Below the pieces are notes generated by a model. The model did no database searches. It worked only from the letters and a program-made list of their open reading frames with translations, and was not told where the DNA came from. A DNA stretch of 64,000 bases from the NCBI GenBank assembly GCA_016787725.1, contig JAEUTZ010000016.1, forward strand, positions 310,001-374,000. The letters are read 5' to 3'. This DNA comes from Cyclobacteriaceae bacterium (GTDB lineage: Bacteria; Bacteroidota; Bacteroidia; Cytophagales; Cyclobacteriaceae). Shown here piece after piece: positions 1-64,000 of the stretch (position 1 is the first letter of the stretch; each line of letters opens with the position of its first letter). The position numbers and the translations under genes are program-made.

Positions 1-1
1 T

Positions 2-640
2 TTGTTCTTTGGCAGAGCCCTCAACATACCTTCTCAAAACCTTCCTTACCCGGTATATGTCTTTTCCGGGTTGCTCATTTGGAACCTGTTTTCGTCAGGA
101 CTCACCAATGCTTCAAATAGCATGGTGAGTAATGCGCCAATTATTAAAAAGATTTACTTTCCACGACTCATTATTCCCGTTTCGGCAATCCTGGTTGCTT
201 TATTCGATTTTCTGATGGCCGCGGTATTATTTATAGGAATATTGGTTTATTACCACAAGCCAGTACTCTGGGAGGCGCTAATTCTATGGCCGCTGGCCTT
301 AGTGATTGGTATTATTGCCACATTGGGGTTGGGTTCGTGGCTCGCAGCCTTGAATGTGAAGTATCGAGATTTCAGGTATGTCATCCCCTTTTTGGTTCAG
401 GTGTTGTTTTTTCTTACCCCGGTAATTTACCCTATTTCCGTACTGAAGAATCCGGTGCTTCAATATGTGCTGGCATGTTCTCCCATGTATGCTGCGGTAG
501 AGTTATTCCGTTACCCACTAACCGGTATTGCCCCTGACATTTATTTTATGAGCGCTAGTTTAATCTCAGGATTAGTCCTACTGTTGATAGGACTTGTCTA
601 CTTTAAAAGAACTGAAGATTTCTTTGCTGATTTTGCCTGA
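2..640 (+). CDS. ABC-2 type polysaccharide export permease (5' end cut off)
   Basis: This is the C-terminal about 212 residues of an inner-membrane permease of the Wzm/TagG kind, which with its ATPase exports a finished glycan chain across the inner membrane. Several long hydrophobic segments are visible, as is the ending YFKRTEDFFADFA that is typical of this family. Full-length members have about 260-290 residues, so roughly 50-70 N-terminal residues lie upstream of the window and the true start is not visible. The stop is one base before the ATG of the ATPase gene, which fits an obligate transporter pair. The family call is firm; the exported polymer is unknown. Confidence 0.9.
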   Translation: MFFGRALNIPSQNLPYPVYVFSGLLIWNLFSSGLTNASNSMVSNAPIIKKIYFPRLIIPVSAILVALFDFLMAAVLFIGILVYYHKPVLWEALILWPLALVIGIIATLGLGSWLAALNVKYRDFRYVIPFLVQVLFFLTPVIYPISVLKNPVLQYVLACSPMYAAVELFRYPLTGIAPDIYFMSASLISGLVLLLIGLVYFKRTEDFFADFA

Positions 641-641
641 T

Positions 642-1838
642 ATGAAGCCGATTTTAGAAATTCAGAACATTGGTAAAAAATTTCGGATTCAACACCGGGC
701 AGGTGACTATTTGAGTTTAAGGGAAAGAATGGTCAATGTTTTGAAGTTTAATAACAATAAAATAGAAGACTTTTGGGCATTGAAGGATATTTCATTTGAG
801 GTTCATGCGGGTGAATCAATTGGTATCATTGGTCGCAACGGAGCAGGTAAATCCACCCTGTTAAAAGTACTCTCAAAGATAACGCCACCAACTAATGGTC
901 GAATTATTTCAAGAGGGCGTATTGCTAGTTTATTGGAAGTAGGAACAGGGTTTCATCCCGAACTTACAGGCAGGGAGAACATCTTTTTTAATGGTTCTTT
1001 GCTTGGTATGAAACGAAAGGAAATTGAAAACAAGTTTGATGAGATCGTTGATTTTAGTGGTGTTGAAAATTTTTTAGATACGTCACTTAAACATTATTCA
1101 AGCGGAATGCAATTGCGTTTGGCCTTTTCTGTGGCTGCTTTCCTCGAACCGGAAATTCTAATAATTGACGAAGTACTTGCTGTGGGTGATGCTGAATTTC
1201 AGAAAAAATGTCTGGGAAAGATGGAAGATGTCACTAAAAGTGGCCGCACAATTTTGTTTGTAAGTCACAATTTGGGCGCTATTGAAAACTTATGCAGAAA
1301 TGCGATCTTGTTAGATAAAGGTAAGGTGATTTCAGCAGGGTACGTAAATGAAGTAGTTAGACACTATCAACGATCATACAGTACTCAACAAATTTCGCGC
1401 TGGCAACGGTCACATCTAGGAAATGAGCCCGTATATTTTAGTAATGTAGAAGTAGGATTATCGGGAAAGCAGCCGGCTCACTTGCTTACTGTATATTGTG
1501 AGGTAATCTCACAAGTTAAACATAATGATGCTTTTTTAGCGTTTGATATCACTAATTCAATGGGCATTCCTATCCTTCAGGCAATTCCAACCTTGACTCC
1601 GTTTATCAATTATTCACGCGAAGCACGTAAATATATTACTGAAATTGAGCTGCCACCATTAATTCCAGATCAGTATAAAATATCTGCCTGGCTTGGGCCT
1701 CATAACACGGAAACCTTTTGCTTCGACAGGGAGGTAATAGGATTTGAAATCATCAACTCGCCTATGGAAGGCCGGAATTTTCCGCATTCACATCATAATG
1801 GTTTTTTAGTACAACCATCACGGCTAATCAATGGCTAG
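642..1838 (+). CDS. ABC transporter ATPase for polysaccharide export (Wzt-like)
   Basis: ATPase partner of the permease that ends just upstream. Walker A (GRNGAGKST, about residues 64-72), the ABC signature (YSSGMQLRL) and Walker B followed by the catalytic Glu (IIDEVLAVGD, about 172) are all intact. An extra domain of about 140 residues follows the ATPase core. In Wzt proteins such an extension can recognise the modified end of the O-chain, so this may be a substrate-recognition domain (inference). The ATG at 642 is preferred to the start at 594, because the longer version would overlap the permease and the family usually begins with a sequence like KPILEIQNIGKKF. The 3' end overlaps the next gene by 8 bases. 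Confidence 0.92.
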   Translation: MKPILEIQNIGKKFRIQHRAGDYLSLRERMVNVLKFNNNKIEDFWALKDISFEVHAGESIGIIGRNGAGKSTLLKVLSKITPPTNGRIISRGRIASLLEVGTGFHPELTGRENIFFNGSLLGMKRKEIENKFDEIVDFSGVENFLDTSLKHYSSGMQLRLAFSVAAFLEPEILIIDEVLAVGDAEFQKKCLGKMEDVTKSGRTILFVSHNLGAIENLCRNAILLDKGKVISAGYVNEVVRHYQRSYSTQQISRWQRSHLGNEPVYFSNVEVGLSGKQPAHLLTVYCEVISQVKHNDAFLAFDITNSMGIPILQAIPTLTPFINYSREARKYITEIELPPLIPDQYKISAWLGPHNTETFCFDREVIGFEIINSPMEGRNFPHSHHNGFLVQPSRLING

Positions 1839-2529
1839 AAAAATAATAAAGAGAATCGCTCAGCTTGGAGGCTTAGATTTTCAGCGCTATAATAAATCAC
1901 GCACGGAATATCGTAGGCTTTTTAAAAAGTACAAAGAATTCACGATGATTCCTGAAGAGCTGTTTATTAGTAATCTCGAACTTTGCAGTCGCGTTCTTAG
2001 CATAGATGGCGACATAGTGGAGTGTGGGGTTTGGCGCGGAGGAATGAGTGCGGCCATCACTGAATTAGCAGGGGCTGGTCGCGAAATCCATTTATTTGAC
2101 AGCTTTGAAGGGCTCCCTCCAGCCAAAGAAATTGATGGGAAAGATGCTTTGCGTTGGCAACTTGATACGACCTCCGCAGGTTACTTTAATAACTGTATGG
2201 CCGATGAATCATTTGCCATAACTGCCATGCAAAAGACAGGGCACTCTAATTATAGACTGTGGAGGGGTTGGTTCGCGGAAACGATACCGAACTATGATGG
2301 AAACAAAATCGCTATCCTCCGTCTTGATGGGGATTGGTATGATTCGATCAAAACATGTCTCAACGGATTATTTCCCAAAGTGGTGGATGGAGGCTTGGTA
2401 ATTCTAGATGATTACTATACCTGGGAAGGATGCACAAAGGCGGTTCATGATTATCTTTCAGAATCCCAATCTCCAAGTCGCATCTTTCAATGGAACAATC
2501 AGGTTGCCTTTATTGTAAAGAAAAGTTGA
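1831..2529 (+). CDS. TylF/MycF-like O-methyltransferase
   Basis: A 232-residue class I SAM-dependent methyltransferase of the TylF (macrocin O-methyltransferase) type. The segment GDIVECGVWRGGMSAAI is the SAM-binding motif, HLFDSFEGLPP follows as the acidic-loop region, and LRLDGDWYDS and VILDDYYTWEG supply the metal-binding aspartates of this family. In glycan clusters these enzymes methylate sugar hydroxyls. Placement directly behind the export ATPase, with an 8-base overlap, suggests it modifies the exported chain, perhaps at its terminus (inference). The sugar position is not predictable from sequence. Confidence 0.85.
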   Translation: MARKIIKRIAQLGGLDFQRYNKSRTEYRRLFKKYKEFTMIPEELFISNLELCSRVLSIDGDIVECGVWRGGMSAAITELAGAGREIHLFDSFEGLPPAKEIDGKDALRWQLDTTSAGYFNNCMADESFAITAMQKTGHSNYRLWRGWFAETIPNYDGNKIAILRLDGDWYDSIKTCLNGLFPKVVDGGLVILDDYYTWEGCTKAVHDYLSESQSPSRIFQWNNQVAFIVKKS

Positions 2530-3257
2530 AAGTATCCTATACTCATACGGCTGAAGTCCACAATATGAACGCACCCCGCGAGGTGGTGCCGTATATAATG
2601 GAATTAGTAAAGCCCACAAGTGTATTGGATGTAGGTTGTGGTACAGGCACCTGGTTAAAAGCATTTGAAGAAGCGGGAGTGAATGATTATCTGGGAATAG
2701 ATGGTGGTTATGTAAATCGCGAAACCTTGAAAATTTCCCAGGATAGATTTCGTGCATTCGACCTTCGCCATTCATGGACGTTAAAACGAAAATTCGATTT
2801 AGTTATCTCACTTGAAGTCGTGGAACATTTACCTGAAACGAGTGCGGATTTATTCGTTGAAGCTTTGATAAGCCATGGTAATGTGATATTGTTTTCTGCG
2901 GCTATTCCAGGACAAGATGGTCAAAACCATTTAAACGAGCAATGGCCTGAATACTGGCAAGAGAAGTTTATAAAACATGGATTTTATTTTCATGATGTTA
3001 TACGTCCTTTAATTTGGAACAACGAAAAAGTTGATTTATGGTATAAACAGAATATATTTTTGGTTAGAAAGAGTAGTGAGAACTTGAATGATAAACCGCT
3101 TTCTATTGTTCATCCAGACCTTTTCAAGCTAACAATTTCAAACCATGATGAATATATCGCAAGTTTAGTTGAAGGCAGGCAGGGAGTAAGACTTGCTGTA
3201 GCGATATTTTTTAACTCCATTAAGTATAAGCTTAAAAGTCTATTGGGCTTGGTATGA
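2526..3257 (+). CDS. SAM-dependent methyltransferase
   Basis: Class I methyltransferase with a clear motif I (VLDVGCGTGTW) and a post-motif segment FDLVISLEVVEHLP. The C-terminal third matches no domain I recognise. Start choice is uncertain. A TTG at 2526 gives a TTGA stop-start overlap with the previous gene; an ATG at 2490 would overlap it by 40 bases; an ATG at 2565 would shorten the protein. I chose the 4-base overlap because the same coupling recurs in this cluster. Probable role: methylation of a sugar or other small group during glycan assembly (inference). Confidence 0.82.
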   Translation: MKVSYTHTAEVHNMNAPREVVPYIMELVKPTSVLDVGCGTGTWLKAFEEAGVNDYLGIDGGYVNRETLKISQDRFRAFDLRHSWTLKRKFDLVISLEVVEHLPETSADLFVEALISHGNVILFSAAIPGQDGQNHLNEQWPEYWQEKFIKHGFYFHDVIRPLIWNNEKVDLWYKQNIFLVRKSSENLNDKPLSIVHPDLFKLTISNHDEYIASLVEGRQGVRLAVAIFFNSIKYKLKSLLGLV

Positions 3258-3260
3258 TTT

Positions 3261-4250
3261 ATGAATTCCGGTGTTTCAGTCATAATCTGTTGTTATAATA
3301 GTGCTTCAAGAATTAAGGATACGCTTTACTATTTGAGCAAGCAGGTGTATGAACCGAATTTGTTTTGGGAGATTATTGTGGTTGACAATGCTTCATTAGA
3401 TAATTCTGGCGAGGTAGCTGCGACTTTCTGGAAAAGCACACGAACCAATGTTTCTCTAAAAGTAGTGAATGAAGCAATTCCTGGCTTGTCTGCAGCTAGA
3501 AAACGAGGCGTAATGGAGGCAAATTACAATGTTGTTATTTTTTGTGATGATGATAATCATTTAGAGCCGAACTATGTGACCACAGGCAATCACCTAATTA
3601 GGAGTCGGGAAGAAATAGGCATCGTTGGTGCTTGGGTGAAGCCCAAGTTACCTTTCAATCCAGGATTGTGGATCCTTGATTTCTATCCTGCTCTGGCAAT
3701 TGGGAAACGGGCAGAAACTCCGGGTTGGGTAGATTGGATTTTTGGAGCAGGAATGGTAATCAAGAGAGAGATTTTTCTTGAACTTGCCAGAAGAGGAATA
3801 GACACCATGTTAAGTGATAGGGTAGGCACAAAACAAACTTCGGGTGGCGATGCTGAAATTTGTGTGCTTGCCAGGTTTATCGGATACAAGATTTTTTTTT
3901 CACCGGAATTACAATTGTACCATGCTATTTCAGCCCATCGCTTGTCAAGAATGTCTTTTATTAAAGCAAATCATTTAAATGTTTACCCCCTAATATATCT
4001 GTATATTTTAGAACGCCTGGTAAAAGATCAATCCCAGACAAGCTCTCGGCTTTACAGTGGATACGTTATTGAATGCTTGGGAAAGATCACGCATTTCTTT
4101 CCAAGAGTGTTATTTGGTAAGCATAATTTCTATAGTTTCATCATGCTTTATCAAAATATTCAGCTTGTATTTTGGATGCTTTTTAGAAGGAAGAAGTTCC
4201 GTCATACCGTCAAAGAAGTTTATCAGAATTTATATCATGCACGAGCTTAA
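3261..4250 (+). CDS. Glycosyltransferase family 2
   Basis: A 329-residue GT-A fold enzyme. The N-terminal VSVIICCYNSA and EIIVVDNASLDNS bind the nucleotide, and the acidic CDDDNH stretch around residues 95-100 is the metal/nucleotide-sugar (DXD) site. A conserved-looking SGGDAEIC segment follows near residue 195. It probably transfers a sugar from a nucleotide donor to the growing lipid-linked chain on the cytoplasmic face. It begins 3 bases after the previous stop and overlaps the next gene by 14 bases. Donor and acceptor are unknown. Confidence 0.88.
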   Translation: MNSGVSVIICCYNSASRIKDTLYYLSKQVYEPNLFWEIIVVDNASLDNSGEVAATFWKSTRTNVSLKVVNEAIPGLSAARKRGVMEANYNVVIFCDDDNHLEPNYVTTGNHLIRSREEIGIVGAWVKPKLPFNPGLWILDFYPALAIGKRAETPGWVDWIFGAGMVIKREIFLELARRGIDTMLSDRVGTKQTSGGDAEICVLARFIGYKIFFSPELQLYHAISAHRLSRMSFIKANHLNVYPLIYLYILERLVKDQSQTSSRLYSGYVIECLGKITHFFPRVLFGKHNFYSFIMLYQNIQLVFWMLFRRKKFRHTVKEVYQNLYHARA

Positions 4251-4929
4251 TAAGGGTTATAACCAATGGCATGGCAATCATGAACATGAGGATGATCATG
4301 CGACTCCGTGGCATTCATTTGTGAGGGCAAATCTTTCAGGAAATGATGTCCTGAATAAAATGATTCTTGAAATTGGTTGTGGACGAGGAGGATTTTCAAA
4401 CTATCTCATTAACCATAAAGATCAGCCGTCAATGATACATGCTTGTGACTATTCAGAAACTGCATTAAAGATCGGGGCGGAAAAGTATCAATCGCCAAAA
4501 ATTGTGTGGTCTAGACAAGATATCATGAGTATGACTTTTGAATCCAATAGTATAGATACTGCAATTTCTTGTGAAACAATTGAGCATGTGCCGAATCCCT
4601 CCAGGGCTATACAGGAGCTATACCGAGTTTTGAAGCCAGGAGGGAGGTTATACCTAACTTGCCCTAACTATTTCAATTTTTTTGGAGTCTGGTGTGTTTA
4701 TCGATGGCTAATTGGTAAACCATATACCGAAGGAGGCCAGCCATATGTAAATTATATCTTGATGCCGAAGGTATATCACTGGATACGGCAAGCAGGCTTT
4801 ATCGTTGAAAAATTTCATTCATCAGAATTGATAATGCCAGCCCGGATTCCAAAGCATTTCTATAAACATAACACTCCTCGGTTACTAAGGCCATTCGGTT
4901 ATAGAACGTATTATGTAGTTAGAAAATAA
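4237..4929 (+). CDS. Class I SAM-dependent methyltransferase
   Basis: About 230 residues of the Methyltransf_11 type: motif I is ILEIGCGRGGFS, then CDYSETAL (acidic loop), and SIDTAISCETIEHVPNPSRAIQELYRVLKPGGRLYLTCPN, the classic motif sequence of this family. I start it at the ATG at 4237. The open frame extends upstream to 4057, but that part lies entirely inside the preceding glycosyltransferase and does not look like a methyltransferase N-terminus. It is one of four methyltransferase-like genes in this cluster, which implies a heavily methylated glycan. Confidence 0.87.
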   Translation: MHELNKGYNQWHGNHEHEDDHATPWHSFVRANLSGNDVLNKMILEIGCGRGGFSNYLINHKDQPSMIHACDYSETALKIGAEKYQSPKIVWSRQDIMSMTFESNSIDTAISCETIEHVPNPSRAIQELYRVLKPGGRLYLTCPNYFNFFGVWCVYRWLIGKPYTEGGQPYVNYILMPKVYHWIRQAGFIVEKFHSSELIMPARIPKHFYKHNTPRLLRPFGYRTYYVVRK

Positions 4930-4938
4930 TCCTTATTT

Positions 4939-5838
4939 ATGGGTATCACGAAAAACTGTTCCAGGTTTCTTGTCTATGCAAGGGCTAAAGGTGTATCCTA
5001 CGAAAGGGCGATCATGCTCGGAAGACAGGTACTTTATGTAAATAAGGATGAATTCATAGATCAAATTAAACATTACTCAGTTGCTTCATCCGAAATGGCA
5101 ATGAGTTTGCCTTTTGAAAAGTTTGCAGAACCACTATTTAGTATACTTGGGGCTACCAGAATAGACAGCATTGACTACTCCGATTATGAAGGAGCATCTA
5201 TCATACACGATCTTAATCAGCCCTTGCCACAATTTTTACAAAAGAAATATTCTATTGTTTTTGACGGAGGAACATTGGAACATGTATTTAACTTTCCACA
5301 AGCAATTAAAAATTGTATGGATATGTTGGAAGTAGGCGGTCATTTTCTTTCCATTACCCCTACAAATAATCTGTGTGGTCATGGGTTTTATCAATTTAGC
5401 CCTGAGTTGTTCTTTTCTGTATTTTCTGAGAAGCATGGATTCGTAATTAAATTGCTTGCCATGGGTGTAGAACAGGATGCTGAAGGAATTACCGAATGGT
5501 ATCAGGTAAACGATCCAAAGACGGTCAAAAGGAGAGTGACATTAAGGAACAGTCAGCCAACACACATAATGATAATCGCGCAAAAGATTACCGATACGGA
5601 AAACATTTCCTTGCAGCCAATTCAAAGCGATTACGAAATGGTTTGGGAGGTGTTCAGCTCCCAGAAGAACGACATTCCCATAAAGCATGAAAGAAAAGTG
5701 ATTTATTACTATAGGAAGTATATGCCGTCATTTTTGAAACAAGTAGTCAGGAAATTTGTGGGTAGTAGTGAAGTTCATAGGGATCTGACAGGTTTGGGTA
5801 TAGTTAATCCGGATTTTTTTAAGAAGATGGAGGTTTAA
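4939..5838 (+). CDS. Methyltransferase-like protein without a clear SAM glycine motif
   Basis: A 299-residue protein. The segment YSIVFDGGTLEHVFNFPQAIKNCMDMLEVGGHFLSITPTNN resembles motifs II-III of class I methyltransferases, but the usual glycine-rich motif I (E/DxGxGxG) is missing. Where it should be, there is SILGATRIDSIDYSDYEG. A conserved-looking GHGFYQFSPELFF segment follows. It may be a diverged methyltransferase or a non-catalytic relative. It sits 9 bases after one methyltransferase and 6 bases before a glycosyltransferase, so it is surely part of the glycan operon. Its precise function is not known to me. Confidence 0.7.
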   Translation: MGITKNCSRFLVYARAKGVSYERAIMLGRQVLYVNKDEFIDQIKHYSVASSEMAMSLPFEKFAEPLFSILGATRIDSIDYSDYEGASIIHDLNQPLPQFLQKKYSIVFDGGTLEHVFNFPQAIKNCMDMLEVGGHFLSITPTNNLCGHGFYQFSPELFFSVFSEKHGFVIKLLAMGVEQDAEGITEWYQVNDPKTVKRRVTLRNSQPTHIMIIAQKITDTENISLQPIQSDYEMVWEVFSSQKNDIPIKHERKVIYYYRKYMPSFLKQVVRKFVGSSEVHRDLTGLGIVNPDFFKKMEV

Positions 5839-5844
5839 TTTTTT

Positions 5845-6957
5845 GTGACTAAAATTCTTTTTTATACCCCCTTTAATCACAGGTCTCGCGATACGGAGTC
5901 TTTAATGCTTGCATTCAACCATCAAGGTTTCAAAGTGATCTCATTAACTCAACAGGAGGGGTTCCTGTTCAGTGATTTTTTAACATCTCACGGGATAGAG
6001 ACATATTCAGAAATAGTATCCGGACAGCGTTCAGGCTGGTTATACTATTTCAAACACTTATTAATTTTTGTGAGATTTTGTTGGAAGCATGATATTGACA
6101 TTGTATATAGTCATTTGGAGCCTGCTAACTTTGTGGCATCAGTGGGACAGTTTTTTGTCAGGGCAAACATTTATATTACCAGACATCATATTGACGAGGG
6201 TTCACTTTATAAATTTGATAAATCGGTATCCTACAGACTAACTTACCACCTGGCAAGGAAAATCATTGTTGTTTCCAGGCATGCAAAGCAATATATGATA
6301 GAGAAAGAGCGAATACCCGCTCATAAGATAGTTCCAATTAATTTGGGCTATAATTTTTCGTTGTATGCCCCCCCTGATATATTGGAAATAGACAGAATAA
6401 AGCATGAATACCCTTGTGAAGTTTTATTAGTAGCGGCACTGCGGCTTACGGAATTCAAACGACCAGATGTATGCATAGAAACCCTTAAGCAACTTTTGAA
6501 ATTGGGAATAAATGCTAAATTATTAATGCTAGGAAGTGGAGAAATGAAGGGAACTTTGCAGAGTATGATTGATGAAAATGGTTTGGAGGGTAAAGCCTTC
6601 TTGTTAGGTTTTGTTTCTAACCCATTGGATTATATATCTTCCGCTGATTTCCTTATTCATCCATCAATACTTGAATCAAGTTGTGTGGTGGTTAAAGAAG
6701 CGGGTTTAGTTTCAACGCCCGTAATAGTATGTTCTGGTATAGGAGACTTTGATGAATATATAGAGCATGGTAAGAATGGCTTTTTAGTGGACCAGTATAA
6801 GTTTGCAATGGAAGCTGCCTCAGTAATAAGACTTAACAAGGACAATCGCAATCTTCTGACGGAAATGGGTGAAAAGTTATTTAATGATGTTCATCGGCTT
6901 TTTGACATAAACAATGTCGTGCACGCATATGAGACTTTAAATAGAGGGTTGCAATGA
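5845..6957 (+). CDS. Glycosyltransferase family 4
   Basis: A 370-residue GT-B enzyme with a GTG start. The N-terminal acceptor domain begins KILFYTPFNHRS. The C-terminal donor domain shows VAALRLTEFKRPDVCIETL, LMLGSGEMKGTL and the segment SSADFLIHPSILESSCVVVKEAG, whose glutamates correspond to the EX7E nucleotide-sugar site of the family. It retains the anomeric configuration of the donor (family knowledge). The 3' end forms an ATGA overlap with the next gene. Confidence 0.88.
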   Translation: MTKILFYTPFNHRSRDTESLMLAFNHQGFKVISLTQQEGFLFSDFLTSHGIETYSEIVSGQRSGWLYYFKHLLIFVRFCWKHDIDIVYSHLEPANFVASVGQFFVRANIYITRHHIDEGSLYKFDKSVSYRLTYHLARKIIVVSRHAKQYMIEKERIPAHKIVPINLGYNFSLYAPPDILEIDRIKHEYPCEVLLVAALRLTEFKRPDVCIETLKQLLKLGINAKLLMLGSGEMKGTLQSMIDENGLEGKAFLLGFVSNPLDYISSADFLIHPSILESSCVVVKEAGLVSTPVIVCSGIGDFDEYIEHGKNGFLVDQYKFAMEAASVIRLNKDNRNLLTEMGEKLFNDVHRLFDINNVVHAYETLNRGLQ

Positions 6958-7874
6958 GAAGCGATTCTTCTCCGTTTTTTTCAATTATTGTTCCGGTTTA
7001 TAATCGTTCAGCATTTGTTTCGACATTAATCGATTCTGTTTTACAACAAACATATTCATCATTCGAATTAATTATTGTGAATGACGGCAGCACAGACGAT
7101 ACCGAAGCTGTCATACTACGCTATACGGATACGCGGTTAAAATATATTCGCACTGAAAACAATGAACGGGGTGCTGCCCGAAACAAAGGAGCGCAGCTAG
7201 CAAATGGCAGCTATTTCAATTTCTTTGATTCAGATGACCGCATGTTGCCACATCACTTAGCGACAGCCTGGACATTCATTAATTCACGAAAGTTTCCGCC
7301 ATGGTTTCATACAGGTTATGCTCTAGTTGATGAGGATGGCGAAATGATATTGGAAGAATTGGGAGAATTGACTCAAGCTGAGAAAAGATTGATTGTAACA
7401 AATTATTTGGGTTGTGACAGTGTATTTGTTGAACGTTCACTTTTCATGCAGACGCAGTTTAATGCTGATCGAATCTTATCTTCTTCCGAAGATTGGGAGT
7501 TATGGCTTAGACTTATTAGCCGGGAAAGATTATTAGCGTGCCAGATAATTACGGTTCACATGGTCCAACATACTAGTAGAAGTCTCCTGACCATTTCTCC
7601 CGACAGAATTATAGAGCGAGATACTTATTTGTTAAATTCTCTGCTACAAGACAAGGCATTTTGCGATAAATATTTTACCTGGTTAGGAATTTTTGAGGCT
7701 GACCGTTATACATTTTTTTCATTGTGTTTGTTACTTGCAAAACGAAGGCAGGAGGCTTCAAATTATTTATGGAAGTCACTAATTACAAGCCCTCGGGTGT
7801 TGTTAAGAAGACGATTTTGGGCTTGTGGAAAAAAACTATTAATGAGTTCATTTTCGCAATCAAAATTTAACTAA
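6954..7874 (+). CDS. Glycosyltransferase family 2
   Basis: A 306-residue GT2 enzyme. The N-terminus has SIIVPVYNRSAFV and ELIIVNDGSTDDT, followed by ERGAARNKGAQLANG and the DXD-type FDSDDR around residues 91-96. A later SSEDWELWLRL segment is the usual ED(x)E region before the acceptor loop. It overlaps the previous gene by ATGA, so translation is probably coupled. Likely adds one sugar of the repeat unit; the sugar is unknown. Confidence 0.9.
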   Translation: MRSDSSPFFSIIVPVYNRSAFVSTLIDSVLQQTYSSFELIIVNDGSTDDTEAVILRYTDTRLKYIRTENNERGAARNKGAQLANGSYFNFFDSDDRMLPHHLATAWTFINSRKFPPWFHTGYALVDEDGEMILEELGELTQAEKRLIVTNYLGCDSVFVERSLFMQTQFNADRILSSSEDWELWLRLISRERLLACQIITVHMVQHTSRSLLTISPDRIIERDTYLLNSLLQDKAFCDKYFTWLGIFEADRYTFFSLCLLLAKRRQEASNYLWKSLITSPRVLLRRRFWACGKKLLMSSFSQSKFN

Positions 7875-7932
7875 ATGCAATGAACATTAACCATTTGCAA
7901 CATCACAAATCTGTATTGAAATTATATAATTA

Positions 7933-9798
7933 ATGTGTGGAATAGCTGGTTATTACAACAAAGTAGTTCATTCAGATCAGCTTGCGCAACTTTTTCAGAG
8001 TTTGCAACATAGAGGTCCAGACGACAATGGCTTGTTTCAGAATGGTCATGTAGGTCTGTTGCACACACGTCTTTCAATTATTGAACTTACAAAGCTTGGT
8101 GCACAACCATATTATTTTGATAAACTAGTTTTAATATTTAATGGTGAACTGTATAATTATAAAGAGGTAAGATCAGAATTAATACCAAAAGGATACAATT
8201 TTGACTCCAATTCGGACACAGAAGTACTCATTAAAGCTTTTCATTGTTGGAGAGAAAGGGCTGTAGAACATTTCATTGGCATGTTTGCATTTTGCATTTA
8301 TGACAAACAAATTGATGCTCTTTATCTGTTCAGAGATCGTGTTGGTATAAAACCTTTATATTATTCATATCATCAAGGTGTATTGGGATTTGCAAGTGAA
8401 CTAAAATCCTTGTCCATATTAGTTGATGATAAAGGAATTGACAAAGAAGCACTTGCTTTATATTTTCGTTTTGGATTTATACCCCACCAGTATTCTATTT
8501 ACAAATCCGTAAATAAACTTGAGCCAGGCTCATTTCTCATGGTGTCGAAGGATGGCTTGAAAAAACAAAGGTATTGGATTCCTGAAATGAGTTCTGATGA
8601 AAATAGGAATGAGGATGAATGGATTGAAGAACTAGAGGCTGTTGCGATCTCTGCTTTTACGTATCGAATGGTATCAGATGTACCGGTGGGTATTTTTTTA
8701 AGTGGAGGTATTGATAGCTCTCTCTTAGCGGCAATATTAAAGCGTCATTATGGCAATATAAATAGTTTTACCATCGGATTTAACGAGCCACGATTTGACG
8801 AATCACCTTTTGCTCGCAGGGTAGCTACCTCCTTGGGAATAAAGCACTATGAAAGTAAACTTGAATTGAGCGAGGCACGCGGATTGTTGGGCGATTTTTA
8901 TTCCATATACGATGAGCCATTTGCAGATACCTCGGGAATTCCAACATCCTTTGTTACCCGATTGGCAAAGAATACAGGTATGAAGGTAGTGTTGTCAGCC
9001 GATGGAGGTGATGAATTATTTGGTGGTTACAGTCATTACAAGAGAGCATTTGCATTGTATCAACGAATTCAACGGCTGCCTTATTCTGTAAGGAAGTTAA
9101 TGGTTAAAACATCCAATTTGTTATTAAACAAGAAGGCACGGAAACAATTGGTTTTCCTTAATTTAGAACATAAGATTTATGCATTAGAAGAATTGTTCAT
9201 GGCCAACGATATCAAGACCTTTTTCGAGGCAGTTGTTGCGAATCAGGCTTTGCCAGAAATAGAACAGTTATTGAATCACTCCTTTCCAGGATTGTCACTT
9301 TCAAATCACATTAAAGACCAGACACAACAAGCGATGTTGATGTGTGACTTTTCTAGCTATTTGCCTGATGATTTACTGGTAAAAGTGGATAGAGCGACTA
9401 TGCACCAAAGTATGGAATGTCGGGAACCATTTTTAGACCACCGATTAGTTGAATTATCTTGGAGAATGCCAATCGGCTTTAAAATCAAGAATGGTGTTGG
9501 AAAATACCCATTGCGGAGGTTGCTTTCACGCTATATGCCAGATACCTCATTTGATCGTCAAAAGCAGGGATTTAGTATTCCGATATTTAATTGGTTTATA
9601 AAGGATCTTGATAGTCTTTTTTCTGAGCACTTTTCGGATGAAGGATTAAAAGGGATTGATTTTCTCAATCGAAGTGAGGTTCAACGAGAATACAAAAAAT
9701 ATATATCATATAAAGCTCGTAATAAGGATTACAATATCGAAAAGATGTGGCGATTGTTGAGTTTTAAGCTATGGTGGCAGCGATACCATGACAGATGA
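7933..9798 (+). CDS. asnB: Glutamine-dependent asparagine synthetase family protein
   Basis: A 621-residue two-domain enzyme. Cys2 (MCGIAGYY) is the glutaminase nucleophile exposed after Met removal. The glutaminase domain includes HRGPDD and NGELYNY. The synthetase domain begins near residue 225 with the PP-loop SGGIDSS around 257. Asparagine synthetases make Asn from Asp, Gln and ATP, but members inside glycan clusters often amidate a uronic acid or another carboxylate. Its position between glycosyltransferases supports that second role (inference). A 58-base gap precedes it and an ATGA overlap follows. Confidence 0.88.
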   Translation: MCGIAGYYNKVVHSDQLAQLFQSLQHRGPDDNGLFQNGHVGLLHTRLSIIELTKLGAQPYYFDKLVLIFNGELYNYKEVRSELIPKGYNFDSNSDTEVLIKAFHCWRERAVEHFIGMFAFCIYDKQIDALYLFRDRVGIKPLYYSYHQGVLGFASELKSLSILVDDKGIDKEALALYFRFGFIPHQYSIYKSVNKLEPGSFLMVSKDGLKKQRYWIPEMSSDENRNEDEWIEELEAVAISAFTYRMVSDVPVGIFLSGGIDSSLLAAILKRHYGNINSFTIGFNEPRFDESPFARRVATSLGIKHYESKLELSEARGLLGDFYSIYDEPFADTSGIPTSFVTRLAKNTGMKVVLSADGGDELFGGYSHYKRAFALYQRIQRLPYSVRKLMVKTSNLLLNKKARKQLVFLNLEHKIYALEELFMANDIKTFFEAVVANQALPEIEQLLNHSFPGLSLSNHIKDQTQQAMLMCDFSSYLPDDLLVKVDRATMHQSMECREPFLDHRLVELSWRMPIGFKIKNGVGKYPLRRLLSRYMPDTSFDRQKQGFSIPIFNWFIKDLDSLFSEHFSDEGLKGIDFLNRSEVQREYKKYISYKARNKDYNIEKMWRLLSFKLWWQRYHDR

Positions 9799-10997
9799 AG
9801 AGTAAGCGGATTCTTTTAGTTATTCCGGAAATGACCATGGGTGGAGCTCAACGATCTTTGGCAAAGCTGAGTGTAGAATTAGCTAAAAGCCATCGAGTTT
9901 GGATTGCTGTTTTCAACAGCACAGTGATTGCCTATCCCTTTGGTGGAGATCTTCTTACTCTTGGTGTTCCTCTGCGTGCAGGAATACTTGGAAAAACATT
10001 TTCATTCTTGCAACGAATCAAGCGCCTCACAAAATTGAAAAGGCAATTACGAATTACAATTGCCATAAGTTTTTTGGAAGGAGCAGACTATATAAATATT
10101 CTCTCAAAGAGGTCGGAGAAAATAATCATTAGTGTTCGTGGTTCTAAGCGAAATGATGAGACGATGCTCGGAAAATTTGAATTTATGCGAAAACGCATAC
10201 TTATTCCTATTCTCTATAGAATGGCAGACAAATTAATAGCTGTTAATAAGGGTATTGAGGGTGAATTAATTCACAACTTTGAGATGCCGAAAAAAATTGT
10301 TGCTACAATCTATAATTTCTATAATAATCAGGAGATACTCGAGCAAGCAGCAGAAGTAAAAGATAGTCTTTTGCTAGCTTATTACCGGCACCCCATTATA
10401 GTAGCTAGCGGTAGATTGGCCCCTGAAAAGGGACTAACCGCATTGTTGAAAATTTATGCCAGGATCAAGGCGCGGAAATCAGACGTCAAACTTCTACTCC
10501 TAGGTGATGGACCCGAATACAACAAACTCTATAATCTATGTTTCGAGGTGGGTCTAGTAGCCAGTGAATCAGTTTCAGATCAACCTGAAATACTTTTTTT
10601 GCGAAATGAATCGAACATCTTTAAATATTTGCATGGAGCGACTTTGTATTTGATGAATTCCTCGTCAGAAGGATTTCCGAATGGACTTGCTGAAGCTATG
10701 ATCTGTGGCCTGCCGGTCGTATCTGCTGACTGCCCTTATGGACCGAGAGAAATAATGACCTCATCTGTTTCCGCTATAAATAATCTGAACAGTCCAGAAT
10801 TCACCACTGTTGGCGTACTTATGCCCAGGGCAAATGAGGATAATTTTGAAATTATTGATTTGTGGGCACACACCATTTTAAGGCTCCTTAATAATGATCA
10901 TTTAAGGATAAGTTTCGCAAAAGCAGCACAAATAAGAATGAATGATTTTTCAAAAGATAAAATACTCGAACAGTGGCATCGGGTAATAAATGAATAG
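9795..10997 (+). CDS. Glycosyltransferase family 4
   Basis: A 400-residue GT-B glycosyltransferase. MTMGGAQRSLAKLS is the N-terminal glycine-rich acceptor-domain loop. The donor domain contains SGRLAPEKGLTALLKIYA, LLLLGDGPEYNKL and SSEGFPNGLAEAMICGLPVVS, the EX7E site of GT4. Start ATG 9795 overlaps the asnB stop (ATGA). A 96-base spacer follows, in which I see neither a convincing promoter nor a terminator. Confidence 0.9.
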   Translation: MKSKRILLVIPEMTMGGAQRSLAKLSVELAKSHRVWIAVFNSTVIAYPFGGDLLTLGVPLRAGILGKTFSFLQRIKRLTKLKRQLRITIAISFLEGADYINILSKRSEKIIISVRGSKRNDETMLGKFEFMRKRILIPILYRMADKLIAVNKGIEGELIHNFEMPKKIVATIYNFYNNQEILEQAAEVKDSLLLAYYRHPIIVASGRLAPEKGLTALLKIYARIKARKSDVKLLLLGDGPEYNKLYNLCFEVGLVASESVSDQPEILFLRNESNIFKYLHGATLYLMNSSSEGFPNGLAEAMICGLPVVSADCPYGPREIMTSSVSAINNLNSPEFTTVGVLMPRANEDNFEIIDLWAHTILRLLNNDHLRISFAKAAQIRMNDFSKDKILEQWHRVINE

Positions 10998-11093
10998 TTA
11001 GTGATTATGTATAGGGTGTTAATAGGAGGCAAAGACTGAGAATAGTGTATTAATCATTTACTATGGAGAGGAACAAGCAATATTTTATAACGA

Positions 11094-12221
11094 ATGACTA
11101 AGCGGAGAATCTTAATAATCGAAAATAGTATTCATGTAACCGGGGGCCTTAAAGCGATTCTTCGTACATGTATAGCATTGAAAGAGCATTTTCATTTTGA
11201 ATTCATTGTTCCAAGAGGAGCTGTTGTAACAAACGTAATACGCGATTGTGGTTATAGAGTTACTGAATTTAATCTAGTAGAGATACGAAGATCGATAAAG
11301 GCCCTTATTTCCTATACGCCCATGCTTTTAATAAATGCTTTTAAGCTTAGATATTTTTTGAAAATAAATAAGATTGATCTTATTGTATCTAATGACTTTT
11401 ACAATCTGCTGGCTCCAACATATCGTTTTTTGGGAGGAATTGTGCCATATGTAACCTTTGTAAGATTTATGCCCGATAGGTTCCCTAAACCATTAGTGAA
11501 TTTATGGTGTTTACTTCATTTCAGGTATTCGTATAGATTGATTGCAGTGTCTAATTCAGTAAAGGAAAAACTGGAAAGACATCAGAAAGTAGTTGTGGTT
11601 TACAGCGAAATTCCTCTTGAAAACGAAATGAAAGTATACCCTTACAACGAGCACAGTAGAGAAATCCTTTATTTATCCAACTACATGCAAGGTAAGGGAC
11701 AGGAGTATGCCCTTATTGCCCTGGCAAGTCTTGGCCCAGACTATGAAGAGTGGAAGTTGCGCTTTATAGGCAGTGACATGGGGCTTGAAAAGAATAAATC
11801 TTATAAAAGAAGGTTACAAAAATTGGCTCTGGAACTAGGTATCCAGGGACGAATTCATTGGGGTGATTTTGCAACGGATGTGGCGCAAGAATATCGGCAA
11901 GCTGGATTAGTACTTAATTTGTCTGAGTCAGAGTCATTCTCCTTAACCTGTGTGGAGGCAATGTATTGCAATCGGCCTGTATTGGCAACTGCCTGTGGTG
12001 GTCCTACTGAAATAATTACTCATGGTGTTGATGGAGAGCTGGTACAACTGGGATCTCAACAAGAAATAAACATTGCTCTCTCTAAGCTTTTAAGAGATTC
12101 AAATCTCAGAAGGAGCTATGCGGACAATGCTTCAAAATCTGTAGCTAAACAATTTGGACTCCAGCAAACTACCTATAAACTTATTCCTATTTTTGAAATG
12201 GCAATAAAAGGTAGCGAATAG
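11094..12221 (+). CDS. Glycosyltransferase family 4
   Basis: A 375-residue GT-B enzyme. The donor domain has LSNYMQGKGQEYALIAL and SESESFSLTCVEAMYCNRPVLATACGGPTEII, which carries the EX7E motif. It is the last glycosyltransferase of the cluster, 30 bases upstream of the secreted PKD protein. With two GT2 and three GT4 enzymes visible, a repeat unit of several sugars is likely, although more genes may lie upstream of the window. Confidence 0.88.
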   Translation: MTKRRILIIENSIHVTGGLKAILRTCIALKEHFHFEFIVPRGAVVTNVIRDCGYRVTEFNLVEIRRSIKALISYTPMLLINAFKLRYFLKINKIDLIVSNDFYNLLAPTYRFLGGIVPYVTFVRFMPDRFPKPLVNLWCLLHFRYSYRLIAVSNSVKEKLERHQKVVVVYSEIPLENEMKVYPYNEHSREILYLSNYMQGKGQEYALIALASLGPDYEEWKLRFIGSDMGLEKNKSYKRRLQKLALELGIQGRIHWGDFATDVAQEYRQAGLVLNLSESESFSLTCVEAMYCNRPVLATACGGPTEIITHGVDGELVQLGSQQEINIALSKLLRDSNLRRSYADNASKSVAKQFGLQQTTYKLIPIFEMAIKGSE

Positions 12222-12251
12222 GGGCATTCAACAATCATTTTTATCTAAAAA

Positions 12252-15200
12252 ATGCTCTTTCAAAGGTACATACTTGTTATACTGCTCAGCCTGTCTACTC
12301 AGGAAATGTTTGGGCAATTTCCAGTCTCCCAATTTAGTATAAATACCTCGGCTTGCCTTAATGAAGAAATTCAAGCGACTAACCATTCAACCAATAGCAA
12401 TCGTTATGAATGGGACTTGTGTCAGGGAGATTTGAGTCTGCAGCCCCTGGGGTCTGCATCTATCCCGATTCCAAATGTTACAATTCCTCTTGGAATTGAC
12501 ATAGTTTTTGACGGAACATCTTGGTACGGTTTTATTACCAGCCGCGGTTCAAACTCAATTATTCGGTATAAATACAATTCCGACTTTAGTGTAATTACGG
12601 AAGTGACCGATCTTGGAAATATTGGAAATTTATTGAATCAACCAGTAGAAATAAAAATTGTCTCTGACAATGGCAAATGGTTTGGATTTGTAAGTAATCA
12701 AAGCAGCAGTGTATCAACCTCCCTGATAACACGGATTGACTTTGGCTTCAATTTGACGAATGCATCCCCGACAGGAGTCTCTTTGATTGAAGACATTAAT
12801 TTTGCAACGGATGCAGGGTTGGACATTATTTTCAACGGTTCCATGTGGTATTTAATTTATAATCAGATTGGTTTAGGACCTACCTATAAATCTGAAGTTA
12901 TCAGATTGGCAACTTTGGAATCGATACCGACACTATCAGATCGTTTAGTCATACCTTATGCTGATTCACCCAATCTGCACGATATAAAATTCATCAAACA
13001 GAACGATACTTTTCATGCGTATGCAGTTGCCGATTCTCCTTCTAAATTAGTTCATATCAATTTTCAAACGGACCTATTCTCAACTCCTTCCGTGGAAGAT
13101 ATTTCAGCCGTATTGCCGTTGAGTTTAAACCCATATGGGGTTGATGGGGACTATGATAATGGTCAACAATTTTTATTTATTATGAATGATAATGGAAATA
13201 TAGTCAGAATCAATTTGGGAGATGATCTCAGTAATTCTCCAATTGATGTATCCAGCCTTGGAAACCTCGGAACCTTTGCAAACACTAGAAAAATCAGGCT
13301 AGTGAAGGATAAAACTCAGTGGTTGGGCTTCTCAGTAAATTACTTTACCGGAGCAATCTATAAAGCAACCTTTCCCCAACCAGTTTGTCAATCACCTGGA
13401 GTTTTGACAACCACTAACATTCAATTGAATTTTGATCAAAGCGGGACTAAAGCCATTTCCCTTCGAGCATTTAATGACACAGTTTTTGATGACCAGCATA
13501 AACAAATTTTTATTTCATCTTTTACAGCCCCTGAATTAGCGATAAGCAATTTAGGTAGCTGCATAGAGGCACCTGTACAATTTTCACTTATTACAGATCA
13601 ACCTTTAAATACAGTACTATGGGATTTTGGAGATTCAAATACATCGATACTGGGCGATCCAACTCATCAATACTCTTCGGTAGGAGAGTACACGGTTCGA
13701 CTCAACGTTGAATCCATGAATGGCTGCCAAAACTTCGTAGAAAAGGCTGTCAAAATCTACGACTCCCCCGCTGCTACATTCACGCTGCCCACTGGCCTCA
13801 TCTGCACAAACAACGAATTCAGCTTCATCAACAACACGCTTGATAACTTCGATGGAAACCTTACCTACGAGTGGTTGGTCAATGACGTTCTTGAATCAAC
13901 GGCCCGGGATTTTAATTATACTTTCATTGCCGGAGGAGACCACCAGGTCAAATTAAGGACTTCCATACCGGGTTGCTCGGATGAGGTGTCACAAACGTTA
14001 TTGGATGTTCAGATCGGACCAGTCGTAGAATTTAGTTATACGGGTAAATGTGAAGATGAAGTTATCGTATTTGCAAATGAATCCTCTGGATCAATCTCCG
14101 GCTACCAATGGGACTTTGACAATGGCAACTCCAGCGGGGAGATAAATCCTTCAATGGTATATAGTTCGATAGGTGCCTATGATGTTACATTAAGCGCCAC
14201 CGGATTGAACGGTTGCAGGAGTGCCATCACAAAGCCTATCAATATCTACTCTGTTCCCCAACCTAACTTCTCCCTCGACCTCCCACCTTTTTCTTGCGCA
14301 GGCAGTCCTTCACGGTTCAACGATCTCACTCCGCCTTTACCAGATAGCAACCTGGCTTCCTGGACCTGGAGTTTTGGCGATCCATCGAGTAGCACCGCTA
14401 CCCAGCAGAACCCAACGCACACGTACTTGGCTTCAGGCGACTACACTGTGTCCCTGGGGGTAACTTCCAATTTTGGATGTAGCAGCAGCGTCCAAAAAGC
14501 GGTTATGATTTCGGAGCCTCCTTCGGTCGACTTTTTCAATGATCCCGCTTGCCTTAGCCAGGGCACCCGGTTTACCGATGCCTCAAGCGCGGATGTAAAA
14601 GCCTGGCTTTGGTCCATGCAGAATAGCAACTATACCTCGAAGAACCCTACACACACGTTTAATGCAACCGGAGAATTTACGGTGATGTTAACGGTAACCG
14701 GAACTAACAACTGCATCAATCAACTAACAAAACCAGTTCAGGTTCCTATTCCGGTTGCTGTCAACTTCAATGCGGGAAGTACGTGTGCAACGCTATCGGC
14801 CACCTTCACGGAACTGACCGCTGCGGGTACCGATCCTGCTGTTTCTTGGAGTTGGGATTTTAATGGCCAACCGGGAAATGGCTCTCCGGTACAACATACC
14901 TTTCCAACAGTAGGCACCTATCCGGTAAAGTTGAGTTCAACACGAGCATCTGGCTGCACGTATACGGTGACAAAGTTAATTCCCATTATTCCACCACCGG
15001 TTGCTCAGTTTACCGTATATACCGATGCAGGAGCGGCTCCTCTCGCTGTTGGATTTACCAATTTGTCAACGAATGCTTCCAGCTTTACGTGGGCGTTTAA
15101 TGATGTTGCCAATACCACCAGTTCAGAGTTTTCGCCATCCTTCATCTTTAATGATTTAGGAACCTATCCGGTACAATTAATAGCAAGCAATTCAGTAGGT

Positions 15201-15806
15201 TGCTCCGATACCTTCGTGAAGTCAATTCATGTTGTTGTTCCCGAAATGAATGCCGCTGTTACGGACTTTGAATTAGTGCCTGCAGGCGATGGTACCTGGC
15301 GAGCCACAGTAACCGTATTGAATAAAAGCAACCTTGCCATTTCAAACCCGGAGATATTTGTAGACTTATCAGGGCTTACACAAATAAAAGAACGACTGCC
15401 AATAACGCTGCAGCCCAATCAATCGGTCACGCAATCTCTGTCTTCCAATTTTGTTGTCAGTAATTTGAAGTATGCTTGCGCAGAAGTTCGATTGGCGGAA
15501 GATCTTTATGATTTCGATAATCAACAATGTGCCAACCTAACCACTGAATCGGTTACCATTTTGCCGTATCCAAATCCGGTATCTGATGAATTAGTTGTAA
15601 ATTGGATCAATACCGAATACAACCAACTCTCCATTGCAATTTATAATTCGGCTGGCCAAATCATGATGCAACAGGAATTCAATCCCACATTACCCAACCT
15701 CAATCAGGTGAAAGTAGATGTAAGTAAATTGGGGCAAGGAATCTATTACGTTTCGCTATCCGCAGGCGGGAAGGTGAGCAGTTACCGGGTGGCAATTGTT
15801 CGGTAG
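12252..15806 (+). CDS. Secreted PKD-repeat protein with type IX sorting domain
   Basis: An 1184-residue protein. The N-terminus (ILVILLSLSTQEMFGQ) is a signal peptide. Residues of about 75-370 form repeated units (GIDIVFDGTSWYGFI, EIKIVSDNGKWFGFV, GLDIIFNGSMWYLIY) that look like beta-propeller blades. At least six PKD-like units follow, each with a W-x-F/W core (VLWDFGD, YQWDFDN, WTWSFGD, WSWDFNG) and a THxY...G-x-Y-x-V tail. A CARDB-like stretch comes next, then a C-terminal T9SS type A sorting domain (YPNPVSDEL ... GIYYVSLSAGG). It should be exported by Sec, then secreted or anchored by the type IX system. G+C rises sharply inside the gene, near 13740. Confidence 0.88.
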   Translation: MLFQRYILVILLSLSTQEMFGQFPVSQFSINTSACLNEEIQATNHSTNSNRYEWDLCQGDLSLQPLGSASIPIPNVTIPLGIDIVFDGTSWYGFITSRGSNSIIRYKYNSDFSVITEVTDLGNIGNLLNQPVEIKIVSDNGKWFGFVSNQSSSVSTSLITRIDFGFNLTNASPTGVSLIEDINFATDAGLDIIFNGSMWYLIYNQIGLGPTYKSEVIRLATLESIPTLSDRLVIPYADSPNLHDIKFIKQNDTFHAYAVADSPSKLVHINFQTDLFSTPSVEDISAVLPLSLNPYGVDGDYDNGQQFLFIMNDNGNIVRINLGDDLSNSPIDVSSLGNLGTFANTRKIRLVKDKTQWLGFSVNYFTGAIYKATFPQPVCQSPGVLTTTNIQLNFDQSGTKAISLRAFNDTVFDDQHKQIFISSFTAPELAISNLGSCIEAPVQFSLITDQPLNTVLWDFGDSNTSILGDPTHQYSSVGEYTVRLNVESMNGCQNFVEKAVKIYDSPAATFTLPTGLICTNNEFSFINNTLDNFDGNLTYEWLVNDVLESTARDFNYTFIAGGDHQVKLRTSIPGCSDEVSQTLLDVQIGPVVEFSYTGKCEDEVIVFANESSGSISGYQWDFDNGNSSGEINPSMVYSSIGAYDVTLSATGLNGCRSAITKPINIYSVPQPNFSLDLPPFSCAGSPSRFNDLTPPLPDSNLASWTWSFGDPSSSTATQQNPTHTYLASGDYTVSLGVTSNFGCSSSVQKAVMISEPPSVDFFNDPACLSQGTRFTDASSADVKAWLWSMQNSNYTSKNPTHTFNATGEFTVMLTVTGTNNCINQLTKPVQVPIPVAVNFNAGSTCATLSATFTELTAAGTDPAVSWSWDFNGQPGNGSPVQHTFPTVGTYPVKLSSTRASGCTYTVTKLIPIIPPPVAQFTVYTDAGAAPLAVGFTNLSTNASSFTWAFNDVANTTSSEFSPSFIFNDLGTYPVQLIASNSVGCSDTFVKSIHVVVPEMNAAVTDFELVPAGDGTWRATVTVLNKSNLAISNPEIFVDLSGLTQIKERLPITLQPNQSVTQSLSSNFVVSNLKYACAEVRLAEDLYDFDNQQCANLTTESVTILPYPNPVSDELVVNWINTEYNQLSIAIYNSAGQIMMQQEFNPTLPNLNQVKVDVSKLGQGIYYVSLSAGGKVSSYRVAIVR

Positions 15807-15892
15807 AAAAGATTCTGAATTTATACTGGACGTTCCCAAAATTTTATTTTAATTTACTGTAGTAATTATTTGAAAACTTATCTTTTCTTCTG

Positions 15893-16360
15893 ATGAAGGT
15901 AAAACTTGACCCCACCGATCGCAAGATTCTCGAAATCCTGCAGAGCAACTCAAACATTACCAATGCCCAGTTAGCTCAGGAGATCGGCCTGTCTCCCGCT
16001 CCAACCCTGGAACGCGTGAAAAAACTCGAAAATGCAGGCATTATTAAGAGTTATCATGCTGTTATTGATATGGCCAGTGTTGGCCTGGGGGTATCAACCT
16101 TTGTAATGGTTTCGTTAAAAGGGCATAATAAAGAGAACATAGCCAAGTTCATCAACGCCATAAACAACATTGATGAGGTGATTGAATGTCACCACGTTAC
16201 TGGTCAGGCTGATTTTATTCTGAAGATTGTAGCCCCCGATATTCCGGCCTATCAGAATCTGATGTTGGAAAAAGTCACAAACATTGAAGTGGTTGACAAC
16301 ATGCAATCGACTGTGATTCTCTCCACCTTTAAGGATAGCAAAGTAGTTCCGCTGCCATGA
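15893..16360 (+). CDS. Lrp/AsnC family transcriptional regulator
   Basis: A 155-residue protein. The N-terminal winged HTH reads DRKILEILQSNSNITNAQLAQEIGLSPAPTLERVKKLENAGII. The C-terminal RAM domain (GVSTFVMVSLKGHNKENI ... VIECHHVTGQADFILKIV) binds amino acids and mediates oligomerisation in this family. Length is standard. It overlaps the phosphoribosyltransferase gene by ATGA, so the two are co-translated. A 5' region of 86 AT-rich bases precedes it. The effector and targets are unknown. Confidence 0.93.
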   Translation: MKVKLDPTDRKILEILQSNSNITNAQLAQEIGLSPAPTLERVKKLENAGIIKSYHAVIDMASVGLGVSTFVMVSLKGHNKENIAKFINAINNIDEVIECHHVTGQADFILKIVAPDIPAYQNLMLEKVTNIEVVDNMQSTVILSTFKDSKVVPLP

Positions 16361-16866
16361 GTGTTGACACTGCCAGGGAGTTGGTGCTTGATTCTGAAAA
16401 AGTAACTCAGAAGATTAAACGTATCGCCTACGAGATTTATGAAAATAACTTCAAGGAGAAGTCAATCATCCTGGCGGGGATTGATGGTCAGGGGTACTCC
16501 TTTGCAAAATTATTAGCGGCTGAACTAGAAGGCATCTCACCGCTTCATATAAAAGTGGTAAAAGTATCACTCGACAAGCTGGCTCCTCAACAATCCGAAG
16601 TTATCCTGGATATTGAATCAAAAGAACTTAAAAGGAAGTGCATCATTTTGGCAGACGATGTTTTGAATTCCGGTCGCACTCTTGCCTACGGGATGAAGCC
16701 CTTTTTGATAACAGACATAAAAAAAATTGAAGTAGCCGTGCTGGTGAATCGAAGTCATACGTTGTTTCCCATTACCCCTACCTATACAGGATACCGACTT
16801 ACCACTACATTGAATGATCATGTTGAAGTAGTGTTGGGTAAGAAATCGGCCGTCTACCTTCATTAA
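16357..16866 (+). CDS. PyrR-like phosphoribosyltransferase family protein
   Basis: A 169-residue type I PRTase fold. The PRPP-binding loop is [18 protein letters not shown], in which two acidic residues are followed by the SGRT turn. [18 protein letters not shown] resembles the pyrophosphate loop. PyrR proteins act as UMP-sensing attenuator proteins and/or weak uracil phosphoribosyltransferases. No pyrimidine gene or PyrR-binding leader is near this copy, so I do not assign the regulatory role. It is coupled to an upstream Lrp-type regulator by a 4-base overlap, and panB begins 16 bases after the stop. Confidence 0.82.
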
Positions 16867-16882
16867 TCTAACTAATTCCAAT

Positions 16883-17704
16883 TTGTCAGTACACAAAGCC
16901 CGGGACGTAAAGAAAATCACCACCCATCAGCTTCAGGAAATGAAGATGCGAGGGGAGAAAATTGCCATGCTTACGGCCTATGACTATAGCATGGCTCGAA
17001 TCCTGGATGGAGCCGGGATTGATGTAATTCTGGTGGGCGACTCCGCCTCAAACGTGATGGCTGGAAACGAGACCACGTTGCCCATCACGTTAGATCAAAT
17101 GATTTATCATGCTACTTCGGTAGTGAAGGCAGTTAAACGCGCTTTGGTGGTGGTGGATATTCCATTCGGATATTACCAAGGTAGTTCCGGAGAGGCTCTT
17201 CGTTCATCCATCCGAATCATGAAAGAATCGGGTGGCCATGCTGTGAAATTGGAGGGCGGTAGTGAAGTCAAGGACTCGGTTTTAAGAATCTTAAGTGCTG
17301 GCGTTCCGGTGATGGGCCATCTGGGTCTGACTCCGCAGTCAATTTATAAGTTTGGCACCTACACGGTACGTGCCCGCGAAGAAGCCGAAGCCAATAAGTT
17401 GCTGGAAGATGCCATCTTATTACAAGAATGTGGATGCTTTGCATTGGTGTTGGAAAAGATTCCGGCCGAGTTGGCAAAGAAGGTAGCAACCAGTTTGCAC
17501 ATTCCGGTGATTGGCATTGGCGCAGGCCCGGATGTGGATGGGCAGGTGTTGGTAATGCAGGACATGTTGGGAATTACCAAGGAGTTTAAGCCCAGGTTTT
17601 TGCGCAGGTATGCGGATTTGAATAGCGTGATCACCGGGGCGGTTGGCAAGTATATTGAAGACGTTAAATCCCGGGATTTCCCGAATCAGGAAGAGAAGTA
17701 TTAG
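16883..17704 (+). CDS. panB: 3-methyl-2-oxobutanoate hydroxymethyltransferase (PanB)
   Basis: A 273-residue enzyme that makes ketopantoate from 2-oxoisovalerate and methylenetetrahydrofolate, the first committed step of pantothenate and CoA synthesis. Family motifs are present: [61 protein letters not shown] and [23 protein letters not shown]. The metal-binding aspartates and the catalytic Glu of VLEKIP are intact. The frame begins with TTG at 16883; the next in-frame ATG (16940) would remove the conserved start of the barrel, so TTG is likely used. Confidence 0.94.
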
Positions 17705-17780
17705 CGGTTGTTTTTATTACCTCGATAATTTCTAATTTCGCCACCATAAAATCGATTTTAATCTTAAATCTGTACCTATC

Positions 17781-19112
17781 ATGAGCGATCAGAAAATCAC
17801 CATCAGCAACGGAAAACTTACGGTACCCGATAATCCGACTATTCCTTTCATTGAGGGAGATGGAACCGGTCCGGATATTTGGGCTGCTTCGCAAAAAGTT
17901 TTTGATGCCGCAGTGGCCAAGGCCTATGGAGGCAAAAGAAAAATAAATTGGAAAGAAGTTTTGGCAGGTGAAAAGTCATTTAAAAAAGTGGGGAACTGGC
18001 TTCCTGATGAAACGCTGGATGCTTTTCGCGAATACCTGGTGGGAATCAAAGGACCATTGACAACGCCCGTGGGGGGCGGTATCCGGTCATTGAATGTGGC
18101 GCTGCGTCAGATTCTCGATTTGTTTGTATGTCTTCGACCGGTGCGCTGGTATGAGGGAGTTCCATCACCCGTAAAAAATCCTGGAGCCGTTAACATGGTA
18201 ATCTTTCGCGAGAACACAGAAGACATTTATGCAGGAATTGAATTTGCTGCCGGCAGCCCGGATGCCCAGAAGGTGTTGGACTTCTTAGCCAAAGAATTTC
18301 CAAAGGAGTATAATAAGATTCGCTTCAATACTCAGGAAAAATCAGAGTCTTTCTGGAAGATGGTAGGAGCGCCCAACGTTAAAAATGAAGTGAATGTGGG
18401 CATTGGTATTAAACCGGTAAGTTGGAGTGGAAGCGTTCGATTAATCCACAGCGCGATTTCGTATGCCGTTAAGTTTAAAAGAAAGTCGGTTACACTGGTG
18501 CACAAGGGCAACATCATGAAGTATACTGAAGGCGCTTTCCGCGATTGGGGGTATTGGGTGGCTGAAAATTACTTTGGGGATAAGGTGTACACCTGGAATA
18601 CCTGGGAGAAGACCAAAAAAGAGAAAGGCGAAGAGGCAGCAAATGCCGAACAAAAGGCAGCGGTTGCAGCTGGTAAAATTATCGTCAAGGATTCGATTGC
18701 CGATATTACCTTACAACAAGTGCTTACTCGTCCGGATGACTTTGAAGTAATTGCAACCTTGAACCTAAATGGTGATTATTTAAGTGATGCGCTAGCCGCC
18801 CAAGTAGGGGGCATTGGTATCGCACCGGGAGCTAACATAAATTACATAACCGGGCATGCGATTTTCGAAGCAACCCATGGTACAGCTCCAAAATATGCAG
18901 GGCAGGATAAAGTAAATCCGGGATCGGTGATTCTTTCGGGTGTAATGATGCTTGAGTATATGGGCTGGCAGGAAGCTGCCGACCTGATTAACCGTGGACT
19001 TGAAAAAGCAATTTCTACCAAACGTGTAACCTACGATTTCCACCGCCAGATGGAAGGGGCAACGTTATTGAAATGTTCGGAGTTTGGAAATGAGATTGTT
19101 AAGAACATGTGA
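17781..19112 (+). CDS. icd: NADP-dependent isocitrate dehydrogenase
   Basis: A 443-residue TCA-cycle enzyme of the bacterial homodimeric type. [20 protein letters not shown] includes the substrate-binding Ser and Arg residues, and [33 protein letters not shown] and [18 protein letters not shown] are the conserved substrate and cofactor segments. It is a little longer than the E. coli enzyme because of an insert near residues 275-295 ([19 protein letters not shown]). A weak promoter-like TAATTTCG lies at 17733-17740, and a clear terminator follows. Confidence 0.95.
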
Positions 19113-19125
19113 TCTCGAAGCACAA

Positions 19126-19161
19126 TAAAAAAGGGAGCCAAATCCGGTTCCCTCTTTTTTT
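19126..19161 (+). terminator. Intrinsic terminator after icd
   Basis: The stem AGGGAGCC / GGTTCCCT (one G-U pair) is followed by a run of Ts and preceded by a run of As. It can therefore work in both directions, for icd on the + strand and for ribH on the - strand, which converge here. Confidence 0.85.
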
Positions 19162-19190
19162 ACCTGGAAATTATTACTTGGATTGAACCC

Positions 19191-19658
19191 TCACTGCTCC
19201 AGCATCTTTACCACGGTTAGCGCAGCTTCCTCGCCTTTGTTCCCGTACTTACCACCCGCCCGTTCCAGGGCCTGCTGTTTATTTAACGTTGTCAGAACAC
19301 CAAAAGCAACTGGCTTGTTGGTCTTCAAACTAACTTTCATCGTTCCATATGCCACCGCCTGGCAGATGTAATCAAAGTGAGCGGTTTCTCCCTGAATTAC
19401 ACAACCCAAACAAATTACGGCATCCACATTTTTCTTTTCGGCCATCCATTGTGCCGCAAGGGGCAACTCGAAACTACCGGGCACGGTCTTGCGAATGATA
19501 TTCTTCTTTTTGGCACCGAGTTTCAATAGTCCGTCCAGGGCACCCTGGAAGAGGGGTTCGGTGATTTCCTCGTTCCATTCGGCCACAACAATTGCAAATT
19601 TCTTTCCGGATAGGTCAATCTTGCTTTTCTGTGAAACTTGTTTGAGGGTGCCTGCCAT
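19191..19658 (-). CDS. ribH: 6,7-dimethyl-8-ribityllumazine synthase
   Basis: A 155-residue riboflavin enzyme that joins the ribityl-aminopyrimidine to the 4-carbon butanone phosphate. Recognisable parts are VAEWNEEITEPLFQGAL, VPGSFELPLAAQWM, VICLGCVIQGETAHFDYICQAVA (with the catalytic His) and PVAFGVLTTLNKQQALERAGGKYGNKGEEAA. These enzymes assemble into pentamers or 60-mer capsids. The start lies only 13 bases after the T-run of a terminator hairpin. A perfect -10-like TACATTTG just upstream of the hairpin suggests ribH starts its own transcript there. Confidence 0.95.
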   Translation of the reverse strand: MAGTLKQVSQKSKIDLSGKKFAIVVAEWNEEITEPLFQGALDGLLKLGAKKKNIIRKTVPGSFELPLAAQWMAEKKNVDAVICLGCVIQGETAHFDYICQAVAYGTMKVSLKTNKPVAFGVLTTLNKQQALERAGGKYGNKGEEAALTVVKMLEQ

Positions 19659-19670
19659 AATGATCAGAGA

Positions 19671-19698
19671 ATAAAAAAGGGATAGAATTCTATCCCTT
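19671..19698 (-). terminator. Intrinsic terminator between the TPR gene and ribH
   Basis: A perfect 22-base palindrome at 19677-19698 (half-site AAGGGATAGAA, with GAATTC in the centre) is followed on the minus strand by TTTTTTAT. This is a terminator for the TPR gene. It sits directly between a ribH promoter element and the ribH start codon. Confidence 0.82.
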
Positions 19699-19706
19699 CA
19701 AATGTA
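19699..19706 (-). promoter_or_regulatory. Candidate -7 promoter element for ribH
   Basis: The minus strand reads TACATTTG, a full match to the Bacteroidota -7 consensus TAnnTTTG, ending where the terminator palindrome begins. No TTTG box is found 19-20 bases upstream, so the promoter is only half supported. Confidence 0.4.
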
Positions 19707-19718
19707 CTAAGATTGCGG

Positions 19719-20405
19719 TTAGGAGTTTCCTTCCAGTTTGGCCTTAAACTTACGGGCATTTTGCAACTCACTGGACTCCCAATATTTTTCAATGATGGTT
19801 TGATAAGCCGAAATGGCTTTCTGATTCTGATTCAATTTTTCATAGGCGAGTGCGGCCTTCATCAGGTAGATCGGTGTAAATTCTTTATTCGGTTTATGGC
19901 CGGCCGCTTTGTCATAGTAGCGGGCAGCATTTTCATAATCTTTTTGTTCCATGTAGGCATCGCCCATCAAACTGTAGGCCCGCGCTTGCACCAACATATC
20001 ATTGGCATTAAAATCTTCCAGATGGAAAATGGCCAACGGATATTTTCCTTGCTTTAAATAAATAGCACCTGCATAAAAGTTAGCCAGGTTTGCAGCGTCT
20101 GTCTGACTGTAATCTTCAATAATTTGCAAAAAGCCCAAGTTATTGCCATCGCCATTCAAGGCCAGATTCAAACTATCGGCTTCAAAATACCGAACCGCCT
20201 GAAACATCTCGGTCTGCGCTTGGGCATCCTGATTGGTGAGGTAATACCGATATCCGAAAAATCCACCTACGACCAGCATTAGTCCGGCCACAACACCGAT
20301 CACGATTTTTGGATTCCTTTCAAACCAACTTTCGACATCCACCAGTTTCTCCTGGAGTACCTCCGGGTTTTCTAATAAATCCTTATTTTCTTCCTTCTTT
20401 GCCAT
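19719..20405 (-). CDS. Membrane-anchored tetratricopeptide repeat protein
   Basis: A 228-residue protein. After an acidic cytoplasmic N-terminus (about 35 residues) there is one membrane segment (IVIGVVAGLMLVVGGFFGYRYYL). A periplasmic TPR region follows, with units such as DAANLANFYAGAIYLKQGKYPLAIFHLE, ARAYSLMGDAYMEQKDYENAARYYDKA and YLMKAALAYEKLNQNQKAISAYQTIIEKY. The layout (N-terminal anchor, then TPRs) resembles YfgM, a SecYEG/BamB-linked ancillary protein, but orthology is not proven. It has its own promoter at 20444-20474. Confidence 0.85.
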   Translation of the reverse strand: MAKKEENKDLLENPEVLQEKLVDVESWFERNPKIVIGVVAGLMLVVGGFFGYRYYLTNQDAQAQTEMFQAVRYFEADSLNLALNGDGNNLGFLQIIEDYSQTDAANLANFYAGAIYLKQGKYPLAIFHLEDFNANDMLVQARAYSLMGDAYMEQKDYENAARYYDKAAGHKPNKEFTPIYLMKAALAYEKLNQNQKAISAYQTIIEKYWESSELQNARKFKAKLEGNS

Positions 20406-20412
20406 GTTCTTT

Positions 20413-20442
20413 AAATAAAAAGTCCCGCCTTTGAAGCGGGAC
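20413..20442 (-). terminator. Intrinsic terminator after pdhA
   Basis: Stem GTCCCGC / GCGGGAC with a 7-base loop, followed on the minus strand by TTTTTATTTAA. It ends about 7 bases before the start codon of the TPR gene and lies downstream of that gene's own promoter boxes. Confidence 0.83.
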
Positions 20443-20443
20443 G

Positions 20444-20474
20444 CAAAACTAAGAATTCAGGATTACTAAACAAA
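20444..20474 (-). promoter_or_regulatory. Promoter of the TPR gene
   Basis: On the minus strand: TTTG (20474-20471), a 19-base spacer, then TAGTTTTG (20451-20444). Both boxes match the Bacteroidota -33/-7 consensus exactly. The promoter lies between the pdhA stop codon and the pdhA terminator, so transcription should begin inside the terminator stem. Confidence 0.72.
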
Positions 20475-20480
20475 GTCAGC

Positions 20481-21509
20481 TTACTCCGAGATAAACGGAT
20501 AATCAGGCTCTGCATAAATGTCTTTCATGATTTCAGATGGATCGGGGAATTTGGATTCTTCCGAAAACCGAACACTCTCCTCCACCTGAGCATTCACTTT
20601 TTGTTCAATCGCTTCCAGATCCTTTTCGGTTGCCAGCTTCTTGTCTAAGATGGTTTTCCGAACCTGCTCGATCGGGTCGCGCTGTTTGTATTCTTCTACT
20701 TCTTCTTTCGACCGGTATTTTTGAGGATCTGACATGGAGTGCCCCTTATAACGATAGGTGCGGAACTCCAGCAAAGTCGGGCCTTCACCCGCACGGGCTC
20801 GTTCTGCGGCTCGTTCTACCGCATCATGAACTGCCTCCACATTCATGGCATCTACTGGCTCGGAAGGAATATCATACGATTCACCAAGCGTATATAATTC
20901 ATGTACGTTGGATGTCCGCTTCACCGAAGTACCCATGGCATAGCCGTTATTTTCGATAACAAAAATTACCGGAATCTTCCACAACATGGCCAGGTTCAGG
21001 GCTTCGTGAAAAGCACCCTGACGAACCGCGCCATCGCCCATGTAGCAGATGCACAGGTTTCCGGTCTTATTATACTTTTCGGCAAATCCAATACCCGCAC
21101 CAAGTGGCACTTGTGCGCCTACAATTCCATGGCCACCGAAGAAATTATGTTCCTTATCAAAAATATGCATGGAACCACCCTTTCCCTTCGAGACCCCAGT
21201 CTCTTTTCCGAATAGTTCGGCCATTACCGCATTCGGACTTGTACCCAGGGCCAGAGGATGGGCGTGATCGCGGTACGCGGTAATGTATTTGTCACCTTTG
21301 CGCAAGGCACTCACTGCACCCGCTGCGCAAGCTTCCTGCCCGATATAGAGGTGGCAGAACCCACGGATTTTTTGCATTCCGTAAAGCTGGCCTGCCTTCT
21401 CTTCAAATTTTCGCATCAACAGCATGCTTTCAAACCAGAACATGTAGGTTTCTTTCGAATATCCCTGCTTGTCTTTTTTGGGGGTTGCTTTAGCTTGGGC
21501 AGTGGCCAT
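20481..21509 (-). CDS. pdhA: Pyruvate dehydrogenase E1 component, alpha subunit
   Basis: A 342-residue thiamine-diphosphate enzyme subunit that decarboxylates pyruvate and passes the acetyl group to lipoyl-E2. GHGIVGAQVPLGAG and the ThDP motif GDGAVRQGAFHEALNLAMLWKIPVIFVIENN are present, as is the phosphorylation-loop-like YRYKGHSMSDPQKYRSKEE. I start it at the ATG giving MATAQAKATP; the frame is open for 15 more residues, but those overlap the promoter. The beta subunit and E2 are not adjacent, so the complex is encoded at more than one locus. Terminator and promoter are both visible. Confidence 0.94.
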   Translation of the reverse strand: MATAQAKATPKKDKQGYSKETYMFWFESMLLMRKFEEKAGQLYGMQKIRGFCHLYIGQEACAAGAVSALRKGDKYITAYRDHAHPLALGTSPNAVMAELFGKETGVSKGKGGSMHIFDKEHNFFGGHGIVGAQVPLGAGIGFAEKYNKTGNLCICYMGDGAVRQGAFHEALNLAMLWKIPVIFVIENNGYAMGTSVKRTSNVHELYTLGESYDIPSEPVDAMNVEAVHDAVERAAERARAGEGPTLLEFRTYRYKGHSMSDPQKYRSKEEVEEYKQRDPIEQVRKTILDKKLATEKDLEAIEQKVNAQVEESVRFSEESKFPDPSEIMKDIYAEPDYPFISE

Positions 21510-21540
21510 AATTGCTAATTTTGATTCAAAATGTGAGTTG

Positions 21541-21572
21541 CGAAAATACGCCACCCGTTGCCAATCGCCAAA
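21541..21572 (-). promoter_or_regulatory. Candidate promoter of pdhA
   Basis: On the minus strand: TTTG (21572-21569), a 20-base spacer, then TATTTTCG (21548-21541), which matches the TAnnTTTG consensus except for one base. It would start transcription about 25-30 bases before the pdhA start codon. Confidence 0.5.
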
Positions 21573-21611
21573 TTGCGGTTAGTCTAAATAGCAGAATTAC
21601 AATCCCCGACC

Positions 21612-22730
21612 GTGTTCCTTCAAAATTTGAGGCTCTACAATTTTAAAAACCATCCGGAGGCTTCCCTTACGTTTGAGAATAGTATCATCTGTTTGTTGGG
21701 TAAAAACGGAAGTGGTAAAACCAATCTGTTGGATGCTATCTACTACCTGTCGTTTACAAAGAGTGCGCACAATCCTTACGATGCCCAAAACATCCGGCAT
21801 GGTGAAAACAGCTTTTTGATTAAAGGAATCTTTGAGGTCCAGCATCGTCAAAAAGAACTGGTTTGTTCTTATCAGGCGGGTGAAAAAAAAGTGATCCGCG
21901 AAGACGATCAGGAATGTACTCGCTTTTCCGAACACGTAGGGAAGTTTCCGGTGGTGCTGATCGCTCCCCAGGACATTGAATTGATTTGGGATGGTTCTGA
22001 ATTCAGACGCAGGTTTTTTGATAGCCTAATCAGTCAATTGGACAAACGGTACCTGGAAAACCTGATTGTTTATAATCATCAGTTGAAGCAACGCAACAGT
22101 TTGTTGCGAACCTCGGGGGAGGGGGTGAAGATGGATTTGATTTTACTGGAAAGTTATGATCAGAAGCTGGTAGAAACCGGGAATTACATTCACCAAAAAC
22201 GAAAGGAGGTACTCACTACATTCCTTCCGAGATTCAGGGATCACTATCAATTTCTGGTGGGAGAATCGGCTGAGGTGGCAGACATCGAATACAAATCCGA
22301 TTTGGCTTCAAACGAATTTTCTGACCTGTTAAAGAGGAATGCTCAGCGTGATCAGGTGTTGCAACGAACTACTTCGGGTATCCATCGCGATGATTTCCTT
22401 TTTCTATTGAATAAACTGGAGTTGAAGCGTGTGGGTTCGCAAGGACAACAAAAGTCATTTTTAGTAGGCCTTAAGTTGGCAGAGTTTCAACTCCTGGCTG
22501 AACAAAAGGGCTTTAAACCGATTCTCTTATTGGATGATATTTTTGACAAACTGGACAATTACCGAATCCACCAGCTTATAAAATTGGTGAGCCAAGGCAC
22601 CTTTGGCCAATTATTCATTACGGATGCCCGATCCGGGCGCAGTGAACAGATTTTGAGTGAAGCTGGAATCAAGGCACAGATGTTTTTGTTAGAGAATAAA
22701 ACCTTCCATAGCCAATGGCCCGAGGCATAA
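21612..22730 (+). CDS. recF: DNA replication and repair protein RecF
   Basis: A 372-residue ABC-type ATPase that helps load RecA on gapped DNA together with RecO and RecR. Walker A is LLGKNGSGKTNLLDAIYYLS. The signature-like region VGSQGQQKSFLVGLKLAEF and Walker B ILLLDDIFDKLD are near the C-terminus, as expected. It starts with GTG (MFLQNLRLYNFKNHPE) and diverges from pdhA. It overlaps the DUF721 gene by 16 bases, a recurring pair in Bacteroidota. It is not next to dnaA/dnaN here. Confidence 0.94.
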   Translation: MFLQNLRLYNFKNHPEASLTFENSIICLLGKNGSGKTNLLDAIYYLSFTKSAHNPYDAQNIRHGENSFLIKGIFEVQHRQKELVCSYQAGEKKVIREDDQECTRFSEHVGKFPVVLIAPQDIELIWDGSEFRRRFFDSLISQLDKRYLENLIVYNHQLKQRNSLLRTSGEGVKMDLILLESYDQKLVETGNYIHQKRKEVLTTFLPRFRDHYQFLVGESAEVADIEYKSDLASNEFSDLLKRNAQRDQVLQRTTSGIHRDDFLFLLNKLELKRVGSQGQQKSFLVGLKLAEFQLLAEQKGFKPILLLDDIFDKLDNYRIHQLIKLVSQGTFGQLFITDARSGRSEQILSEAGIKAQMFLLENKTFHSQWPEA

Positions 22731-23020
22731 ACGAAGACGGAAACACCCAGCACATTGGACAGGCCATACAAAAGCTGCTCAACAGTTATCATATCAAATC
22801 GAAGTTTGATCAGGCCAACCTGGTGAGTTCTTGGGAGCGATTGGTTGGAAAACCCGTGGCCAAAAGGACGAAAAGGCTTTACATGCGCAATCAGGTTCTT
22901 TTTGTTGAATTGGATAGCCCGGCCATGAAAAATGACCTTTCTATCCACAAAATCAAGATAATTGAAGTATTCCAGAAGGAGTTTGGTGCCGAGGTTATCA
23001 AAGACCTGGTGATCATGTAG
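22715..23020 (+). CDS. DUF721 (DciA-like) protein
   Basis: A 101-residue protein matching the DUF721 family throughout: IGQAIQKLLNSYHIKSKFDQANLVSSWERLVGKPVAKRTKRLYMRNQVLFVELDSPAMKNDLSIHK. DciA, from the same family, is the ancestral helicase operator that loads DnaB in bacteria lacking DnaC/DnaI. Coupling to recF by overlap supports a replication role. Whether this short version loads the helicase is inference. Confidence 0.88.
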   Translation: MARGINEDGNTQHIGQAIQKLLNSYHIKSKFDQANLVSSWERLVGKPVAKRTKRLYMRNQVLFVELDSPAMKNDLSIHKIKIIEVFQKEFGAEVIKDLVIM

Positions 23021-23067
23021 GTTGTTTAATACCCACCACTATGCTCGTCATAAAAAGCTTGTTCCGG

Positions 23068-23098
23068 TTTGTCTAAACCGAAAAAGCGTATAATTTTG
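23068..23098 (+). promoter_or_regulatory. Promoter of the tRNA-Tyr/Gly/Thr-tuf operon
   Basis: TTTG (23068-23071), a 19-base spacer, and TAATTTTG (23091-23098) match the Bacteroidota promoter consensus exactly. The following bases, CACTCCTATTTTTT, resemble the starts of the tRNA-Trp and rpsL transcripts. Confidence 0.8.
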
Positions 23099-23175
23099 CA
23101 CTCCTATTTTTTGAGAGTAGGAAATTTCATGCTCGTAAAACCGGGTGCTGAAAAACGTTCTTTTAACAGATTGAA

Positions 23176-23258
23176 GGGGAGATACTCAAGCGGCCAACGA
23201 GGACAGACTGTAAATCTGTTGACTTATGTCTTCACAGGTTCGAATCCTGTTCTCCCCA
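23176..23258 (+). tRNA. tRNA-Tyr (anticodon GTA)
   Basis: Acceptor arms GGGGAGA and TCTCCCC pair fully, the anticodon loop is CTGTAAAT with GTA, the T-loop is GGTTCGAATCC, and there is a long class II variable arm. Discriminator A; CCA is not encoded. It is the first gene of a Tyr-Gly-Thr-tuf cluster, the same order as tyrU-glyT-thrT-tufB in E. coli. Confidence 0.97.
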
Positions 23259-23302
23259 CGCAGGGTTTCAAATTTGAAATGTCAGATTTTGAAATTACTC
23301 AA

Positions 23303-23375
23303 GCGGGAGTAGCTCAGTTGGTAGAGCGATAGCCTTCCAAGCTATAGGTCGCGAGTTCGAGCCTCGTTTCCCGCT
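23303..23375 (+). tRNA. tRNA-Gly (anticodon TCC)
   Basis: Acceptor GCGGGAG pairs with TTCCCGC (one G-U pair). D-loop AGCTCAGTTGGTAGAGC, anticodon loop CTTCCAA with TCC, T-arm GCGAGTTCGAGCCTCGT. Discriminator T. Confidence 0.96.
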
Positions 23376-23397
23376 CGAAACCAGGAAATGGGCAGGA

Positions 23398-23427
23398 GGT
23401 ATTAGGTCAACTCTAATTCCCAATGCC
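23398..23427 (+). repeat. Imperfect inverted repeat between tRNA genes
   Basis: GGTATTAGG and CCCAATGCC can pair over 9 positions with one mismatch and one G-U pair, and a further GATGCC follows. The arms resemble those of the inverted repeat between rpoB and rpoC (32132-32167), suggesting one family of small intergenic repeats. Confidence 0.45.
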
Positions 23428-23440
23428 TGATGCCTGAGTT

Positions 23441-23512
<72 letters not shown>

Positions 23513-23519
23513 CACACTG

Positions 23520-23710
23520 ATGTTGGTAACGTAATGAGAGAGTAAACGTACTCTCTTCAGATTTGAAAGATTGTAGGTGAGAATTTCTCTTATCGATGAG
23601 TAGCGACCATCGTATAAGTAAGGGAAACAATCACCTTGCCGCATGGCAAATACCTATCCGAAAGGCTTAAAATGTTTAGGGTGTACTCCGGGAAAATCGG
23701 GGTAAATGAA
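23520..23710 (+). ncRNA. Structured leader or RNA element between tRNA-Thr and tuf
   Basis: The 256-base gap before tuf holds no ORF but several strong hairpins in a row. They are AGAGAGTA / TACTCTCT (23537-23556), CTTAT+CGATG / CATCG+T+ATAAG with one bulged base (23589-23618), TTGCC / GGCAA (around 23636-23649), and TACTCCG / CGGGGTA (23684-23704). None ends in a T-run, so they are not ordinary terminators. I do not recognise an RNA family. It could be a tuf leader, a processing signal for the upstream tRNAs, or a small RNA. Confidence 0.45.
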
Positions 23711-23768
23711 GTCAGTAACTTTATTTAATTATTTATACACTTTAAACTTTTAACTGGGATTTTCAAAT

Positions 23769-24956
23769 ATGGCAAAAGAAACATTTGACCGCTCGAAACC
23801 GCACGTAAACGTTGGAACCATTGGTCACGTTGACCACGGAAAGACCACCCTTACGGCCGCTATCACCAAAGTGTTAGCAAAGAAAGGACTTGCTGCTGAG
23901 AGAGACTTCTCTTCCATCGACAACGCTCCTGAAGAAAAAGAAAGAGGTATTACCATCAATACCTCGCACGTTGAGTATCAGACTGTAAACAGACACTACG
24001 CACACGTAGACTGTCCGGGTCACGCTGACTATGTGAAGAACATGGTTACTGGTGCTGCCCAGATGGACGGTGCCATCCTGGTGGTTGCTGCCACAGACGG
24101 TCCGATGCCTCAAACCCGCGAGCACATTCTGTTGGCTCGTCAGGTTGGTGTACCTGCACTGGTTGTATTCATGAACAAAGTAGACTTGGTTGACGATGCA
24201 GAATTGCTTGATCTGGTTGAAATGGAAGTTCGCGAACTGCTTTCATCTTATGACTTCCCTGGCGATGCTATTCCGATCGTGAGAGGATCCGCTTTGGGTG
24301 CTCTTAACGGAGAAGCCAAGTGGGTTGAAAAAGTAGAGGAACTGATGAATCATGTTGATACCTACATTCCGCTTCCCGTTCGCTTGATTGACAAAGATTT
24401 CTTAATGCCGGTTGAAGACGTGTTCTCAATCACCGGTCGTGGTACAGTTGCCACCGGCCGTATTGAGCGCGGTGTAATTAAGACAGGTGATCCTGTTCAA
24501 ATTCTTGGAATGGGCGCTGAGAACCTGACTTCGACCATCACTGGAGTTGAAATGTTCCGGAAAATCCTAGACAGAGGCGAAGCGGGTGACAACGTAGGCT
24601 TGTTGCTCCGGGGTATTGAAAAAGACCAAATCTGCCGTGGAATGGTTATTTGCAAGCCCGGTTCAGTTACTCCGCACGCGAAATTCAAGGCTGAAGTTTA
24701 CGTATTGTCTAAGGAAGAAGGTGGTCGTCATACTCCTTTCTTTAACAAATACCGCCCTCAATTCTATTTCCGTACCACCGATGTGACGGGCGAGTGTAAA
24801 CTCCCTGCCGGAGTGGAAATGGTTATGCCTGGCGATAACGTTTCGATTGAGGTAGAGCTGATCAACAAGATCGCCATGGAGAAAGGTCTTCGTTTCGCTA
24901 TTCGCGAGGGAGGCCGTACCGTTGGATCTGGCCAGGTAACGGAGATTCTTGACTAA
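23769..24956 (+). CDS. tuf: Elongation factor Tu
   Basis: A 395-residue GTPase that delivers aminoacyl-tRNA to the ribosome. G1 is GHVDHGKTT, the switch I region contains [13 protein letters not shown]3 is [13 protein letters not shown]4 is NKVD, and domains 2 and 3 are complete through [11 protein letters not shown]. Length is typical. It lies downstream of three tRNA genes, probably in one transcript, and is followed by a strong terminator. No second tuf copy is in this window. Confidence 0.98.
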
Positions 24957-25014
24957 GATTCGAATAGCCCTAGTACTTCAGTAACAGGGGCTTAATTATC
25001 TGATAATCAAATAC

Positions 25015-25056
25015 AAAGCGTTTCTGAGATTTTTCTCGGAAACGCTTTTGTTTTGT
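25015..25056 (+). terminator. Intrinsic terminator after tuf
   Basis: A 14-bp stem, AAAGCGTTTCTGAG / CTCGGAAACGCTTT with one G-U pair and a 6-base loop, followed by TTTTGTTTTGTTTT. Its T-run also contains the -33 box of the next promoter. Confidence 0.9.
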
Positions 25057-25077
25057 TTTCCTGTTGTTCTACCTTTG
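25047..25077 (+). promoter_or_regulatory. Promoter of the tRNA-Trp-secE-nusG-rpl-rpoBC operon
   Basis: TTTG (25047-25050), a 19-base spacer, then TACCTTTG (25070-25077). The 16 bases TACCTTTGCAGTCCTT are identical in the rpsL promoter. The -33 box lies in the T-run of the tuf terminator, so the two signals are merged. Confidence 0.83.
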
Positions 25078-25126
25078 CAGTCCTTTTGAATTTAGGGTAG
25101 AGAGTCAGAAGGAAAGCCAGGGTAAT

Positions 25127-25199
25127 ACGGGTGTAGCTCAATTGGTAGAGTAGCGGTCTCCAAAACCGTTGGCTGGGAGTTCGAGTCTCTCCACCCGTG
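25127..25199 (+). tRNA. tRNA-Trp (anticodon CCA)
   Basis: Acceptor ACGGGTG pairs fully with CACCCGT. D-arm AGCTCAATTGGTAGAG, anticodon loop TCTCCAAAA with CCA, T-arm GGGAGTTCGAGTCTCTC. Discriminator G. It stands 14 bases before secE, as in many Bacteroidota. Confidence 0.96.
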
Positions 25200-25213
25200 C
25201 AACAAATAAATGG

Positions 25214-25405
25214 ATGGAAAAGGTTAAAAACTACATTTTAGAATCCATTGATGAAATCCGTAACAAGGTTTCATGGCCGAAATTCAATGAGCTGCAAAGC
25301 AGTGCCATTTTGGTGCTGGTAGCTTCCCTGATTTTTGCCATCCTCATCGGATTTATAGACTTAGGTTTTAAGAATGCTTTGGCTTGGTTTTATGGTGAAT
25401 TTTAA
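25214..25405 (+). CDS. secE: Preprotein translocase subunit SecE
   Basis: A 63-residue single-span membrane protein of the SecYEG channel. The cytoplasmic amphipathic helix EIRNKVSWPKFNELQSSAILVLVASLIFAILIGFIDLGF runs into the membrane segment, as in short SecE proteins. Start ATG 25214; a longer reading would extend into tRNA-Trp. It is the usual neighbour of nusG. Confidence 0.93.
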   Translation: MEKVKNYILESIDEIRNKVSWPKFNELQSSAILVLVASLIFAILIGFIDLGFKNALAWFYGEF

Positions 25406-25419
25406 AGCATAAGATCCGG

Positions 25420-25980
25420 ATGGGAGAGCTAAAGTGGTATGTGTTACGCGTTATCAGCGGCCAGGAAAAGAAAGTAAAATCTTACCTGGAAACAGAGATC
25501 GAGCGGTCTAAACTAACCGAGTTTATTCCTCAGGTTCTCATCCCGTCCGAGAAGGTGTATGAAATGAGAAATGGCAAGAAGCGGGTGCGTGAAAGAAATT
25601 TCTTCCCGGGCTATGTTCTTGTTTCGGCTGATTTATCCAATGGGGAGGCCTACCACACCGTGAATAACATTCCGGGTGTGATTGGATTTTTAGGAACCAA
25701 TGGATCCAGTGCCACCTCGAAAGAACCCGTTGCCCTGCGTCAAACAGAGGTGAACCGGATTCTGGGGAAAGTGGATGAGATCGACCAGTTTGAAGAGAAG
25801 CTGGAGACTCCGTTCATTAAAGGCGAGTCGGTGAAGGTGATGGACGGACCGTTTAGTGGCTTTACCGGGTCGGTTGAAGAAATATTTGAAGACAAGAAGA
25901 AGCTTAATGTGATGGTGAAGATTTTTGGAAGAAACACCCCCGTTGAGCTCAGTTATATGCAAGTAGAAAAGTTAGACTAG
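25420..25980 (+). CDS. nusG: Transcription termination/antitermination factor NusG
   Basis: A 186-residue factor. The NGN domain begins [19 protein letters not shown] and includes FFPGYVLV and [10 protein letters not shown], which contact RNA polymerase. The KOW domain near the C-terminus reads [37 protein letters not shown]. It binds the RNAP clamp and links it to Rho or ribosomal protein S10; S10 is encoded about 14 kb downstream in this window. Confidence 0.96.
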
Positions 25981-25987
25981 TAATACA

Positions 25988-26431
25988 ATGGCTAAGGAAG
26001 TAATCGGTTATTTGAAATTGCAGGTAAAAGGCGGTCAGGCAAATCCTGCTCCACCCATCGGTCCGGCCCTCGGTTCAAAGGGGTTGAACATCATGGATTT
26101 CTGCAAGCAGTTTAATGCACGTTCACAGGACAAGCAAGGGCAGGTATTACCCGTGCTGATCACGATTTACAACGATAAGTCTTTCGACTTTGTTATCAAA
26201 ACGCCTCCGGCCGCTGTATTAATAATGGAGGCCATTAAAATTCAGAAGGGTTCCAAGGAGCCCAATCGTGCCAAGGTGGGTTCTATTTCCTGGGATCAGA
26301 TCAAGAAGATCGCTGAATTGAAGATGCCTGACTTGAATGCATTCAAAGTGGAATCGGCCATGAAAATGGTTGCGGGTACAGCACGCAGCATGGGAGTAAC
26401 AGTAAGTGGTAACGCCCCCTGGGATAAATAA
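25988..26431 (+). CDS. rplK: 50S ribosomal protein L11
   Basis: A 147-residue protein of the GTPase-associated centre. [34 protein letters not shown] is the highly conserved N-terminal domain, and the C-terminal rRNA-binding domain ends [10 protein letters not shown]. It lies 7 bases after nusG and 9 bases before rplA, in one operon. Confidence 0.97.
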
Positions 26432-26440
26432 TATTTGACA

Positions 26441-27145
26441 ATGGCAAAGTTGACGAAAAACAGAAAGGCGGTTCTCGCCAAATACAATCCTGAAAAGGAG
26501 TACTCATTGGAGGATGCCGCCAAGGTGTTGAAGGAAATTTCCTTTACCAAGTTTGATGCATCCGTAGATGTCGATATCCGCCTGGGCGTAGATCCTAAAA
26601 AATCAGACCAAATGGTGCGCGGTGTTGTATCGCTGCCACACGGTTTAGGTAAAGTTGTTCGCGTGCTGGTATTATGCTCCCCTGACAAAGCACAGGAAGC
26701 AAAAGATGCCGGTGCCGAGCACGTAGGTCTGGACGACTATATTCAAAAGATTGAAGCCGGTTGGACTGATGTCGATGTAATTATTACCATGCCTACCGTT
26801 ATGGCAAAGGTTGGTAAGTTAGGTAAGGTATTGGGCCCACGCGGGTTAATGCCAAACCCGAAGTCAGGAACCGTTACCCTGGAGGTTGGAAAAGCAGTGA
26901 AAGATGTGAAAGCAGGGAAGGTGGACTTCAAAATTGATAAACAAGGAATTATTCACGCTAGCATCGGTAAGGCTTCCTTCAGCGCAGACAAAATCAAAGA
27001 CAATGCTGCTGAACTTATCAACATGGTAGTTAAGTTAAAACCGGCTTCATCGAAGGGTACCTACATTCAAAGTATCTCCCTGTCTTCCACGATGAGTCCT
27101 GGTGTAATGGTGGATAAGAATTCGGTTGTAGGTCTAACAAAATAA
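26441..27145 (+). CDS. rplA: 50S ribosomal protein L1
   Basis: A 234-residue protein of the L1 stalk. [63 protein letters not shown] and [13 protein letters not shown] are the family hallmarks. I use the ATG at 26441, giving [11 protein letters not shown]; a TTG six bases earlier is possible. L1 represses its own mRNA in other bacteria; no binding site was identified here. Confidence 0.97.
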
Positions 27146-27150
27146 AAGCA

Positions 27151-27681
27151 ATGACCAGGGAAGAAAAAGGACAAATTATTGAGCAGTTGTCTGAGAAATT
27201 CTCTCAGCACAACCACTTTTATATTACCGATGCTTCTGGTTTGACGGTAGCGCAAATCAATGCGTTTCGCAGACTGTGTTTCAATGCCGGTGTGGAGTAT
27301 CGTGTTTACAAGAACACGTTAATCCGCAAAGCATTGGAAAAGCAAAAAGGTAATTATGAAGAACTTTTTGGCACACTGAAGGGCTTTTCCGGAGTTATCT
27401 TCTCGAAAGAGGCAGGTAATGTTCCCGCTAAAGTTATTAAGGAGTACCGAAAGAAGTTGGAAGGCAAACCCGGTTTTAAAAGTGCCTCCATTCAATCCAC
27501 TCTGTTTATCGGAGAGGAGAACCTGAACGTGTTAAGCGAGTTGAAATCTAAGAACGAGCTTATCGGTGAAGTAATTTCCTTGCTGCAATCACCTGCCAAG
27601 AATGTATTGTCGGCTTTATTAAGCGGCAAGCAAACGGTAGCAGGGTTGGTAAAAGCACTGGAAGAAAGAAAACAAAACTAA
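27151..27681 (+). CDS. rplJ: 50S ribosomal protein L10
   Basis: A 176-residue base of the L7/L12 stalk. ITDASGLTVAQINAFRRLCFNAGVEYRVYKNTLIRKALE is the rRNA/L11-binding globular domain, and the C-terminal helix carries the L12 dimers. It starts 5 bases after rplA, so there is no room for an independent L10 leader. Confidence 0.96.
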   Translation: MTREEKGQIIEQLSEKFSQHNHFYITDASGLTVAQINAFRRLCFNAGVEYRVYKNTLIRKALEKQKGNYEELFGTLKGFSGVIFSKEAGNVPAKVIKEYRKKLEGKPGFKSASIQSTLFIGEENLNVLSELKSKNELIGEVISLLQSPAKNVLSALLSGKQTVAGLVKALEERKQN

Positions 27682-27708
27682 AAACAGAATCTTAAACACT
27701 TACAAATC

Positions 27709-28089
27709 ATGGCTGACGTAAAATCTCTTGGCGATCAACTGGTAGAACTTACCGTAAAAGAAGTAAATGAATTAGCTTCTTACCTGAAAGAAACATATGG
27801 TATCGAGCCTGCAGCGGCTGCTGTAGTGGCAGGACCTGCTGCTGGCGGTGCTGCTGGTGGCGCTGCTGCTGCTGAGAAAACCAATTTCGATGTAGTATTG
27901 AAAGCTCCTGGGGCTAACAAACTCCAGATCGTGAAGCTCGTGAAAGAGTTGACGGGTCTTGGCTTGAAAGAAGCTAAAGACGTTGTTGACGGAGCTCCTA
28001 AAACCATCAAAGAAGGCTTACCTAAAGACGAAGCTGAAAATCTCAAGAAGCAACTGGTAGAGGCGGGTGCCGAAGTCGAGTTGAAGTAA
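27709..28089 (+). CDS. rplL: 50S ribosomal protein L7/L12
   Basis: A 126-residue stalk protein. An N-terminal dimerisation helix is followed by an Ala/Gly-rich hinge ([22 protein letters not shown]). The factor-binding C-terminal domain ([51 protein letters not shown]) is intact. It is separated from rpoB by 158 bases containing a terminator-like hairpin. Confidence 0.97.
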
Positions 28090-28131
28090 TCTTCTTGAAG
28101 ACGAAGGGTACCGTCTGAGCGGAAATTCAGG

Positions 28132-28163
28132 CCCCAGATCCTTAATGAGGACCTGGGGTCTTT
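28132..28163 (+). promoter_or_regulatory. Partial terminator (attenuator-like hairpin) between rplL and rpoB
   Basis: CCCCAG / CTGGGG, then an A-C mismatch, then TCC / GGA, with a 7-base loop and a weak TCTTT tail. Such a leaky terminator or processing site between rplL and rpoB lowers rpoBC output relative to ribosomal proteins in other bacteria. The role here is inferred from position. Confidence 0.6.
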
Positions 28164-28247
28164 CCCTATTTATAGCTTACAAAGCATAGTACCCACAGTA
28201 GTAGAAAGGATTAGTCTAGTCCAGGAAAATTTTAAACCTAGCGTACC

Positions 28248-31200
28248 TTGGCAAAGAAGACAACAGCAAATAACAGGATTGACTTCTCTTCAATCGAGAA
28301 GGTTCTTGATTATCCCGATTTTCTCGATATTCAACTTCAATCCTTTAAGGATTTTCTGCAGATTGAAACACCGGCAGAGAAACGACAGAACGAAGGTCTC
28401 TTTAAAGTATTTGCAGAGAACTTTCCAATCTCCGACTCACGCGAGAACTTCGTGCTTGAGTTTGTGGATTATACCATCGATCCTCCGAAGTACAATGTGG
28501 ATGAATGCATCGACCGTGGACTCACCTTTTCCGTACCGTTGAAGGCGAAACTCCGCCTGACGTGCAATGATGAGGACAATGAAGATTTTCAAACCATCGA
28601 ACAGGAAGTATTCCTGGGCAATATTCCGTACATGACGGAGAAGGGATCCTTTGTAATTAACGGAGCAGAGCGTGTGATTGTATCGCAATTGCATCGTTCT
28701 CCGGGTGTGTTTTTTGCCATGAGTAAACACACCAACGGAACGAAGCTCTATTCAGCCCGGATTATCCCATTCAAGGGTTCCTGGATTGAATTTGCTACCG
28801 ATGTTAATGCGGTGATGTATGCCTACATCGACCGGAAGAAGAAATTTCCCGTAACCACCTTGCTGCGTGCTATTGGGTACGGTACCGATAAAGATATTCT
28901 TGATCTCTTTGGTTTGTCCGAAGAAATCGAGGCAAATAAAAATACGCTCAAGAAGACAGTAGGCCGCAAGCTGGCTGCCCGGGTTTTGAAAACCTGGACG
29001 GAAGACTTCGTGGATGAAGATACCGGTGAAGTTGTGTCCATCGACCGGAATGAAGTGTTGCTGGAACGCGACCATGTTTTGACAGCCGAAGATGTTGACG
29101 TCATTCTGGATTCCGGGGTGAAGTCCATCATCCTGCACCGTGAAGATGTAAACGTGGCTGATTACCACATCATCTTCAATACGTTGGCCAAGGACAACTC
29201 CAACTCGGAAAAGGAAGCTGTAGAGCAGATCTATCGTCAATTACGAAATACAGAAGCTCCGGATGAACAAACGGCTCGGGATATTATTCAGAGCTTGTTC
29301 TTCAGCGAGAAGCGCTATGATTTGGGGGAAGTTGGTCGGTATAGAATTAACAAGAAGTTAGGCCTTGACTTAAGCTTCGATCAGCGCGTATTAACTACTG
29401 AGGATATTATCCTCATTGTTAAATACCTGATTGGGCTTATCAATTCAAAGGCGGTTGTCGATGATATTGATCACTTAAGCAACAGACGTGTTCGAACAGT
29501 TGGAGAACAGTTGTATTCTCAGTTTGGTGTAGGTCTTGCCCGGATGGCGAGAACCATCAAGGAAAGAATGAATGTGCGTGATAATGAAGACTTCAAGCCC
29601 GTTGATTTGATCAACGCGCGTACGTTGTCTTCTGTAATCAACTCATTCTTTGGAACCAACCAGTTGTCCCAGTTCATGGATCAAACCAATCCCTTAGCTG
29701 AGATCACCCACAAACGCAGAATGTCGGCACTCGGACCAGGCGGTCTTTCACGCGAGCGTGCCGGTTTTGAAGTACGTGACGTGCACTATACGCACTATGG
29801 TCGTTTGTGTACCATTGAAACACCTGAAGGTCCAAATATTGGATTGATTTCTTCGCTTTGCGTTCATGCTAAGGTGAATAAGATGGGCTTCATCGAGACC
29901 CCCTATCGCAAAGTTGAAAATGGTAAGATCAAAGGTAAGGATGTAATATTCCTGACGGCCGAGGAAGAAGATACACACAACATTGCGCAGGCCAATGTAA
30001 AAATCAAATCCAACGGTGAGTTGGAGGATGATAAAGTAAAAGCCCGTTTTGAGGGTGACTTCCCGGTGGTGGAACCAAAGGAAATCCGCTACATGGATAT
30101 CGCCCCCAATCAGATTGTATCGATTGCTGCATCCATGATTCCATTCCTGGAACACGATGATGCCAACCGCGCCTTGATGGGATCGAACATGCAACGTCAG
30201 GCAGTTCCGTTAATGCGGCCGGAGGCTCCCATTGTTGGGACCGGGTTGGAAGGCAGAATTGCCATTGATTCACGCACCTTGATTCTGGCGGAAGGCCATG
30301 GTACTGTTGAATTTGTGGATGCCAAGAAGATTGTTGTACGATATGAAGTGTCAGACGAGCAGCAATTGGTTCGCTTTGATGATGAAGTAAAATCATACAG
30401 CCTTATCAAATTCAGAAGAACGAACCAGGATACCTGCATCAACCTGACTCCGTTAGTAAAGAAAGGCGATAAGGTAAGCAAAGGGCAGCCGTTGTGCCAG
30501 GGTTATGGCACTGCCAATGGCGAGTTGGCCTTGGGCCGGAATCTGCTTGTAGCCTACATGCCATGGCAGGGTTATAACTTCGAGGATGCGATTGTAATTT
30601 CTGAACGCGTTGTTCGGGATGATGTTTATACGTCCATCCACGTGGAAGAATTTGAACTTGAAGTTCGGGATACCAAACGCGGTGAAGAAGAATTGACTTC
30701 TGAAATTCCGAACGTGAGCGAAGAAGCCGTGAAGCACCTGGATGAGAATGGGATCATTCGCATTGGAGCGGAGGTAAAAGAAGGCGATATCCTGATTGGA
30801 AAGATTACACCCAAAGGTGAAACCGACCCGACTCCGGAAGAAAAACTGCTCCGCGCGATCTTCGGGGATAAAGCGGGAGATGTGAAGGATGCCTCCATGA
30901 AGGCACCGCCTTCATTAAAAGGAGTGGTCATCGAAACCAAGTTATTTTCAAGACCGAAGCGCGACAAAGATGTTCGTTCAAAGTCGAAAAAGGAGTTGGA
31001 CGCATTGAAGAATCGTTACAGCAAGGAATTAGGCGAGTTGCGTGCTGAAATGATCAAGAAGTTAACATCGCTGTTGACCGGTAAAACCAGCCAAGGCGTT
31101 AAACATAAGTTTGGAGACGAGTTAATCAGCAAAGGAGTTAAGTTTACTTCGAAGGTGATTGAGAATAACCTCTTCCCGGATAAGAATATTTATCGCGATG

Positions 31201-32120
31201 AGAGTAATTACAATGTCCCCGAGGAAGTGAACCTGATTGCTGATATCAGTCTGGAGAGCTGGACCACCGATGACCATACAAATGATTTGGTTTCCGAGCT
31301 CGTAAAGAACTACCTGAATAAGAGAAATGTAATCTCTGGTGAATTTAAGCGCGAGCGCTTCACACTTGAAGTGGGAGATGAATTGCCGGCAGGTATTGTA
31401 CAATTGGCGAAGGTTTATGTAGCCAAGAAGCGCAAATTGAAAGTTGGTGATAAGATGGCTGGCCGCCACGGTAATAAAGGCGTGGTTGCCCGCATTGTAC
31501 GCGAAGAGGACATGCCATTCCTGGAAGACGGAACACCGGTGGACATCTGTTTGAACCCGCTGGGTGTGCCTTCGCGTATGAACCTTGGTCAGATCTATGA
31601 AACTGTGTTAGCCTGGGCCGGCAAGAAGTTGGGTCGCAAGTACGCTACTCCAATTTTTGACGGTGCTTCAATTGATCAGGTTTCTGCTGAACTGAAAGAG
31701 GCCAATTTACCGGAGTTTGGACGCACGTATTTATACGATGGGTTGACGGGTGAGAAATTTGATCAACCGGTAACTGTGGGGATTGCTTACATGCTCAAAC
31801 TGGGTCACCTGGTAGATGACAAGATGCACGCCCGTTCCATCGGACCTTACTCGTTGATCACGCAACAGCCTCTTGGCGGTAAAGCTCAATTCGGAGGTCA
31901 GCGTTTCGGAGAGATGGAAGTTTGGGCAATTGAGGCATTTGGGGCTTCGCATATCCTGCAGGAGATTCTTACCATAAAGTCGGACGATGTGATTGGCAGA
32001 GCAAAAGCCTACGAATCGATTGTGAAAGGTGAGAACATGAGGAAACCTAATATTCCGGAATCGTTCAATGTGCTTGTACACGAATTGCGCGGCCTGGCAC
32101 TTGAAATTACGATGGATTAG
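28248..32120 (+). CDS. rpoB: DNA-directed RNA polymerase subunit beta
   Basis: A 1290-residue catalytic subunit. Landmarks in order: [16 protein letters not shown]; the rifampicin region [47 protein letters not shown] (wild-type-looking); the active-site loop [25 protein letters not shown]; and [21 protein letters not shown]. The start is TTG at 28248, giving [15 protein letters not shown]; no good ATG is close, so a weak start codon is likely used. The protein is complete. Confidence 0.97.
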
Positions 32121-32131
32121 TTAAGGCACAA

Positions 32132-32167
32132 GGTATTGAGCATTAGCAACCAGCAATGCCCAATACC
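32132..32167 (+). repeat. Inverted repeat in the rpoB-rpoC spacer
   Basis: GGTATTGAGCATT and AATGCCCAATACC pair at 12 of 13 positions around a 10-base loop, and CAATGCC is then repeated. There is no T-run. The arms resemble those of the repeat at 23398-23427. Confidence 0.6.
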
Positions 32168-32218
32168 CAATGCCAGTTTTTAAAAAATAGAATTGTTATA
32201 ACTGAAAACTACCAGAGC

Positions 32219-35200
32219 ATGTCTTTCAGAAAAAATAAAAAGATCAACAACGACTTCTCAAAAATCACCATTAGTCTGGCTTCACCGGAATCCATTCTGG
32301 AAAGTTCACATGGTGAGGTGACACAGCCGGAAACCATCAACTACCGGACCTACAAGCCGGAAATGGGTGGTTTGTTTTGTGAGCGGATTTTCGGACCCGT
32401 TAAAGACTGGGAATGCCATTGCGGTAAGTACAAGCGCATTCGCTATAAAGGCATTATTTGCGACCGATGTGGTGTAGAAGTAACGGAGAAGAAGGTAAGA
32501 CGCGAGCGTATGGGTCACATTGAACTTGTGGTTCCGGTCGCTCACATCTGGTATTTCCGTTCGTTGCCCAACAAGATTGGTTATCTTTTAGGCCTGCCTA
32601 CCAAGAAATTAGATCAGATTATCTACTATGAACGATATGTGGTGATTCAACCCGGTGTGAAGGAAGAAGATGGTGTTAATCGTCTTGATTTCTTAACGGA
32701 AGAAGAATACCTCGACATCGTGGATAAATTGCCACGCGAGAATCAAATGCTGGATGACAACGATCCAAAGAAGTTCATTGCCAAAATGGGTGCCGATGCA
32801 TTAGAAATGCTGTTGTCACGCGTAAAACTGGATGAACTCTCCTACGAGTTACGTCACCAGGCAGCAACTGATACCTCGCAGCAACGCAAGGCCGAAGCCC
32901 TGAAGCGGCTCAAGGTGGTGGAGGCGTTCCGCGAAGCCAACACCCGCATTGAAAACAGACCGCAGTGGATGACCATTAAAATGGTCCCGGTTATTCCTCC
33001 GGAATTGCGCCCCTTGGTGCCGTTGGATGGCGGCCGTTTTGCAACTTCGGATTTAAATGATCTTTACAGACGTGTTATTATCCGTAACAACCGCCTGAAG
33101 AGATTGATTGATATTAAAGCCCCTGAAGTGATCCTTCGTAACGAGAAGCGCATGCTGCAGGAAGCTGTTGATTCCTTGTTCGATAATTCACGAAAAGTGA
33201 ATGCCGTCCGTTCCGATGGTAACCGTGCTTTGAAGTCGTTGAGTGATATGCTCAAAGGCAAGCAAGGCCGCTTCCGTCAAAACTTATTGGGTAAGCGGGT
33301 TGACTATTCAGGTCGTTCGGTAATTGTGGTAGGTCCTGAATTGAAATTGCATGAATGCGGTTTGCCGAAGGATATGGCTGCGGAGTTGTTCAAGCCATTC
33401 ATTATCCGCAAACTCATTGAAAGAGGAATTGTAAAGACCGTTAAGTCTGCCAAGAAAATAGTGGATCGCAAAGATCCGGTGGTGTGGGATATTTTGGAGA
33501 ATGTGTTGAAAGGACATCCGGTTCTTCTGAACCGCGCCCCAACGCTTCACCGCCTGGGTATCCAGGCCTTCCAGCCGAAGTTGATTGAAGGAAAAGCAAT
33601 TCAGTTGCACCCGTTGGTATGTACTGCCTTCAATGCCGACTTTGATGGCGACCAGATGGCCGTTCACGTGCCCCTGGGTCAGGAAGCCATTCTGGAAGCT
33701 TCGTTACTGATGCTCTCCTCACACAATATTTTGAATCCTGCTAACGGAGCTCCGATTACGGTTCCTTCGCAGGACATGGTATTGGGACTATACTACCTTA
33801 CGAAAGGAAGAAAAGGTGAGAAAGGTGAGGGTAAGAAATTCTATTCTGCCGAAGAAGTTATCATCGCATACAATGAGGGTAAGCTTTCCAAGCATGCCAT
33901 CGTGAAAGTGCGCGTGAAGGCACGTGATAAAAAGACGGGTCAACTCGAGCAAATGACGCTGGAGACAGTAACCGGCCGTGTGATCTTCAATCAAGTGGTT
34001 CCGGAAGAAGTAGGCTTTGTAGATGAACTGTTAACAAAGAAGAAGTTGCAGACCATCATTGCCGATGTATTTAAGTTGGCCGGACAAGCCAAAACGGCTA
34101 AGTTTTTGGATGACATCAAGGAACTTGGATTCCAGATGGCATACAAGGGTGGATTGTCAATGGGTCTTGGTGATGTTAAAGTTCCTGCCGAGAAGAAAAA
34201 GTTGGTGGAAGACGCTCAAAAAGAAGTTGACTCTGTATGGAACAACTATATGATGGGTCTTATCACCGACAACGAGCGATACAACCAGGTGATTGATATC
34301 TGGACCCGTACGAATACGATGCTGACCAACACCCTGATGAAACAATTGGAGGAGGATCAGCAAGGCTTTAACTCTATCTACATGATGATGCACTCCGGTG
34401 CTCGTGGTAGCCGCGAACAGATCCGTCAGTTGGGTGGAATGCGTGGGTTGATGGCGAAGCCGCAGAAAAATCTTGCCGGCTCTGTTGGATCCATTATCGA
34501 GAACCCGATTCTTTCCAACTTCCGCGAAGGATTGGATGTATTGGAGTACTTTATCTCTACGCACGGTGCACGAAAGGGTCTTGCCGATACGGCTTTGAAG
34601 ACGGCCGATGCCGGATACCTGACCCGCAGGTTGGTAGACGTTGCCCAGGACCTTGTTATTACCGAAGAGGATTGTGGCACCCTGCGTGGTTTGAAAGTAA
34701 CTGCGCTTAAGGACAATGAAGACATTGTTGAGCCCTTGTCAGAAAGAATTTTGGGTCGTGTTACCGTACATGATATCTATGATCCACTCAATGATGAGTT
34801 GATTTGTGCAGCCAATGAAGAAATTACGGATGAGGTTGCTAAAAAGATTGAAGAAACCAGCATTGAAGAAGTTGAGATCCGTTCTGTATTGACGTGCGAA
34901 ACCAAGATTGGAGCCTGCGCGAAATGCTACGGCCGCAACCTCGCAACCGGTAAAATGGTACAAGCCGGTGAAGCCGTGGGGGTAATTGCTGCACAGTCGA
35001 TTGGTGAACCCGGTACGCAGTTAACGTTGCGTACGTTCCACGTAGGGGGTACTGCTTCCAACATTGCGGTGGATGCCAATATCAAAGCTAAATTTACGGG
35101 TACGGTAGAATTTGAAGGTGTTCGCACCGTGGATACTACCGATCGGGACGAAAATAAAGTGAAGGTAGTGATGGGACGTACCGGTGAGATCCGAATTCTT

Positions 35201-36508
35201 GATGAAGAGAAGCGGGTGTTAATCAGCAACAACGTGCCCTATGGTGCTTTCCTAAAAGTGAAAGACGGACAGAAAGTGGAGAAGGGAACCGAGTTATGTT
35301 ATTGGGATCCTTATAATGCAGTGATTCTTTCCGAGTACGATGGTGACATTGAATTCGAATCGATCATTGAAGGGATTACCTATAAAGAAGAGTCGGATGA
35401 GCAAACCGGCCACCGTGAGAAGGTAATTACCGATACCCGAGATAAGACTAAAAACCCGGCTATCATCGTAAAGGGAAAGAGCGACTCCAAGGGATACAAC
35501 ATTCCTGTAGGAGCTCACTTGGCGGTGGAAGCAGGGGATAAAATCAAGGCGGGTCAGGTGTTGGCTAAGATTCCTCGTACCATGGGTAAGTCGCGTGATA
35601 TTACCGGTGGTCTGCCTCGCGTAACCGAATTGTTTGAAGCCCGCAATCCATCGAATCCGGCTGTGGTAAGTGAGATTGATGGCGTGGTAACCTATGGCGG
35701 CATTAAGCGTGGTAACCGCGAGATCTTTATCGAATCTAAGGATGGGGTGCAGAAGCGTTACCTCGTACCGTTGTCAAAACACATTTTGGTTCAGGATAAT
35801 GACTTCGTAAAAGCCGGCCAGCCGTTGTCTGACGGTGCCATTACACCTTCGGATATCCTTTCGATCAAAGGACCTACGGCCGTACAGGAGTACCTGGTGA
35901 ATGAAATTCAGGAAGTGTACCGCCTGCAGGGTGTGAAGATCAACGATAAACACATCGAATGTATCGTAAGTCAGATGATGCAGAAAGTTGAAATCATCGA
36001 CTCAGGAGATACTACCTTCCTGCCAGGGGAATACGTTGACAAGTTCGAATTCCGGGAAGAAAACGACCGGGTGTTGGATAAGAAAGTAGTGATGGATGCA
36101 GGTGATTCGCAGCGCTTCAAAGTGGGTCAGATCATCAGCCCCCGCGAGTTGCGCGATGAGAATTCATCCCTGAAGAGAAAAGACCAGAAGGTGGTGGAGG
36201 TTCGCGATGCCTTATCCGCTGTTTCGAGACCTACGTTGCAAGGGATTACCCAGGCATCGTTAAAGACAGAGAGCTGGCTATCCGCTGCATCTTTCCAGGA
36301 AACCACCAAGGTGTTAAGTGAGGCTGCCATTCGTGGTAAGGCTGACCAATTAATGGGGCTGAAAGAGAACGTAATTGTTGGTCACCTGATCCCGGCCGGT
36401 ACGGGTCAGAGACGCTTCAATGATCTGATCGTAAACTCGGAAGAAGAGTATAAGCGATTGGTGGAAGCGCCCGACCGCAAGTCAAAAGAGCGTGAATTAC
36501 AGGATTAA
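32219..36508 (+). CDS. rpoC: DNA-directed RNA polymerase subunit beta'
   Basis: A 1429-residue subunit. The N-terminal zinc site is [41 protein letters not shown] carries the three Mg-binding aspartates. The bridge-helix/trigger-loop region contains [22 protein letters not shown] and [19 protein letters not shown]. The second zinc site uses [19 protein letters not shown] and an earlier Cys. I start at ATG 32219 ([16 protein letters not shown]); an upstream ATG in the same frame adds 21 non-conserved residues. A strong terminator follows. Confidence 0.97.
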
Positions 36509-36542
36509 TAATAAATCCGCTTTTCGCGAATAACTATCGAAT

Positions 36543-36577
36543 GTGCGAACAGTCCGAGACTGTTCGCACTTTTTTTA
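36543..36577 (+). terminator. Intrinsic terminator after rpoC
   Basis: A perfect 12-bp stem, GTGCGAACAGTC / GACTGTTCGCAC, with a 3-base loop and eight Ts. It ends the tRNA-Trp to rpoC operon. Confidence 0.93.
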
Positions 36578-36604
36578 TCCCAATTCAGATTTAATAAGAA
36601 GCAT

Positions 36605-36928
36605 ATGGCCGAACAGAAAAACAATCCCCAACAAAACCAGATCAACATCGAATTATCGGAAGAGATTGCCGAGGGTATTTATTCAAATCTGGCGATGATT
36701 GCCCACTCCAATAGTGAGTTCGTAATTGATTTTATCCGGTTGATGCCGGGTGTGCCTAAGGCCCGGGTAAAATCCAGGATTATCATTACCCCGGAACATG
36801 CCAAACGGCTGTTGGCCGCATTGAAGGACAACATCAGTAAGTATGAGGCTACCTTCGGTCCCATTAAACAGACCAATGAGGCACCTCAATTTCCAATGAA
36901 TTTTGGGGGTACGGTAGGTGAAGCTTAA
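36605..36928 (+). CDS. DUF3467 protein
   Basis: A 107-residue small protein. QINIELSEEIAEGIYSNLAMIAHSNSEFVIDFIRLMPGVPKARVKSRIIITPEHAKRLLAALKDNISKYEATFG matches the DUF3467 family over its whole length, and a short Pro/Gly-rich tail follows. The family has no known function. It is often found near rpoC in Bacteroidota, and here it sits between rpoC and rpsL, flanked by a terminator and by the rpsL promoter. Confidence 0.88.
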   Translation: MAEQKNNPQQNQINIELSEEIAEGIYSNLAMIAHSNSEFVIDFIRLMPGVPKARVKSRIIITPEHAKRLLAALKDNISKYEATFGPIKQTNEAPQFPMNFGGTVGEA

Positions 36929-36981
36929 CCCGTTTTACCGCTTTTTGACCCAAATAGGGTGGAAAATTCTTAAGTCCGGGT

Positions 36982-37012
36982 TTTGCATCCTATTTTACTT
37001 TAGATACCTTTG
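36982..37012 (+). promoter_or_regulatory. Promoter of the rpsL-rpsG-fusA-rpsJ operon
   Basis: TTTG (36982-36985), a 19-base spacer, then TACCTTTG (37005-37012). The sequence TACCTTTGCAGTCCTT (37005-37020) is identical to that of the tRNA-Trp operon promoter. The leader before rpsL is about 35-40 bases. Confidence 0.83.
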
Positions 37013-37050
37013 CAGTCCTTATTTTTTAAGGGTTTAAAAACAAAACATAA

Positions 37051-37476
37051 ATGCCTACCATTCAGCAACTTGTAAGGAAAGGAAGAAAGAAATTGACTTT
37101 CAAGTCAAAGTCTCCGGCCCTTGATTCTTGCCCTCAGCGCAGGGGAGTTTGTACCCGAGTGTACACGACCACCCCTAAAAAGCCTAATTCAGCCATGCGT
37201 AAGGTGGCTCGTGTTCGTCTTACCAATCATAAAGAAGTAAACGCATACATTCCGGGCGAAGGACATAATCTTCAGGAACACTCGATCGTATTGATCCGCG
37301 GAGGCCGGGTTAAGGATCTTCCGGGAGTTCGTTATCACATTATTCGTGGTGCATTGGATACTTCCGGTGTTAATGGCCGTCTTCAGGGCCGCTCAAAATA
37401 TGGTGCAAAACGTCCTAAGGCCGGTGCCGCAGCGGCTGCTGCCAAAGGCGCTCCCGCAGCCAAGGGCAAAAAATAG
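37051..37476 (+). CDS. rpsL: 30S ribosomal protein S12
   Basis: A 141-residue decoding-centre protein. [18 protein letters not shown] is conserved, and the streptomycin-relevant lysine is in this stretch (wild type). [21 protein letters not shown] follows. The usual length is about 124-137 residues; here the C-terminus carries an Ala/Lys-rich tail ([16 protein letters not shown]) beyond the conserved core. Confidence 0.97.
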
Positions 37477-37486
37477 TCAATAGCAT

Positions 37487-37957
37487 ATGAGAAAGTCGAA
37501 ACCCAAGAAAAGATACTTACTTCCCGACCCTAAGTTCGGTGACACCCTGGTTACCAAGTTTGTGAACTACATGATGGAAGAGGGCAAGAAAAGCGTTGCC
37601 TACAATATTTTCTATGATGCCATCGAGCAAGTGGAAAAGAAGGCAGGTGGCGAACCCGGTCTTGAGGTGTGGAAGCGGGCGATGAATAACGTAATGCCTG
37701 CTATTGAAGTGAAAAGCAGACGCGTGGGGGGTGCTACCTTCCAGGTTCCTGTAGAAATAAGACCTGAGCGTAAAATCAATCTTAGCATCAAGTGGCTCAT
37801 CGACTATGCGAGGGCCCGTGGCGAAAAGACCATGATGGATAAATTGGCAGCCGAAATCATCGCTGCCTCCAAGGGAGAAGGTGCTGCGATCAAGAAGAAA
37901 GATGATACCCACCGGATGGCAGAGGCGAATAAGGCGTTTTCACATTTCAGATTCTAA
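37487..37957 (+). CDS. rpsG: 30S ribosomal protein S7
   Basis: A 156-residue 16S rRNA head-assembly protein. The N-terminal [63 protein letters not shown] and [15 protein letters not shown] are diagnostic. It lies 10 bases after rpsL and 6 bases before fusA. Confidence 0.97.
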
Positions 37958-37963
37958 TCCTAC

Positions 37964-40078
37964 ATGGCAAGAGATTTAAAATACACCAGAAACATTGGTA
38001 TTGCTGCGCACATTGATGCCGGAAAGACTACGACTACGGAGCGGATTCTTTATTACGCTGGTGTAAATCATAAGATCGGTGAAGTACACGAAGGAGCGGC
38101 CACGATGGACTGGATGGCGCAAGAGCAAGAGCGTGGTATCACGATTACCTCAGCGGCTACCACCGTTCATTGGAAGTACCGTGGTAAGGAATATCATGTA
38201 AATATTATCGATACTCCTGGCCACGTAGACTTTACCGTGGAAGTGAACCGGTCACTTCGCGTATTAGATGGGTTGGTGTTCTTGTTTAGCTCAGTGGATG
38301 GTGTAGAGCCTCAGTCTGAAACAAACTGGCGCCTGGCCGACAATTATAAAGTTGCCCGTATTGGCTTCGTTAATAAAATGGACCGTTCGGGGGCTGATTT
38401 TCTTGGCGTGTGTAAGCAAGTGAAAGAAAAGCTCGGCAGTAAAGCAGTTGCGCTTCAATTGCCCATAGGTGCCGAAGAAAATTTTAAAGGTGTTGTTGAT
38501 TTGATTAATAACCGCGGCATCATCTGGAATGAAGACGACAAGGGGATGACCTTCAAGGAAGTGCCGATTCCCGATGATATGAAGGAGGAAGCTCACGAAT
38601 ACCGTGAGAAGTTACTGGAAGCAGTGGCAGAGTACGATGAGACCTTAATTGAGAAGTTCTTTGAAGATCCAAGTTCCATCACGGAGACAGAAATCTTAAC
38701 CGCCCTTCGCAAGGCTGTTATTGATATGAAGATCGTCCCGATGGTTTGCGGCTCTTCCTTTAAGAATAAAGGGGTTCAAACCATGTTGGATTATGTGATG
38801 GAATTACTTCCCTCTCCCTTGGATAAGGACGTGATCATCGGTACGAACCCGGATACAGAAGCTGAAGTTGAAATTCGCCCTGATGAGAAGGAGCCTTTTG
38901 TTGGCCTTGCCTTTAAAATTGCTACCGATCCATTCGTAGGCCGTCTATGTTTTGTGCGCGCTTATTCAGGCGTACTGGAGTCAGGTTCGTATATTCAGAA
39001 CACACGTTCAGGACAGAAGGAACGGATTTCGCGGGTATTTCAAATGCACGCTAACAAGCAGAATCAGATTGAACGACTGCCTGCCGGTGACATTGGCGCA
39101 GTGGTAGGATTTAAAGACATTAAGACCGGGGATACACTGTGTGACGAAAAGCGTCCGGTGGTGTTGGAATCCATGATCTTCCCGGAGCCGGTTATCGGGT
39201 ACGCAATTGAGCCTAAGAAGCAAGCCGATGCTGATAAGTTGGGAATGGCGATCTCCAAATTAGTGGAGGAAGATCCTACCCTGCGCGTGAATACGGATCA
39301 GGAAACGGGTCAGACTATTCTCCGGGGGATGGGTGAATTACACCTCGAAATTATTATTGACCGCCTGAAGCGTGAGTTCAAAGTGGAGATCAACCAGGGA
39401 GCTCCTCAGGTTGCCTACAAAGAAGCACTTACCAAGTCGGTGGAGCATAAGGAGGTTTACAAAAAGCAGACGGGTGGTCGTGGAAAATTTGCGGACATCG
39501 TGTTTGAACTTTCACCTCGCGAACTTGGACCGGAAGATAAGCCAGGTCTTGAATTTGAGAACGATATCGTGGGCGGTGTAATCCCTCGCGAATTCATCCC
39601 GGCAGTACAGAAAGGATTTGAACAAGCCATGGTAAATGGTCCATTGGCCGGCTATCCGATCGACTCCATGAAGGTGAGGTTGTTCCATGGTTCTTACCAC
39701 GATGTGGACTCCGATTCATTGTCATTTGAATTAGCGGCACGCCTGGGCTTCAAAGAAGCAGCCAAGAAGTGTGCTCCGCAATTACTCGAACCCATCATGG
39801 GCGTGGAAGTAATTTCTCCGGATGAGTACACAGGTTCCGTAACCGGTGACTTGAACCGTAGAAGAGGGATTATGAAGGGAATGGACACCCGCGGAGGGGC
39901 TCAGGTAATTAAAGCCGATGTACCGTTGTCTGAATTGTTTGGGTATGTTACGGATTTAAGGACCATTACATCGGGTCGTGCTTCTGCTACCTTAACGTTC
40001 TCTCATTACGCTCCGGTACCCCGGAACCTGGCAGAAAAAGTAATTGATGAAGTAAAAGGCGCTGTTGCCGCAAAATAA
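37964..40078 (+). CDS. fusA: Elongation factor G
   Basis: A 704-residue translocation GTPase. G1 [15 protein letters not shown], switch [17 protein letters not shown]3 DTPGHVDFT and G4 NKMDRSG are intact. Domain IV ([17 protein letters not shown]) and domain V ([26 protein letters not shown]) are complete. It lies in the str operon, between rpsG and rpsJ. Confidence 0.97.
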
Positions 40079-40100
40079 ATATCTAAAAGACGTTTAGATT

Positions 40101-40406
40101 ATGAATCAGAAAATCAGAATCAAGCTTAAGTCTTACGACCACAACCTGGTTGATAAGTCTTCTGAAAAAATTGTGCGAGCTGTAAAAGCAACAGGGGCTG
40201 TAGTAAGTGGACCGATTCCGTTGCCAACCGAAAAGGAAAAATTCACGGTATTGCGTTCACCACACGTGAACAAGAAATCACGCGAGCAGTTTCAACTGTG
40301 TACCTACAAGCGATTGGTGGACATTTATTCCAACAGCGCAAAGACCGTAGATGCACTCATGAAGTTGGAGTTACCCAGCGGTGTGGATGTGGAAATCAAA
40401 GTGTAG
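40101..40406 (+). CDS. rpsJ: 30S ribosomal protein S10
   Basis: A 101-residue protein. [60 protein letters not shown] is the standard S10 sequence. In most Bacteroidota rpsJ leads directly into rplC and the S10 operon. Here it is followed by a strong terminator and unrelated genes, so the junction is broken. Confidence 0.97.
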
Positions 40407-40430
40407 TAATAAGTAAAGTTTTGTTTTCAG

Positions 40431-40456
40431 AAAGCGCCTCCAGGGGCGCTTTTTTA
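40431..40456 (+). terminator. Intrinsic terminator after rpsJ
   Basis: Stem AAAGCGCC / GGCGCTTT with a 6-base loop, then a T-run. It ends the rpsL-rpsG-fusA-rpsJ operon. Confidence 0.9.
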
Positions 40457-40466
40457 TTGTAGGGAC

Positions 40467-40497
40467 CTTGTAAATCCATAAAGGACACATACTTTTG
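40467..40497 (+). promoter_or_regulatory. Promoter of the DUF2490-TauE operon
   Basis: CTTG (40467-40470), a 19-base spacer, and TACTTTTG (40490-40497), a full -7 match. The leader to the start codon at 40618 would be about 115 bases; apart from AT-richness I see no structure in it. Confidence 0.65.
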
Positions 40498-40617
40498 TTA
40501 AAGTCTATTAATGTTATAGACTAAAGGATTCTGATTAAGCAGTCACAACTTATATTATTTAAAAATCACCATGAATAGCTAGCTGCTATCTTAGAGCGAT
40601 ACAATCTGCATAAAATA

Positions 40618-41364
40618 ATGAGACCAAGAATCAAGATCATGTTTGCACTATTTCTGGCTCTGATCAATTCTACTCTTTTGGCCCAGGAAAAAGTTGTTGA
40701 ATACCGAGAGCAAGCCTGGCTCGCTTATTTTAATCAGACACGCTTCTCAGATAAATGGGGTTTGTGGACGGATATACACCTTCGCTTTACAGACAACTAT
40801 GCAGATCGATTAGGCCTCAGCATCATTCGGGTTGCCCCAATGTATTACCTGACTGATCAAACCCGGCTAACGGCCGGGTATGCTTACATAACCGCGTACA
40901 ATACAGATGATAATCCGAATATCCCGGAGCACAGGTTGTGGCAGCAAATTCAGTGGTTTGAAAAGAAAAAGCATTTTAACATGATGCAATACTTCCGGGT
41001 GGAGGAACGTTTCCGCGGCCAATTGGTAGCGGGTGAGTTGAGTGATGATTATTTATATACATGGCGGTTTCGGTACAGTATGGCATTGACAATTCCTTTA
41101 AAATCCGGAGGAGTTGCTCCCAAGACACCTTTCATTTTTCTAAATGATGAGATTCATATCAATGCCGGTAAGAATATTACAAACAATTATTTTGACCAAA
41201 ATCGCCTCTTTGCCGGACTGGGATACCAATTCACCAACCAACTCAATGCCCAGTTGGGATACCTGTTTGTATTTCAACAACTAACTGCCCCCAACACCTT
41301 TGTTCATATCGATGCGATCCGTTTTTTTGTGTTTCATAACCTTGATTTCAGAAATACTGACTGA
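40618..41364 (+). CDS. DUF2490 outer-membrane-like protein
   Basis: A 248-residue protein with a signal peptide (MFALFLALINSTLLAQ). The body matches DUF2490: EQAWLAYFNQTRFSDKWGLWTDIHLRFTDN, RLSAGYAYI-like strands, EHRLWQQIQWFEKK and YFRVEERFRG. Alternating hydrophobic strands and a C-terminal aromatic-rich strand suggest a beta-barrel in the outer membrane. Function is unknown. Its stop overlaps the start of the TauE gene (TGATG), so the two are translationally coupled. Confidence 0.82.
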   Translation: MRPRIKIMFALFLALINSTLLAQEKVVEYREQAWLAYFNQTRFSDKWGLWTDIHLRFTDNYADRLGLSIIRVAPMYYLTDQTRLTAGYAYITAYNTDDNPNIPEHRLWQQIQWFEKKKHFNMMQYFRVEERFRGQLVAGELSDDYLYTWRFRYSMALTIPLKSGGVAPKTPFIFLNDEIHINAGKNITNNYFDQNRLFAGLGYQFTNQLNAQLGYLFVFQQLTAPNTFVHIDAIRFFVFHNLDFRNTD

Positions 41365-42302
41365 TGCGCCCCGATTCAATTGAGGATGACGAGAAACTCA
41401 TCTACGATGAGTCCCCCGAACCGGTAGAACCCCGAAGCAGACCGCAGCACATCTGGGTTCTATTGGGCGTAATTATCTCAATGGCCGTCATCCTTCTCAT
41501 TTTTTACGGAGCCGACACGATTTCTTCTTATGACTGGAGCTCGTTAATCAGCAGTGATCTTTTATGGTTTGTGTTGGGAGGGTTTATTGCCCAAATGATT
41601 GATGGCTCTCTGGGCATGGCCTATGGCGTGAGTGCCACAACTTTTCTGTTATCCTTTGGTATTTCTCCGGCTGCGTCCAGTGCCAGCGTTCACACGGCCG
41701 AAATTTTTACCAGTGGGGTTTCAGGCCTTACTCACCTGCGGTTTCAAAATGTAAACAAGAAGCTTTTCAGAAGTTTGTTGATTCCTGGAATGCTGGGGGC
41801 GGTGGCGGGGGCTTATGTATTGTATTCTTTGGAGGAGTACAACTACATTATCCGGCCGTTGGTTTCGGTTTACACATTCATTCTGGGGGTTGCGATTATC
41901 CGGAAGGCTGTCTTAATGCGTATCCGGAAGAGACGCAAAACCAAGAATGTACCTGCCCTGGCTTCTATTGGCGGCTTCCTGGATTCCATTGGGGGCGGTG
42001 GCTGGGGTCCCATAGTTTCAACCACATTAATCGCCCGGGGCCGTCATCCCCGTTACACCATCGGCTCCGTTAACCTGGCCGAGTTCTTTGTTTCATTGGC
42101 CAGTTCCCTTACCTTCTTTGCTACCATTGGTATCAGTCACATTAAAATTATCGTTGGACTGATTATCGGAGGTATTATTGCGGCCCCAATAGCTGCCCAC
42201 ATCACCCGAAAATTACCCGTAAAGCGAATGATGATTTTTGTAGGCTTTGTTGTCATCCTGGTAAGCATTAGGCTGCTGGTAAAATCGCTCGCTGCGATCT
42301 GA
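41364..42302 (+). CDS. TauE/SafE family sulfite or anion exporter
   Basis: A 312-residue membrane protein with a long acidic cytoplasmic N-terminus (about 30 residues), one leading membrane segment, then the paired TauE/SafE repeats: FVLGGFIAQMIDGSLGMAYGVSATTFLLSFGISPAASSASVHTAEIFTSGVSGLTHLRFQNV and ASIGGFLDSIGGGGWGPIVSTTLIARGRHPRYTIGSVNLAEFFVS. Family members export sulfite, sulfoacetate or related anions. The substrate here is unknown. Coupling to an outer-membrane-like DUF2490 protein is notable. Confidence 0.88.
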   Translation: MRPDSIEDDEKLIYDESPEPVEPRSRPQHIWVLLGVIISMAVILLIFYGADTISSYDWSSLISSDLLWFVLGGFIAQMIDGSLGMAYGVSATTFLLSFGISPAASSASVHTAEIFTSGVSGLTHLRFQNVNKKLFRSLLIPGMLGAVAGAYVLYSLEEYNYIIRPLVSVYTFILGVAIIRKAVLMRIRKRRKTKNVPALASIGGFLDSIGGGGWGPIVSTTLIARGRHPRYTIGSVNLAEFFVSLASSLTFFATIGISHIKIIVGLIIGGIIAAPIAAHITRKLPVKRMMIFVGFVVILVSIRLLVKSLAAI

Positions 42303-42348
42303 TCAATCTCCTTTATTAACACAGGATTTCATTTATCTTCGCGCCCTT

Positions 42349-42846
42349 ATGGCGTTATTGGAAAAGAAAATGGTAATAAAGAAGTCTACCTTGCCGGGTG
42401 CCGGCAAAGGACTCTTCACAAAAGTATTCATCCCCAAAGGAACCCGCATTGTGGAATACAAAGGCGAAGTTGTCACGTGGAAAGAAGTTGAAAAAATGGC
42501 GGACGACCGCAATGGATATGTCTTTTTCTTCAATAACCTATATTGCATTGACGCCTGGAAAACAAAAAAAGGGATCGCCCATTATGCGAATGATGCAAAA
42601 GGCATTGTGCGGGTAAAGGGAATAACCAATAATTCTGAATATGTAACGGAAAAAAAGCGCTGTTATATTGAGGCCACCAAAGATATTCCGGCCGGCTCTG
42701 AAATTCTTGTTGGCTATGGAGCAGACTATTGGCAGGTGATCCGGTACAACATTCGATTAGAACAACGGAATAGAGAAAAAGCGGGTCGAATAGCCAGGAC
42801 GGAATTACCCCATCAAAAAGCGGCCAAGCGACAAAAGAAATCCTGA
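42349..42846 (+). CDS. SET-domain protein (putative lysine methyltransferase)
   Basis: A 165-residue stand-alone SET domain. The order of motifs is right: GAGKGLFTKVFIPKGTRIVEYKGEVVTW at the N-terminus, then the pseudoknot region HYANDAKGIVRVKGITNNSEYV and IPAGSEILVGYGADYWQ at the C-terminus. The usual NHS core is altered to YAND...NNSEY. A basic tail (KAGRIARTELPHQKAAKRQKKS) could bind nucleic acid. Eukaryotic-type SET proteins in bacteria methylate protein lysines; the target here is unknown. Confidence 0.83.
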   Translation: MALLEKKMVIKKSTLPGAGKGLFTKVFIPKGTRIVEYKGEVVTWKEVEKMADDRNGYVFFFNNLYCIDAWKTKKGIAHYANDAKGIVRVKGITNNSEYVTEKKRCYIEATKDIPAGSEILVGYGADYWQVIRYNIRLEQRNREKAGRIARTELPHQKAAKRQKKS

Positions 42847-42856
42847 CTGAAGCGGG

Positions 42857-43303
42857 TTAATTTTTAGCCCCTTCTTCCTTCGCCTTTTCAATTGATTCTA
42901 ACATCAACGTCTTCACTTTCCGAATCCGCTCCATCTCGGTCTCCAAATATTCACGTGCCTTCTCCTGATCCACCGAATCTGGTAAAGGATTAAACTCATG
43001 CATCCAGGTCATCATCGCGTTGCTGGCCGAGTCAAGATTGGAAATTACTTGCTCCAACTCGGCCTTCCGCTCAGCAATCATGTCTGGCGAGGAGGCGATC
43101 TTTTCCTTGAGCTCGCGCTGAAGCCGGTTGATTTCACCCATCCTGGGCATCACTTCATCATGTACATCCATTACCTGATCATACAAAGCTTGGTTTGGGC
43201 CCGATTCAGTGGAAGAGTCCTCTTGGGCACGGTGTTCACCACCTTTACCACAGGCCATTAGACTTACGAGTAGAATCAAAGCAAGACCCTTCGTGGAGTT
43301 CAT
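42857..43303 (-). CDS. Small helical lipoprotein
   Basis: A 148-residue protein. The lipobox LLVSLMAC places the acylated Cys at about residue 18. The remainder is acidic and strongly helical with heptad-like patterning (VMPRMGEINRLQRELKEKIASSP ... KAELEQVISNLDSASNAMMTWMHEF). Probably an outer-membrane-attached periplasmic coiled coil. I do not know a function. A -7-like TACCTTTG lies just upstream on the minus strand. Confidence 0.75.
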   Translation of the reverse strand: MNSTKGLALILLVSLMACGKGGEHRAQEDSSTESGPNQALYDQVMDVHDEVMPRMGEINRLQRELKEKIASSPDMIAERKAELEQVISNLDSASNAMMTWMHEFNPLPDSVDQEKAREYLETEMERIRKVKTLMLESIEKAKEEGAKN

Positions 43304-43325
43304 AGGAGTAAGATTTAGAGTTTTA

Positions 43326-43333
43326 CAAAGGTA
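43326..43333 (-). promoter_or_regulatory. Candidate -7 promoter element for the lipoprotein gene
   Basis: The minus strand reads TACCTTTG, a full match to TAnnTTTG, about 23 bases before the start codon. No TTTG is present 19 bases upstream. Confidence 0.4.
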
Positions 43334-43464
43334 TAATTAAGGGGTGATGATTGCTATAAAAATGGGCTAACAAGGGTTAGTTATAACTGATTTTTTGTAA
43401 AAAATAGGGAGCTTCTTTGCAGATGCCGATTTTTTCATTTTTCTTGGATGCACATTTGAACGAC

Positions 43465-43542
43465 ATGACGAACAACCGATTTTATTTCTTTTACTTTTTT
43501 TATCAATCCCGCGCGGGACTTGAGATTAAATCGGTTTGTTAA
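43465..43542 (+). CDS. Phe/Tyr-rich leader peptide of the aromatic amino acid operon
   Basis: A 25-codon ORF with ATG at 43465 and TAA at 43540. It begins MTNNR, continues with eight aromatic codons in a row (FYFFYFFY, 43480-43503), then QSRAGLEIKSVC. An in-frame ATG at 43423 would lengthen it to 39 residues and add more Phe codons. It lies 67 bases upstream of a prephenate dehydratase gene and just before a perfect intrinsic terminator. This is the classic arrangement of a ribosome-mediated attenuator that senses charged tRNA-Phe and tRNA-Tyr. Translation has not been shown; the call rests on codon content, position and RNA structure. Confidence 0.85.
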   Translation: MTNNRFYFFYFFYQSRAGLEIKSVC

Positions 43543-43600
43543 CTAAAAAATAAACGAAGAAACTCAGAAAGTCCCCCGCAAAACGGGGGACTTTCTTTTT
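43507..43600 (+). promoter_or_regulatory. Transcription attenuator upstream of pheA
   Basis: The terminator has a perfect 12-bp stem, GAAAGTCCCCCG (43567-43578) / CGGGGGACTTTC (43584-43595), a CAAAA loop, then TTTTT. Upstream, GCGCGGGACTT (43511-43521) can pair with AAGTCCCCCGC (43569-43579) at 10 of 11 positions and so act as antiterminator. TCCC-GCGC-GGGA (43507-43518) can sequester that segment. Stalling at the Phe/Tyr codons directly upstream would be expected to favour the antiterminator and let transcription reach pheA. Confidence 0.85.
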
Positions 43601-43609
43601 GACAGGATT

Positions 43610-44452
43610 ATGACCAAAAAGAAGAAACCAACGATTGCCATTCAGGGTATCGCTACCAGCTTTCATGAAGTAGCTGCGATGCAATACTTTCAGAAGCCCA
43701 TCCAGACGATCGAGTGCCTTACCTTTCATGCATTGTGCGAATCGCTGAAAAATGGAGAATCGGATTTTGCTGTCATGGCCATTGAGAACTCGATTGCAGG
43801 CAGCATTTTGCCCAACTACTTTCTATTGCAGGAATACCATTTCTCAATCATCGGTGAAGTATACTTACCCATTCACATGCACCTATTGGCATTGCCTGGC
43901 GTCAGGTTGAGTGAGATTAAAACCATTGAATCACATCCGATGGCCATCAGGCAATGTTCAGATTACCTTTACAAGTTGAACGGTGTTCAAATTATGGAGA
44001 GTGAGGACACGGCCCTCTCTGCACGAAAGGTAAAAGAGCAAAAACTGAAGACAACGGGAGCCATTGCCAATGAATATGCAGCAAAAAAGTTTGGACTGCA
44101 GATTTTAGAGAAGCGAATTGAAACGCATAAGAAGAACTTCACCCGGTTCCTGATTTTAACCCGCAAGTCAAAAGATAACATCGAAAGCAACAAAGCTTCG
44201 TTGTGTTTTGAAGTTGCCAATGAGGTAGGGAGCCTGGCGGAAGCGTTAATGACGTTCAAAAATAACAGCATTAACCTTTCTAAAATCCAATCGATACCCA
44301 TTATCGGAAAGCCGAGTGAATATTCCATTCACATCGATGTAGAGTGGCGTAAACGGAAAAGTTATGATCAGGCCATACAGGCGGTTTTGCGGCAAGTAAA
44401 GAACCTGAACATTTTAGGTGAGTATAAAAAAGCGAAAATTGAATACGTATAG
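43610..44452 (+). CDS. pheA: Prephenate dehydratase
   Basis: A 280-residue enzyme converting prephenate to phenylpyruvate. The PDT domain contains IAIQGIATSFHEVAAMQYF, FAVMAIENSIAGSILPNYFLL and KKNFTRFLIL, where the TRF triplet is catalytic. A C-terminal ACT domain (LCFEVANEVGSLAEALMTFKNNSINLSKIQSIPI, with ESRP replaced by IPI-GKPSEY) would give Phe feedback control. There is no fused chorismate mutase; that activity is in the last gene of the operon. It starts 10 bases after the attenuator T-run. Confidence 0.95.
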   Translation: MTKKKKPTIAIQGIATSFHEVAAMQYFQKPIQTIECLTFHALCESLKNGESDFAVMAIENSIAGSILPNYFLLQEYHFSIIGEVYLPIHMHLLALPGVRLSEIKTIESHPMAIRQCSDYLYKLNGVQIMESEDTALSARKVKEQKLKTTGAIANEYAAKKFGLQILEKRIETHKKNFTRFLILTRKSKDNIESNKASLCFEVANEVGSLAEALMTFKNNSINLSKIQSIPIIGKPSEYSIHIDVEWRKRKSYDQAIQAVLRQVKNLNILGEYKKAKIEYV

Positions 44453-44454
44453 TG

Positions 44455-45648
44455 ATGATAAAAACAGCCAACAGAATTGAGCGAGTAGAGGAGTATTACT
44501 TCAGTAAGAAGCTGGCAGAAGTGCGGGGTTTAGACACGCCCGAGTTTCCGGTAATCAATCTTGGAATCGGCAGCCCGGACCTTGCACCTACGTCAAAAAC
44601 CATCGCGGCATTGATTACTACCGCACAAAAGGAGAATAGTCATGGTTACCAAAGCTATAAAGGTATACCTGCGTTGCGGCAGGCAATTGGAAACTTTTAT
44701 CAGAACACATACAAAGTTGGGCTCAATCCAGAAACCGAGATTCTCCCGCTCATGGGTTCCAAGGAGGGCATCATGCACATTACACTCGCCTTTGTTAATG
44801 AAGGTGAGGAGGTATTGATCCCAAATCCAGGGTATCCTACCTATGCTTCCGTGGCCAACCTGGTGGGGGCTAAGGTAAGCACCTATGCATTAAAGGAGTC
44901 GCTGGATTGGGGCATTGATATTGAGGAGTTGAAACGCAGGGATTTATCACATGTGAAAATCATGTGGGTGAATTTTCCACACATGCCGACAGGGCGCGTG
45001 GCTTCATCGGCAGAATTGAAAGAATTGGTAGATCTTGCCCGTGCCAATAATTTCCTGATTGTTAATGATAATCCGTATTCACTCATTTTGAATGATGCGC
45101 CCATTAGCATTCTTGCAATAGCAGGGGCATCAGAGGTAGCCTTGGAATTGAACTCCCTTAGTAAATCACACAACCTCGCTGGCTGGCGTATTGGTTGGGT
45201 GGCCGGTAAGAAGGAATACATTGATTCCGTACTGCGTGTAAAAAGTAATATGGATTCGGGTATGTTTCTTGGACTGCAGCACGCGGCTGTGGAGGCCCTT
45301 CAGAATGGACCGGAGTGGTTCCATGATTTAAATGCTGTCTATAGAAAGCGCAGGGCAGCTGCAAGTAAGATATTGGATTCATTGGGATGTAACTATTCTG
45401 ATAAACAATCCGGACTTTTTAGTTGGGCAAAAGTACCCGATCGGGTGCGCGATGTAGAAAAGTGGATTGATGAGATCCTATACGAGACCCATGTGTTTAT
45501 TACTCCGGGCTTTATTTTTGGCGATGCGGGGAAGCGACACATTCGGATTTCCTTGTGTGCTCCCGAAGAAAAATTTCTGGAAGCAAATACCCGGATCGCA
45601 AAATTTTTTAAGAGCAAATCAGTATTGGCAAACCTGCGTGTACTATGA
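44455..45648 (+). CDS. Class I/II aminotransferase (aromatic amino acid operon)
   Basis: A 397-residue PLP enzyme. NLGIGSPDLAPTSKTI, SYKGIPALRQAIGNFY, NFPHMPTGRVAS (the NPTG region, with an unusual HM), VNDNPYSLI and the PLP-lysine segment SLSKSHNLAGWRIGWVAGKK are present. Its place between pheA and tyrA suggests it transaminates phenylpyruvate and hydroxyphenylpyruvate to Phe and Tyr, although an aspartate or other specificity cannot be excluded. It starts 2 bases after pheA (a GTG at 44452 is also possible) and overlaps tyrA by 4 bases. Confidence 0.9.
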   Translation: MIKTANRIERVEEYYFSKKLAEVRGLDTPEFPVINLGIGSPDLAPTSKTIAALITTAQKENSHGYQSYKGIPALRQAIGNFYQNTYKVGLNPETEILPLMGSKEGIMHITLAFVNEGEEVLIPNPGYPTYASVANLVGAKVSTYALKESLDWGIDIEELKRRDLSHVKIMWVNFPHMPTGRVASSAELKELVDLARANNFLIVNDNPYSLILNDAPISILAIAGASEVALELNSLSKSHNLAGWRIGWVAGKKEYIDSVLRVKSNMDSGMFLGLQHAAVEALQNGPEWFHDLNAVYRKRRAAASKILDSLGCNYSDKQSGLFSWAKVPDRVRDVEKWIDEILYETHVFITPGFIFGDAGKRHIRISLCAPEEKFLEANTRIAKFFKSKSVLANLRVL

Positions 45649-46544
45649 AGGCCACCGTAATTGGATTAGGACTTATTGGGGGCTCAATCGCACTGGGGTT
45701 GCGCAAGGCTGGTCTCACAAAAGAGATCCTTGGGGTGGATGTTAATCCGGGTCATGGAATTAAAGCGGTGGAATTAGGACTGGTTGATAAAATCGTAACG
45801 GAAGATGTTGCCCTGGCTACCTCGGATTTGATTGTACTATCCATTCCAGTAAATGCATTGAATGCTTTTCTACCTGCCGTGCTGGATGCCATTAAGAAGG
45901 ATGCCGTAGTGATCGATGCAGGTTCTACGAAAGCGGCCATTTGCAAGTCAGTGGCAAACCACCCTAAACGCGCTCAATTTGTAGCGGCCCACCCGATTGC
46001 CGGAACTGAAAATTCTGGTCCACAAGCAGCATTTCATGGCTTGTTCAAAGGTAAGACCAATATCATATGTGAAGCTGGCAAGTCCTCCATAGACGCATTG
46101 AAGGTAGCCATGCAGATTTTTGATGCTCTGGAAATGAAAACCATTTTCATGGAAGCAGAAGAGCACGACCGACATGTAGCCTATGTATCGCACCTCTCGC
46201 ACGTAAGTTCCTTCCTGCTCGGTCAAACTGTTCTGGACATCGAAAAAGATGAGAAGAATATTTTTGATCTGGCCGGTAGTGGCTTTGCTTCTACCGTTCG
46301 ATTGGCAAAAAGTTCACCAGATATGTGGACTCCAATCTTTGAGCAAAATGTTGAATACCTGAGCCAGGCCTTGTTGGAATACATCATGCACTTGCAAAAG
46401 TTTCATTATCACCTGATGAAGCACGACACAAAAGAAATCCATCGCATTATGTCAATGGCCAATGAAATTCGCAGGGTATTGGACCAACATTCCGATCAAC
46501 AAACTCAACCCGATTCTAAAAAACCTGAACCAACGTTAAACTAA
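45645..46544 (+). CDS. tyrA: Prephenate dehydrogenase
   Basis: A 299-residue enzyme giving 4-hydroxyphenylpyruvate for Tyr synthesis. The Rossmann motif VIGLGLIGGSIALGLRKAG, then ILGVDVNPGH with the acidic residue that favours NAD, VLSIPVNA, AAHPIAGTENSGP (catalytic His) and EHDRHVAYVSHLSHVSSFLL are clear. There is no C-terminal ACT domain, so feedback control may be absent at this step. It overlaps the aminotransferase by ATGA. Confidence 0.94.
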   Translation: MKATVIGLGLIGGSIALGLRKAGLTKEILGVDVNPGHGIKAVELGLVDKIVTEDVALATSDLIVLSIPVNALNAFLPAVLDAIKKDAVVIDAGSTKAAICKSVANHPKRAQFVAAHPIAGTENSGPQAAFHGLFKGKTNIICEAGKSSIDALKVAMQIFDALEMKTIFMEAEEHDRHVAYVSHLSHVSSFLLGQTVLDIEKDEKNIFDLAGSGFASTVRLAKSSPDMWTPIFEQNVEYLSQALLEYIMHLQKFHYHLMKHDTKEIHRIMSMANEIRRVLDQHSDQQTQPDSKKPEPTLN

Positions 46545-46575
46545 ACAAATATTATCCAGTTAATTTTATAGCCTT

Positions 46576-47679
46576 ATGACAAAGAAAGGATTACAGCTCG
46601 AGCCGATTTCTTCCTGGATGAAGGTAAATCGCCCGATTATCATTAGCGGACCTTGCAGTGCCGAAACGGAAGAGCAAACCGTAGCCACGGCCAAGCAAGT
46701 GGCAGCGACCGGAAAAGTTCATGCCTTGCGAGCCGGAATTTGGAAACCCCGCACCCGGCCGGGTCAATATGAGGGTGCCGGTAATGAAGGATTGAAGTGG
46801 CTGATCAGTGCCAAGAAGGAGACGGGATTGCCGGTTACAACTGAAGTGGCGAATGCGGCCCACGTGGAAGCCTGTTTAAAAGCGGGAGTCGACTTTTTGT
46901 GGGTGGGTGCCCGCACCACGGTAAATCCTTTTTCAGTTCAGGAAGTGGCCGATGCATTGAAGGGAGTGGATATACCCGTCCTTGTAAAAAACCCAATTAA
47001 CCCGGATGTGGAATTGTGGTTAGGTGCGTTGGAGCGTTTAAACAAAGCCGGCATTACGAAACTGGCTGCCATTCACCGCGGGTTCTCTTCCTTTGAAAAG
47101 GGACCCTTCCGGAACGCACCCATGTGGGATTTAGCCATTGAATTGAAAACACGCGTACCGGAATTGGATATGATTTGCGACCCCAGCCACATTGCCGGAA
47201 CCCGTGATCTTATTTCCCTCATCTCTCAGAAAGCACTTGACCTTGATATGGCTGGTTTGATGATTGAGAGCCACATCAACCCCGATGCCGCCTGGAGTGA
47301 TGCCAAGCAGCAAGTGACCCCGGCTGTGCTGAGTAAAATTATCAGCGACCTGGTGGTACGGACCCAAACGGTTGAAAACAAAAGCTTCAAGGATACCCTT
47401 AGTATTTTGCGTGAGCAGATCGACCACCTTGATGACGAAATCATGCAGAAACTTTCTCAACGTATGAAAATCTCTGAGAAGATTGGACAGTATAAAAAAG
47501 AAAATAACGTAACCATCCTTCAGGTCAATCGCTGGGAAGAAATTATACAAACCCGCATTGCCTTGTGTAAGGCGATGGGGTTGAGTGAAGAGTTTACCAC
47601 AGAGCTGCTAAAGCTGATTCATAACGAATCTATTCAGATTCAGACCAAGGTGATGAACCGGGTTGCAGAACGGGTATAA
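46576..47679 (+). CDS. Bifunctional DAHP synthase / chorismate mutase
   Basis: A 367-residue fusion. Residues of about 15-265 form a type I-beta DAHP synthase (ISGPCSAETEEQ, LRAGIWKPRTRPGQYEGAGNEGL, FLWVGARTTVNPF, VKNPINPD, AIHRGFS, DPSHIAGTRDL). Residues of about 275-360 are an AroQ chorismate mutase (ILREQIDHLDDEIMQKLSQRMKISEKIGQYKKENNVTILQ). This C-terminal fusion is known from Bacteroidota such as Prevotella, where the mutase domain confers prephenate inhibition on the synthase. It supplies both the first step of the pathway and the branch-point step. It is the last gene of the attenuated operon. Confidence 0.95.
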   Translation: MTKKGLQLEPISSWMKVNRPIIISGPCSAETEEQTVATAKQVAATGKVHALRAGIWKPRTRPGQYEGAGNEGLKWLISAKKETGLPVTTEVANAAHVEACLKAGVDFLWVGARTTVNPFSVQEVADALKGVDIPVLVKNPINPDVELWLGALERLNKAGITKLAAIHRGFSSFEKGPFRNAPMWDLAIELKTRVPELDMICDPSHIAGTRDLISLISQKALDLDMAGLMIESHINPDAAWSDAKQQVTPAVLSKIISDLVVRTQTVENKSFKDTLSILREQIDHLDDEIMQKLSQRMKISEKIGQYKKENNVTILQVNRWEEIIQTRIALCKAMGLSEEFTTELLKLIHNESIQIQTKVMNRVAERV

Positions 47680-47733
47680 GTTTTTTTCTCGCGAACTTCG
47701 GGCGGGAGGAATGTGATTTGGGAACGAACAACC

Positions 47734-48447
47734 ATGAGACATTTCATCTTTTATTTTCTTGCGATTGCGCACGGTGTATACGCCCAGTCGGCAGATAAGG
47801 ATTATCTCTTGGGAAAGTTTGATCCCACCACGCACAACCAGTTTGTCAAGTTGCAGGATGAACATACCCGGGGCAGTGCCCGAGGAGCATATTTACGAAA
47901 GGAAACATATGAGGCATTTATAAAAATGAGCGAGGCTGCCCGAAAGGATGGGGTTAAGCTAGTGATCATTTCTGCTACCCGGAATTTTGAAGCTCAAAAA
48001 CGGATTTGGGAGAACAAATGGAATGGGAAAGTGCCGGTAGAAGGGAAGGACCTCACGACAGTAAATGACCCGAACGAACGTGCCCGCCTGATTCTGTTAT
48101 ACAGTTCCATGCCGGCCACCTCCCGTCACCATTGGGGAACGGATATGGATTTGAACTCCTTAGAGAATAGTTTTTTTGAAAGCGGTGATGGCCTGAAGAC
48201 GCACCAGTGGCTTACCGCCCATGCCGCAGAATATGGATTTTGTCAACCCTACACATCGAAGACGAATGGTCGCACGGGGTATGAGGAAGAAAAATGGCAT
48301 TGGTCGTATTTGCCATTAAGCGGTGAGTTATTAAAACTCTATAAATCCAAAATAAAATACACGGATATAAAAGGATTTACCGGTAGTGAAGTGGCTAAGT
48401 CCCTGCAGGTTATTACCCACTATGTCGCTGGCGTTGCATGTAATTAG
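47734..48447 (+). CDS. M15-family D-alanyl-D-alanine carboxypeptidase
   Basis: A 237-residue protein with a signal peptide (FIFYFLAIAHGVYAQ). The VanY-like zinc peptidase core is recognisable: LVIISATRNFEAQKRIWENKW, SSMPATSRHHWGTDMDLNS (zinc His and Asp) and EEEKWHWSYLPLS (catalytic Glu and zinc His). Such enzymes trim peptidoglycan stem peptides in the periplasm. I start at the ATG at 47734; a GTG at 47713 would add seven residues before the signal peptide. Confidence 0.92.
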   Translation: MRHFIFYFLAIAHGVYAQSADKDYLLGKFDPTTHNQFVKLQDEHTRGSARGAYLRKETYEAFIKMSEAARKDGVKLVIISATRNFEAQKRIWENKWNGKVPVEGKDLTTVNDPNERARLILLYSSMPATSRHHWGTDMDLNSLENSFFESGDGLKTHQWLTAHAAEYGFCQPYTSKTNGRTGYEEEKWHWSYLPLSGELLKLYKSKIKYTDIKGFTGSEVAKSLQVITHYVAGVACN

Positions 48448-48596
48448 AAAAAGAGAATCACAACGGATAGCATGGTTTCCTCCAATTCCTTTGCTAATCT
48501 TACATCTAGAATTTTTAACGGCCTCCTCGCAATTTCTCTTGCGCTTTTACGATATTTAATATCTGCAAAAGTTATCAGTCGAATTAAGCATTCACC

Positions 48597-51500
48597 ATGA
48601 AAAAAGTAATCATCGGGGTAATGGCCGTAGGGGTTGCGGCTTTAGCCATTTTCTATTACACGACAAGCAAGAGCGCTAAAACCTTTAACTCCGCAATCAA
48701 CCCGGCTTTTGGCGAATACATTACATCCTATACAGCCGGGGTAATCAGCTCGAATTCACCGATTCGCATGGTCCTTTCGCAAGACGCGGTGGATTCGCTT
48801 GCCATTGGTGCGGAGACTACGGTAAAGCTTTTTGAGTTGAGCCCAGCTGTGAAGGGGGTCACAATTTGGTTGGATAAACGCACGGTTGAGTTCAGACCGG
48901 ACGCCCGGTTGACTTCCGGTCAGATTTATCAAGTCAATTTCAATCTGGCGCGTTTAATGGAAGTTCCAAAAGCCCTGAGCACATTCGAATACACCCTTCA
49001 GGTAATCCCTCAAAATTTTGAAGTGACCGTAGAGAACATTAAACCGTATGTGAAAACAGATTTGAAGCGGCAAAAAATTGAAGGGGTATTATTAACAGCC
49101 GACTATGCTGATGGCGCGGTTATCGAGAAAATGCTTAATGCCCAGCAGGACGGCAATTCCTTAAAAGTAAATTGGACCCACACTTCTGAGGGGAAACAAC
49201 ACTCGTTTATTGTGGAAGAAGTAGCCCGTAAGGAAGCCGCCAGCAAAGTGAGCCTGACTTTTCAAGGCGCCCACCTCGGGGTTGAACGTGATGATGATCG
49301 GGAGGTAGAGATTCCGGCCCTGGGTGATTTTAAAGTTACCCATGTGCGCGTAGTGCAGGGAAGCAGCCAACATGTGGTGGTTCAGTTTTCCGATCCGCTC
49401 AATGAAACACAAAATCTGGAAGGCCTGGTGACCATTGCTGAACTTGCTAATCTTGATTTTGAAATTAAAGATAATGAGGTACGCGTATTTCCCTCCGTTC
49501 GCCAAACAGGTTCGCGAACCATTACCGTTGAAGCCGGTGTAAGAAATATCCTAAACTACAAAATGAGTGATGCATCCACTTTTGATATTGCTTTTGAGCA
49601 AGTGCTTCCGGCTGTTCGGTTTACGGGGAAGGGAAATGTTCTACCGTCCAGCGATGGTTTGATCATGCCGTTTGAGGCGGTGAATCTGAAGTCGGTGGAT
49701 GTGCAGATCATCAAGGTGTATGAAAGCAATATGTTGCAGTTTTTACAGGTTAACGATTTAAGTGGCAACCAGGAACTAAGAAGAGTAGGCAAGCCGGTGT
49801 TGAATAAGACGGTTTCCCTTGAAAATACCGGGGTAACTGATTTGGGAAAGTGGAATCGATTCACCCTGGATCTGGCAACTCTTATCAATGCTGAACCAGG
49901 GGCAATTTATCAGGTACGCATTGGCTTTAAGCGATCGTACCTGGCCTATGTGTGCGAAGAAGACGCTGAGTCGGGAACCACAAACTCACAGCTGGCTCTT
50001 GAGGAGGAAAGTTGGGATGAAGGTGAAAATGAAAACAGTTATTGGGATTCCTACGATGACTACTATTATGGTGAGGACTATGAGTGGAAGCAACGCGATA
50101 ATCCATGCCATTCCTCGTACTACACCGGTAATCGCAATATCAAACGAAATGTAATTGCATCCGACCTTGGCTTGTTGGCTAAGCGCGGCAGTGATGGAAA
50201 TACATTGGTTGTTGTGAATGACTTGAAGACCACCCAGCCCCTTTCTGGTGTTCAGCTGGAGTTATACGACTTTCAACAGCAATTAATTGGAACAGCTTCA
50301 ACCGGTACAGATGGTAAGGCGCTCATTTCTTCAAAGCAAAATCCATTTGTTGTCATTGCCAAAAACGGCCCGCAGCGTGGCTATCTTAAATTGCAGGATG
50401 GGGAGTCACTTTCGTTGAGCAACTTCAACATTGGGGGTGAATTTGTACGTAAAGGATTAAAAGGGTTTTTATATGGTGAACGGGGAGTTTGGCGGCCGGG
50501 TGATTCGCTTTACCTGAGTTTTATTCTGGAGGATAAAAATAAACTTTTACCGGCATCGCATCCAGTTGTTTTTGAATTGCAGAATCCTCAAGGTCTGGTC
50601 ACTGCCCGACTGGTGCGTTCCAACTCCGAAAATGGATTTTACAAATTTGCAACCGCAACGAGTCATGATGCGCCTACCGGCAATTGGATGGGCCGCGTAA
50701 AAGTAGGCGGGACGGAATTTACACAGCCGCTCAAGATTGAAATGGTAAAGCCCAATCGGCTTAAAATCAATCTTGATTTTGGTGTTGACAAATTAAAGGG
50801 AGCCAGTAATACTACCACCGGTAACTTAAAAGTTAACTGGCTGCACGGGGCACCCGGCAAAAACCTGCGTACACAATTCGATGTCCTGCTTACCCCGGGC
50901 ACAACTCAGTTTGATCAATATAAGGAATACGTCTTTGATAATCCGGCCATCGAGTTTTATTCAGAATCCCAAACCATTTTTGACGGGTATACAGATGCCG
51001 AAGGCCGCGCAATAGTAAATGCCAACCTCGAGGTGACTACGGAAGCGCCAGCCACTCTCAATGCGATTTTCCGGGGCAAGGTCTATGAGGAAAGTGGCAA
51101 CTTCAGCATTGATCGATTTAGCATTCCGTATTATCCCTACCGTTCAATGGTGGGTGTTCGATTGCCCTTAGGCGACAAAGCTCGCGGTATGTTATTAACC
51201 GACACCACCCATCAGGTAGATGTGGTTACCATTGATCCTGATGGTAATCCGTTGTCAAAGGCCATTGAATTATCTATTTATAAAATCGAATGGAGTTGGT
51301 GGTGGGATAGCTCGCAAGGATCAGTGAATTTTATGAGTGGGAATTATTCGCAACCCATATCCACCGGCCGAATCCGTACAGTCAATGGCAAGGGAACCTG
51401 GAACTTTAAGATTAAATATCCTGAGTGGGGAAGATTTTATGTTAAGGCATATGATCCGGAGTCGGGCCACAGTACCGGAAAAATTGTATACATCGATTGG

Positions 51501-54155
51501 CCGGGCTGGGCAGGCCGTGCACGCAAGGAAGGGGAAGGGGCTACGATGTTATCGTTCTCTTCCGACAAACCCATCTATAACATCGGAGAAAAGGCTAATC
51601 TGGTCATTCCCGGAAGCGATCAGGGTCGTGCGTTGATCAGTGTCGAAAACGGCAGCCGGGTGTTGCAAACCTATTGGCTAGAAACACAAAAAGGTGACAA
51701 TCCTTTCACGTTCGAGCTCACCAAAGACATGACCCCGAATGTGTTTGTTAATATCACCTTGCTGCAGCCCCATGCTCAGACTTCCAACGATTTACCCATG
51801 CGTATGTATGGTGTGATCCCGATTCAGGTCGAAGATCCGGAAACCCATTTGGAACCAATAATTACCATGCCTGATGTATTGGAGCCTGGCAAGGAAGTAG
51901 TGATTAAAGTATCTGAGCAATCGAAACGCAAGATGACCTATACCCTGGCGATGGTGGATGAGGGGTTGCTCGATCTTACCCGATTTAAAACTCCGGATGC
52001 ATGGTCCCGGTTTTACGCACGGGAAGCATTGGGTGTAAAAACCTGGGATTTATATGATGAGGTAATGGGCTCATTTGGCGGACGGTTGGAAAGACTATTG
52101 GCGCTGGGCGGTGATGCTGAACTTGCCGCGAAGGAAGATGATGCAAAGGCAAACCGCTTTAAACCGGTAGTGAAGTTCTTTGGACCTATTACCCTGGATG
52201 GCACCAGTCACGAGCATAGGTTCATCATGCCCCAATACATTGGTTCGGTGCGCACGATGGTGATTGCCGGATTTGAAGGTGCGTATGGTAAAACCGAGAA
52301 GGCAACCCCCGTACGGAAGCCATTGATGGTGCTGGCCACGTTGCCACGCGTGCTGGGACCGGAAGAACAGGTAAAACTGCCCATCACGCTGTTCAAGAGC
52401 GAAAAGAATATCAACAACGTAAAAGTGGAGATAAAAGTAAGTGGACCTGTGGCGATGACGGCAGAAACCTCTCGTACCGTTTCGATGGGGGATGAATCGG
52501 ACTTAACATTGGACTTTGATCTTTCGGTAAAGAGCGAAACCGGAATTGCCAAAATTCAGGTTACGGCTACTTCGGGCAGTTACACCGCTACCGATGAAAT
52601 TGAAATGGAGGTACGCAACCCGAACCCACCGATTACACGGGTGCAGGATGTTGTGCTTGAAGCAGGAAAAAGCTGGAGTACCTCAGTCACTCCTTTTGGT
52701 GTGACTGGTACAAACAGGGCTACTCTGGAAGTTTCGAGTTTGCCTCCGGTTAACCTGGGGCAACGCATGCGCTACCTGCTCCAGTATCCTTACGGATGCA
52801 TTGAGCAAACTACTTCTTCTGTATTTCCACAATTATATCTCCACCAGGTGAAATCACTGACGGAGGATGAAAAAAACATGATTCAGCGCAATGTGAAGGC
52901 AGGGGTAGAACGGTTGAAAACTTTCATCAACCGCGATGGAGGGTTCAGCTATTGGCCGGGTTATGAAGATTCGGATAGCTGGGGCACCACGTATGCCGGG
53001 CATTTTCTGATCGAAGCGGAAGCGAAGGGGTACTACATCCCCAATGATATGGTGAAGCGATGGAAAAAATATCAGAAAAATAAAGCCCAGAGCTGGCGCA
53101 AAAACCAGGAGTATAGTAGCAGCGAGTTAATACAAGCGTATCGTTTATACACGTTGGCCCTTGCAGGGGAGGCGGAGTTAGGCGCGATGAACCGCTTACG
53201 CGAACAAGTGTTGCCCGCAACAGCCGCCTGGATGTTGGCGGCAGCCTATGTTAAAGCGGGCCAGCCCGAGGCTGCCAGAAAACTGATTGAGAAGTTACCG
53301 ATTCAAGTCAAGCCGTATCAGGAAATGGCTTATTCTTACGGTTCTGATTTACGAGATCGTGCGATCATCCTGGAAACTTTGCTGTTGCTTAATGACCGTA
53401 CAACTGGGTTTGAACTCGTGAAGGCATTGTCGGAAGCATTAAGTAACCCCAATTATTGGATGAGCACACAAACCCTGGCATGGAGTTTAAAATCGGTGGG
53501 TGCTTATGCAGGTGGTGAAAAAGGTGATTTGAAGTTTACGTATACATACAACGGCAAGGAAATTACTGCGAATACCGAGATGACGATTGCCCAGGTGAAC
53601 TTACCGATGGATGGAATGAAAGCCGGTAACCTGAAGGTAGTGAGCAACAGTAAGGGTGCGCTTTTTGCCCGCATTATACAGGAAGGCGTTCCGGCACGGG
53701 GCGAGGAAGAGGACAGCGAAAAAAATTTGAGCATTTCAGTAAGTTATACTGATTCGGATGGGGCAGTTGTTGATCCGGTCCGGTTGGAGCAAGGAACAGA
53801 ATTTGTAGCAACGGTTACCATTTACAATCCAGGTTTTCGTGGCATTTATAAGAACCTCGCGATCAACCAGATTTTTCCTTCGGGTTGGGAGATTAACAAC
53901 CTGCGTCTTACCGGAGATGAGACTGCGGGAATCACAGGGGATGTTCCAACCTACCAGGATATCCGCGATGACCGGGTGTATACCTACTTTGACTTGGGTG
54001 CCAATCAACGTAAAACCTTTAAGGTGTTGCTAACAGCAAGTTATGCCGGATCGTACTATTTGCCAGCTGTAAGTTGCGAAGCCATGTATGACAACAGCGT
54101 ATATGCACGCAAAAAGGGACGGGTAGTGGAGGTAGTGAAACGGTTGGTGCAATAA
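48597..54155 (+). CDS. Bacterial alpha-2-macroglobulin family protein
   Basis: An 1852-residue protein. An N-terminal membrane anchor (VIIGVMAVGVAALAIFYYTT) is followed by a series of MG domains, an acidic insert around residues 460-500 (SWDEGENENSYWDSYDDYYYGEDYEW), and the A2M core (YMPQ-like FIMPQYIGSVRTMVIAGFEGAYGKTEK). The thioester motif C-I-E-Q, with Cys at residue 1401, is intact. The thioester-domain helices follow, then a receptor-binding-like C-terminus. Bacterial A2Ms trap invading proteases in the periplasm and often partner PBP1C; a pbpC gene begins at 63849. There is no lipobox, so it is held by the N-terminal helix. Confidence 0.93.
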   Translation: MKKVIIGVMAVGVAALAIFYYTTSKSAKTFNSAINPAFGEYITSYTAGVISSNSPIRMVLSQDAVDSLAIGAETTVKLFELSPAVKGVTIWLDKRTVEFRPDARLTSGQIYQVNFNLARLMEVPKALSTFEYTLQVIPQNFEVTVENIKPYVKTDLKRQKIEGVLLTADYADGAVIEKMLNAQQDGNSLKVNWTHTSEGKQHSFIVEEVARKEAASKVSLTFQGAHLGVERDDDREVEIPALGDFKVTHVRVVQGSSQHVVVQFSDPLNETQNLEGLVTIAELANLDFEIKDNEVRVFPSVRQTGSRTITVEAGVRNILNYKMSDASTFDIAFEQVLPAVRFTGKGNVLPSSDGLIMPFEAVNLKSVDVQIIKVYESNMLQFLQVNDLSGNQELRRVGKPVLNKTVSLENTGVTDLGKWNRFTLDLATLINAEPGAIYQVRIGFKRSYLAYVCEEDAESGTTNSQLALEEESWDEGENENSYWDSYDDYYYGEDYEWKQRDNPCHSSYYTGNRNIKRNVIASDLGLLAKRGSDGNTLVVVNDLKTTQPLSGVQLELYDFQQQLIGTASTGTDGKALISSKQNPFVVIAKNGPQRGYLKLQDGESLSLSNFNIGGEFVRKGLKGFLYGERGVWRPGDSLYLSFILEDKNKLLPASHPVVFELQNPQGLVTARLVRSNSENGFYKFATATSHDAPTGNWMGRVKVGGTEFTQPLKIEMVKPNRLKINLDFGVDKLKGASNTTTGNLKVNWLHGAPGKNLRTQFDVLLTPGTTQFDQYKEYVFDNPAIEFYSESQTIFDGYTDAEGRAIVNANLEVTTEAPATLNAIFRGKVYEESGNFSIDRFSIPYYPYRSMVGVRLPLGDKARGMLLTDTTHQVDVVTIDPDGNPLSKAIELSIYKIEWSWWWDSSQGSVNFMSGNYSQPISTGRIRTVNGKGTWNFKIKYPEWGRFYVKAYDPESGHSTGKIVYIDWPGWAGRARKEGEGATMLSFSSDKPIYNIGEKANLVIPGSDQGRALISVENGSRVLQTYWLETQKGDNPFTFELTKDMTPNVFVNITLLQPHAQTSNDLPMRMYGVIPIQVEDPETHLEPIITMPDVLEPGKEVVIKVSEQSKRKMTYTLAMVDEGLLDLTRFKTPDAWSRFYAREALGVKTWDLYDEVMGSFGGRLERLLALGGDAELAAKEDDAKANRFKPVVKFFGPITLDGTSHEHRFIMPQYIGSVRTMVIAGFEGAYGKTEKATPVRKPLMVLATLPRVLGPEEQVKLPITLFKSEKNINNVKVEIKVSGPVAMTAETSRTVSMGDESDLTLDFDLSVKSETGIAKIQVTATSGSYTATDEIEMEVRNPNPPITRVQDVVLEAGKSWSTSVTPFGVTGTNRATLEVSSLPPVNLGQRMRYLLQYPYGCIEQTTSSVFPQLYLHQVKSLTEDEKNMIQRNVKAGVERLKTFINRDGGFSYWPGYEDSDSWGTTYAGHFLIEAEAKGYYIPNDMVKRWKKYQKNKAQSWRKNQEYSSSELIQAYRLYTLALAGEAELGAMNRLREQVLPATAAWMLAAAYVKAGQPEAARKLIEKLPIQVKPYQEMAYSYGSDLRDRAIILETLLLLNDRTTGFELVKALSEALSNPNYWMSTQTLAWSLKSVGAYAGGEKGDLKFTYTYNGKEITANTEMTIAQVNLPMDGMKAGNLKVVSNSKGALFARIIQEGVPARGEEEDSEKNLSISVSYTDSDGAVVDPVRLEQGTEFVATVTIYNPGFRGIYKNLAINQIFPSGWEINNLRLTGDETAGITGDVPTYQDIRDDRVYTYFDLGANQRKTFKVLLTASYAGSYYLPAVSCEAMYDNSVYARKKGRVVEVVKRLVQ

Positions 54156-54202
54156 GAAGGGCATTCGTGATTGTTCTCTTGGATCAGTAAATAAAGTGTA
54201 GG

Positions 54203-54556
54203 ATGGATGTTATTTTATACGGAATCAAAAACTGCAACACCGTTAAAGCAGCACTTGCCTGGCTGGGCAAAAACAAAATTCAATTTGAGTTTCATGATTA
54301 TAAGAAAGCAGGAATAACACCCGCTAAGCTATCCGGTTGGTGTAAACAGGTGGGGTGGGAGAGTTTAATAAACAAACGCGGCACCACCTGGCGACAATTG
54401 GATGAAACGATACAAAAGAAAGTCACCAACGAAAAGGCAGCGATTGCTCTGATGTTGGAAAAGAACAGTGTTATCAAACGGCCGCTTGTTGAAAAAAATA
54501 GTAAGGTGTTGTTGTTGGGATTTGATGAGGCGGAATATGTAAAGAAATTGAGATAG
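54203..54556 (+). CDS. ArsC/Spx-like (YffB-type) protein
   Basis: A 117-residue thioredoxin-fold protein. YGIKNCNTVKAALAWLGKNKIQFEFHDYKK is the YffB-like start with a single Cys (no CxxC), followed by NKRGTTWRQLD and NSVIKRPLVEKNSKVLLLGFDEAEY. Members are related to arsenate reductase and to the RNAP-binding regulator Spx, but this subgroup has no established substrate. It could be a glutathione- or thiol-dependent reductase. The single gene is without clear operon partners. Confidence 0.85.
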   Translation: MDVILYGIKNCNTVKAALAWLGKNKIQFEFHDYKKAGITPAKLSGWCKQVGWESLINKRGTTWRQLDETIQKKVTNEKAAIALMLEKNSVIKRPLVEKNSKVLLLGFDEAEYVKKLR

Positions 54557-54600
54557 ATTTTTACTTGTTTTGAGTGGTTAATACTCGATGAAGTATTGTT

Positions 54601-55236
54601 ATGGGTTTCTTCTCTTTTTTAAATTCGAACCAGACCTATACAGATAAAGTGTGGCGCACACGAACTTTCGCCTTTCGCGGAATGATTGCAGAAGCAATGT
54701 TGACCATCACACAAAATGAGATCCCGGTTGTTTTTACTTTTTTTGAGCAAACCCGTCAAGAGGTCCTTACTTTTCTGAACACAAACCAGGTTCCACACGT
54801 TGCCCTTACTGCTGACTCATTTTTGACGGCTGCCCAGGAGGATAAAGGGGTATTCGTTGCGGATGCTCAATTAATTCACTCAAAAAAATTTCTTGATTGG
54901 GTCTACCACGGGCTGCCTCGCGTGAATTTCTTTTTTGCCGGGCATTATCCGCTGCCACAAAGAGAAAGTATAATCATTCAAAAATTACAAACCGCTTTTC
55001 CCAAACGGCCGCTTGTCTTCCACTCGTCCATGGAGGACCCTTCTTTTACCATCTTTGGCACTGACAAGTTGGGGGAGTTATTGGATAAATTGGGAATGAA
55101 GGAGGAAGAGCCCATCGAACATACCTTTGTCACCCGTTCTATGCAACGGGCGCGCGAGAAAGTCCAAAGGATGGTGCGCAGTGAGATTGTCGCTCATTCT
55201 GAAGAAGAATGGTTCACCCGAAATGTAAAGCGTTAA
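54601..55236 (+). CDS. Orphan SecA NBD2-like protein
   Basis: A 211-residue protein whose C-terminal half aligns by eye with the second nucleotide-binding domain of SecA. HSSMEDPSFTIFGTDKLGELLDKLGMK and EEEPIEHTFVTRSMQRAREKVQ correspond to the SecA stretch SMEDxLMRIFxSDRVxxMMxKLGM...EAIEHxxVTKAIxxAQRKVE. The earlier EIPVVFTFFEQTRQEVLTFLNTNQVPHVALTA resembles the strand-helix start of NBD2. The GRSGRQGD motif, the Walker motifs and the preprotein cross-linking and scaffold regions are missing. It is therefore unlikely to be an ATPase. The role is unknown; it may interact with SecA or SecYEG. Confidence 0.72.
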   Translation: MGFFSFLNSNQTYTDKVWRTRTFAFRGMIAEAMLTITQNEIPVVFTFFEQTRQEVLTFLNTNQVPHVALTADSFLTAAQEDKGVFVADAQLIHSKKFLDWVYHGLPRVNFFFAGHYPLPQRESIIIQKLQTAFPKRPLVFHSSMEDPSFTIFGTDKLGELLDKLGMKEEEPIEHTFVTRSMQRAREKVQRMVRSEIVAHSEEEWFTRNVKR

Positions 55237-55251
55237 CTTTTCAGCTTTTAA

Positions 55252-56853
55252 TCAGGCAGGCACTTCAAACTTTTCTGCAGAAGCACGCTTCAAATAATCT
55301 TCGTAGTCAAATGGAACATCGCCCCCATCCAGCAGGCAGCCATCCGGTACGGTGGGGTAAATCTCTTCGTAGGTTTTTACCATGTTCATAAATACCCTGC
55401 GATAAACGTGAGTGCGATTGATTTTATCGGGATGATCGATACCCGAAGCAGACAACAACTCCACAAAGCTTTCCACGGTATGTTTGTGATAATTCGCTAC
55501 CCGTGTAGTTTTATCTTCCACCACCAGACCTTTCATGAAGTAGGGATCTTGTGTGGCCACACCGGTAGGGCAGGTGTTCTTATTACACTCCAGCGCCTGA
55601 ATGCAACCCAGGGCCATCATCATGGCGCGCGCACTATTACAGGTGTCTGCACCCAGTGCCATTGCCCGAACGATATGAAATCCTGTAAGAATTTTACCAG
55701 AAGCTATAATTTTCATCTCATTTCGAATGCCAAATCCCCGCAAGGCATTGTCGGCAAACGCGATGGCATCCAATAACGGCATGCCTACAAAGTTGGTAAA
55801 CTCGGGAGGAGCCGCCCCGGTACCTCCCTCTCCACCGTCAATGGTAATGAAGTCCGGATACGTATTTAATTGCACCATGGCCTTGCAGATGGAAAGAAAT
55901 TCGCTCTTACGTCCGATGCAAAGTTTAAACCCAACAGGCTTACCACCGGATAGCTCGCGCAAGCGCTTGATGAATTGAATTAATTCGACAGGAGTACCAA
56001 AGGCGCTGTGAAAAGGTGGCGAGAAAACGGTTGTACCAGGTTCTACCAACCGGATGGCTGCTATCTCAGGAGTATTTTTCTTGCCCGGCAAAATTCCACC
56101 ATGACCGGGTTTGGCACCTTGCGAAAGTTTGATTTCAATCATTTTCACATTGGGCTTGGTGGCATTCTGTTGAAAGGCTTCGTCAGAGAATTTTCCATCC
56201 CTTGTGCGGGCCCCGAAATAACCGGTTCCTATTTGCCAAATAATGTCTCCACCAGGTTGCAAATGATAAGGACTCAATCCACCCTCGCCTGTGTTGTGGG
56301 CAAAGCCTCCAATTTTTGCACCGCCATTCAGGGCCAGAATGGCATTTTTACTTAGCGAACCAAAACTCATCGCACTGATATTAAGGACGCTAATGTCGTA
56401 CGGTTGCTTGCATTCTTTTCCGCCCATTCGCACGCGCGGATTGTGATCCATTTTATGAAAGTCGATGGGAACAATAGAGTGGGTCATCCACTCATAGCCC
56501 TCGGCATAAACATCCAATTGAGTACCAAAAGGAATCGTGTCAACCTGCTTTTTTGCCCGTTGGTAGATTACCGATCGTTCATTCCGGTTGATCGGGGCGC
56601 CATCGGTATCACTTTCAACAAAGTATTGTTGAATTTTTGGTCGCAGGTCCTCAAATACATACCGCAATCGACCCAACACGGGAAAGTTTCTGCGAATGGA
56701 CTGCCGGGTTTGAATCATGTCTACGATACCCATAACAATAATTGGCCCCGCAATTACAAACAAAAGCAGTACGTCAATCCAGAAATAGCTCCAGACAATA
56801 ATTATAAGAGAAGTAAGAAGGGAGCTTACAACGAACAATTGACGTGGTGTCAT
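55252..56853 (-). CDS. FMN-binding glutamate synthase family protein
   Basis: A 533-residue protein. Two membrane segments at the N-terminus (LFVVSSLLTSLIIIVWSYFWIDVLLLFVIAGPIIVMGIV) precede a GltB-like FMN/Fe-S barrel: NISAMSFGSLSKNAILALNGGAKIGGFAHNTGEGGLS, LSQGAKPGHGGILPGKK, FITIDGGEGGTGAAPPEF and ALGCIQALECNKNTCPTGVATQD (cysteines for a 3Fe-4S cluster). It lacks the glutaminase domain of full GltB, so it is not a complete glutamate synthase. The reaction is unknown. It is common as a lone membrane-attached protein in Bacteroidota and proteobacteria. Confidence 0.9.
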   Translation of the reverse strand: MTPRQLFVVSSLLTSLIIIVWSYFWIDVLLLFVIAGPIIVMGIVDMIQTRQSIRRNFPVLGRLRYVFEDLRPKIQQYFVESDTDGAPINRNERSVIYQRAKKQVDTIPFGTQLDVYAEGYEWMTHSIVPIDFHKMDHNPRVRMGGKECKQPYDISVLNISAMSFGSLSKNAILALNGGAKIGGFAHNTGEGGLSPYHLQPGGDIIWQIGTGYFGARTRDGKFSDEAFQQNATKPNVKMIEIKLSQGAKPGHGGILPGKKNTPEIAAIRLVEPGTTVFSPPFHSAFGTPVELIQFIKRLRELSGGKPVGFKLCIGRKSEFLSICKAMVQLNTYPDFITIDGGEGGTGAAPPEFTNFVGMPLLDAIAFADNALRGFGIRNEMKIIASGKILTGFHIVRAMALGADTCNSARAMMMALGCIQALECNKNTCPTGVATQDPYFMKGLVVEDKTTRVANYHKHTVESFVELLSASGIDHPDKINRTHVYRRVFMNMVKTYEEIYPTVPDGCLLDGGDVPFDYEDYLKRASAEKFEVPA

Positions 56854-56924
56854 GACGGGTTGGGTTAGATTGGTCGGATAAATTAGTGATTTTCGAAGGA
56901 TGTATCAAACCCTGAATCTGGAGT

Positions 56925-57428
56925 TCAAGCCACTTTCATCTGCACAATCCCCCTGCTCCGGTGAATCTTTACATCAAAGTGTTTCAGGATGAAATGGTTC
57001 ATTCGATTTTCGGCAAGTTCGGCATGCCGGTTGTCGGGAAGAAAAACGGTAAGGTCCAGAACGGCCTGAATGAAAAGTTCATGCTTACAGAAGTCGGTGG
57101 TCCAGGCCAGAAATGCAGCCTTCCACTCTTCCTTGTAGATTTCCTGATGGTCGCGACCATCCCAACAGAAGGTGAGTTGGTTTTCACCATACTTGTACCG
57201 GTATACACCGGCCAGGTTTTGATAGAAGTTGTAAAGCGGCTTTAAAGTTCTTGAATGGTGGTTTTTTAATCGCAGACTAAACTCGTCTTCGAGCCCCAGT
57301 GGGTTGTGAATGCACTGATAAACCTCTTTTACTTGTTCAACCAGCCGGGTGAGGAGTATATCCTGAAGAGAAAGTTGAGCTTCTTCAAGTAAGTAGTTTT
57401 TGTCTAGCGGAAAAAATTTTCGGATCAC
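56925..57428 (-). CDS. Hypothetical protein
   Basis: A 167-residue soluble protein of no family I recognise. It begins MIRKFFPLDKNYLLEEAQLSLQDILL; the middle has EDEFSLRLKNHHSRTLKPLYNFYQNLAGVYRYKYGENQLTFCWDGRDHQEIYKEEWKAAFLAWTTDF, and the C-terminus has NRHAELAENRMNHFILKHFDVKIH. There is no signal peptide or membrane segment. The reading frame is clean with normal-looking composition, so I think it is real. It is on the same strand as queG upstream and the glutamate-synthase-like gene downstream, but the gaps (60-70 bases) leave operon membership open. Confidence 0.72.
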   Translation of the reverse strand: MIRKFFPLDKNYLLEEAQLSLQDILLTRLVEQVKEVYQCIHNPLGLEDEFSLRLKNHHSRTLKPLYNFYQNLAGVYRYKYGENQLTFCWDGRDHQEIYKEEWKAAFLAWTTDFCKHELFIQAVLDLTVFLPDNRHAELAENRMNHFILKHFDVKIHRSRGIVQMKVA

Positions 57429-57488
57429 GCTGGGACAGAGGGTTTTGCAAAGGTATAAATAAATTCAATCCGGTGGGAGGTTCGATCA

Positions 57489-58454
57489 TTATTCCGTACG
57501 CGCGGATGGTGCGGCATTGTTGTCTGGCTTAAGGAATCTGATATTGCGTTTCAAGCCTTCGTACCGGGTACGCTTCACGGCTGAGTTTTTAAAGATCGTC
57601 TCAAAGACTTCTTCCGTGATTTCAGTCCATTCCTGCCGGGTAAGACTTTCCAGCTGGGGGTGTGGATTGAACCGGGGTTCATGATGAGGTTTCGAGAAAC
57701 TATTCCAGGGGCACACATCCTGGCAGATATCGCACCCGAAAATCCAATTTTCAAATTTTCCTTTTACTTCCTGGGGAATTTCCCCTTTTAATTCAATGGT
57801 AAAGTAGGAGATGCATTTACTTCCATCTACTACGTAAGGCTCGGGTATGGCTTCGGTGGGGCAGGCATCCATACAGGCAGTGCAGGTGCCACAATAGTCT
57901 TTTACGGGGCCATCATACTCCAACTCCAGGTCAACAATCAATTCAGCCAGAAAGAAAAAACTACCCATGTTTTTATTAAGCAACAAACTGTTTTTACCAA
58001 TCCAACCAAGCCCCGCTTTTTTAGCCCAGGCCCGTTCATGCACCGGGGCTGAATCAACAAAGGCACGGCCCGACACCGAACCAATTGTCTCCTGAATTTT
58101 ATCGAGAAAGGTTTTCAGTTTTTCTTTGATAACGAGGTGGTAGTCTTCCCCGTAAGCATATTTGGCAACCTTAAACTGATCGGTATCCTTCTGTCCCAAA
58201 TCTTTTTCAGGATAGTAATTGTAAATAAGACTGATCACCGATTTAGCTCCGGGCACCAGCAGCGCAGGATCCAATCGTTTATCAAAATGCTTTTCCAGGT
58301 AACTCATTTTTCCCTGGTAGTTGCGTTTAAGCCAGGCTTCCAAACGGGGTGCCTCTTCGGCTAAAAACTCGGCCTTTGCAATGCCACAATAACTGAAGCC
58401 GAGCTCAGTGGCAATGGATTTTATGAAATGTGTTGCTGATGGAATGCTTTTCAT
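57489..58454 (-). CDS. queG: Epoxyqueuosine reductase
   Basis: A 321-residue cobalamin and iron-sulfur enzyme that reduces epoxyqueuosine to queuosine in the tRNA wobble position. [12 protein letters not shown] and the N-terminal cobalamin-binding domain precede two 4Fe-4S motifs, [16 protein letters not shown] (around 190) and [11 protein letters not shown] (around 245). [20 protein letters not shown] is typical of QueG. It is about 40 bases downstream of ruvB on the same strand. Confidence 0.95.
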
Positions 58455-58491
58455 ACTCCTGGGTATCGAGCCAGCGCTTCATCAGACCCGG

Positions 58492-59523
58492 TTAATCAAA
58501 CAACCCTGGCCCACGGGAGGATGGCGGTGCAATTTTTAAATGCTTGTAAGCACTTTCGGTAGCTTCTCTTCCCCGCGATGTCCGCTTGATATATCCTTCC
58601 TGTATTAAAAAGGGTTCATAAACTTCTTCAATGGTTTCGGCTTCTTCCCCCACGGCTGTGGCAATGGTGGTAAGGCCTACCGGACCGCCCTTGAATTTTT
58701 CAATAATGGTGGAGAGAATGCGGTTATCCATATCGTCCAACCCGTTCTCATCAACATCCAGGGCTTTCAACGCCATTTGCGCAATCGCCTTGTTGATGGT
58801 GCCATCCCCTTTTATCTGGGCAAAGTCGCGGGTGCGTCTTAACAAATTATTGGCCACCCGGGGTGTGCCTCTGCTTCTCCGGGCGATTTCATAGGCGGCA
58901 TCATCAACAATAGGGGTTTTTAGAATTTCAGCCGATCGTTTCACTATTTTGGTTAACAAGTGAGAATCGTAATACTCCAACCGGGCATTGATGGCGAATC
59001 GCGCCCGCAACGGTGCGGTTAACAAACCGGCCCGGGTAGTGGCTCCTATTAAAGTAAAAGGGTTCAGACTGATTTGAACCGAGCGGGCATTGGGTCCCGA
59101 ATCCAGCATGATATCGATCCGGTAGTCTTCCATGGCTGAGTATAAATACTCCTCCACGATGGGATTGAGGCGGTGGATTTCGTCAATAAACAACACATCG
59201 TTAGGTTCGAGATTGGTGAGCAGCCCCGCCAGGTCGCTGGGTTTGTCGAGTACCGGGCCACTTGTAATCTTGATGTTGGATCCTAATTCATGGGCAATGA
59301 TGAATGACAAGGTTGTTTTACCCAACCCGGGTGGGCCATGCAGGAGCACATGGTCAAGGGATTCTTCTCGTTGCTTGGCTGCCTGCACAAACACCTTAAT
59401 ATTATCCACTACCTTTTGCTGCCCGGTAAAATCACTGAACGACAACGGCCGCAGAGCCTTCTCAATTTCTTTTTCGGTAGCACTCAATCCTTCCGGATCG
59501 CCTTTTAAATAGTCTTCGCGCAT
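58492..59523 (-). CDS. ruvB: Holliday junction branch migration helicase RuvB
   Basis: A 343-residue AAA+ motor that drives Holliday junction migration with RuvA. Walker [18 protein letters not shown], Walker [25 protein letters not shown], sensor region [21 protein letters not shown] and the arginine finger region [17 protein letters not shown] are complete. The C-terminal winged helix ([27 protein letters not shown]) is present. I start at [14 protein letters not shown] (59523); the frame is open 9 residues further. Confidence 0.96.
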
Positions 59524-59614
59524 GGCTGTTTCAATTCGAAAGTTAAGCAAATAAACCGCTCAAACGTTTAGGGTCTGGTGAAGGCTTATAACTTGCGTGG
59601 CAATTCTACCAGAT

Positions 59615-60643
59615 ATGAATAATCGTTGGAAAAATGCCATTTACTCGGTGCTCTTGTTGGCAGCCATGTGGGCGGTATGGAAATGGCGGCAAGCCCATGC
59701 ACCGCAGGAACCCATAAAAGTGGAGGGTGAAACGATGGCCACCACGTATCATATTACTTATTTTGATCCTCAAAGCCGCAACTTTAAAAAGGCAATAGAC
59801 TCGTTGCTGGTGTTGGTAAACCAGTCCATTAACAACTACAATCCGAACTCTGAGATTTCGGTTTTTAATAAGTCGGAGGGATTCCGGTTTCAGCTTCCTT
59901 ACCTGTTGCCTCCGTTGCAAGTAGCGCAAAAGGTATTTTCAGAATCCCAGGGAGCGTTTGATCCTACCGTAATGCCCCTGGTTAATTTGTGGGGGTTTGG
60001 GTATCAGAAAGTGGATCGGCCAGATAGTTCCAAGATTGATTCAATTCGTGCCATTATCGGGTTTGAAAAAATTCAGTTTAATCAGGATAGCGTTTGGAAG
60101 TTAGACCCGCGCTCGCAACTGGACTTTGGAGGCATTGGCCAGGGATATGGGGCAGATGTGATTACTGATTTTTTAAAGTCGAAGGGAATTAAAAACATGC
60201 TGGTGGAGTTAGGGGGGGAAGGTATGGCTTGCGGCATCAATCTGAAAACTGGAAAACCCTGGGAACTCGGGATACTCGATCCTAACTCAACAGAAGAGAA
60301 TCAATTTTTCAAAGCCTATGTAACCCTGTCAGACCAATCCTTTACCACGTCTGGAAATTATTTCAATTACAAAATAATAGGCGATCAAAAATATTCTCAT
60401 ACCATTGACCCGGAGTCAGGGTATCCGGTAACCCGATCCATTTTAAGCGCTTCGGTGTTTACCAAAGACTGTACGACAGCCGATGCCTGGGGCACAGCGT
60501 TGATGGTCATGGGCCATGAACGGGCCATTGCCTTGCTTGGAAAACATCCCGAGCTCGATGTTTTCCTGATCTATACAACCCCGGATGGGATTGCTACCTT
60601 TGCCACTGAAAAAATAAGCAGGCAGATATCCATTAATCCTTAA
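59615..60643 (+). CDS. apbE: FAD:protein FMN transferase (ApbE)
   Basis: A 342-residue periplasmic enzyme that attaches FMN to Thr or Ser of flavoproteins such as the Na+-NQR subunits. An N-terminal membrane helix (AIYSVLLLAAMWAVW) is followed by MATTYHITYF, the FAD-binding DFGGIGQGYGADVITDFLKSKGIKNMLVELGGEG and SHTIDPESGYPVTRS. Start ATG 59615 gives a compact N-terminus; a GTG at 59597 is possible. The target flavoprotein is not encoded nearby. Confidence 0.93.
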   Translation: MNNRWKNAIYSVLLLAAMWAVWKWRQAHAPQEPIKVEGETMATTYHITYFDPQSRNFKKAIDSLLVLVNQSINNYNPNSEISVFNKSEGFRFQLPYLLPPLQVAQKVFSESQGAFDPTVMPLVNLWGFGYQKVDRPDSSKIDSIRAIIGFEKIQFNQDSVWKLDPRSQLDFGGIGQGYGADVITDFLKSKGIKNMLVELGGEGMACGINLKTGKPWELGILDPNSTEENQFFKAYVTLSDQSFTTSGNYFNYKIIGDQKYSHTIDPESGYPVTRSILSASVFTKDCTTADAWGTALMVMGHERAIALLGKHPELDVFLIYTTPDGIATFATEKISRQISINP

Positions 60644-60665
60644 AAGGTTTATTGTCTTCAGACTT

Positions 60666-61427
60666 ATGACATTAAAATTACTCGTTCTCTTTTTGACTCC
60701 CCTGTTAGCTGGATTAGTGGTGTACCTGGTTCCTTCTGCCAAGGGAAACAACTTTAAGTTATTGTTGGTCTTTGCCGGTTCGTATCTGTTCGCCATTACG
60801 GTTACACACATTTTGCCTGAGTTATACCGGCAACACCTGGAGGTTGAATTGATTGGTTTGTTTGTATTAGCAGGATTCTTTTTACAACAACTGCTGGAGT
60901 ATTTCACTTCAGGCGTAGAACATGGACATATCCACACACACGATCATGAGCATCACCATGGTCACAACCACACCCATCACACGGTTTCAGCGTTGGTTTT
61001 ACTCTCCGCACTCTGCGTACATGCCTTTCTGGAAGGAAGTATGCTGGCCCAACCCGCCACAGAAGGATTTGGATATGACGTTAATGCGGTCTTGCTGGGC
61101 ATTGCCTTACACCGTGCCCCGGCAGCGTTTGCATTAATGACCGTGTTGGCAAGCCAACTTCACTCCAGGAAAAGGGCATTGCCGCACCTGATTGTCTTTT
61201 CATTAGCAGCCCCTATCGGATTGATTTTAAGTTCGTACTTTGTAGAGCGCCAGGTGTTAACCGATACTGGGCTAATCTATTTGTATGCATTGGTGAGCGG
61301 AAACTTCCTCCACATTTCAACGACCATTGTTTTTGAAAGCAGTCCTGAGCATCGCTTTAATGCAAAAAAACTTGCGGTGGCGGTGGTTGGGGCTTTGTTG
61401 GCAGTGGCCGTGGAATATGTGATTTAA
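60666..61427 (+). CDS. ZIP family metal transporter
   Basis: A 253-residue protein with several membrane segments. A very His-rich cytoplasmic loop (EHGHIHTHDHEHHHGHNHTHHT, residues of about 85-106) separates the first three from the rest. LSALCVHAFLEGSMLA and LGIALHRAPAAFALMTVL contain the metal-site His and Glu residues of ZIP transmembrane segments 4 and 5. It likely imports Zn or Fe. It lies 22 bases after apbE, perhaps in the same transcript. No Zur or Fur box was identified. Confidence 0.9.
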   Translation: MTLKLLVLFLTPLLAGLVVYLVPSAKGNNFKLLLVFAGSYLFAITVTHILPELYRQHLEVELIGLFVLAGFFLQQLLEYFTSGVEHGHIHTHDHEHHHGHNHTHHTVSALVLLSALCVHAFLEGSMLAQPATEGFGYDVNAVLLGIALHRAPAAFALMTVLASQLHSRKRALPHLIVFSLAAPIGLILSSYFVERQVLTDTGLIYLYALVSGNFLHISTTIVFESSPEHRFNAKKLAVAVVGALLAVAVEYVI

Positions 61428-61508
61428 CCGTTTGGCCGCTTCGGCTTTTGAAATCTGCCCGAAGAAATCGATTTTAGAGGAGTATAATTGTACTAACAAT
61501 CTACCTCC

Positions 61509-63401
61509 ATGAAACGCATTACCAGTCCTTCCGAATATCAGCAGGTTTATCAGGAGAGTGTCCAGCAGCCTGAAAAATTTTGGGCGGATGTTGCCTCCGA
61601 TTTTGTATGGCGGAAAAAGTGGGATAAAGTGTTGGAGTGGGACTTCCACAAACCTGAAGTGAAATGGTTCATCGGAGGAAAAATGAACATTACAGAAAAT
61701 TGCATTGACCGACACCTCCCGGTGCGTGCAAATCAAACGGCACTTATCTGGGAACCGAATGATCCGCAAGAAGAGTACCGGTCTATCACTTATCAGGAAT
61801 TGTATGACCAGGTTTGCCGGGTGGCCAACATGCTTAAGAATCACGGTGTAAAAAAAGGGGATCGGGTTTGTATTTATATGCCCATGATTCCGGAAGTAGC
61901 CTTCGCCATGTTGGGCTGTGCGAGGATTGGTGCTGTGCATTCCGTGGTCTTCGCTGGATTTTCATCAGGCTCTCTGGTGGATCGCATTAATGATGCGGGC
62001 TGTAAGTTGGTGTTGACTTCGGATGGTTCGTTCCGAGGGGATAAGAAAATTGATTTAAAATCCATTATTGATGAAGCGTTGCTGAAGTGTCCTTCCGTTG
62101 AAAAAACGATTGTGTATAAGCGGAGTGGAAGTTCGGTGAAAATGAAGAGTGGTCGGGATTTCTGGTGGCACGATGAAATCAAAAAGGCGACCAGCACCTG
62201 TGAACCTGAAGTGATGGATTCGGAAGATTTGCTCTTCATCCTTTATACGTCAGGCTCCACCGGTAAGCCCAAGGGCATGGTGCATACGTGCGGTGGCTAT
62301 ATGGTGTATACGTCCTATACGTTTCAAACTGCATTCCAATACCAACCCGGCCAAATCTACTGGTGTACGGCCGATGTAGGTTGGATTACCGGTCACTCCT
62401 ATATCCTGTATGGCCCCTTGGCTTCTGGAGCCACTTCGTTAATGTTCGAAGGAATCCCTTCCTGGCCCGACATGGGTCGATTCTGGCACGTAGCAGAAAA
62501 ACATCGGGTCAATATTTTTTATACAGCCCCGACCGCCATTCGCTCGCTGGAAAAAGCCCCGCTTAGTTTTATCCATCAGTATGATTTGCATACAATTAAA
62601 GTGCTGGGCACCGTGGGTGAACCGATTAATGAAGAAGCCTGGCATTGGTATCAGGAACACATTGGTCGCAATCAATGTCCGGTTATTGATACCTGGTGGC
62701 AAACTGAAACCGGTGGATTTATGATTTCACCCATTGCCCATGTAACGAAGCTAAAACCAGCTTATGCAACCTTGCCCTTGCCGGGGGTTCAACCTGCGGT
62801 GATGGATGAGAACGGAAAAGAACTCACTGAAAATGGTGTGGAGGGAAGATTAACCCTTAAGTTCCCCTGGCCTGCCATGGCCCGCACCATCTATGGCGAT
62901 CATCAACGATTTAAGGACACCTATTTCTCAACCTTTCCGGGAAAGTATTTTACAGGTGATGGGTGCAAGCGGGATGAAGAAGGGTATTACCGCATTACCG
63001 GCCGGGTTGATGATATCATCATTGTTTCTGGTCATAACATGGGTACAGCCGAAGTAGAAAGCGCCATTGACGAGCATTCTGCCGTGTGCGAGTCGGCTGT
63101 GGTAGGTTACCCGCATGATATCAAAGGCCAGGGCATTTATGCCTACGTAATCTGCTACGATAAACCACACGAGGAGGACAAGCTGCGTTCGGAAATCCGC
63201 GACCTTGTTTCTAAAATCATCGGCCCGATTGCCAAGCCTGACAAAATTCAATTTGTGAGTGGATTACCCAAGACCCGCTCGGGAAAAATTATGCGAAGAA
63301 TTTTACGAAAAGTGGCGGAGGGGGAAACTTCCAATTTAGGCGATACTTCTACGCTTTTGGATCCGGCCATTGTGGATGAAATTAAATCGGGGGCACTATA
63401 A
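61509..63401 (+). CDS. acs: Acetyl-CoA synthetase
   Basis: A 630-residue AMP-forming ligase of acetate activation. The P-loop ILYTSGSTGKPKGMVHTCGGY, VGWITGHSYILYGPLASGATSLMFEG, DTWWQTETGGFMISP and the hinge region RITGRVDDIIIVSGHNMGTAEVESAI are conserved. PKTRSGKIMRRILRKVAEGE carries the catalytic lysine that is acetylation-controlled in other bacteria. It is a single gene with an 81-base AT-rich upstream region. Confidence 0.96.
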   Translation: MKRITSPSEYQQVYQESVQQPEKFWADVASDFVWRKKWDKVLEWDFHKPEVKWFIGGKMNITENCIDRHLPVRANQTALIWEPNDPQEEYRSITYQELYDQVCRVANMLKNHGVKKGDRVCIYMPMIPEVAFAMLGCARIGAVHSVVFAGFSSGSLVDRINDAGCKLVLTSDGSFRGDKKIDLKSIIDEALLKCPSVEKTIVYKRSGSSVKMKSGRDFWWHDEIKKATSTCEPEVMDSEDLLFILYTSGSTGKPKGMVHTCGGYMVYTSYTFQTAFQYQPGQIYWCTADVGWITGHSYILYGPLASGATSLMFEGIPSWPDMGRFWHVAEKHRVNIFYTAPTAIRSLEKAPLSFIHQYDLHTIKVLGTVGEPINEEAWHWYQEHIGRNQCPVIDTWWQTETGGFMISPIAHVTKLKPAYATLPLPGVQPAVMDENGKELTENGVEGRLTLKFPWPAMARTIYGDHQRFKDTYFSTFPGKYFTGDGCKRDEEGYYRITGRVDDIIIVSGHNMGTAEVESAIDEHSAVCESAVVGYPHDIKGQGIYAYVICYDKPHEEDKLRSEIRDLVSKIIGPIAKPDKIQFVSGLPKTRSGKIMRRILRKVAEGETSNLGDTSTLLDPAIVDEIKSGAL

Positions 63402-63442
63402 GTCGTAATTAGTAAGTACTTTTATTGTAATAAACTAGAGTT

Positions 63443-63796
63443 ATGGCAATGGATATCAGCGGCACGGTAGTGGCCTTGTTACCTCAACAAACCGGGCAAG
63501 GAAAGAATGGCGTTTGGAAGAAACAGGAATTTATACTCGAAACCCCCGGCCAATTTCCCAAAAAAGTTTGTCTTTCTCTTTGGGGAGAAAAAGTGGATGA
63601 GAACCGGTTAACCATTGGTGAAAAAATAACCGCTTCCGTCAATATTGAAAGCAGGGAGTATAATGGACGCTGGTACACAGATGTACGCGCCTGGAAAATT
63701 TCGCGACAATCAGCCAGTGGAAATGCGGAAACTCCACCGCCTGCAGGTGACTCATTTGTGCCGGAGAGCAATGCCAGTGATGACCTTCCTTTTTAA
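63443..63796 (+). CDS. DUF3127 protein with SSB-like acidic tip
   Basis: A 117-residue small protein. MDISGTVVALLPQQTGQGKNGVWKKQEFILETPGQFPKKVCLSLWGEKVDENRLTIGEKITASVNIESREYNGRWYTDVRAWKI matches the DUF3127 family. It is predicted to be an OB-fold-like beta barrel, as in single-stranded DNA-binding proteins. A low-complexity linker (NAETPPPAGDSFVPESNA) leads to the ending SDDLPF, which is nearly the SSB C-terminal tip DDDIPF. A role in binding single-stranded DNA and recruiting SSB partners is inferred, not known. Confidence 0.87.
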   Translation: MAMDISGTVVALLPQQTGQGKNGVWKKQEFILETPGQFPKKVCLSLWGEKVDENRLTIGEKITASVNIESREYNGRWYTDVRAWKISRQSASGNAETPPPAGDSFVPESNASDDLPF

Positions 63797-63848
63797 CAGG
63801 GTTAAGCATCTGGCTGAACCTTAGGTTCGAAAATTAATTGGTTGCACG

Positions 63849-64000
63849 GTGGGGATTTTGAAGAAATACCGATATCTGCTTTTGATGTTCGGAATTCTGC
63901 TGGCGCTCTACATCTTCTCGTTGCCCAAACGTCTCTTTCATGATCCCTTTTCAACGGTCTTGGAAGATCGTTCTGGAAAATTGTTAGGCGCAGCCATAGC
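63849..64000 (+). CDS. pbpC: Penicillin-binding protein 1C (start only, cut by window end)
   Basis: The frame from 63849 runs to the window end without a stop. It reads a membrane anchor (KKYRYLLLMFGILLALYIFSLPKRLF) then HDPFSTVLEDRSGKLLGAAIA, which is the diagnostic start of PBP1C (bifunctional glycosyltransferase/transpeptidase). The start is GTG 63849 or TTG 63858; no ATG is available. In many bacteria pbpC neighbours the alpha-2-macroglobulin gene; here the two are separated by about 9.7 kb. Function beyond the first 50 residues cannot be judged from this window. Confidence 0.8.
   Translation, partial: MGILKKYRYLLLMFGILLALYIFSLPKRLFHDPFSTVLEDRSGKLLGAAI

Follow-up and report, generated by a model that had tools for sequence, protein, structure and literature searches.

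How expression of the genes for phenylalanine and tyrosine biosynthesis might be controlled is the question raised by an operon in the window (the whole stretch of 64,000 nucleotides that was analysed, from contig JAEUTZ010000016.1 of a Cyclobacteriaceae bacterium). By Pfam matches above cut-off, the four genes encode prephenate dehydratase, an aminotransferase, prephenate dehydrogenase and a DAHP synthase-chorismate mutase, in agreement with the preliminary description of this DNA, which held that the operon makes Phe and Tyr; the cut-off of an NCBIfam equivalog is reached within the operon by the prephenate dehydrogenase only. The genes and their upstream neighbour are:

43610..44452, + strand: pheA, prephenate dehydratase, first gene of the operon (PF00800, 1.9e-56)
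44452..45648, + strand: class I/II aminotransferase (PF00155, 1.6e-61)
45645..46544, + strand: tyrA, prephenate dehydrogenase (PF02153, 6.8e-34; NF006307 above cut-off)
46576..47679, + strand: DAHP synthase fused to chorismate mutase (PF00793 and PF01817)
42857-43303, - strand: divergent ORF upstream of the leader

The comparisons with close relatives below rest on the best 80 of 157 pheA relatives in named genomes, which makes this close set one of near kin that are partly redundant. The gene order pheA-aminotransferase-tyrA-DAHP synthase/chorismate mutase is complete in 67 of these 80 loci; the first two or three genes are present at nine further loci, including truncated ones, pheA and DAHP synthase only at two, and pheA alone at two. 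A small SET-domain protein (PF00856) is encoded at 42349-42846 of the window, two genes ahead of the leader. No promoter was fixed. A sigma-70 scan of 43300-43700 found two sites, one of them on the + strand (43322-43351), versus 0.9 (sd 0.8) in shuffled sequences, and TAnnTTTG-like matches are scattered, at some loci with a cluster 23-28 nt before the ATG.

Between the divergent ORF and pheA lie a short ORF and a series of RNA segments that can pair in more than one way:

43465..43542, + strand: leader peptide ORF of 25 aa, MTNNRFYFFYFFYQSRAGLEIKSVC (direct reading; conserved in relatives)
43466..43488, + strand: 5' arm of stem P (the outer stem), made of the first leader codons and the start of the control run (fold; species-swap test)
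43508..43517, + strand: small hairpin CCC-GCGC-GGG, able to hide the antiterminator arm (three or more pairs in 70 of 73 leaders from the best 80 of 157 relatives)
43511..43521, + strand: antiterminator 5' arm (segment 2), GCGCGGGACTT, within the leader ORF (pairing with segment 3)
43522..43541, + strand: 3' arm of stem P, directly 3' of the antiterminator arm (fold; species-swap test; alignment test)
43566..43579, + strand: segment 3, the terminator left arm and antiterminator 3' arm (pairing conserved)
43584..43600, + strand: segment 4, the terminator right arm and U run (pairing conserved)

Direct reading of the leader ORF returned the coordinates given in the preliminary description and, at 43480-43503, the control run FYFFYFFY with the same count of five Phe and three Tyr codons, so that eight of eight residues are aromatic. 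Position 43423, from which the element had been said to start, is an in-frame upstream ATG in the window; where upstream stretches were read, the in-frame extension is found in L036 but not in L031 or L032. GCGCGGGACTT (43511-43521) can pair with AAGTCCCCCGC (43569-43579) at 10 of 11 positions, as had been noted for this segment and the terminator left arm, and the small competing hairpin was located with arms CCC at 43508-43510 and GGG at 43515-43517. The terminator had been described as a perfect 12-bp stem at 43567-43600; it is perfect, but it starts at 43566 and has 13 pairs (43566-43578 with 43584-43596) around the loop CAAAA, with TTTT running to 43600. The upstream neighbour is divergent, so the only + strand transcript that this terminator would obviously end is that of its own operon. 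The leader has three features expected of a ribosome-mediated transcription attenuator: a short ORF, translatable by its sequence, that is rich in codons for the products of the operon; an intrinsic terminator (13-bp stem and U4) between the ORF and the first gene; and a mutually exclusive antiterminator that shares the terminator left arm.

The 198-nt RNA folds to -47.4 kcal/mol versus a shuffled mean of -34.9 (z -3.3; none of 200 dinucleotide shuffles is as low), and its minimum-energy fold contains the outer stem and the terminator. A consensus terminator scan gave the + strand stem just five pairs; the scan's tail rule takes in the stem's own U, which accounts for the low figure. The same scan also detects the stem 43566-43596 on the - strand, where a T-rich stretch follows it too, and the stem might work in both directions. 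The three-part GGGACT pattern occurs once in the genome, at the pheA leader locus, and the idea of GGGACT as a general attenuator part of this genome was therefore rejected for exact copies.

The element very probably works by classical ribosome-mediated transcription attenuation, with charged tRNA-Phe and tRNA-Tyr as the signals sensed. We infer that the leader is transcribed by RNA polymerase with a ribosome translating the short ORF behind it. Under scarcity of Phe- or Tyr-tRNA this ribosome would stall within FYFFYFFY, where its footprint would take in some of the stem P 5' arm and, when it stands at later codons, some of the small hairpin. Because the control run ends 11 nt before GGGACTT, a stalled ribosome would leave GGGACTT free to pair with the terminator left arm once that arm has been made; the terminator would not form and the operon would be transcribed. 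If Phe and Tyr are both plentiful, the ribosome would move past the antiterminator arm as far as the stop codon, with segment 2 hidden or refolded, and the 13-bp terminator would stop transcription before pheA.

The arrangement is kept in many relatives, for which reason it is considered real. With a leader defined as at least five of F, Y and W in eight residues followed by a terminator-like hairpin, an aromatic mini-ORF and terminator precede pheA at 75 of the 79 loci of the close set that have upstream DNA (all 80 except L102), and the conservation of the F/Y run, terminator and antiterminator arm in close relatives, which the preliminary description had proposed as a check, was borne out. 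No such leader was found at the other four of the 79 loci (L106, L108, L109, L110), which belong to two Flavobacteriales and two Draconibacterium. Outside Cytophagales, leaders of the close set are found in Sphingobacteriales (L100, L101), in Paludibacter (L105) and on a contig labelled Acidobacteria (L104; JACPDH010000099.1). The last has the same operon with a pheA that is 63% identical; its leader (RYYFWY) is a GC-rich one that keeps matching stems, and the case is one of transfer or of a misbinned contig. In L051 (CP058703.1), one of the 75, a single base is missing from the aromatic run, and G024, seemingly the same assembly, has stop codons inside pheA; both defects are probably sequencing errors of that assembly. 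L051 was omitted from the codon, spacing and folding counts that follow, two identical duplicates were dropped, and codon statistics were taken over the eight codons ending 10-12 nt before the antiterminator arm in 72 leaders from the best 80 of 157 relatives. In these leaders, 541 of 576 control codons encode F, Y or W, the third base is T or C in 546 of 576, and T (294 of 576) and A (237 of 576) make up most second bases, which indicates selection on aromatic codons and no mere T-rich stretch. Phe and Tyr codons occur together in all 72, in support of the earlier suggestion, made from sequence, that one switch would serve both amino acids. One Trp codon is also present in 22 of the 72. Leaders with one Trp codon among their aromatic residues (L036, L041, L053, L056, L060, L068, L070-L074, L079, L083, L087, L089-L093, L103-L105 and L107) have it in sequence contexts of several kinds, and may add sensing of Trp. 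The distance from the end of the last aromatic codon to segment 2 is 11 nt in 50 and 9-12 nt in 65 of the 72 leaders, so a ribosome stalled at a control codon would leave segment 2 exposed.

A peptide that is kept in frame and limited to aromatic residues might also be an arrest peptide, in which the nascent aromatic chain together with a small-molecule ligand would stall the ribosome and the RNA would refold as a result; stalling within the run would then give the same RNA outcome. Arrest peptides rely on particular residues. Among the leaders F and Y come in differing orders (RFYFFYFFY, NTFFYFYYFF and YFWFYYYYF are examples), and this conservation of composition and not of sequence is what codon counting predicts, which makes an arrest peptide very unlikely here and favours the attenuator that counts Phe and Tyr codons.

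The pairing of the RNA segments on which this attenuator would depend was tabulated for 73 rows of the best 80 of 157 relatives (L091 was unanchored). Of 511 core cells, 510 have segment 4 paired with segment 3, and 484 have the segment 2 core GGGACTT paired with segment 3, the latter count leaning upward because anchoring required GGG in segment 2. Coordinated changes of segments 2, 3 and 4 take A-U-A to G-C-G in four of the 73 rows and C-G-C to U-A-U in four. Where segment 3 has C for U (5 of 73 rows), segment 4 has changed to G in five of five and segment 2 to G in four of five; where it has A for G (5 of 73 rows), segment 4 has changed to U in five of five and segment 2 to U in four of five. 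Many other rows use G-U pairs. On an alignment of 70 rows (A1, from which L100, L101, L105 and L107 were left out), the terminator helix is paired in 97.1% of cells, with changes on both sides at 7 of 12 pairs, and the antiterminator is paired in 90.7%, versus 19.9-63.5% in versions slid along the alignment, with changes on both sides at 2 of 8 pairs. Two of five covariation measures for the antiterminator on A1 were not above shuffles, and sliding it by +1 column gave more both-side changes than the true register; co-variation of the antiterminator within the close set is modest because the segment 2 core varies so little.

Stem P is paired in 74.5% of cells on A1, and its pairing and covariation score are above those of slid versions. 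On the same alignment its number of pairs with both-side changes is not above shuffles, two slid versions have more cells with both-side changes than the true register, and for stem P and the terminator taken together the count of both-side-change pairs is not above shuffles (447 of 500 reach the same count). In a species-swap test that is free of A1 (73 rows, with a statistic that ignores relatedness), the own duplex of stem P has a mean of -15.0 kcal/mol versus -10.7 kcal/mol when arms are swapped between species, and none of 5000 permutations is as low. The RNAalifold consensus of A1 contains the small hairpin and the terminator only.

A survey of 168 genomes of the class yielded 46 pheA matches at E 1e-10, a threshold that misses divergent pheA genes, and the upstream DNA of the 45 other than the window's own was examined. 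At least six aromatic residues in eight are encoded upstream of 27 of the 45 (28 of 46 with the window), in 14 families as labelled by the survey tool; five more pheA genes have five aromatic residues in eight, and 13 of 46 have four or fewer. Three genomes of the window's order but of other families (G050, G051 and G054, outside the 46) have no leader. Among survey leaders with at least five aromatic residues, the script's rule finds a terminator in 28 of 32 and none in 4 of 32. Across families, the duplexes of segments 2 and 3 in 28 leaders have a mean of -12.0 kcal/mol versus -8.8 (sd 0.43) when permuted, a value reached in none of 5000 permutations, and the duplex reaches -8 kcal/mol in 25 of the 28; the other three (L162, L175, L178) miss this criterion and have no convincing antiterminator. 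The GGGACT core is replaced in segment 2 and in both terminator arms of L172, L176, L177 and L183, and the pairs neighbouring the core differ in L168, L170 and L181. This result across families is the most powerful argument for selection acting on the antiterminator as a pairing. The co-variation that the preliminary description had also proposed as a check is modest within the close set and clear across families. L173, L180 and L182, all of family f52, have very aromatic leaders, such as YYFFFYFYFYHKVEREFVC, without a terminator by the script's rule, and perhaps have a different control step; L181, of the same family, has a terminator. A covariance model of the element (R1) matches at E 0.01 in 75 of 395 genomes, many of the matches being weak.

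Equilibrium folding of the 72 leaders (best 80 of 157), with a ribosome mask of one footprint size and before the terminator right arm is made, is consistent with antitermination by a stalled ribosome. With the mask on the control codons, the antiterminator has a mean probability of at least 0.5 in all 72 leaders (69 of 72 with the mask at the first control codon, and likewise 69 of 72 at the last). With no ribosome, the antiterminator is favoured in 50 of the 72, with a probability of 0.96 in the window. For the ribosome that has reached the stop codon, the leaders divide by ORF length. In 35 short-ORF leaders no more than 7 nt separate the stop codon from segment 2, and masking the stop codon removes the antiterminator in every one (0 of 35 reach 0.5). 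In 37 long-ORF leaders, the window's among them, the stop codon is 12-21 nt further, and with the mask there the antiterminator is still at least 0.5 in 33 of 37 and 0.99 in the window; the mask hides it in the remaining 4 of 37, which do not include the window. A ribosome standing on segment 2 hides this segment in all 37 long-ORF models. Termination in fed cells that carry long-ORF leaders is thus the weak point of the model. It would have to be enforced there by timing, by earlier formation of stem P and the small hairpin, or by a ribosome inside the antiterminator loop. The preliminary description of a complete attenuator stands as to the leader, the antiterminator and the terminator, but the small hairpin and stem P are insufficient for termination in fed cells according to equilibrium folding of leaders of the window's clade.

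The terminator is the best-paired helix of the element, and with the full RNA nearly every equilibrium model is terminated (mean P(T) from 0.96 to 1.00), as would be the case if it were a constitutive partial terminator that simply lowers expression of the operon, the mini-ORF being a by-product of a T-rich leader. Mostly T or C at the third positions of the control codons, the 9-12 nt spacing and a second, exclusive pairing that co-varies would be purposeless in such an element; moreover, only 5 of 980 mononucleotide shuffles of 49 upstream regions reach the survey criterion of six aromatic residues in eight, and the window has eight of eight, so that this account is highly improbable. Products of trp attenuators can act in trans, and in a further reading the terminated leader would serve as a small regulatory RNA, or the peptide as a functional small protein, with no attenuation of pheA. 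The sole database hint of this is a weak match to the Bacteroides thetaiotaomicron sRNA BTnc231 (23.9 bits, cut-off 80.4). Against this reading, the C-terminal half of the peptide and its length vary (18 to 29 aa, the frame-shifted L051 aside) and the element stays before pheA at 75 of 79 loci (best 80 of 157), leaving hardly any likelihood for it.

The attenuator of Phe and Tyr supply resembles known systems in part. The enterobacterial pheA leader is Phe-only. Its Rfam family, Phe_leader (RF01859), is like the window in having a leader peptide with aromatic codons, a terminator and a competing stem; it differs in that the window has codons for Phe and Tyr and not Phe alone, the antiterminator arm of the window is inside the ORF, and its operon adds tyrA and DAHP synthase. 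Over the full model the window reaches 43.5 bits, short of the 55 set for gathering, and was not assigned to the family; one of 20 near relatives (L006) barely passes the threshold with 55.2 bits, and 20 survey loci compared with Rfam at E 0.01 gave one sub-threshold Phe_leader match of 39.3 bits. Only four tRNAs in the window reach Rfam thresholds, and no T-box or riboswitch was among the 20 weak Rfam matches of 43300-43660. The enterobacterial ilvGMEDA and thrABC operons each have a single leader peptide in which the codons of two or more amino acids are counted, as predicted for the window, but these operons concern other amino acids and are proteobacterial. The Bacteroid-trp RNA (RF01692), which we take to be a trp leader-peptide RNA, was rejected as an identity of the element, with no match in the window at E 5 and none genome-wide at E 0.001. 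It is listed in Table 1 of PMC2864571 as a candidate cis-regulatory RNA of Bacteroidetes.

According to its passage on the subject, a 2010 survey at first named only Proteobacteria and Actinobacteria as hosts of leader attenuation and then added Firmicutes (PMC2965389). A putative attenuator of the B. thetaiotaomicron operon pheA > hisHb > aroAI-beta-aroQ > tyrA, derived from Merino's prediction site, was entered in Table 7 of a 2005 study (PMC1173090); this operon has the same gene content as the window's in a different order, and neither a leader peptide nor codon specificity is part of the table entry. A structured pheA 5' element without an Rfam hit was described in 2021 in Flavobacterium psychrophilum and also in other genera of Flavobacteriaceae, and leader-peptide attenuation was suggested for F. 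psychrophilum amino-acid operons in general (PMC9723704); as presented in the cited passages, the element is without codon specificity, mechanism or distribution beyond the family. The view in the preliminary description that no attenuator had been described for this Phe/Tyr operon must therefore be narrowed to allow for the predicted attenuator (PMC1173090) and the pheA 5' element (PMC9723704), but it holds for Phe/Tyr codon specificity, of which the cited parts of these sources make no mention. More broadly, no report of a Phe/Tyr leader peptide in Bacteroidota appears among the literature matches listed, in so far as their contents were available. A study by Lopatovskaya et al. in 2010 reportedly covers several phyla and could include a Phe/Tyr attenuator. 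The class of mechanism is classical; the dual-codon, class-wide architecture is new here.

Tentatively, the element may be one instance of an ancient attenuator across the class Bacteroidia that counts codons for Phe, Tyr and, in several lineages, Trp in a single leader to control entry into aromatic biosynthesis, with an architecture of its own in which the antiterminator arm is inside the ORF and a long stem made by the first codons closes over the control region. If this is true, a single RNA in the lineages with Trp codons would respond to each of the three amino acids in which the common pathway ends. Leader-peptide attenuation is a textbook case from Proteobacteria. In the portions of the literature examined it is little documented in Bacteroidota, and a class-wide Phe/Tyr attenuator would explain how synthesis of aromatic amino acids may be controlled in a major bacterial group of gut, soil and water. 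The comparison also provides R1 as a first covariance model, points to a small ORF that is not annotated ahead of many pheA operons, and offers a natural series (F/Y order, added Trp codon and two ORF lengths) for testing ribosome position against fold.

Similar leaders were observed before other amino-acid genes of the same genome, with gene starts that are approximate for the hisG, trpE, thrA-like and ilvD-like upstream regions. Upstream of hisG (L197; G000:C22:44300-45260), at about 594-710, the mini-ORF MSNTQNIHGHHHHATRISGRSLF (HGHHHH) has a terminator-like hairpin of 14 bp behind it, and the two together form a candidate His attenuator. Two ilvD-like genes have no such leader upstream. 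Upstream of trpE (L198; G000:C23:2600-3500), at about 670-785, the mini-ORF MNRITTYTAGWWHKSNFDW (WW) and a terminator-like hairpin make up a candidate Trp attenuator that Bacteroid-trp (RF01692) did not detect in the genome. The reverse strand upstream of a thrA-like gene (L199; G000:C22:96000-97700) has a mini-ORF ending SIETTTTTITG, a possible Thr leader, with no terminator above the script's threshold. With these candidates before hisG, trpE and the thrA-like gene, leader-peptide attenuation may be a habit of the lineage, and the Phe/Tyr leader one of a set.
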